A stretch of 22,392 nt of DNA from Chloroflexota bacterium (lineage in GTDB: Bacteria > Chloroflexota > Limnocylindria > Limnocylindrales > CSP1-4): assembly GCA_021789355.1 (NCBI GenBank), contig JAJYJR010000026.1, positions 1 to 22,392 on the forward strand, read 5' to 3'. The translations under genes and the position numbers were made by a program. The notes beneath the pieces were generated by a model. That model was not told the DNA's origin. It did not search any database and saw only the letters and a list, made by a program, of their open reading frames with translations. Of the stretch, positions 1-22,392 are shown in pieces (within the stretch, counting starts at the first letter, position 1; each line of letters starts with the position of its first letter).

Positions 1-217
1 AAACGAAGGGACGAACGAGGGGAGAGGGAGGCTTGGCCGGGGAAACGCGATTGTGCCGCGTACGTCTGAGCGTTCACGACGTGGACAGGGTCCCGGGAAG
101 TACGTAATGCGCGTCCGTCTCCACAACGCGCTGATCGTGGTTCAAAGGGCCGCTAGGTGTGATGTCAAGGCGTGATTCCACGCCATCGCTGCGCGTGATT
201 CCCATGCTTGAAGTTCA

Positions 218-1003
218 GTGGATTGGGTCCAGGCTGTCCGTAGCGTCCCACGCGACTGGACAGGGATCTCGGATGGCCCAGGCGGCCCAACCACACCCGA
301 GGCTCTGGGCTATACGGCCGAGTACGCAGCCCAGAAGCAGCAGTTCTTCAATGACCGGCTTACTCTCATGCTCTCCTCCGCCGCCCCCTTGAGCACAACA
401 GGTTCGCTGAGCGGCTGGGCGAGCGTCCACCAGAAGACGACCTACAACTGCCTTCCCGCTGTCGGCCAGTCGATCCTGAAGTACAACTTCGGCTCGAGCT
501 GGGTCAGCCCCTCCGTCGCCGCGAAGCAGGGCACTGCGGCGCACGAGCCAGGCGCCATTACCACTGCGATGGAAACGACGACCGTTGGCACGAACGACGG
601 GACCGCATTCTCTTGGATCAATTCCCAGTTCTCGGCCGCTGGATCGCTCTTCCGATACGTTCCTACGAACAGTGCAACTTTGGCGAGCTTCGAGAACTAC
701 ACCACGACCGAGATCAACGCATCGATGCAGATGCTGTACGTCCGAGTCGATCTGACGAGCACCCACTATGCTTGGCACCAAACGACGCCTGCACAGCATG
801 CGACTGGTGCCGTCGCCTTCTCTGGGTCCGGTGCATACACGACGATTGACGACCCGTTTACACACCTCTCCGGATCGACGTGTGTCGCCTCTCCCTACAC
901 GTCGTCGAACGACTACTCCTGCAACTGGGCCAACTACTCATCGAATGAGTACTACCTTGCCAAGGACGTCGTCCGCTACGGCCTTCAGCCGATGTACTTC
1001 TAG
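218..1003 (+). CDS. C39-like cysteine peptidase-fold protein, apparently without signal peptide
   Basis: A 261-aa protein starting at GTG 218; an in-frame stop lies two codons upstream, so no longer version exists in this frame. Residues 72-82 read Q-K-T-T-Y-N-C-L-P-A-V, matching the oxyanion Gln and nucleophile Cys (C78) of C39/papain-like peptidases. H194 with D211-D212-P213 fits the later His and Asp/Asn of the same fold (xHxxGAVAFSG...IDDP). The Ser/Thr/Tyr/Asn-rich composition and two late cysteines (C222, C235) suggest an exported domain, yet no hydrophobic leader is present. The N-terminus may be lost, lie in another frame, or the start may be misjudged. The propeller lipoprotein gene follows after six bases, so the two are probably cotranscribed. 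The G+C content is visibly lower than downstream (32 of 60 bases in 661-720). The fold call is by motif only; the substrate is unknown. Confidence 0.6.
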   Translation: MDWVQAVRSVPRDWTGISDGPGGPTTPEALGYTAEYAAQKQQFFNDRLTLMLSSAAPLSTTGSLSGWASVHQKTTYNCLPAVGQSILKYNFGSSWVSPSVAAKQGTAAHEPGAITTAMETTTVGTNDGTAFSWINSQFSAAGSLFRYVPTNSATLASFENYTTTEINASMQMLYVRVDLTSTHYAWHQTTPAQHATGAVAFSGSGAYTTIDDPFTHLSGSTCVASPYTSSNDYSCNWANYSSNEYYLAKDVVRYGLQPMYF

Positions 1004-1009
1004 GTAACC

Positions 1010-2269
1010 GTGCCACGCCATCCCAGAGCCTTGGCTCTGTTCGTTGTCACGACGCTTGTCGGCTGCTCTTCAGCGCCGACAAGCGTCCCATCTCCATCTT
1101 CTGCAGCGGTGGGGACCCCGGCGCTCGCGGGCTCGCCAGCGAGCAACAGTTCGTCGCCTGCCGCCACCCTCGCTGCGCCGTATCCAATCGTCCAGCTCGA
1201 CAGTTCAGCGATTCGTAGTGTGCACTTGCCGTCGGGCTTCCAGGTTCACCGCATGAGCGGATGGGGTGCCCGGGTCGTGTTCGACACCATGGGATACGGC
1301 GACGAGACGCACACGCTCGGACGATCGATCTACCTGCTCGACCTGGAATCGGGGGCGGTTGAACCGATCGCAACGGCTGCCGGAGGCGACGCCGCCTGGA
1401 CGCCACGGATCAGCGGCGACTACGTCGCCTGGGTCGAGTGGCACTACGCCGACAACACCGTCTTGCGAGGTGCCTTGACGTGGCGGATCGTCGCCATGGA
1501 TCTGCGCGACCGCCATTCCTGGACCGTCGCGTCGGCCGTCAACACACGCCTCGAGGGCGGAGCCGGCGTCCCGCCCGCCCTCGACGTCAGCGGATCACAG
1601 ATCGCCTACGCGGTCGAGTCCCCGACTCCGGACCGTCCGTGGGGTTGGACAATCCTCGTTCGAACCCTTCCCTCGAACGAGCTTGTTCGCCGGATCGAGA
1701 CCGCCGAGGACCTGTACGCGCTGGCGCTTTCCGATGGAGCGGTCGCCTACAGCGAGGGCCTCGTCGACACGCAGCTGAGCTTCAAGTACAAGACGCGGCT
1801 CATGGTCTCGACCGTGGCCCAGCCGAGCCCGCGTCGGGTCGCCGCCGACGCGTTCGAACTCGCCATGGACGGGCCTCGCCTTGCCTGGGTAGATGATCGC
1901 GCGGCCAGCCAGGGCGGGATCGGGCTGGCGCAGTATCCGAGGATCTACTCGACGCTCCTTGGTGACCCGTCCCCGGAGCCCCTGAGCGCGCCCCCCGACG
2001 GCGTGTCCGTGAGGAGCTCGTCGTGGCCGTCGGCGGGCGACGGCCTGGTGGCCTGGTCAGACAACCAGGACACGCCGGCGCGCGGGCAGCCGGTCGGTGC
2101 GCATCTGGTGGTGTGGAGCGCGGCCACCGGACGGGCGACCCAGCTAGAGCCGACCGCCGGCATGATCCTCTCGGCGGTCGGTCAGGGCTGGCTGGTCTGG
2201 TACGACGACCGCGGGCTGCCCGATACCTACTTCGCTGGGCTTCCCATCGGGCTGACGGGCTTACGCTGA
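1010..2269 (+). CDS. Secreted lipoprotein with TolB/WD40-like beta-propeller repeats
   Basis: A 419-aa protein starting at GTG 1010. The N-terminus has basic residues, a hydrophobic stretch and a lipobox LVGC with the lipidated Cys at 19, then a Ser/Pro/Ala-rich linker to about residue 58. From about residue 80 a short motif recurs roughly every 50 residues: small-Gly-x-x-[VI]-[AV]-[WYF]-x-[DE]. Examples are GARVVFD (about 86), GDYVAWVE (136), GSQIAYAVE (195), GAVAYSE (243), GPRLAWVDD (288), GLVAWSD (345) and GWLVWYDD (393). Seven copies suggest a seven-bladed propeller like the TolB/PD40 class. It probably sits outside the membrane and binds a ligand or partner; no catalytic residues stand out. 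The upstream C39-like protein is a likely partner because the genes are six bases apart. Confidence 0.72.
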   Translation: MPRHPRALALFVVTTLVGCSSAPTSVPSPSSAAVGTPALAGSPASNSSSPAATLAAPYPIVQLDSSAIRSVHLPSGFQVHRMSGWGARVVFDTMGYGDETHTLGRSIYLLDLESGAVEPIATAAGGDAAWTPRISGDYVAWVEWHYADNTVLRGALTWRIVAMDLRDRHSWTVASAVNTRLEGGAGVPPALDVSGSQIAYAVESPTPDRPWGWTILVRTLPSNELVRRIETAEDLYALALSDGAVAYSEGLVDTQLSFKYKTRLMVSTVAQPSPRRVAADAFELAMDGPRLAWVDDRAASQGGIGLAQYPRIYSTLLGDPSPEPLSAPPDGVSVRSSSWPSAGDGLVAWSDNQDTPARGQPVGAHLVVWSAATGRATQLEPTAGMILSAVGQGWLVWYDDRGLPDTYFAGLPIGLTGLR

Positions 2270-2343
2270 AGTTTTCCCTACTTCCGCCTGCGACGCGGTT
2301 CGGCGAGCTGCAGGGCGTCCAGGCGAACCGGCCCAACTTCAGG

Positions 2344-2730
2344 GTGGCGCGCCTCCTGGCCCTGCGCCACGGCGCGAGCGGCTTCGTCCTGAAGACCGCT
2401 CCGACCGCGGAGATCCTCGACGCGATCCGCCGGGTCGCGGAGGGCGGTGTCGCGTTCCCGGCCGAGCTCCTGCTGGCCGTGCAGCGTTCGGGCTGGACGC
2501 CGCTGAGCCCGCGCGATCGGCGCCTGATCGAGCAGTTGCTGGACGGTCGCACCAACGACGAGATCGCGCTCGCGCTGGGCGTGACCCGCAAGACGATCGA
2601 GGCGCATCTCGGGCGGCTCTTCGAGCGCTTCGGCGTCGCGAGCCGTACAGAGCTCGCCGTGCGTGCAGAGCGTGAGGGCTGGCTGGGCGTTCCGACAAAG
2701 CCAGGTTCGCCGCTGGGGCCGGGGCGGTGA
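2344..2730 (+). pseudogene. 5'-truncated NarL/LuxR-family response regulator
   Basis: The frame from GTG 2344 gives 128 aa. Residues 1-45 are the end of a receiver domain: an RHGASGFVLK segment carrying the conserved Lys, then the last helix DAIRRVAEGG. Residues 53-114 are a complete LuxR/GerE helix-turn-helix (LSPRDRRLIEQLLDG, NDEIALALGV, KTIEAHLGRLFERFGV, SRTELA). The first 70-80 residues of the receiver, including the phospho-acceptor Asp and acidic pocket, are missing. The open frame continues upstream into the end of the lipoprotein gene, but that sequence is not receiver-like, so the break lies near 2270-2344. No sensor kinase is nearby. It is most likely a remnant left by a deletion or rearrangement; a short constitutive DNA-binding protein is less likely. 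Confidence 0.7.
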
Positions 2731-2761
2731 ACGGCCCGGCGGACCGCCGCGCTCCGCTGCG

Positions 2762-2779
2762 GACTCCCGACGAGGAGTC
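2762..2779. terminator. Hairpin after the response-regulator remnant
   Basis: A perfect 6-bp inverted repeat, GACTCC and GGAGTC, with a 6-nt loop lies 31 bases past the remnant's stop codon and upstream of the vapB promoter. There is no T-run, so it is only a terminator-like structure. Confidence 0.35.
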
Positions 2780-2807
2780 GCGCTCGCCCAGAAGAGCCCT
2801 CGAGCGG

Positions 2808-2816
2808 TGCTAGTAT
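2808..2816 (+). promoter_or_regulatory. Extended -10 promoter for vapBC, probably leaderless
   Basis: TGCTAGTAT is an extended -10 (TG, one base, then TAGTAT at 2811-2816, five of six matching TATAAT). It ends six bases before the vapB ATG at 2823, so transcription would start at or within a base or two of the start codon. No good -35 hexamer is present at the usual distance, as is common with extended -10 promoters, and there is no Shine-Dalgarno sequence before the ATG. Confidence 0.5.
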
Positions 2817-2822
2817 GCGCGT

Positions 2823-3089
2823 ATGAAGCGCACCACCATCAGCCTTCCAGACGAGCTCGCCGCGGCCCTGGAGCGGGAAGCGCAGCGCCGGCGGGTACCC
2901 GTGTCCCAGGTCGCGCGCGAGGCGATCGAAGCTCGACTTGGACGTGGCGCCGGCGGACGCCGTGAACTCCCGTTCGCGGCGCTCGGCCGCAGCGGCCACC
3001 GCTCGACGGCCCGCGACGTGGAGGCCATCCTCGATCAGGAGTGGGGCCCTGATCGGGAAGATGGACGACCGGCCGTTCCACGACCGTGA
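2823..3089 (+). CDS. vapB: VapB-type ribbon-helix-helix antitoxin
   Basis: An 88-aa protein. The N-terminus, MKRTTISLPDELAAALE followed by RRRVPVSQVAREAIEARL, is a ribbon-helix-helix DNA-binding domain: strand KRTTISLP, then two helices. The C-terminal half contains RSGHRSTARDVEAILDQEWG, the usual toxin-wrapping segment of VapB antitoxins. The toxin gene starts 21 bases downstream. By family, the antitoxin blocks the PIN nuclease and, together with it, represses its own promoter. The -10 sits directly before the start codon, so binding there would occlude the polymerase. Confidence 0.85.
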   Translation: MKRTTISLPDELAAALEREAQRRRVPVSQVAREAIEARLGRGAGGRRELPFAALGRSGHRSTARDVEAILDQEWGPDREDGRPAVPRP

Positions 3090-3110
3090 TCGTCGACGCA
3101 CGGCCAATCG

Positions 3111-3521
3111 ATGATCGCGATCGTTGACTCCGGCCCGCTGTACGCGGCAGTCGACGCCGACGACGACGACCACGCTCGCTGTCTGGAGGTGCTGCAGCGC
3201 GTCGATCTCGATCTGGTTGTCCCGGCGCTCGTCGTCGCCGAGGTCACGTATCTCGTCGGCCGGCGGCTGGGCCCGGACACCGAAGCCGCGTTCCTGCGCG
3301 GCCTGACCACCCTCGAGGTCGAGGCGCCGATCGTGGAGGACTGGCCACTCATCGCGGACCTCGTCGAGCGGTACGGAGACTTCCCGCTCGGCGGCACCGA
3401 TGCCTCCGTCGCCGTCCTGGCGGACCGCCTCGGCACCGACCTGATCGTGACGCTCGACCGGCGCCATTTCGGCGCGGTCCGCTCGTCCGCGGGGCGCTCG
3501 TTCCGATTACTCCCGGATTGA
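3111..3521 (+). CDS. vapC: VapC-type PIN-domain ribonuclease toxin
   Basis: A 136-aa protein of normal length for VapC. The PIN-domain acidic residues are in place: D6 (MIAIVDSGPL), E44 (VVAEVTYLV), D97 (GGTDASVAVLAD) and D116 (IVTLDRRHF). These bind Mg2+ and cut RNA; VapC toxins typically cleave tRNA or a 23S rRNA loop, but the target cannot be read from sequence. The ATG at 3111 has a weak Shine-Dalgarno sequence, so translation may depend on coupling to vapB. The active site looks intact. Confidence 0.88.
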   Translation: MIAIVDSGPLYAAVDADDDDHARCLEVLQRVDLDLVVPALVVAEVTYLVGRRLGPDTEAAFLRGLTTLEVEAPIVEDWPLIADLVERYGDFPLGGTDASVAVLADRLGTDLIVTLDRRHFGAVRSSAGRSFRLLPD

Positions 3522-3542
3522 AGCCCTGGCTCTCTGGCGTGT

Positions 3543-3559
3543 CGACGGCAGCGCCGTCG
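3543..3559. terminator. Perfect hairpin between the convergent vapC and ATPase operons
   Basis: CGACGGC, loop AGC, GCCGTCG is a perfect 7-bp stem. It lies in the 59-base gap between the end of vapC (+) and the end of the six-gene operon (-), so it could serve as a bidirectional terminator. It has no T-run. Confidence 0.45.
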
Positions 3560-3580
3560 CGAAGATCCGAAGACGAGCGG

Positions 3581-3922
3581 TCAGTGGATGTGCGGCGCCT
3601 GCTCCAGGACCTCGTGCTCGCGCAGGAAGCGGACGCGGAACCCCTCCAGGTCCCCGACAGCGTAGGGCAGCAACCGCAGGCCGATGGTGGTGTTCATGAG
3701 GGGAATACCCAGCATCTCGCCCAGGATCAGCACGTCGAACGCGTCGCGATGCCGCTGCGCCTCGACCATCGACTCGTGGTAGGAGTCGTAGAGGGCGAGG
3801 CCCCACAGGACGTCACGCGCAGCGCCGATGGCTCGGCGCAGGCGTCCGCGATCCGGGCCGGCGTGCTCGCCAGCCGGTGCGGAGATCGTCCGGAGACGTA
3901 GCAGCCTCTGGCCCTGGCTCAT
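3581..3922 (-). CDS. Small LGxMLGIP-motif protein, last gene of the ArsA-pair operon
   Basis: A 113-aa protein of unrecognised family. The start at 3922 is chosen because its ATG overlaps the upstream stop (ATGA). The first 35 residues are basic and probably flexible. From about residue 36 it parallels the first gene of the operon (7167-7439): both have LGxMLGIP (here LGEMLGIPLM, about 74-83), then LRLLPYAV (about 88-95) and a closing RVxxxRE segment. Between RHRDAFDVLIL and PYAV lies a moderately hydrophobic stretch that could lie on a membrane or pack against a partner. Its position downstream of two ArsA-like ATPases suggests a partner or client of the pair. No catalytic motif is seen. Confidence 0.8.
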   Translation of the reverse strand: MSQGQRLLRLRTISAPAGEHAGPDRGRLRRAIGAARDVLWGLALYDSYHESMVEAQRHRDAFDVLILGEMLGIPLMNTTIGLRLLPYAVGDLEGFRVRFLREHEVLEQAPHIH

Positions 3923-4386
3923 ACGGCCGATCCTCGATGCGCCGAATTCAGCGCGGCCACGACCTCCCGGCGAATGGCGGGCACGTCGTCCAGCGGCGCA
4001 TCCAGCCGCCGGCCCTCGAGGAACACGCCCACGCCGGAGGCGGGCAGTCGGTGCCGGAGGGACAGCCAGAGCCCCCTGGGTGATGCGGTGCCGGTGGCGA
4101 CGACGGCGACGCGCCCACCGAACTCGCCCAGGATCGACGCGAACAGCTCGCCGGCCGCCTCGTGCACCGCCAGCACGTCCGGTGGGTAGTCGCGGAGCTG
4201 ATCCTGGTCGGCCGACGCGCCGGCCCGCGCCAGCTCGCCGGTCATGCACCGGCTGGCGCAGACGCTGAAGAGCTCGGGGAAGAGCCCGACCAGCTCGAGC
4301 CGGAGCGGACGGCCGGTGGTGCCCCGCGCGCCAACCGTGCCTGTGCCGGGGCGCCCGCGGTGGTCGCGGCCAATCGGTCCGTTCAT
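3919..4386 (-). CDS. Unknown protein with CxxxC pair, possibly thioredoxin-fold and ArsD-like
   Basis: A 155-aa protein whose ATG at 4386 overlaps the preceding stop (TGATG); its own stop overlaps the next start. The first 27 residues are Gly/Arg-rich. A hydrophobic strand, LRLELVGLFPELF (29-40), leads into C43-A-S-R-C47, followed by helices (QLRDYPPDVLAVHEAAGELFASILGEF), a strand (RVAVVATGT, 92-100), SPRGLWLSLRHRL, and VGVFLEGRRLD (119-129). The order strand, Cys pair, helices, strand, helix, strand with a Gly-Arg turn resembles thioredoxin-like proteins such as ArsD, the metallochaperone that serves ArsA. That fold call is inference: spacing differs from classic CxxC and I do not recognise the family. 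Redox or metal binding by C43/C47 is plausible. Confidence 0.75.
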   Translation of the reverse strand: MNGPIGRDHRGRPGTGTVGARGTTGRPLRLELVGLFPELFSVCASRCMTGELARAGASADQDQLRDYPPDVLAVHEAAGELFASILGEFGGRVAVVATGTASPRGLWLSLRHRLPASGVGVFLEGRRLDAPLDDVPAIRREVVAALNSAHRGSAV

Positions 4387-4949
4387 CAGTGGCACCCCAG
4401 GTGCTCGACCACCGGCACGAGCGCGTCGATCTCGGTCGCGCCGCACGCGCCCACGAGCTCCACCGACAAGACCCGGCCCGTGTGCTGGCAGGGGATCCAG
4501 GCGCGCGCCCAGTGCACCGTGCGCCTTGGCAGCAGGCCCCGGGTCCCTGACCCTCTCCACAGCCGGGCCTCGTGGCCGTTCAGCTCCACCATCCCGGCAT
4601 CCGCGGGGATCGACGGCGGCGGCGCCGGCCGCCGTCCGCTGCTCGCCCATGGGGCGATCCGCAGGTGCAGCTCGACGTGCAGGAGCGGCTCCGCTCGCCG
4701 GAGGATGTAGTCGGCGCTGCCGGCGGTCACCCAGCCGCTGCCGCCCCAGTCGCGGCTGCGGTCCACCTCCGGCGGCGACACGCCCGGCATCAGGCGCCAG
4801 GGCTCTGGTAGCTCCAGGTTCCCGAAGTTCGTGGGGCCCATCAGCAGGTTGGTCGCGCCGAGCACGACCTGCGTGGCGGGCACGGACGCCGGGGCCACGT
4901 CAGGTGCGTCGGCGTCCGGTGGACACCCATCGAGTGCGACGCCCGCCAT
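4386..4949 (-). CDS. Unknown 187-aa protein in the ArsA-pair operon
   Basis: The ATG at 4949 overlaps the stop of the second ATPase gene (TGATG), and its own stop overlaps the next start in the same way. I do not recognise the family. There is no signal peptide or membrane segment. Residues 1-25 are Ala/Pro/Asp-rich. The middle contains short aromatic segments (NFGNLELPEPWRL, SGWVTAGSADYILRR) and a beta-looking stretch LLHVELHLRI. The C-terminal part reads VELNGHEARLWRG, then VHWARAWIPCQHTGRVLSVELVGACG and DALVPVVEHLGCH. That pattern of strands ending in a helix is loosely like DUF4367-type domains. Three of its four cysteines (C154, C169, C186) fall in the last 35 residues, so metal binding or redox chemistry is conceivable. 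Confidence 0.78.
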   Translation of the reverse strand: MAGVALDGCPPDADAPDVAPASVPATQVVLGATNLLMGPTNFGNLELPEPWRLMPGVSPPEVDRSRDWGGSGWVTAGSADYILRRAEPLLHVELHLRIAPWASSGRRPAPPPSIPADAGMVELNGHEARLWRGSGTRGLLPRRTVHWARAWIPCQHTGRVLSVELVGACGATEIDALVPVVEHLGCH

Positions 4950-6133
4950 CACGCGCCCGCCCCCGCGATCGCCCGCCAGGAATCGGGGACGAAGCGAAGC
5001 AGGTCGTCCGTCACCTGCGCCACCGACGCCACCGAGTTCACCTCGTCGGGATACTGCGGAATGAACGCCCGAACGTGCTGCCCGAGGTCCGCGCGGATCT
5101 GATCGAGGTACCCCAGCTGCTCCTGGTATCGGTTGCGCACGTAGTCCGCGGCGTGGACGCCACCCGCGCCGTCCGCCGCCGCGCCGCCGACCACCCCCGC
5201 CGCCTGCGCCATTCCCCCTGCGCCCAGCAGCTCGGGCTGGAGCACCTGGTTCACGATCACCCCGCCCATCGGGATGTCGTACGCCTGGACCATCGTGATG
5301 AAGCGCTTGACCACGCTGATCGGCAGACTCAGCGGCAGCGTCACGAAGAAGAACGCTGTCTTCTCCGGGTCCGTCAGCAGCGTCTTCACCTGGGTGAAGC
5401 GCTCGTTCATGTCGAGCAGGTCGGCCATCAGCGGGTCCCGGGCGACCTCCTCCATCACCCGCTCCTTGCGGAACGAGAGCTGGACCCGCATGCCCAGCGC
5501 CTCCTTGCGCGAGTCGATCATGCGGGCCAGCCACAGGCCGTAGATCTTGGAGAGCCCGATCAGCCGGACCGCGTTGGCCACCGCGGCCGTGTCGAACACG
5601 ATCCGCTCGTACTCGCGCCCTTCCTTGAGCATGATCTCCATCATCTTGTCGAACATCGCCGATTCCTCGAACGCGGGGTTCGTCACCGCGATCTCGACGA
5701 ACGGCTTCGCGTCGACCGGGATGTCGGCCCACTTGAGGAACTCCCGCACGCGCGACCCGATGTTGTCGCGGTAGCGGGCGACGATCTCGTCGGCCTCGAC
5801 CTCGATCGCATCGAGGTTGGGCACCCCCTCGACCGGTTCGATCCGCCCGGAGGCCAGGCGCTTCTGCCCGAAGAGGCTTGCCAGCGAGTGGACGGGATTG
5901 AGCGACGCGACGAGGGTGTGGCGCCCTTCGCGCGCGGTGAGCGAGGCGATCGAGGCGGCCGCGACGGTCTTGCCCACGCCGCCCTTCCCGCCAGTGAAGA
6001 CGAACCGCAGGTCCGGGTGCGAGGCGAAGAACGACGCCAGGTCGGCCGCCATGTCCGGTCGGTCCGCCCCTCCCGTCGGCAGCCGGTCCCTCGGCGCATC
6101 GACGGGCCGGTCCGCCGGCCACCCGCCGGTCAT
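4949..6133 (-). CDS. ArsA/Get3-like ATPase with degenerate switch I
   Basis: A 394-aa SIMIBI-class P-loop protein of the ArsA/TRC40 family. The ATG at 6133 overlaps the preceding stop (ATGA). The deviant Walker A is intact at 49-56 (GKGGVGKT, signature Lys K50). The family segment STDPAHSLSD is SLNPVHSLAS here (77-86), so the catalytic aspartate, equivalent to yeast Get3 D57, is Asn79. The switch II segment is FDTAAVANAVRL (180-191), keeping Asp181 but lacking the TGH step. The adenine-side motif VNQV is present (about 294-297). An Ala/Gly-rich insert (about 304-327) occupies the region where Get3 carries its CxxC, and no such cysteines exist. It may bind ATP while hydrolysing poorly and act as the regulatory half of a heterodimer with the upstream ATPase. 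Confidence 0.9.
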   Translation of the reverse strand: MTGGWPADRPVDAPRDRLPTGGADRPDMAADLASFFASHPDLRFVFTGGKGGVGKTVAAASIASLTAREGRHTLVASLNPVHSLASLFGQKRLASGRIEPVEGVPNLDAIEVEADEIVARYRDNIGSRVREFLKWADIPVDAKPFVEIAVTNPAFEESAMFDKMMEIMLKEGREYERIVFDTAAVANAVRLIGLSKIYGLWLARMIDSRKEALGMRVQLSFRKERVMEEVARDPLMADLLDMNERFTQVKTLLTDPEKTAFFFVTLPLSLPISVVKRFITMVQAYDIPMGGVIVNQVLQPELLGAGGMAQAAGVVGGAAADGAGGVHAADYVRNRYQEQLGYLDQIRADLGQHVRAFIPQYPDEVNSVASVAQVTDDLLRFVPDSWRAIAGAGA

Positions 6134-7167
6134 CGTGCCGCCCCCGGCGCCGCGTCGAAGAGCCGGCGCACCGGATCGGGCGGGTCCATGAGCACCCGCG
6201 ACGCGGCCTCGATCATCTCCATGCCCTTCGGTTCCCGGGGAAACATCGGCATCGCCGCCACCACCTTGTCCCCGAACAGCCGGCGGATCTCGGCCAGGTT
6301 CCCTTGCTGCATCCCGATCCGGTTCCGCAAGAACTCCGGCAGGTCCGAATCGGTGAGCAGGTCGGCGGGATACACCTGGTTCACGATGAGGCCGCTCATC
6401 TCGATGTTCAGGTCGGAGAACATCCGCAGCGCCCGCCCCGTGTCCACGATCGCCATCTGCTCGGGGATCAGCACCATGAAGAACGCCGTCCGGCGGCGAT
6501 CCGTGATGAGGTCCGTGAACGTGGTGACCTGGCGCTTGATGTCCAGCAGCTCGTGGAGCACCGCGTCCTCGGTGCGCTCCTTGCCGCCCCCCTTGAGGGT
6601 GGCCGCCACCGCCTCGTACTCGGCCACCTTCTCGCGGGTCTCGGTGATCTTCTCGACCCACTTCGAAAGGATGTCGGCCATGGCCACCATGCGGACGCCG
6701 TGCCCGAAGGGGGGCATGTCGAAGATGTAGAGCTCGTACTCGCGCGCCGCGACCAGCTCCGCCATCGCGTCGTAGGTGGCCGACTCGTACATCGCCGGCT
6801 CGGCCGAGGTGGATTCGATGTACTCGTCGATCTCCTCCGGCACGCGGTCGAGCCCGTACATGTCCCGGATCTTGGCCCGCACCTGCTCCTGGTAATCGTG
6901 GACGCGACGGTCGGCGTCGATCTCGACCACGTGCAGGTTGGGGCGCAGCTCCACCACGCCCTTGCCGAAGATGTCCGCCTCGAAGATGTCGGACAGCGAG
7001 GCCTGTGGGTCGGTGGAGAAGCACAGCGTCTTCTTCCCCTCGACCTGGCTCATGTGCCAGGCCAGCGCGGCAGAAGACGTCGTCTTGCCCAGGCCCCCCT
7101 TTCCCGCCAGGATCACGATCTCCGGGTTCGAGCCCCGGGACCGGAAGTAGTGGCCCAGGCCCTGCAT
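6130..7167 (-). CDS. ArsA/Get3-like ATPase, catalytic residues intact
   Basis: A 345-aa protein. The ATG at 7167 overlaps the stop of the small first gene (TGATG). Deviant Walker A at 22-30 (GKGGLGKTT); STDPQASLSDIF at 51-62 keeps the catalytic Asp53; switch II FDMPPFGHGVRM (149-160) keeps Asp150 and the GH step; IVNQV lies at 261-265. No Get3-type CxxC and no arsenite-binding cysteines are seen, so neither arsenite pumping nor canonical tail-anchor insertion is indicated. Family members use nucleotide-driven opening and closing of a dimer to move a client. Paired ArsA-like proteins also occur in actinobacteria (Rv3679/Rv3680 in Mycobacterium tuberculosis). The long charged helical region at 170-225 lies where family members place their client-binding helices. 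Confidence 0.92.
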   Translation of the reverse strand: MQGLGHYFRSRGSNPEIVILAGKGGLGKTTSSAALAWHMSQVEGKKTLCFSTDPQASLSDIFEADIFGKGVVELRPNLHVVEIDADRRVHDYQEQVRAKIRDMYGLDRVPEEIDEYIESTSAEPAMYESATYDAMAELVAAREYELYIFDMPPFGHGVRMVAMADILSKWVEKITETREKVAEYEAVAATLKGGGKERTEDAVLHELLDIKRQVTTFTDLITDRRRTAFFMVLIPEQMAIVDTGRALRMFSDLNIEMSGLIVNQVYPADLLTDSDLPEFLRNRIGMQQGNLAEIRRLFGDKVVAAMPMFPREPKGMEMIEAASRVLMDPPDPVRRLFDAAPGAAR

Positions 7168-7439
7168 CAGTAGAGCGCGTCGGTGAAGTCGCGCTCGCGG
7201 AACACCCGCTGCTTCCACGACTTCACGTTGGGCACCGCGTACGGCAGCAGCCGCAGCGAGTAGTACGGCGGCAGGACGGGGATCCCGAGCATGTCTCCGA
7301 GCGTGATGAACATGAACAGGTGCTCCATGTACATCCGCGTGCGGAGCGCCGCCGTGACGTTGCCGTGGGACGCCATGCCGTACATCACGCCTTTGAGCAT
7401 GCCGCCGAATCCGAGCTTCTTGCGTTCCTCGTCTGGCAC
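7167..7439 (-). CDS. Small LGxMLGIP-motif protein, first gene of the ArsA-pair operon
   Basis: A 90-aa protein of unrecognised family. The GTG at 7439 is chosen over a longer frame because GAGGAGG lies five bases upstream of it, while upstream residues are low-complexity and overlap a hairpin. It opens with a charged PDEERKK segment, then a Met-rich, partly hydrophobic region (MLKGVMYGM; LRTRMYMEHLFMFI) and the signature LGDMLGIPVLPPYYSLRLLPYAV (48-70), ending in RVFRERDF. The signature and tail match the last gene of the operon, so they are paralogues. The Met/aromatic-rich helix could contact a membrane or fill the hydrophobic groove of an ArsA/Get3-type dimer. That role is inference. Confidence 0.82.
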   Translation of the reverse strand: MPDEERKKLGFGGMLKGVMYGMASHGNVTAALRTRMYMEHLFMFITLGDMLGIPVLPPYYSLRLLPYAVPNVKSWKQRVFRERDFTDALY

Positions 7440-7444
7440 CAGTT

Positions 7445-7451
7445 CCTCCTC
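7445..7451 (-). promoter_or_regulatory. Strong ribosome binding site deciding the GTG start
   Basis: GAGGAGG on the minus strand, five bases before GTG 7439. It is among the strongest Shine-Dalgarno sequences in the window and fixes the start of the operon's first gene. Confidence 0.75.
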
Positions 7452-7455
7452 AGGG

Positions 7456-7478
7456 GGGACGGGCAGCCTGCCCGTCCC
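7456..7478 (-). other. Perfect 10-bp hairpin just upstream of the operon's ribosome binding site
   Basis: GGGACGGGCA (7456-7465), a 3-nt loop, and TGCCCGTCCC (7469-7478) form a perfect 10-bp stem. It ends four bases before the Shine-Dalgarno sequence of the first operon gene. It could terminate cstA readthrough, stabilise a processed mRNA end, or gate translation. No T-run follows on either strand. Confidence 0.55.
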
Positions 7479-7511
7479 GCGTGCCTTCCGGTCTGCTTGC
7501 GGTCGCAGGGC

Positions 7512-7550
7512 GGTTGCGGCGGATCGGCACACGGCCGACCCGTCGCAACC
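7512..7550 (-). other. Two-tier hairpin directly after cstA
   Basis: An outer stem GGTTGCG (7512-7518) with CGCAACC (7544-7550) encloses a symmetric 5+5-nt internal loop and an inner stem TCGGC (7524-7528) with GCCGA (7534-7538) around a 5-nt loop. It begins six bases after the cstA stop. It is probably a terminator or mRNA-end structure for cstA; there is no T-run. Confidence 0.45.
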
Positions 7551-7556
7551 CACACA

Positions 7557-9326
7557 TCACTTGCGGCCGGCACCTCCCGCCGCAGCGGAGGGACGCGGCT
7601 GTGCTGCCTGCGGCCGCTCGCCGCGCCTCATGCGGAAGTAAGCGCCGTAGCTCGACCAGGTCATGCGCAGACCGAAGTAGAGCAGCAGCAGGCCGAACAC
7701 CACGAAGATGCCGTTGAACGCCAGGGCGACCGAGTGCCATCCGGGCTGGGCAAACGTGGTCCCGGCCTGGGTGAGCGGCTTGTTGGTGGCCACCGCGTTC
7801 ACGAACACGATGATCTCCCAGACCAGCGCCGAGAGCGTGGTCACGATCATGAACGTGGCCGGGATGACGCTGGGCCGCGTGTCACGCCGCACCTTCGCAA
7901 GGTGGATGCTGACGATCATCAGCGCGAGCCCGGCCAGCAGCTGGTTGGAGGCCCCGAAGTAGAGCCAGAGGTTCCACCAGCTGCCGTTGATCGCGAACGC
8001 GACCGGGATCACAAGGCCGACCGCCGTCGCCACGTGCTTGTTGCCGAGGACGGCGAACTGGCCGTCACCGGCGAGCTCGGCCGACACCAGCCGCCAGAAG
8101 CGCGTGACGAGCGCCTGCACCGTCAGCGCGTAGACGACCAGCACCAGGCCAAAGAACGTCGCGAGGATCGCCTTGCCAAGGAACCCGAGCCACGGGTTGG
8201 CGAGGATCCCCGCGCCGCTCACCCAGGCTCCGACCGAGCTGAGGCCCGTGGCCTTGGACGAGAGCACCATGTAGGCGGCGAGCGAGGCCAGCGCGAGCAG
8301 CCCCTCGGTGAGCATCGCGCCGGCGCCAACGGGTCGGGCGTCGGTCTCAACGTCCACCTGTTTCGAGGTGGAGCTGCTGCCGACCAGCGAGTGCCAGCCG
8401 CTGATCGCTCCGCACGCGATCGCGACGAACAGGATCGGCCACAGCGGTCCCGGGTTGAGGCCAGGGTAGAACGTCTTGAACGCGGACTGCTGCAGGTGGA
8501 TCCCGGTGAACGGCGTGATCAGGGAGCTGACCAGGATTACCACGATCGCCGCGAAGGCGGGGAAGAACGCGACGTAGTTGATGGGCTGGATGAAGGTCGG
8601 CAGCGGCAGCACCGACCCCAGGTACAGGATCACGGCCGTCACGATCGCCCAGAAGAGGATCGTGTTGCCGCCGAGGAAGTTGGCGGCGACGTGAAGGACG
8701 CCAACGTCAGTCGCGACCCATATCGAGAGCGCCACCCCGACCAGCGAGAGCAGGGTCACCAGGCCGACGTTCCAGCGCAGCCGGTACAGGAGTCTCCCGG
8801 CGATCACCCCCGTCAGCAGGACCCCCATCGTCGCCCAGAAGACGCCGGGGAAGATGTTGAAGAAGGTCGCGATGAAGAAGATGAACGTCGCCGAGATGAT
8901 CAGCAGGTAGAGGATGATGAACCACAGGAGGGTGGTCCGGCCGCGGGCGCCCATGAAGTCGTAGGTGATGGGGCCGAACGAGCGTCCCTCGTTCCGCAGG
9001 CTCACCATGATCGCGCTGTAGTCCTGGAGCCAACCGATGAAGAAGTTGCCGATGATGATCCAGGCGAGCGCTGGAAGCCAGCCGTACTGGATGGCGATGA
9101 ACGGTCCCAGGATCGGCCCGAGCGCGGCGACGGACTTGAACTGGTAGCCCCAGAGCACGTACTTGCTGACGGGGAAGTACTCCACCCCGTCCATCAGCAT
9201 GTGGGCCGGGGTGGTCCTCCCGGCATCCGGGGCCCACACCGCCCGGTCGTACCAGCGCGAGTACCAGAAGTACGCCACGCCGTACGCGATCAGGGCGAGG
9301 ACGACGAAGAGTGCGGGCGTGTCCAA
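7557..9326 (-). CDS. cstA: CstA-family transporter (carbon starvation protein A)
   Basis: A 589-aa polytopic membrane protein with many hydrophobic segments. Family landmarks are GVEYFPVSKYVLWGYQF (about 47-63), the following LGPILGPFIAIQYG, ISGWHSLVGSSSTSKQ (about 310-325) with GAGAMLTEGLLAL after it, and FGASNQLLAGLAL near the C-terminus. CstA and its relative BtsT in E. coli take up peptides and pyruvate by cation-coupled transport; the substrate here is not determinable. The start is TTG 9326, supported by AAGGGAG about seven bases upstream and by a family-typical N-terminus (MDTPALFVVLALIAYGVAYF). The length is short of E. coli CstA (about 700 aa), as for many shorter homologues. The soluble C-terminus is Ala/Pro/Arg-rich. 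The ArsA-pair operon follows 117 bases downstream on the same strand. Confidence 0.93.
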   Translation of the reverse strand: MDTPALFVVLALIAYGVAYFWYSRWYDRAVWAPDAGRTTPAHMLMDGVEYFPVSKYVLWGYQFKSVAALGPILGPFIAIQYGWLPALAWIIIGNFFIGWLQDYSAIMVSLRNEGRSFGPITYDFMGARGRTTLLWFIILYLLIISATFIFFIATFFNIFPGVFWATMGVLLTGVIAGRLLYRLRWNVGLVTLLSLVGVALSIWVATDVGVLHVAANFLGGNTILFWAIVTAVILYLGSVLPLPTFIQPINYVAFFPAFAAIVVILVSSLITPFTGIHLQQSAFKTFYPGLNPGPLWPILFVAIACGAISGWHSLVGSSSTSKQVDVETDARPVGAGAMLTEGLLALASLAAYMVLSSKATGLSSVGAWVSGAGILANPWLGFLGKAILATFFGLVLVVYALTVQALVTRFWRLVSAELAGDGQFAVLGNKHVATAVGLVIPVAFAINGSWWNLWLYFGASNQLLAGLALMIVSIHLAKVRRDTRPSVIPATFMIVTTLSALVWEIIVFVNAVATNKPLTQAGTTFAQPGWHSVALAFNGIFVVFGLLLLYFGLRMTWSSYGAYFRMRRGERPQAAQPRPSAAAGGAGRK

Positions 9327-9654
9327 GCGTGACTCCCTTCCATCAGGCCCCGGAACAAGCCAGCGGACCGTGCAGCCCGCCGACTGGACGCGGTCTTCTC
9401 ACGCCCCCGGTTCCAAGGGTCACGAGGTCGCGGACACCAGCCGCAGGGGGGACCGCATGGTCCCGGGCGGCGAGCTGGTCACTGAACGACGGAAATGGTC
9501 GTGCCGCCGCACCTCCTCGCCCGGAAGCCGACCCCGGGACGCCCACGCGACCTCGGCGGTCGCACGGCCGGCGGCTCCACGTGAGCTACTGTTAGCGTGT
9601 TGGCGGGCAAGAGCAATAACAGAAGCATTACAAACGCGGAAGGGGCGGTCACGA
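9327..9654. other. Divergent intergenic region between cstA and a membrane-anchored unknown
   Basis: A 328-base stretch with no convincing gene; the frames here do not resemble proteins. It must hold the cstA leader and promoter (-) and the promoter of the gene at 9655 (+). The segment around 9590-9645 is AT-richer than its surroundings, and TGTTAGCGT is a weak extended -10 candidate for the plus strand. GGAAGGGG lies about nine bases before GTG 9655. Confidence 0.4.
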
Positions 9655-10299
9655 GTGGATAGCGCCACGCTGGTCGTCGTCATGCTGGCGGTGCTGCTGG
9701 TCGGCGGCTACGCGGTCGGCGGGGTGCTCAACGCGCGACGTATGCAGGCACTCGCAGTCGGACTCCGGGAGGCGCTCTCCGGCCCCGGTGGCCCCGCAAA
9801 GGTCCGGCGGCTCGGGCGCAGCATCGTCCGTGTCGAGGCCGAGCGTCCCGTGCGAGGCGCCGGCCGGGTCATCGCGACGGTGCTCCTGGCGCCCCGCGAG
9901 GCGCTGCTGGTGTGGGTGCTCTGGGCGTTGCAGGGACGTGGCGACCTGCTCGACATCAAGGCGGAACTCGACGGCCCACCGGTCGGGGCGGGGCTGCTGG
10001 CCGACCCGCGGCACCGGACCGGGCGTGCGGCGCTGCGCGCGGCCATGGCCGCGGGCGGGACGCGCGGCGATGCCGGGGCAGGCGGGCTCGCCGTTGCCGC
10101 CTATGACGCCGAGGGGATGACGGCCATGAGCCAGCTTGCCGCGGTGGCCGCGGGCGTGGGGGACGTGGTGCTGCTGGAGCTGAGGGGCGCCCAGCCGCGC
10201 CTGACGCTGCTGGTATCGCTCCGACACGCTCCGGCGTCGCTGCCATCGCTGAGAGCGGCGCTGCAGCGCCTGGTCGACCGGGTCAGCCGGGATGGGTGA
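9655..10299 (+). CDS. Membrane-anchored hypothetical protein, one N-terminal helix
   Basis: A 214-aa protein from GTG 9655, preceded by GGAAGGGG; the frame is open further upstream but codes for nothing protein-like there. Residues 5-24 (TLVVVMLAVLLVGGYAVGGV) form one transmembrane helix, followed by a basic NARRMQ segment, giving an N-out, C-in topology. The rest is soluble and Ala/Arg/Leu-rich with alternating strands and helices (SIVRVEAERP, VIATVLLAPREALLVWVLWALQG, VVLLELRG, LTLLVSLRHAP). The helix-rich tail is SLRAALQRLVDRVS. I do not recognise the family. A hairpin follows 18 bases past the stop, separating it from the next gene. Confidence 0.7.
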   Translation: MDSATLVVVMLAVLLVGGYAVGGVLNARRMQALAVGLREALSGPGGPAKVRRLGRSIVRVEAERPVRGAGRVIATVLLAPREALLVWVLWALQGRGDLLDIKAELDGPPVGAGLLADPRHRTGRAALRAAMAAGGTRGDAGAGGLAVAAYDAEGMTAMSQLAAVAAGVGDVVLLELRGAQPRLTLLVSLRHAPASLPSLRAALQRLVDRVSRDG

Positions 10300-10316
10300 G
10301 GAGGGCCGGACGGCTC

Positions 10317-10337
10317 GGCAGGCGGTTCCGGCCTGCC
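10317..10337 (+). terminator. Hairpin after the membrane-anchored gene
   Basis: GGCAGGC (10317-10323), a 7-nt loop and GCCTGCC (10331-10337) form a perfect 7-bp stem 18 bases past the stop at 10299. There is no T-run. It lies 46 bases before the next start codon. Confidence 0.4.
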
Positions 10338-10383
10338 GTGGTACGGTGCGGTCGGGACATCGACGTGACATGGAGGGCACCGC

Positions 10384-10749
10384 ATGGCGGGGAATCCGGT
10401 GACGGCGGCCTACTACTACCGGGTGCGCTGGGGGCACCACGACGAGTGGGTCGAGCTGTTCCTCCGCAACCACTGGCCGATCCTCCGCGAGCAGCAACGC
10501 GGCGGCCGGATCCTGGACGTGCGCCTGTACCAGCCGCGCTTCCATGGCGACGGCCGCGCGGACTGGGACCTGATGGTCACGATCACCTATCGCGACTGGG
10601 CCGCGATGGAGGAGCACTCGGAGCCCGAGATCGCCAGGCGTCTCTACCCGGACCAGGAGGCGTTCCGCGCGGACGAACAGCGGCGCTTCGAGTTGCTCGA
10701 GGCCCACTGGGACGTGCCGCTCGAGGAACGGCCTCTCCCGCAGGCGTAG
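10384..10749 (+). CDS. Hypothetical protein, probable dimeric alpha/beta-barrel (ferredoxin-like) fold
   Basis: A 121-aa protein with ATG 10384 preceded by GGAGGG at a good distance. The layout is strand (TAAYYYRVRWGHH), amphipathic helix (DEWVELFLRNHWPILREQQ), strand (ILDVRLYQPRF), strand (DWDLMVTITYRDWAAMEEHSEPEIAR), then a helix rich in Glu/Arg. That is the pattern of EthD/NIPSNAP/ABM-type dimeric barrels. No catalytic residues can be named. The next gene belongs to the same fold class and lies 63 bases downstream, so the two may be functionally linked. Confidence 0.72.
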   Translation: MAGNPVTAAYYYRVRWGHHDEWVELFLRNHWPILREQQRGGRILDVRLYQPRFHGDGRADWDLMVTITYRDWAAMEEHSEPEIARRLYPDQEAFRADEQRRFELLEAHWDVPLEERPLPQA

Positions 10750-10812
10750 CCGTCGACGACACGCGTCGCCGCCGTCGACGCCGGTCGCCGCGATCTTCGG
10801 AGAGGACGCCAG

Positions 10813-11121
10813 ATGCACGTCACGATCGTCCACGTCCACGTACGACCCGAACACGTGGAGGAGTTCATCGCCGTGACCCGGGCCAACCACGAAGGCTCGA
10901 TCCGGGAGCCGGGCAACCGGCGGTTCGACATCCTGCAGTCGGTCGACGATCCCACGCGCTTCGTCTTCTACGAGGCGTACGTCGATGCCGCCGCCGCGCA
11001 GGCGCACCGGGAGACGCCCCACTACCTGGCGTGGCGCGACACCGTGGCGGACTGGATGGTCGAGCCGCGCCAGGGGGTCCGTTACGCAGGGCTGCTGCCC
11101 GAGGTCGGGCCGGAGGCCTGA
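10813..11121 (+). CDS. LsrG-like antibiotic biosynthesis monooxygenase (ABM) domain protein
   Basis: A 102-aa protein, the usual ABM size, with GGAGAGG eight bases before the ATG. The sequence runs close to E. coli LsrG: MHVTIVHVHVRPEHVEEFI, then ANHEGSIREPGNRRFDILQ, TRFVFYEAYVD, HRETPHYLAW and PRQGVRYAGLLP all have direct counterparts. LsrG isomerises the phosphorylated AI-2 signal breakdown product P-HPD. No other lsr gene is nearby, and ABM proteins of this type also include quinol monooxygenases, so AI-2 processing is only a possibility. The 3' end overlaps the convergent YkoP-like gene by 40 bases. Confidence 0.85.
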   Translation: MHVTIVHVHVRPEHVEEFIAVTRANHEGSIREPGNRRFDILQSVDDPTRFVFYEAYVDAAAAQAHRETPHYLAWRDTVADWMVEPRQGVRYAGLLPEVGPEA

Positions 11122-11714
11122 TCGGTCGAGCCCGCGGCCGGGGCCCCGGGAGGGCCGTAGCGTCCCCGCAGCGCGCGCGCCGACAGCCACGCGTCCACCG
11201 AGCTCAGCGGGCCGCGGCCGTGCCGCAGCCGCTCGCGCCCTGACGGCGACCAGTGGACCAGGAGCCAGCGGAAGTACCAGTCCTGCACGCGGCGCCAGGG
11301 GGTCCGCGCCCGAGGGCGCAGCTCCCAGCGCTCGCGTGACGCGAGCCGTGCGGTGATCCCGACCGCGTGGAGCGCCACCGGGCGCCGCTCGGGCGGGCGG
11401 CTCGTCGACCACGCGGCGAGCGCGCGCAGGTCGGCCCGAGCCTCGCGGTAGGCTGCCGCGAGTCCGGCCCCGGCCTCGAGCTCGCGGACCCGAGCGTTCA
11501 GCAGGTGCACCTCGCCGACCAGGTCGCCCGGCCGGACGACCGTAGCGTCTGCGAGCGCGACCTCGCGTCCGTGATGCCTGGCGATCTCGAGCCCCAGGAT
11601 CCCGTCGCGCCGCATCGGCCGGATCCTTCGCCGTCGCCGATCGAACTCCTCCCAGGCCACGAGGATCGGGTCGAGGATGCCGGGCGGTGCCGCGCGGTCG
11701 GAGTCGGCCGGCAT
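11082..11714 (-). CDS. YkoP-like domain protein
   Basis: A 210-aa soluble protein starting two bases after the MFS stop. Residues 12-75 contain the segments RRDGILGLEIARHHG, VALADATVVRPGDLVGEVHLLNARV. These match what I recall of the YkoP-like domain, where a 'Y-x-G ... L-x-DG ... GD-x-V-x-x-LHLxN' pattern is typical; this copy has H-H-G and D-A. The middle is helical (AAAYREARADLRALAAW), followed by the strand VALHAVGITARLA and an aromatic segment WRRVQDWYFRWLLVHW (140-155), then a basic tail. The biochemical function of YkoP proteins is not established. The tight spacing to the MFS gene implies cotranscription. The family assignment is from memory of the motif only. Confidence 0.68.
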   Translation of the reverse strand: MPADSDRAAPPGILDPILVAWEEFDRRRRRIRPMRRDGILGLEIARHHGREVALADATVVRPGDLVGEVHLLNARVRELEAGAGLAAAYREARADLRALAAWSTSRPPERRPVALHAVGITARLASRERWELRPRARTPWRRVQDWYFRWLLVHWSPSGRERLRHGRGPLSSVDAWLSARALRGRYGPPGAPAAGSTDQASGPTSGSSPA

Positions 11715-11716
11715 CG

Positions 11717-13000
11717 CTACGCCGGGTCCGGCATGACGGCCGGTTCGTGGACGTGCGTCACGGCCCACGCGCCGATCGCGAACTCGATTGCCGCCAGCCC
11801 GAAGACGGCGCGGTAGCCAGCCCCGTAGCGCATGCCGTTGATGAGGTCCGCCACGGGCCCACCCACCGCCACTGCCAGCACCGCGGAGGCGGCCGTCACC
11901 GTGTTGGACAGGCCGAGGTAGCGCCCGGCCTCGCCGGGGGGCGCCACGTCGGTGAGCAGGGCCCAGTCCGCCGAGAGGAAGATGCCCATCGCCAGCCCGA
12001 ACGGGATCGCGATCACGAACAGCGAGACGTACGAGGGCGCGACGGCGAACGCCACGGAGCCCACCGCGCCGGAGACGGCGCTCAGGGCCACGGTGCGAAC
12101 GCGCCCCCACCGTGCGGTCATGGCGCCGCCGGGGATGGCCGCGACCAGCGCGACCAGCACGACGGCACCCGCCAGCGGCGCGACGAGGGTGCCCGCCTGG
12201 TTGCCGAGCCCGATCGAGTCCTCCAGGTAGTAGTAGACGAACGGCTGCAGCGTGCCGGCGGCCATGAGGATCGCGAGCCTCGAGCCCAGCAGCCACAGGT
12301 AATCGCGTTGCTCGAGGACGTCCCGTCCCCACACCTCGAGCACCGTGGTCCGCACGGCCCTGCGCCACCGCGCCGGATCCAGGAACCTCCCCGTTCCGGC
12401 CGCGTGCCAGCGGAGGCGGGGCAGGTGCGGCTCGCCGGATCGGCCATCCCGTTCGTCGACGCCGGCGACCGTGATCAGCGTGCCGAACCCGAGACTGGCC
12501 GCGGTGAAGACGACCGCCAGCCCTACGTGCCCGGCGACGACGAGGACCCCGGCAATCGCCACGCCGACGACCTGGCCGGCCATCTGCGCGCCTCCCAGGA
12601 ACCCGGAGGCGAGCCCGCGGCGCCCGCGGGGCACGAGGTCGGGCAACAACCCCTGGTACGGGCCCTGGGCCGTGTTCGACGCGACCTCGATGCACAGCAT
12701 CACCACCAGGATGGCCCAATACGAGCCCGACATGGCGAGCACGATGAGCAGGACCAGCTGGACAGCCACGCCGATCACCATCAGCGGGCGGCGGCGGCCC
12801 CAGGGCGTGACCAGCCGGTCGCTGGCGGAGCCCGAGACGGGCTGGACGACGATCGCAACGATCGCCTGCAGGCCGGCGATCAGCGAGAGCGCGGAGGTCT
12901 TGATCGCTGCCGGCACGAGCTGCTCGACCAGCCTGGGCAGGACGATGGTCGTCAGCGAGCCCCAGGTGACCGAGAGGCCGAAGTAGTACGCGGTGAGCAC
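11717..13000 (-). CDS. Major facilitator superfamily transporter
   Basis: A 427-aa protein with about 12 hydrophobic helices. The loop between helices 2 and 3 carries GSASDRLVTPWGRRRPL (about 56-72), the MFS motif A (G-x-x-x-D-R-x-G-R-R-x); a related GGAMTARWGRVR occurs in the second half. The central cytoplasmic loop (about 195-235) is polar. The reading frame is open upstream without any ATG, GTG or TTG, so GTG 13000 is the first possible start. This gives a short N-terminus beginning within helix 1, and a CTG start a few codons earlier (reading LRWLSVL) cannot be excluded. The substrate is unknown; drug- or sugar-type efflux are options. It is cotranscribed with the YkoP-like gene. Confidence 0.88.
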   Translation of the reverse strand: MLTAYYFGLSVTWGSLTTIVLPRLVEQLVPAAIKTSALSLIAGLQAIVAIVVQPVSGSASDRLVTPWGRRRPLMVIGVAVQLVLLIVLAMSGSYWAILVVMLCIEVASNTAQGPYQGLLPDLVPRGRRGLASGFLGGAQMAGQVVGVAIAGVLVVAGHVGLAVVFTAASLGFGTLITVAGVDERDGRSGEPHLPRLRWHAAGTGRFLDPARWRRAVRTTVLEVWGRDVLEQRDYLWLLGSRLAILMAAGTLQPFVYYYLEDSIGLGNQAGTLVAPLAGAVVLVALVAAIPGGAMTARWGRVRTVALSAVSGAVGSVAFAVAPSYVSLFVIAIPFGLAMGIFLSADWALLTDVAPPGEAGRYLGLSNTVTAASAVLAVAVGGPVADLINGMRYGAGYRAVFGLAAIEFAIGAWAVTHVHEPAVMPDPA

Positions 13001-13153
13001 GGACAGCCACCGAAGCCCGGCGCCCTCCTCACCGGATTGTCCTTCGATCGTGCGGACGTGCTCGCCCTGCAGCGTGCTCGTCTCCCTCCGGGCCGTCGGT
13101 CCCGGCCGTCACCACGGCGTGGCCGGGCCACCGATTTCCGGTCCCGATTTCGC

Positions 13154-13159
13154 ACTATA
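13154..13159 (-). promoter_or_regulatory. -10 element and leader of the MFS/YkoP operon
   Basis: TATAGT on the minus strand matches five of six bases of the -10 consensus and stands out in this G+C-rich gap. Its -35 is poor. Transcription from about 13147 would give a leader of about 147 bases. The leader contains an inverted repeat, CCCGGCC at 13101-13107 with GGCCGGG at 13121-13127, that could fold in the mRNA. A CCGATTT direct repeat (near 13131 and 13144) lies close to the start site and could be an operator half-site pair. Confidence 0.4.
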
Positions 13160-13232
13160 CGCGACTCCGATCCGGGCGCGACCACGCCCGGCGGAGCGGT
13201 CAACCACCGCTGGTGGCGTGCATGATCGACTC

Positions 13233-13829
13233 TCAGCCGGCGAAGCCGGGTTCCGCGACGTGCGCGGCTCGGAACCCGAAGAGCCGCGTGCCCGCCCGGC
13301 GCCATGCGTCGCCCGCCAGCCCGGCCTTCCGACAGACCGCGTCGAGGGTGGTCGTTTCGTCCCAGCCGTACTCCTCGGCGACCTGCGGCAGCAGCAGCGC
13401 GCGCCGGCCCGATCGTTCGACGATGATCCCCTGCGACTTTGCGTCGAAGGCCTGGGGACCTGGCAGTTCGAACGGCGGCGCCAGCACGGAGACCTCGATC
13501 CGGATCGCCGGGAGCTCCTCGTCAGCGACGGGCATGAAGCGCGGATCCTCGAGCGGCACGATCGCACCGGCGATCAGCACGTTCCTCCAGAGGGGACGCT
13601 CGAACTCCAGGTTGCCCATGCAGCCGCGCAGCTCGCCGTGCTCGTGGAGCGTGACGAACGCTGCCGCCGGCGCCAGCAGCACGGGCGGCAGGGCCGCCGG
13701 GTCGACGGCGGGAGGCGGCTGGCGGTGGATCGCGGCCACGACCGCGTCCCGGGCCAGCCGGAGCAGCGCCGCGCTGGCATCCGCGTCCAGATCCGGCGCG
13801 TCCGACGCGTTGACTTCCTCGGATGGCAC
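13233..13829 (-). CDS. AMMECR1-domain protein (AmmeMemoRadiSam system protein A type)
   Basis: A 198-aa protein, typical of the bacterial/archaeal family. Landmarks are FVTLHEHGELRGCMGNLE (58-75, with the LRGC motif), the IVPLEDPRFMPVADEEL segment, IRIEVSVLAPPFEL (109-122), KSQGIIVERSGRRALLLPQVAEEYGWD and a C-terminal LFGFRA. In many genomes this protein is encoded with a Memo-like protein and a radical SAM enzyme; neither is visible here, so it is a stand-alone copy within this window. The role of AMMECR1 is not established biochemically. The start at GTG 13829 has AGAGGG a few bases upstream. The marR gene lies 154 bases upstream on the same strand. Confidence 0.92.
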   Translation of the reverse strand: MPSEEVNASDAPDLDADASAALLRLARDAVVAAIHRQPPPAVDPAALPPVLLAPAAAFVTLHEHGELRGCMGNLEFERPLWRNVLIAGAIVPLEDPRFMPVADEELPAIRIEVSVLAPPFELPGPQAFDAKSQGIIVERSGRRALLLPQVAEEYGWDETTTLDAVCRKAGLAGDAWRRAGTRLFGFRAAHVAEPGFAG

Positions 13830-13983
13830 GGTTCCCTCTCATAACGCCGGGCCGGGCCCGTCCGCAGGCCACCCCGGCGGCATGACGCGCTCGCGCCAGT
13901 GACCACGCTTGCGCCCGTGTTGATGCTCGTCCGCGGACACCGCGCGGCGAAGGTCCGGGCGGCCCCTCGTGGGCGTCCGATGG

Positions 13984-14424
13984 TCAGGTCGCCCCTGCCG
14001 CCCCATCCTCTGCCGGCTCGTCGCCCGCCAGGATCAGCCGGCGGAGATCCGCAAGCACGTCCACGATCGCCCACTGCCGCTCCGGGTCGAGCTCCTCGAC
14101 CAGGACCCGAAGCCATGCCATGGCCGCCCACTGAGCCTGGTCGAGCTGTCCCGTCCCGGTGGCGCTCAGGGTGAGCCGGATCCGCCGGCGCTCGGCCGGG
14201 TCGGTGCCCCGCACCACCAGGACCTGGCGGACGAGCCGGCTCACCAGCTCGGAGGCCGCGGGCACGGAGGTCCCGAGGTGATCCGCGATCTCGGACAGGC
14301 CGCTGCCCGGGTGGCGTCGGAGGTAGAGGAGCGCCCGGAACTGCGCAACGGACATGCCCGCCGGCCGACCCTCGCGCATGCGCCCCCGGTTCGCGAGCGT
14401 GCCCGTGGGACTCGCCGGTACCAT
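13984..14424 (-). CDS. MarR-family transcriptional regulator
   Basis: A 146-aa protein. The winged helix is clear: GMSVAQFRALLYLRRHPGS (23-41), helix-turn-helix LSEIADHLGTSVPAASELVSRLVRQ (43-67), wing TDPAERRRIRLTLSATG (74-90), then C-terminal dimerisation helices. A stop lies three codons before ATG 14424, so it cannot be longer in this frame. The N-terminal dimerisation helix is shorter than usual for MarR proteins. It is divergent from an ABC exporter 153 bases away, a common arrangement in which MarR represses the exporter and itself until a ligand binds. A nested inverted repeat in the gap is a candidate operator. Confidence 0.88.
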   Translation of the reverse strand: MVPASPTGTLANRGRMREGRPAGMSVAQFRALLYLRRHPGSGLSEIADHLGTSVPAASELVSRLVRQVLVVRGTDPAERRRIRLTLSATGTGQLDQAQWAAMAWLRVLVEELDPERQWAIVDVLADLRRLILAGDEPAEDGAAGAT

Positions 14425-14490
14425 CTGGGCCTACCTGCGCCTGGAGGAACTGAGGACGGTCAGCCATGCCCGGATCGTCTGGCCCGGCAA

Positions 14491-14530
14491 CCTGAGCTTT
14501 GCCGTGGGTCTCACGGCGCTCCTCGTCAGG
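14491..14530. promoter_or_regulatory. Nested inverted repeat in the marR/ABC divergent gap, candidate MarR operator
   Basis: GCCGTG (14501-14506) and CACGGC (14512-14517) flank a 5-nt centre. Outside them, CCTGA (14491-14495) and TCAGG (14526-14530) form a second, imperfectly centred pair. Dyad symmetry of this size between a MarR gene and its divergent target fits a dimer-binding operator. The promoters themselves are not obvious in this G+C-rich gap. Confidence 0.4.
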
Positions 14531-14577
14531 ATCGCCTGCGGGTCCATGGGCCGCAGCGGCGGGCGCGACACGTGAGC

Positions 14578-16509
14578 ATGCGGCGGGGGGCCGGGGGCGC
14601 CGGGGGCGCGACGGGATGGGGGCTGATGCGCTCGTTCCGCCGGGACGAGTCGGTCACTTCCCAGCGGCTGTCCGCGGGCATCCTCCGGCGCATCGCGCGT
14701 TTCGCTGAGCCCTACCGGCGGATGCTGGCCGTGTTCCTCGGGCTGATCGTGCTGGACGCGCTGATGAGCGCGGCGAACCCGCTCATCTACCGGGCCATCA
14801 TCGACGATGGCATCCTGCCCCACCACGCGGGCGTCGTGGTCGACCTGGCGCTCCTGCTCGCCGGCCTCGCGCTGGCCGACGCGGCCCTGTCCCTGTGGCA
14901 GCGCTGGATCTCCGCGCGGGTCGGCGAGGGCCTCATCTTCGACATGCGCACGAAGGTGTTCGCGCACTTCCAGCGCATGCCCATCGCGTTCTTCTCGAGA
15001 ACCCAGACCGGTGCGCTGGTCAGCCGGCTCAACAACGACGTGCTGGACGCGCAGCAGGCGTTCACCGACACGTTCTCATCGGTGGTCGGCAACGTCATCG
15101 GCGTGGTGATCACCATCGCGGCCATGCTGCTGCTGTCCTGGCAGATCACCCTGGTGGCGCTCGCGCTGCTGCCGCTCATTCTCCTGCCGGCTCGCTGGGT
15201 GGGGCGGCGGATCCAGGCGATCACCCGGGAGAGCTACAACCTCAACGCGAAGATGATCTCGATGATGACCGAGCGCTTCAACGTCGCAGGGGCGCTCCTG
15301 GTCAAGCTGTTCGGCGAACCGCTGCGCGAGATCCGGAGCTTCGAGGAGAAGGCGGGCCGGGTGCGCGACATCGGGATCACCCAGGCCATGTACACGCGGG
15401 TCTTCATGGCCGCGATCCTGCTCACCGCCGCGCTCGCCACCGCGCTGGTGTACGGCTGGGGCGGCGTGCTGGCGGCCGGCGGCGCGCTGCAGGTCGGCAC
15501 GGTGGTCGCGCTGACCGCCTACCTGAACCGGCTGTACGCCCCCTTGACGGCCCTCTCCAACGTGCAGGTCGACATCATGACCGCGCTGGTCAGCTTCGAC
15601 CGCGTCTTCGAGGTGCTCGACCTGCAGCCCATGGTCGCCGAGAAACCGGACGCCGCGGCGATCCCGGACGGCCCGGCCACCATCGAGTTCGACCACGTCG
15701 ACTTCAGCTACCCGAGGGCGGAGGAGGTGTCGCTGGCCTCGCTCGAGTCGGTCGCGGTCCTCGACCAGGCGCCGTCCCAGCAGGTGCTATTCGACGTGTC
15801 GTTCACCGCCCGGCCGGGCCAGCTCGTGGCCCTGGTCGGCCCCTCGGGCGCCGGCAAGACCACCATCAGCCACCTCGTTCCGCGGCTCTACGACGTGCGC
15901 TCGGGCGCCATCCGCATCAACGGCGTCGACGTGCGGGAGGCCACCCTGGACTCCATCCACCGCGCCGTGGGCGTGGTCACACAGGACGCACACCTCTTCC
16001 ACGACACGATCCGGGCGAACCTGCTGTACGCGAAGCCCGACGCCTCCGACGAGCAACTCTTCGAGGCGCTGCGGGCGGCGCAGATCCTCTCACTGGTGGA
16101 GTCGCTGCCGGCCGGCATGGACACCGTGGTGGGCGATCGCGGGTACCGACTGTCCGGCGGCGAGAAGCAGCGCATCGCGATCGCGCGGCTGCTGCTCAAG
16201 GCGCCGGACATCGTGGTGCTCGACGAGGCTACGGCCCATCTCGACTCCGAGTCGGAACTGGCGGTCCAGCTTGCGCTCCGGACCGCGCTCGCCGGGCGCA
16301 CCTCGGTCGTGATCGCGCACCGCCTGTCGACCGTACGTAACGCCGACCTGATCCTGACGGTCGCCGGCGGCCGGATCGTCGAACGGGGCACGCACGCAGC
16401 GCTGCTCGCGGCGGACGGCCTCTACGCCGAGCTGTACCGGACGCAGTTCGCGCGCCAGGCGGAGACGGACACGCTCGACAGCCCCGAGCCGATGGCTGCC
16501 GCGGGCTGA
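14578..16509 (+). CDS. ABC exporter half-transporter (fused membrane and ATPase domains)
   Basis: A 643-aa protein from ATG 14578. A GTG two codons earlier and ATG 14626 (627 aa) are also possible; no start has a strong ribosome site. The membrane domain runs from about 45 to 340 with six helices. The nucleotide-binding domain follows: Walker A GPSGAGKTT (421-429), Q-loop Q469, signature LSGGEKQR (525-532), Walker B IVVLDEATAHLD (545-556) with catalytic Glu550, and H-loop His581 (IAHRLST). All ATPase residues are intact, so a homodimer would have two competent sites. An extra segment (about 381-402) sits between the first strands of the ATPase domain. The substrate is unknown; lipids or drugs are typical. 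The divergent MarR gene suggests ligand-induced expression. Confidence 0.93.
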   Translation: MRRGAGGAGGATGWGLMRSFRRDESVTSQRLSAGILRRIARFAEPYRRMLAVFLGLIVLDALMSAANPLIYRAIIDDGILPHHAGVVVDLALLLAGLALADAALSLWQRWISARVGEGLIFDMRTKVFAHFQRMPIAFFSRTQTGALVSRLNNDVLDAQQAFTDTFSSVVGNVIGVVITIAAMLLLSWQITLVALALLPLILLPARWVGRRIQAITRESYNLNAKMISMMTERFNVAGALLVKLFGEPLREIRSFEEKAGRVRDIGITQAMYTRVFMAAILLTAALATALVYGWGGVLAAGGALQVGTVVALTAYLNRLYAPLTALSNVQVDIMTALVSFDRVFEVLDLQPMVAEKPDAAAIPDGPATIEFDHVDFSYPRAEEVSLASLESVAVLDQAPSQQVLFDVSFTARPGQLVALVGPSGAGKTTISHLVPRLYDVRSGAIRINGVDVREATLDSIHRAVGVVTQDAHLFHDTIRANLLYAKPDASDEQLFEALRAAQILSLVESLPAGMDTVVGDRGYRLSGGEKQRIAIARLLLKAPDIVVLDEATAHLDSESELAVQLALRTALAGRTSVVIAHRLSTVRNADLILTVAGGRIVERGTHAALLAADGLYAELYRTQFARQAETDTLDSPEPMAAAG

Positions 16510-16514
16510 CAGGC

Positions 16515-16558
16515 GGCTGACGGACGGCTGACGGACGGCCGGCGAGCGGCCGGCGAGC
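16515..16558. repeat. Two back-to-back 11-bp tandem duplications
   Basis: GGCTGACGGAC occurs twice (16515-16525, 16526-16536), immediately followed by GGCCGGCGAGC twice (16537-16547, 16548-16558). All copies are exact. They fill most of the 83-base gap between the ABC exporter and azlC. Confidence 0.85.
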
Positions 16559-16592
16559 AGGACCCCGCCCGATCGCCTACAGTCGGCCGCGC

Positions 16593-17477
16593 ATGACGAG
16601 CCAGGGATCCTCCGCCGGCGGCGGCGACGCGCCGCCGCGCGAGGGGGCGCCGGGTGGCGGGCCCATGCCGTCCGCGGAGCTGCTCTCGGCGTCGCGCCGG
16701 CAGCTGCTGCTGGAGTCGGCTGGGATCGCCATCTCCTCCGGCGGGTTCGGGCTGGTGTACGGGCTCGCGGCCAGGAACGCCGGGTTCAGCCCGGTCGAGG
16801 CGATCGCGATGAGCGTCCTGGTCTTCGCGGGGGCCTCCCAGTTCGCCGCAGTCGGGCTCGTCACGGGCGGGCTCGCGTGGCCGGGGATCGTGCTGCTCAC
16901 GGCGCTGCTGAACGCGCGCCACCTCCTGTACTCCGCCGCGCTTGCGCCGTGGTTCAGGAACCGGTCCAAGACACGCCGTGCCTCCATGGCGTACGTCCTC
17001 ACGGACGAGTCGTTCGCGCTCTCGATCGCGCACTTCCAGCGTCTGGGGCACCTGGACGAGCCGGGCTACTGGATCGGCGCGATCACCTCGACCTACATCC
17101 CGTGGAACGTCATGACGGCGGTGGGAGCCCTGCTGGGGGGCCAGATCGCGGATCCGAGCCGGCTCGGGCTGGACGTGGTCTTCCCGGCGGCGATGGCGGG
17201 GCTGGCCGTTGGGCTCGTCACCGCCCGCCGCGAGCTCGTGGCGGCGATCGTGGGTGCCGGCGTGGCGGTGCCGCTCGGCCTGGTCATCGGGCCGGCCGCG
17301 GGGATCGTGGCCGGAGGGCTGCTGGGCCCGCTGGCCGGCATGGCCGTCCCGCCGATACGCCGAGGGTCGCGCTGGCCGGCCGGCTCTGAAGCGCCGCTCG
17401 AGGCGTCCCGCGAGGCTCAGTTGCTGGCCGACGCGGAGGCCGCGGTCGGGCCGGACGACGAGGCCGGCCTGCCATGA
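16593..17477 (+). CDS. azlC: AzlC-family branched-chain amino acid exporter, large subunit
   Basis: A 294-aa membrane protein. The family core begins near residue 40 with AGIAISSGGFGLVYGLAARNAGFSPVEAIAMS, then VFAGASQFAAVGLV, LNARHLLYSAALAPWF and YVLTDESFAL, all typical of AzlC. AzlC and AzlD together export branched-chain or other hydrophobic amino acids. The N-terminal 24 residues are Gly/Pro-rich, and ATG 16665 (MPSAELLS...) is a plausible shorter start. A weak -10, TACAGT at 16578-16583, lies nine bases before ATG 16593, which would make the message nearly leaderless. The C-terminal 40 residues are hydrophilic and unusual in length. The stop overlaps the azlD start (ATGA). Confidence 0.92.
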   Translation: MTSQGSSAGGGDAPPREGAPGGGPMPSAELLSASRRQLLLESAGIAISSGGFGLVYGLAARNAGFSPVEAIAMSVLVFAGASQFAAVGLVTGGLAWPGIVLLTALLNARHLLYSAALAPWFRNRSKTRRASMAYVLTDESFALSIAHFQRLGHLDEPGYWIGAITSTYIPWNVMTAVGALLGGQIADPSRLGLDVVFPAAMAGLAVGLVTARRELVAAIVGAGVAVPLGLVIGPAAGIVAGGLLGPLAGMAVPPIRRGSRWPAGSEAPLEASREAQLLADAEAAVGPDDEAGLP

Positions 17478-17803
17478 GCCTCGGGCTGGTGTTCCTCGCA
17501 GCCCTGATGGGCGCCGTGACGTACCCCTCGAGGGCGGTTCCGCTGCTGGCGCCCGGGATCGAACGCCTGCCCTCCGGGGTCCGGCTGTATCTTCGGCTGG
17601 TGGGGCCCGCGGTGCTCGCGGCCCTGGCCGCGGCCAACGTGATGGTGGTGTCGGTCGCGGGCCGGCCGTCGTTTCACGTGGGCGTCGAATGGTTCGCGGT
17701 CGCCGCGTCGATCGCGCTCGTCGCGTGGCGGCGGAACCTGTTCCTGGGGCTGCTGATCGGGGTGGCGCTGGCGGCGGCATCACGGGCGACCGGCCTGGCG
17801 TGA
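17474..17803 (+). CDS. azlD: AzlD-family branched-chain amino acid exporter, small subunit
   Basis: A 109-aa protein with about four hydrophobic helices; the family segment AVTYPSRAVPLL (about 14-25) corresponds to the usual T-Y-x-x-R-x-x-P-L of AzlD. Its ATG lies inside the azlC stop (ATGA), so translation is coupled and gives matched subunit amounts. It ends 22 bases before a convergent gene. Confidence 0.9.
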   Translation: MSLGLVFLAALMGAVTYPSRAVPLLAPGIERLPSGVRLYLRLVGPAVLAALAAANVMVVSVAGRPSFHVGVEWFAVAASIALVAWRRNLFLGLLIGVALAAASRATGLA

Positions 17804-17825
17804 CCCGGTCCCGCGACGGCAGGGG

Positions 17826-18562
17826 CTACTCGGGCAGCGTCAGGATGTAGCCGGTGAAGTCCTTCACCAGCGGCCCCGGGTTGAGATCGGGCGGCAGGTC
17901 GGGAAGCCGGACCTCCTCGTCGTCCGACAGCGCGATCCAGTCGATCAGCTCCCGGTTCACGATCAGGGTTCCCACCCGACCGCGCTGGTGTTCGCTCGCA
18001 GAGGCGTATTCGATCCAGGCCTCGGTGATCGGGACCATCGGCTTCCGGCGGCGGACGTTCAGGATCGGATCGGCGCCGGGCAAGGAGTGCACGTACCCGT
18101 GGACCGTGTAGGGGCCGGTCTGCATCGTGACGGGGAACGAGCGGACACGGGCACGCCGCCCGGAGTTGCCCCGCGGTCCGGCGGCGCGCACGGCCAGCAG
18201 CTCGTCGCGATACACCGTCATCTCCCCGACCTCGATCGCCCGTCCATCCTCCAGCCCGATCGCGACGGCGTCCACGAGCACGTAGGCGTCGTGGGCGTTG
18301 AGCGTGTCGGTGAGCCGGTCGGCGTCGAGCCGAAGGAAGCCGAAGACGCGGCAGTCCTCCGCGTAGCCGGCAAACTCGACCTCGGGACGATCGGGCGCCG
18401 GCTCGGGGACCGGCTCCGGTGCGAGGCTCCCCGGCGAGGTTCCGGCCATGGCCGCCCACAGGCGCTTCCAGAGCGCATGGACGCCGGTTCCGCTCGCGCT
18501 CCTGCGGACCGTCGTGTCTCCCGTGGCCATCGCGCCCGCCGTCCCCGCGACCCGCCCCTCGC

Positions 18563-18566
<4 letters not shown>
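17826..18566 (-). CDS. Hypothetical 246-aa protein coupled to a c-di-GMP protein
   Basis: The GTG at 18566 is chosen because it overlaps the upstream stop (GTGA). The N-terminal 60 residues are flexible (Ala/Gly/Pro/Glu-rich) and end in a PEPVPEPAPDRPE linker. The folded part starts near EFAGYAEDCRVFGFLRLDADRLTDTLNAH (64-92). Then comes VLVDAVAIGLEDGRAIEVGEMTVYRDELLAV, and a domain with VHGYVHSLPGADPILNVRRRKPMVPITEAWIEY and GTLIVNRELIDWIALSDDEEVRL. The pattern 'xVxGxVH-x-x-P-G-x-D-P ... R-R-x-x-F/M-x-P-[VI]-T' recalls an uncharacterised DUF, but I cannot name it with confidence. No signal peptide or membrane helix is seen. Overlap with a GGDEF/HD-GYP gene suggests an effector or partner in c-di-GMP signalling. 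Confidence 0.78.
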
Positions 18567-20134
<1,568 letters not shown>

Positions 20135-20310
20135 CCTACCGAAGGTACCGCCCGCTCCCCTCCTTACGAGCCAGGAGACCTTGCAGTCCAGCTTGCATCG
20201 CTGCCCGTGTCGCTTTCTTCACCGCGGCGCCCACATCCGCTGAACACTGGCCCGCGAAGATAGAGGTGACCGGGCGGGACGGAGGGTCCGGCCCGAAGGA
20301 GTGCAATGCG

Positions 20311-20520
20311 ATGCCTGACCTCGATCACGCGCTCGGCGATCTCAAGCGAACCACCCGCGCAGCGATGCGGCGGCGGCGGCTCGCCAGCCCCGGCACCGAG
20401 GCCTGGCGGCAGGCCGACGAGATGGTGCACGAGCTGGCGGCCGTGATGGGCGAGCTGCGCGCGCTGCTCGATCGCCGCCAGGGCCGCCGGCTGCAGCCCG
20501 TCCGCGTGCGCATCCGCTGA
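20311..20520 (+). CDS. Small basic helical hypothetical protein
   Basis: A 69-aa protein. AAGGAG ends nine bases before ATG 20311, which decides this start over a longer frame. The sequence is Arg-rich and strongly helical: DHALGDLKRTTRAAMRRRRLAS, then TEAWRQADEMVHELAAVMGELRALLDRRQG. A heptad-like run of hydrophobic residues in the second helix suggests a coiled coil or dimer. There is no membrane segment. The family is not recognised. It is divergent from the GGDEF/HD-GYP gene, with about 176 bases between starts. Confidence 0.62.
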   Translation: MPDLDHALGDLKRTTRAAMRRRRLASPGTEAWRQADEMVHELAAVMGELRALLDRRQGRRLQPVRVRIR

Positions 20521-20574
20521 CGCGAGCGGGTCGGCCGGGAAACCGCTGGCCGTACTCCGGCGTACCCTGCCGCA

Positions 20575-20598
20575 GCTCCACCCCCGGAGGGTGGGAGC
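20575..20598 (+). terminator. Hairpin between the small basic gene and the lipoprotein gene
   Basis: GCTCCACCC (20575-20583), a 5-nt loop and GGGTGGGAGC (20589-20598) pair over nine bases with one bulged G. It lies 54 bases past the stop and 15 bases before the next start, so it is either a terminator or a leader structure. There is no T-run. Confidence 0.35.
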
Positions 20599-20613
20599 CG
20601 CGGGAGGAAGCGG

Positions 20614-21162
20614 ATGAGGATCTCCGTGACGCGGACGCGGCATGCGTCCTGGGGCCTGGTGCTGCTGGCGGTCGGTCTCGTGTCCGGCGCGTGCTCCGCC
20701 GGCGTCAGTTCCTCCCCGCGGACCCCGGCCGTGCCGAGTGCGAGCGCCGGTTCGATCACGGTGAGCGCTGCGGCCACCAGCGGCCTCGGGCCGTTCCTGA
20801 CCGGGGCGGGCGGCCGGACCCTGTACATCCTCACCAGGGACAGCCCGGGCGCCACGACGTGTACGGGCGCATGCGCGAGCGCCTGGCCGCCGTTCACGGT
20901 TCGCACCGGCGCACCGGCCGTGGCAGGGACGGGCGTGGCCGGCACGCTGGGGACGGTCACCCGGCCCGATGGCAGCACGCAGGTCACCCACGACGGGATG
21001 CCGCTCTACTACTACAGCGGCGACACGCAGGCCGGCCAGACGAACGGCCAGGGGGTCCAGGGGATCTGGTACGTGGCCCTCGCGGCGGGCAACATCGCGG
21101 CGCCGGCCTCGGCGGCGCCGGCCTCGGCGGCGCCGGCCGCCTCCGGATACAGCGGGTACTGA
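20614..21162 (+). CDS. COG4315-type secreted lipoprotein (Lipoprotein_15 repeats)
   Basis: A 182-aa protein with GGAGGAAG just before the ATG. It has a basic N-terminus, hydrophobic stretch 12-26 and lipobox-like SGAC with Cys27, then a Ser/Pro linker. Two copies of the family repeat follow. The first is GRTLYILTRDSPGATTCTGACASAWPPF (about 67-94) with C83 and C87 and the hallmark C-x-x-x-C-A-x-x-WPP. The second is the GxPLYYYSGDTQAGQTNGQGVQGIWYV segment (about 127-155), matching the usual 'G-x-P-L-Y-x-x-x-x-D ... G-Q-G ... W-x-x'. The function of the family is not established; it is found on the outer face of the membrane. The C-terminus is an AAPAS repeat encoded by a 15-base tandem repeat. 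Confidence 0.88.
   Translation: MRISVTRTRHASWGLVLLAVGLVSGACSAGVSSSPRTPAVPSASAGSITVSAAATSGLGPFLTGAGGRTLYILTRDSPGATTCTGACASAWPPFTVRTGAPAVAGTGVAGTLGTVTRPDGSTQVTHDGMPLYYYSGDTQAGQTNGQGVQGIWYVALAAGNIAAPASAAPASAAPAASGYSGY
21097..21138 (+). repeat. 15-bp tandem repeat in the lipoprotein C-terminus
   Basis: The unit GCGGCGCCGGCCTCG occurs exactly at 21097-21111 and 21112-21126, with a third partial copy of 12 bases. It codes for AAPAS repeats and is prone to copy-number change without frameshift. Confidence 0.85.
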
Positions 21163-21203
21163 CGAGGCCGGGCGACCGGGCGCACTGGTGACGGACGGCG
21201 GCG

Positions 21204-21232
21204 GTGACTCCGGCCGGGGATCCGTGTAGAGT
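21204..21232 (+). promoter_or_regulatory. Candidate sigma-70-type promoter for the aminotransferase
   Basis: GTGACT (21204-21209, four of six matching TTGACA), a 17-base spacer, and TAGAGT (21227-21232, four of six matching TATAAT). It sits 40 bases before the start codon and downstream of the lipoprotein stop, suggesting the aminotransferase has its own promoter. Confidence 0.45.
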
Positions 21233-21272
21233 TCGGGCCATCCCCGCCCGAGCCAACCGCGAGGAACTCTCC

Positions 21273-22392
21273 ATGTCCCTGCCCACCCGCTCCCTCACGC
21301 CGGCCCCCCCGGACCCCATCCTCGGACTCACCGAGGCATTTCGCGCCGACCCGCGACCCGGCAAGGTCAACCTGGCCGTGGGGGTCTATGTCGACGGCGC
21401 GGGGACCACCCCGGTCATCCCGTCGGTGCTGGAGGCCGAGCGCCGGCTGCTGGAGCGCGCCGGGTCCAAGGGCTACCTGCCGATCGACGGCCGCCCCTCC
21501 TACCGGAGCGCGGTGCGCGACCTGGTGTTCGGCGCCTCGCATGAGGTCGCGCTGTCCCGCCGGTCGGTCACCGCACAGACCCCGGGTGGCACGGGCGCCC
21601 TGCGCGTGGCGGCCGACTTCCTGCTCCAGACCGGGTCGAGCCGCACCGTCTGGTTGAGCGAACCCACCTGGCCGAACCACCCGCAGCTCTTCTCGCTGGC
21701 CGGGTTCCAGGTCCGCGAGTACCCGTACCTGGACACGACCGGGCGCCGGCTGGACGTGGGCGGGCTGCTGGGGGCGCTGCGGTCGGCGGTCCGTGGCGAC
21801 GTGGTGGTGCTGCACGGCTCGTGCCACAACCCCTCTGGCGTCGATCCCGACGCCGCGACCTGGCGGGCCATCGGAGACGTGATCCTGGAGCGCGACCTCA
21901 TGCCGATCGTCGACTTCGCCTACCAGGGGTTCGGGCACGGCCTGCGCGAGGACGCGGACTGGATCGAGGGGCTCGCTCGGCCTGGCCTGGAGTTCCTCGT
22001 CGCCTCGTCTTTCTCGAAGAACTTCGCCCTTTACAGCGAGCGTGTCGGCGCGCTCACGCTGGTCGCGGCCGACGAGGGGCGGGCCGCCGCGGCCCTGGGC
22101 CACCTCAAGATCGCGATCCGCGCGAACTACTCCAACCCGCCCTCCCACGGCGCGGACATCGTCGAGACCATCCTCTGCGACGCCGGGCTGCGGGCGCAGT
22201 GGGAGACGGAGCTGGCGGGGATGCGCGGGCGGATCCGCGGGAACCGGGCGGCGCTCGTCGACGCGCTCTCGTTCGCCGGCGTGGCAGGCGACTGGGAGCC
22301 GCTGCGGCACCAGCGCGGCATGTTCGCCCTGCTCGGGCTGACGAGCGAGCAGGTCGCCCGGCTGCGCGACGAGTTCGCGATCTACGCGGTGG
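21273..22392 (+). CDS. Aspartate/tyrosine-type class I aminotransferase (3' end outside window)
   Basis: 373 codons are visible and the frame is open at the window edge; E. coli AspC is 396 aa, so about 25 residues are missing. Landmarks of the AspC/TyrB group are PPDPILGLTEAFRADPRPGKVNLAVGVY near the start, KGYLPIDGRPSYR, CHNPSGVDP (Asn186), VDFAYQGFG (Asp214, which pairs with the PLP ring nitrogen) and SFSKNFALYSERVGAL with the PLP-binding Lys249. IRANYSNPPSHGA follows. It transfers amino groups between 2-oxoglutarate/glutamate and aspartate or aromatic amino acids; which substrate is preferred cannot be read here. Start ATG 21273 has GAGGA at a suitable distance. Confidence 0.93.
   Translation, partial: MSLPTRSLTPAPPDPILGLTEAFRADPRPGKVNLAVGVYVDGAGTTPVIPSVLEAERRLLERAGSKGYLPIDGRPSYRSAVRDLVFGASHEVALSRRSVTAQTPGGTGALRVAADFLLQTGSSRTVWLSEPTWPNHPQLFSLAGFQVREYPYLDTTGRRLDVGGLLGALRSAVRGDVVVLHGSCHNPSGVDPDAATWRAIGDVILERDLMPIVDFAYQGFGHGLREDADWIEGLARPGLEFLVASSFSKNFALYSERVGALTLVAADEGRAAAALGHLKIAIRANYSNPPSHGADIVETILCDAGLRAQWETELAGMRGRIRGNRAALVDALSFAGVAGDWEPLRHQRGMFALLGLTSEQVARLRDEFAIYAV

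Follow-up and report, generated by a model that had tools for sequence, protein, structure and literature searches.

Two ArsA/Get3-type ATPases encoded side by side, within a run of six overlapping genes, raise the question of what such a pair acts upon. The run lies on the minus strand of the window (the whole 22,392-nucleotide stretch of Chloroflexota DNA analyzed here), where six open frames extend from position 7439 to position 3581 and all five junctions overlap. Here, we examined the genes themselves, their neighbors, and their occurrence across other genomes.

Results

In order, the run consists of g1 (7167 to 7439; GTG start, GAGGAGG upstream), which encodes the 90-aa CstX-like protein X1; g2 (6130 to 7167) and g3 (4949 to 6133), which encode the ArsA/Get3-type ATPase subunit A (345 aa) and its paralogue of the same type, subunit B (394 aa); g4 (4386 to 4949; 187 aa), with a predicted PsbP/Mog1/DcrB-like fold; g5 (3919 to 4386; 155 aa); and g6 (3581 to 3922), which encodes a second CstX-like paralogue, X2 (113 aa). 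A first-pass annotation of this DNA had stated that every stop codon overlaps the next start, and on re-reading, the five junctions from g1 to g6 carried the letters it gave (TGATG, ATGA, TGATG, TGATG, ATGA). Gene overlaps are frequent in compact GC-rich genomes, so overlaps alone are weak evidence. That translation coupling proves a fixed stoichiometry was rejected, as conservation of the junctions among the three nearest relatives (L001, L002, and L003) is incomplete. The A/B junction is ATGA in all three; L001 and L002, though not L003, have TGATG at the B/g4 and g4/g5 junctions; and the X1/A overlap is present only in the window. In L001 and L002, the g5/X2 junction may be read as a GTGA overlap. 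A junction count over 65 loci was uninformative, because any TGA stop that follows A, G, or T scores. A promoter and terminator scan yielded nothing exceeding shuffled sequences.

Directly upstream of the run, on the same strand and 117 bp before g1, lies a gene for a CstA-family membrane transporter (cstA, 7557 to 9326, minus strand; 589 aa, TTG start; PF02554, 331.7 bits). The window CstA retains the residue core common to at least six of seven other CstAs, that of E. coli among the seven, and transport is therefore plausible; a sequence search found no solved relative. In a tree, the CstAs of the module formed one clade (32 rows, support 100/99). Divergent from cstA, on the plus strand, is a gene (9655 to 10299; GTG start) for a 214-aa protein with one clear N-terminal hydrophobic helix (hydropathy up to 2.48, residues 6 to 25) and no match to a Pfam family or, over cut-off, to an NCBIfam family. 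This product appears CstY-like by its size, predicted helix, and context, the comparison being with the published description of CstY only. A profile built on 48 family members at other loci, with the window and its closest relatives left out, matched the window gene at an E value of 1.4e-27.

To follow the genes across genomes, we scanned with g1 alone and recovered 68 loci in Archaea, Chloroflexota, Bacillota, and Acidobacteria. As read, with contigs ending inside the module included, these loci contain A in 66 cases, B in 62, cstA in 61, g4 in 51, X2 in 48 (X1 and X2 being assigned by a 95-bit cut on the window g1), and g5 in 29. A lies directly after X1 in 66 of the 68. The first-pass annotation had suggested looking for the non-ATPase genes beside paired ArsA genes in distant genomes, and this is the pattern that the 68 loci display; it had also stated that no ArsB-like pump is nearby, and the absence of any pump-like gene is not supported, given the carrier directly upstream, which recurs in all but seven of them. 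By profile, the CstY-like family is present in 46 of the 68 loci and in the window; by linkage, it was found in 37 loci, the window not among them. The loci gave 44 gene strings, many differing by a truncation or split gene only, from which we claim at least nine gene arrangements. In 29 archaeal genomes, CstA occurred in 14 and g1 in the same 14 (P = 1.3e-8), with an ArsA pair adjoining g1 in those genomes, and g4 was present in 13 of the 14 versus none of nine module-free genomes (9 of 15 searched). Among 201 Chloroflexota genomes, 24 had both CstA and g1, 4 had CstA only, and 1 had g1 only. Besides the CstY-like gene, an all-against-all comparison of the remaining open frames revealed no neighbor recurring in more than six loci.

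This co-occurrence across phyla, in several arrangements, is more than chance and is a stronger signal than the overlaps. A larger, conserved unit centered on CstA takes in the six genes; it comprises the CstY-like gene, CstA, X1, A, B, g4, g5, and X2 and is spread over Archaea and several phyla of bacteria. No relative of X1 was found on plasmids. CstA itself was present in 139 plasmid records; of five that we examined, two carried cory-CC-star with one ArsA, two had neither among their annotated genes, and the fifth bore no annotation.

Both ATPases scored well over the PF02374 cut-off of 24.3 bits (A, 224 bits; B, 151 bits), in agreement with the earlier assignment of g2 and g3 to the ArsA family, and over the curated TIGR00345 cut-off of 135 (A, 220 bits; B, 157.7 bits). 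A has an intact switch I Asp53 and switch II Gly-His. In B, the switch I Asp is replaced by Asn79 and the switch II GH by AN, also when B was aligned to two solved relatives. We then collected hits of more than 200 bits that covered more than 250 profile positions, which gave A from 67 of 75 loci and B from 67 of 75, with 65 loci in common. All 67 A subunits had Asp at the switch I position, and all 67 B subunits had Asn there; these counts come from related sequences and do not represent 67 independent events. The signature lysine, which has a role across the dimer in this ATPase family, was present in all 67 of each. The Asp was likewise kept in 10 of 10 single ATPases encoded beside a cory-type protein and in 8 of 8 module-free archaeal relatives read. 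In a tree across 30 loci, A and B were each monophyletic (100/99) and showed largely the same branching; they are old paralogues. The asymmetric ATPase pair that had been proposed for this locus is thus supported, both by the Asp/Asn split and by the paralogue tree.

GET3 proteins carry a zinc CxxC dimer motif, and no conserved Cys pair of this type was found in A or B. Membership in a defense system was considered and rejected, as the PADLOC matches of A and B to PDC-M28B were at the level of the P-loop only (∼17 bits). In B, the P-loop and signature lysine are retained, while the switch I Asp where Get3 hydrolyzes ATP is missing. By sequence, B is a diverged relative of the family and probably not a hydrolase; a single Asn is not proof of a dead site. 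Since Asp is fixed in A and Asn is fixed in B, we predict a heterodimer with one hydrolytic site. We take D57 of yeast Get3 to be the Asp of the switch I motif. In the available part of the relevant report, the yeast D57N variant binds ATP without hydrolysis (PMC12506534).

X1 and X2 matched the cory-CC-star family (NF041419) at 34.8 and 24.2 bits, respectively, both below its cut-off of 80. No conserved Cys was found in either protein, and the cory-type CC tail is absent, this tail being taken as the defining trait from the family name and from 9 of 10 tails read. Judged from these comparisons, X1 and X2 are distant relatives of cory-CC-star and not members. They may be called CstX-like by size and context, with the published CstX compared by description only. 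X1 has 2027 homologues at an E value of ≤1e-3 and a mean column identity of 70% across 21 bacterial and archaeal rows, with GDMLGIPVLPPYYSLRLLPY as the conserved segment. The X1 and X2 sets aligned to each other at an HHalign probability of 99.9%, which confirms that g1 and g6 encode small paralogous proteins, as had been claimed. Homology to YbdD, suggested by motifs that look alike by eye, was rejected at HHalign probabilities of 0.4 to 1.4% (YbdD/YjiX comparison set, PF04328: 76 of 120 listed homologues plus E. coli YbdD).

The non-ATPase proteins had all four been described as matching no family, which no longer holds for g1 and g6, given their sub-cut-off cory-CC-star matches and CstX-like size and context, and still holds for g4 and g5, neither of which matched a Pfam or NCBIfam model over cut-off. 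In an alignment of 39 g4 rows from 38 of 51 loci, His126, Cys154, Cys186, and His187 are invariant, the C terminus being Cys-His, and the predicted fold groups with PsbP/Mog1/DcrB/EagT6-SciW proteins. For g5, Cys43 is present in at least 90% of the rows of a 42-row alignment, which holds part of the sequences found; this supports the expected Cys-containing partner. A second Cys is variable, forming CxxxC in the window and CxxC in some relatives. The AlphaFold2 model of g5 (pLDDT 77, pTM 0.67) gave Foldseek/VIA rows that were mostly thioredoxin-like and none of them individually strong, and the fold is probably thioredoxin-like. A single-sequence search with g5 returned 27 proteins only; distant relatives came from profiles built on the loci.

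Discussion

The gene association described here is strong, and from it we infer a mechanism. The best reading, to which we give about an even chance (roughly 0.5), is an ATP-gated or ATP-energized CstA complex. A and B would pair as a heterodimer with two bound ATPs, of which one, at A, would be hydrolyzed, while the site in B would hold its ATP as a structural clasp. The heterodimer would dock via X1 and X2 onto the cytoplasmic face of CstA, and its open-close cycle would gate or energize transport by CstA in the way that ArsA serves ArsB. The probably thioredoxin-like, Cys-containing g5 and the Cys/His protein g4 may act as redox- or metal-dependent accessories, regulating the complex or passing on a ligand, and CstY may be a membrane-anchored accessory. 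The fuller version, in which an ancient ATP-driven carrier is powered through paired CstX by a Get3/ArsA heterodimer that has exactly one hydrolytic site and is fixed in both Archaea and Bacteria, with g5 and g4 as dedicated subunits, is put forward only tentatively. In the open-license literature, we found neither experiments on members of the two-ATPase module nor tests of the 2010 proposal that ArsA energizes CstA.

The main rival is ATP-dependent assembly of CstA and CstX, whereby a Get3-like ATPase pair inserts or assembles CstA, CstY, and/or CstX and acts outside the transport cycle. The top-ranking solved relatives of the two ATPases include eukaryotic Get3 along with archaeal and algal proteins that bear the name ArsA or arsenical pump-driving ATPase, and two members of the g4 fold group have been solved with secreted effector parts, SciW with a transmembrane domain. 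Both CstX-like proteins also contain a short hydrophobic stretch; however, it is not C-terminal, and with Kyte-Doolittle maxima of 1.41 (X1) and 1.54 (X2) over 19 residues, neither has a clear transmembrane helix. A dedicated ATPase assembly factor for a single carrier would, in our judgment, be unusual as well, and we consider assembly possible and somewhat unlikely. Client handling, which the first-pass annotation had inferred, is also a possible rival reading.

The ATPases, g5, and g4 might instead constitute an energy- or redox-sensing switch on CstA uptake, with hydrolysis merely timing the switch and not coupled energetically to uptake. The probable thioredoxin-like fold and Cys43 of g5 and the invariant His and Cys residues of g4 would fit this role, and one dead site suits a pump and a switch equally. 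Yet only 29 of the 68 loci, as read, contain g5, and no regulator gene recurs near the module, where families other than the CstY-like one reach six loci at most, which makes such regulation improbable. An ars-type arsenic resistance operon, already dismissed by the first-pass annotation and for which only the ArsA-family ATPases speak, was rejected as extremely improbable: ArsA-type cysteines are not conserved (no column exceeds 50% Cys in B, and one does in A [51/67], just before switch I), the arsR, arsD, arsB, and acr3 families are absent among the 20 window genes by Pfam, and arsenic resistance and cst genes share no operons according to the available text of Castillo and Saier (PMC2963123).

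Should the fuller, ATP-driven carrier version be true, the module would represent a pump of the ArsA type whose substrate is not arsenic, one of its ATPases having turned into a permanent ATP clasp. The fixed A/B split offers a direct handle on the 2010 proposal, with only one catalytic Asp predicted, that of A. The pair would also be a natural one-site Get3/ArsA dimer, useful for studying crosstalk between the family's two ATP sites. Three families for which neither Pfam nor NCBIfam gave a match over cut-off (g4, g5, and the CstY-like family) would gain a context; they turn up alongside CstA in many uncultivated bacteria and archaea.

Several known systems share parts of this design. The ArsA/ArsB pump likewise joins an ArsA-family ATPase to a carrier of another family and has two ATPase halves, which are fused in ArsA. 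The ArsB carrier is not known to be related to CstA. In two-domain ArsA1 (5zme) both halves keep the Asp, unlike B, and the arsenite cysteines are absent from the module. Mycobacterial BagA/BagB (Rv3679-Rv3680; 6bs3, one solved entry) are also two different ArsA-family proteins, but A and B score at most 47.9 bits against family cut-offs of 400. The E. coli CstA-YbdD pyruvate importer, in the part of its description available (PMC5847655), pairs a CstA homologue with a small accessory protein needed for uptake. E. coli cstA adjoins ybdD with no ATPase gene beside it, unlike the module, and ATP therefore need not energize transport.

Sets of CstA, cory-CC-star, and a single ArsA (Pseudochrobactrum and Cytobacillus plasmids) likewise cluster the carrier, a related small protein, and an ArsA-family ATPase. 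In the ten best-scoring cory-type loci of 20 genomes matching NF041419, there is one ATPase, its Asp intact in all ten, in contrast to the A/B pair of the module; the small protein ends in CC in nine, and no g4, g5, or second small protein was found by profile. In six Bacillota loci with cory and one ArsA, cstA was absent from the stretch read, and all nine tested genomes with this combination have CstA elsewhere or beside it.

Castillo and Saier proposed a CstA-CstX-ArsA(-CstY) association in 2010, in which ArsA would energize CstA with CstX as a linker (PMC2963123). In the available part of that paper, the clusters share with ours the CstA carrier, a ∼90-aa CstX, and single-domain ArsA homologues, with a ∼210-aa, single-TMS CstY in five archaea, adjacent ArsA pairs in two organisms (Par and Sth), and two CstX paralogues in two organisms; homodimers are suggested there, and replacement of the Asp of an SxD motif by Asn is only noted. 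The paper also mentions a CstA cluster of Thermococcus kodakarensis that has CstY and two CstX. By content and size, CstA, a CstX of ∼90 aa, and an ArsA homologue occur together in the window and in 61 of the 68 loci. The first-pass annotation would count as refuted if the set were a described system, and this applies in part: CstA, CstX, ArsA, and CstY were proposed as a set in 2010, but the one-site asymmetry, g4, and g5 do not appear in the available text. The module is the CstA-CstX-ArsA(-CstY) association in a two-ATPase form, in which the fixed catalytic/noncatalytic split, its age, g4, and g5 appear to be new relative to the available text of Castillo and Saier (PMC2963123).

Gene content of the operon

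Six open reading frames occupy the minus strand from 7439 to 3581, in the order X1, A, B, g4, g5 and X2. The first-pass annotation had described them as genes on one strand in which every stop overlaps the next start, and the five junction sequences (TGATG, ATGA, TGATG, TGATG and ATGA, from X1 to X2) confirm this. Its assignment of two members to the ArsA family was borne out by the profile scores of A, the second gene (PF02374, 224 bits; TIGR00345, 220 bits against a cut-off of 135), and B, the third (151 bits and 157.7 bits against the same cut-off of 135). It had left the other four genes nameless, which still applies to g4 and g5, neither of which matched a Pfam or NCBIfam model, but not to X1 and X2, which resemble the NCBIfam "cory-CC-star protein" (NF041419) at 34.8 and 24.2 bits, respectively, under the cut-off of 80. 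These two are also the small paralogous proteins it had noted (HHalign, 99.9%). The protein database assigns relatives of X1 to PF25952, but X1 itself had no match in the Pfam version we searched, which is probably not the one behind that assignment.

The operon is real, and it extends beyond that description. Directly upstream of X1, on the same strand and across a gap of 117 bp, lies an overlooked cstA gene encoding a CstA-family transporter (9326-7557, minus; PF02554, 331.7 bits). Divergent from cstA is a CstY-like gene (9655-10299, plus; 214 aa), identified with a profile of recurrent neighbors elsewhere. Its product has a single clear N-terminal hydrophobic helix and matched at E 1.4e-27 a profile built without the window and its nearest kin.

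Just past the operon end, on the opposite strand, a ribbon-helix-helix protein gene followed by a PIN-domain protein gene (2823-3521, plus) resembles a type II toxin-antitoxin pair. The window also encodes an ABC exporter that combines its membrane and ATPase domains in a single frame (13969-16509, plus) and actually begins downstream of that frame's initial codon; a MarR-family regulator beside it on the other strand (13984-14424, minus); an AzlC-family protein (PF03591) and, in an overlapping gene behind it, a small membrane protein, presumably AzlD (16593-17803, plus); and a GGDEF plus HD-domain signaling protein (18563-20134, minus).

Conservation of the module

X1 has 2027 homologues, and a 21-row alignment of bacterial and archaeal sequences has a mean column identity of 70%. 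Scanning genome contigs with X1 as the sole query yielded 68 loci, from records labeled Chloroflexi, Bacillota/Clostridiales, Acidobacteriaceae and a wide range of archaeal groups; since none of the other genes was used to find these loci, their presence beside X1 does not reflect selection. The first-pass annotation had named co-occurrence with paired ArsA genes across distant genomes as a test, and for X1 this held in bacteria and archaea alike: A was found in 66/68 loci (immediately after X1 in 66) and B in 62/68 (immediately after A in 61). We found cstA in 61 loci, g4 in 51, X2 in 48, the CstY-like gene in 46 and g5 in 29, counting genes as read, with some contigs ending inside the module; the seven cstA-free loci are L027, L032, L039, L044, L047, L051 and L064. 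The loci yielded 44 gene strings, of which many are shortened forms of others; at least nine arrangements are truly distinct, among them cstA-X1-A-B-g4-g5-X2, g4-X2-cstA-X1-A-B, g4-cstA-X2-X1-A-B, X1-A-B-X2-g4-cstA, and X2-X1-A-B followed by cstA and g4 in reverse orientation.

The association also held when genomes were compared for CstA and X1. In one archaeal phylum, 14 of 29 genomes encode CstA and exactly those 14 encode X1, each with two X-type matches and an ArsA pair adjoining X1 (14/14). Here g4 was found in 13/14 module genomes and in none of the nine module-free genomes searched (9 of 15). The 201 Chloroflexota genomes comprise 24 with both proteins, 4 with CstA alone, 1 with X1 alone and 172 with neither. 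Since genomes share ancestry, the co-occurrence p values (Fisher p = 1.3e-8 for the 29 archaeal genomes; p = 7e-26 for the 201 Chloroflexota genomes) overstate independence. In one of the 14 archaeal genomes (G022), CstA and X1 are on separate contigs. As for the CstA-only genomes, the CstAs of G135 and G216 fall outside the module clade and no module genes were found within 10 kb of them; the G151 contig stops beside cstA; and in G245 cstA is in two frames, ending 454 bases short of a contig end. The X1 match of the X1-only genome, G048, is interrupted by an internal stop.

An asymmetric ATPase pair

An asymmetric ATPase pair had been proposed at the outset, and comparison of 67 A and 67 B sequences locates the asymmetry. 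None has lost the P-loop or the signature lysine. At the position of the switch I Asp, 67/67 A have D and 67/67 B have N; alignments place "SLNPVHSL" of B on "STDPAHSL" of two solved relatives. The switch II Gly-His is retained in 67/67 A, whereas 67/67 B have Ala for the Gly and 65 have Asn for the His, which the other 2 keep. Eight non-module ArsA-family proteins from the same archaeal phylum retain the Asp. Yeast Get3 in which the catalytic Asp57 is changed to Asn is described as binding ATP without hydrolysis (PMC12506534).

A tree was built from 30 A, 30 B and 2 single-ATPase sequences together with 8 outgroup rows. Each of A and B came out monophyletic (100/99), and the two grouped together (99/91), with largely similar branching orders; the root is unsure because of long branches. 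The 32 module CstAs likewise form one clade (100/99). Together, the residue split and these clades point to one duplication before the spread over Archaea and Bacteria as the most likely history, after which one copy would have lost its catalytic residue.

Proposed mechanism

We propose, with a probability of roughly one-half, an ATP-gated or ATP-energized CstA complex. A and B would form a heterodimer with one hydrolytic site, docked through X1/X2 onto CstA, and its ATPase cycle would gate or energize the transporter; g4, g5 and CstY would presumably have accessory roles. The main competing explanation, that the ATPase pair is an assembly factor, strikes us as rather unlikely, and the next, a sensory switch, as more improbable still. 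The analysis establishes the association of the genes and the residue difference between A and B, from which heterodimer formation, docking, coupling and the accessory roles are inferred. The most useful feature of the finding is the fixed catalytic/noncatalytic split of A and B.

Relation to known systems

E. coli CstA with YbdD is reported to import pyruvate (PMC5847655); X1 and X2 have no detectable relationship to YbdD. Castillo and Saier (2010, PMC2963123) report 26 CstA and ArsA associations, 24 of them including CstX, together with CstY in five archaea and adjacent ArsA pairs in two organisms. They proposed that ArsA, perhaps as homodimers, energizes CstA, to which CstX would link it, and stated that CstX was never found without CstA. 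Our literature search, covering mainly open-license papers and no bioRxiv preprints, returned nothing further on CstX with CstA, nothing on "cory-CC-star" and apparently no other work on the CstA-ArsA link.

Simpler relatives occur on Pseudochrobactrum and Cytobacillus plasmids, where genes annotated as carbon starvation protein A, cory-CC-star protein and a single ArsA family ATPase form a cluster. In Cytobacillus, cstA and the cory-CC-star gene are separated by a gene for a hypothetical protein of 95 aa (L122, 5338-5625, plus); on visual inspection the second half of this protein is reminiscent of g5's C-terminal half, but the g5 profile gave no match at E 0.01. NF041419 matched in 20/299 genomes of the phylum of G002, once above cut-off, and we read the best ten of the 20 plus the two plasmid regions. 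A single ATPase adjoins the small protein in 10 of these 12 loci, with the Asp in all 10; 9 of the 10 small proteins terminate in CC, and cstA is within the stretch read in 4. The module at L146 (Bacillota) is complete, with X2, CstY-like, g5, g4, B, A, X1 and cstA, and its two ATPases show the D/N difference, Asn in B and Asp in A; L144 is cut by a contig end. Six Bacillota loci (L142, L143, L145, L147, L149 and L150) pair a cory-CC-star-like gene with a single ArsA ATPase gene but show no cstA in the region read, which, if cory-CC-star is CstX, runs counter to the 2010 statement. Their genomes carry CstA elsewhere, and CstA is present somewhere in 9/9 Bacillota genomes tested.

The CC tails are missing from the two-ATPase form, which carries g4 and g5 instead; any exchange of functions is speculation. 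The two-ATPase set is a variant of an association known from bioinformatics, for which the literature searched yielded no experimental test, and its fixed A/B split makes the 2010 energizing hypothesis directly testable.
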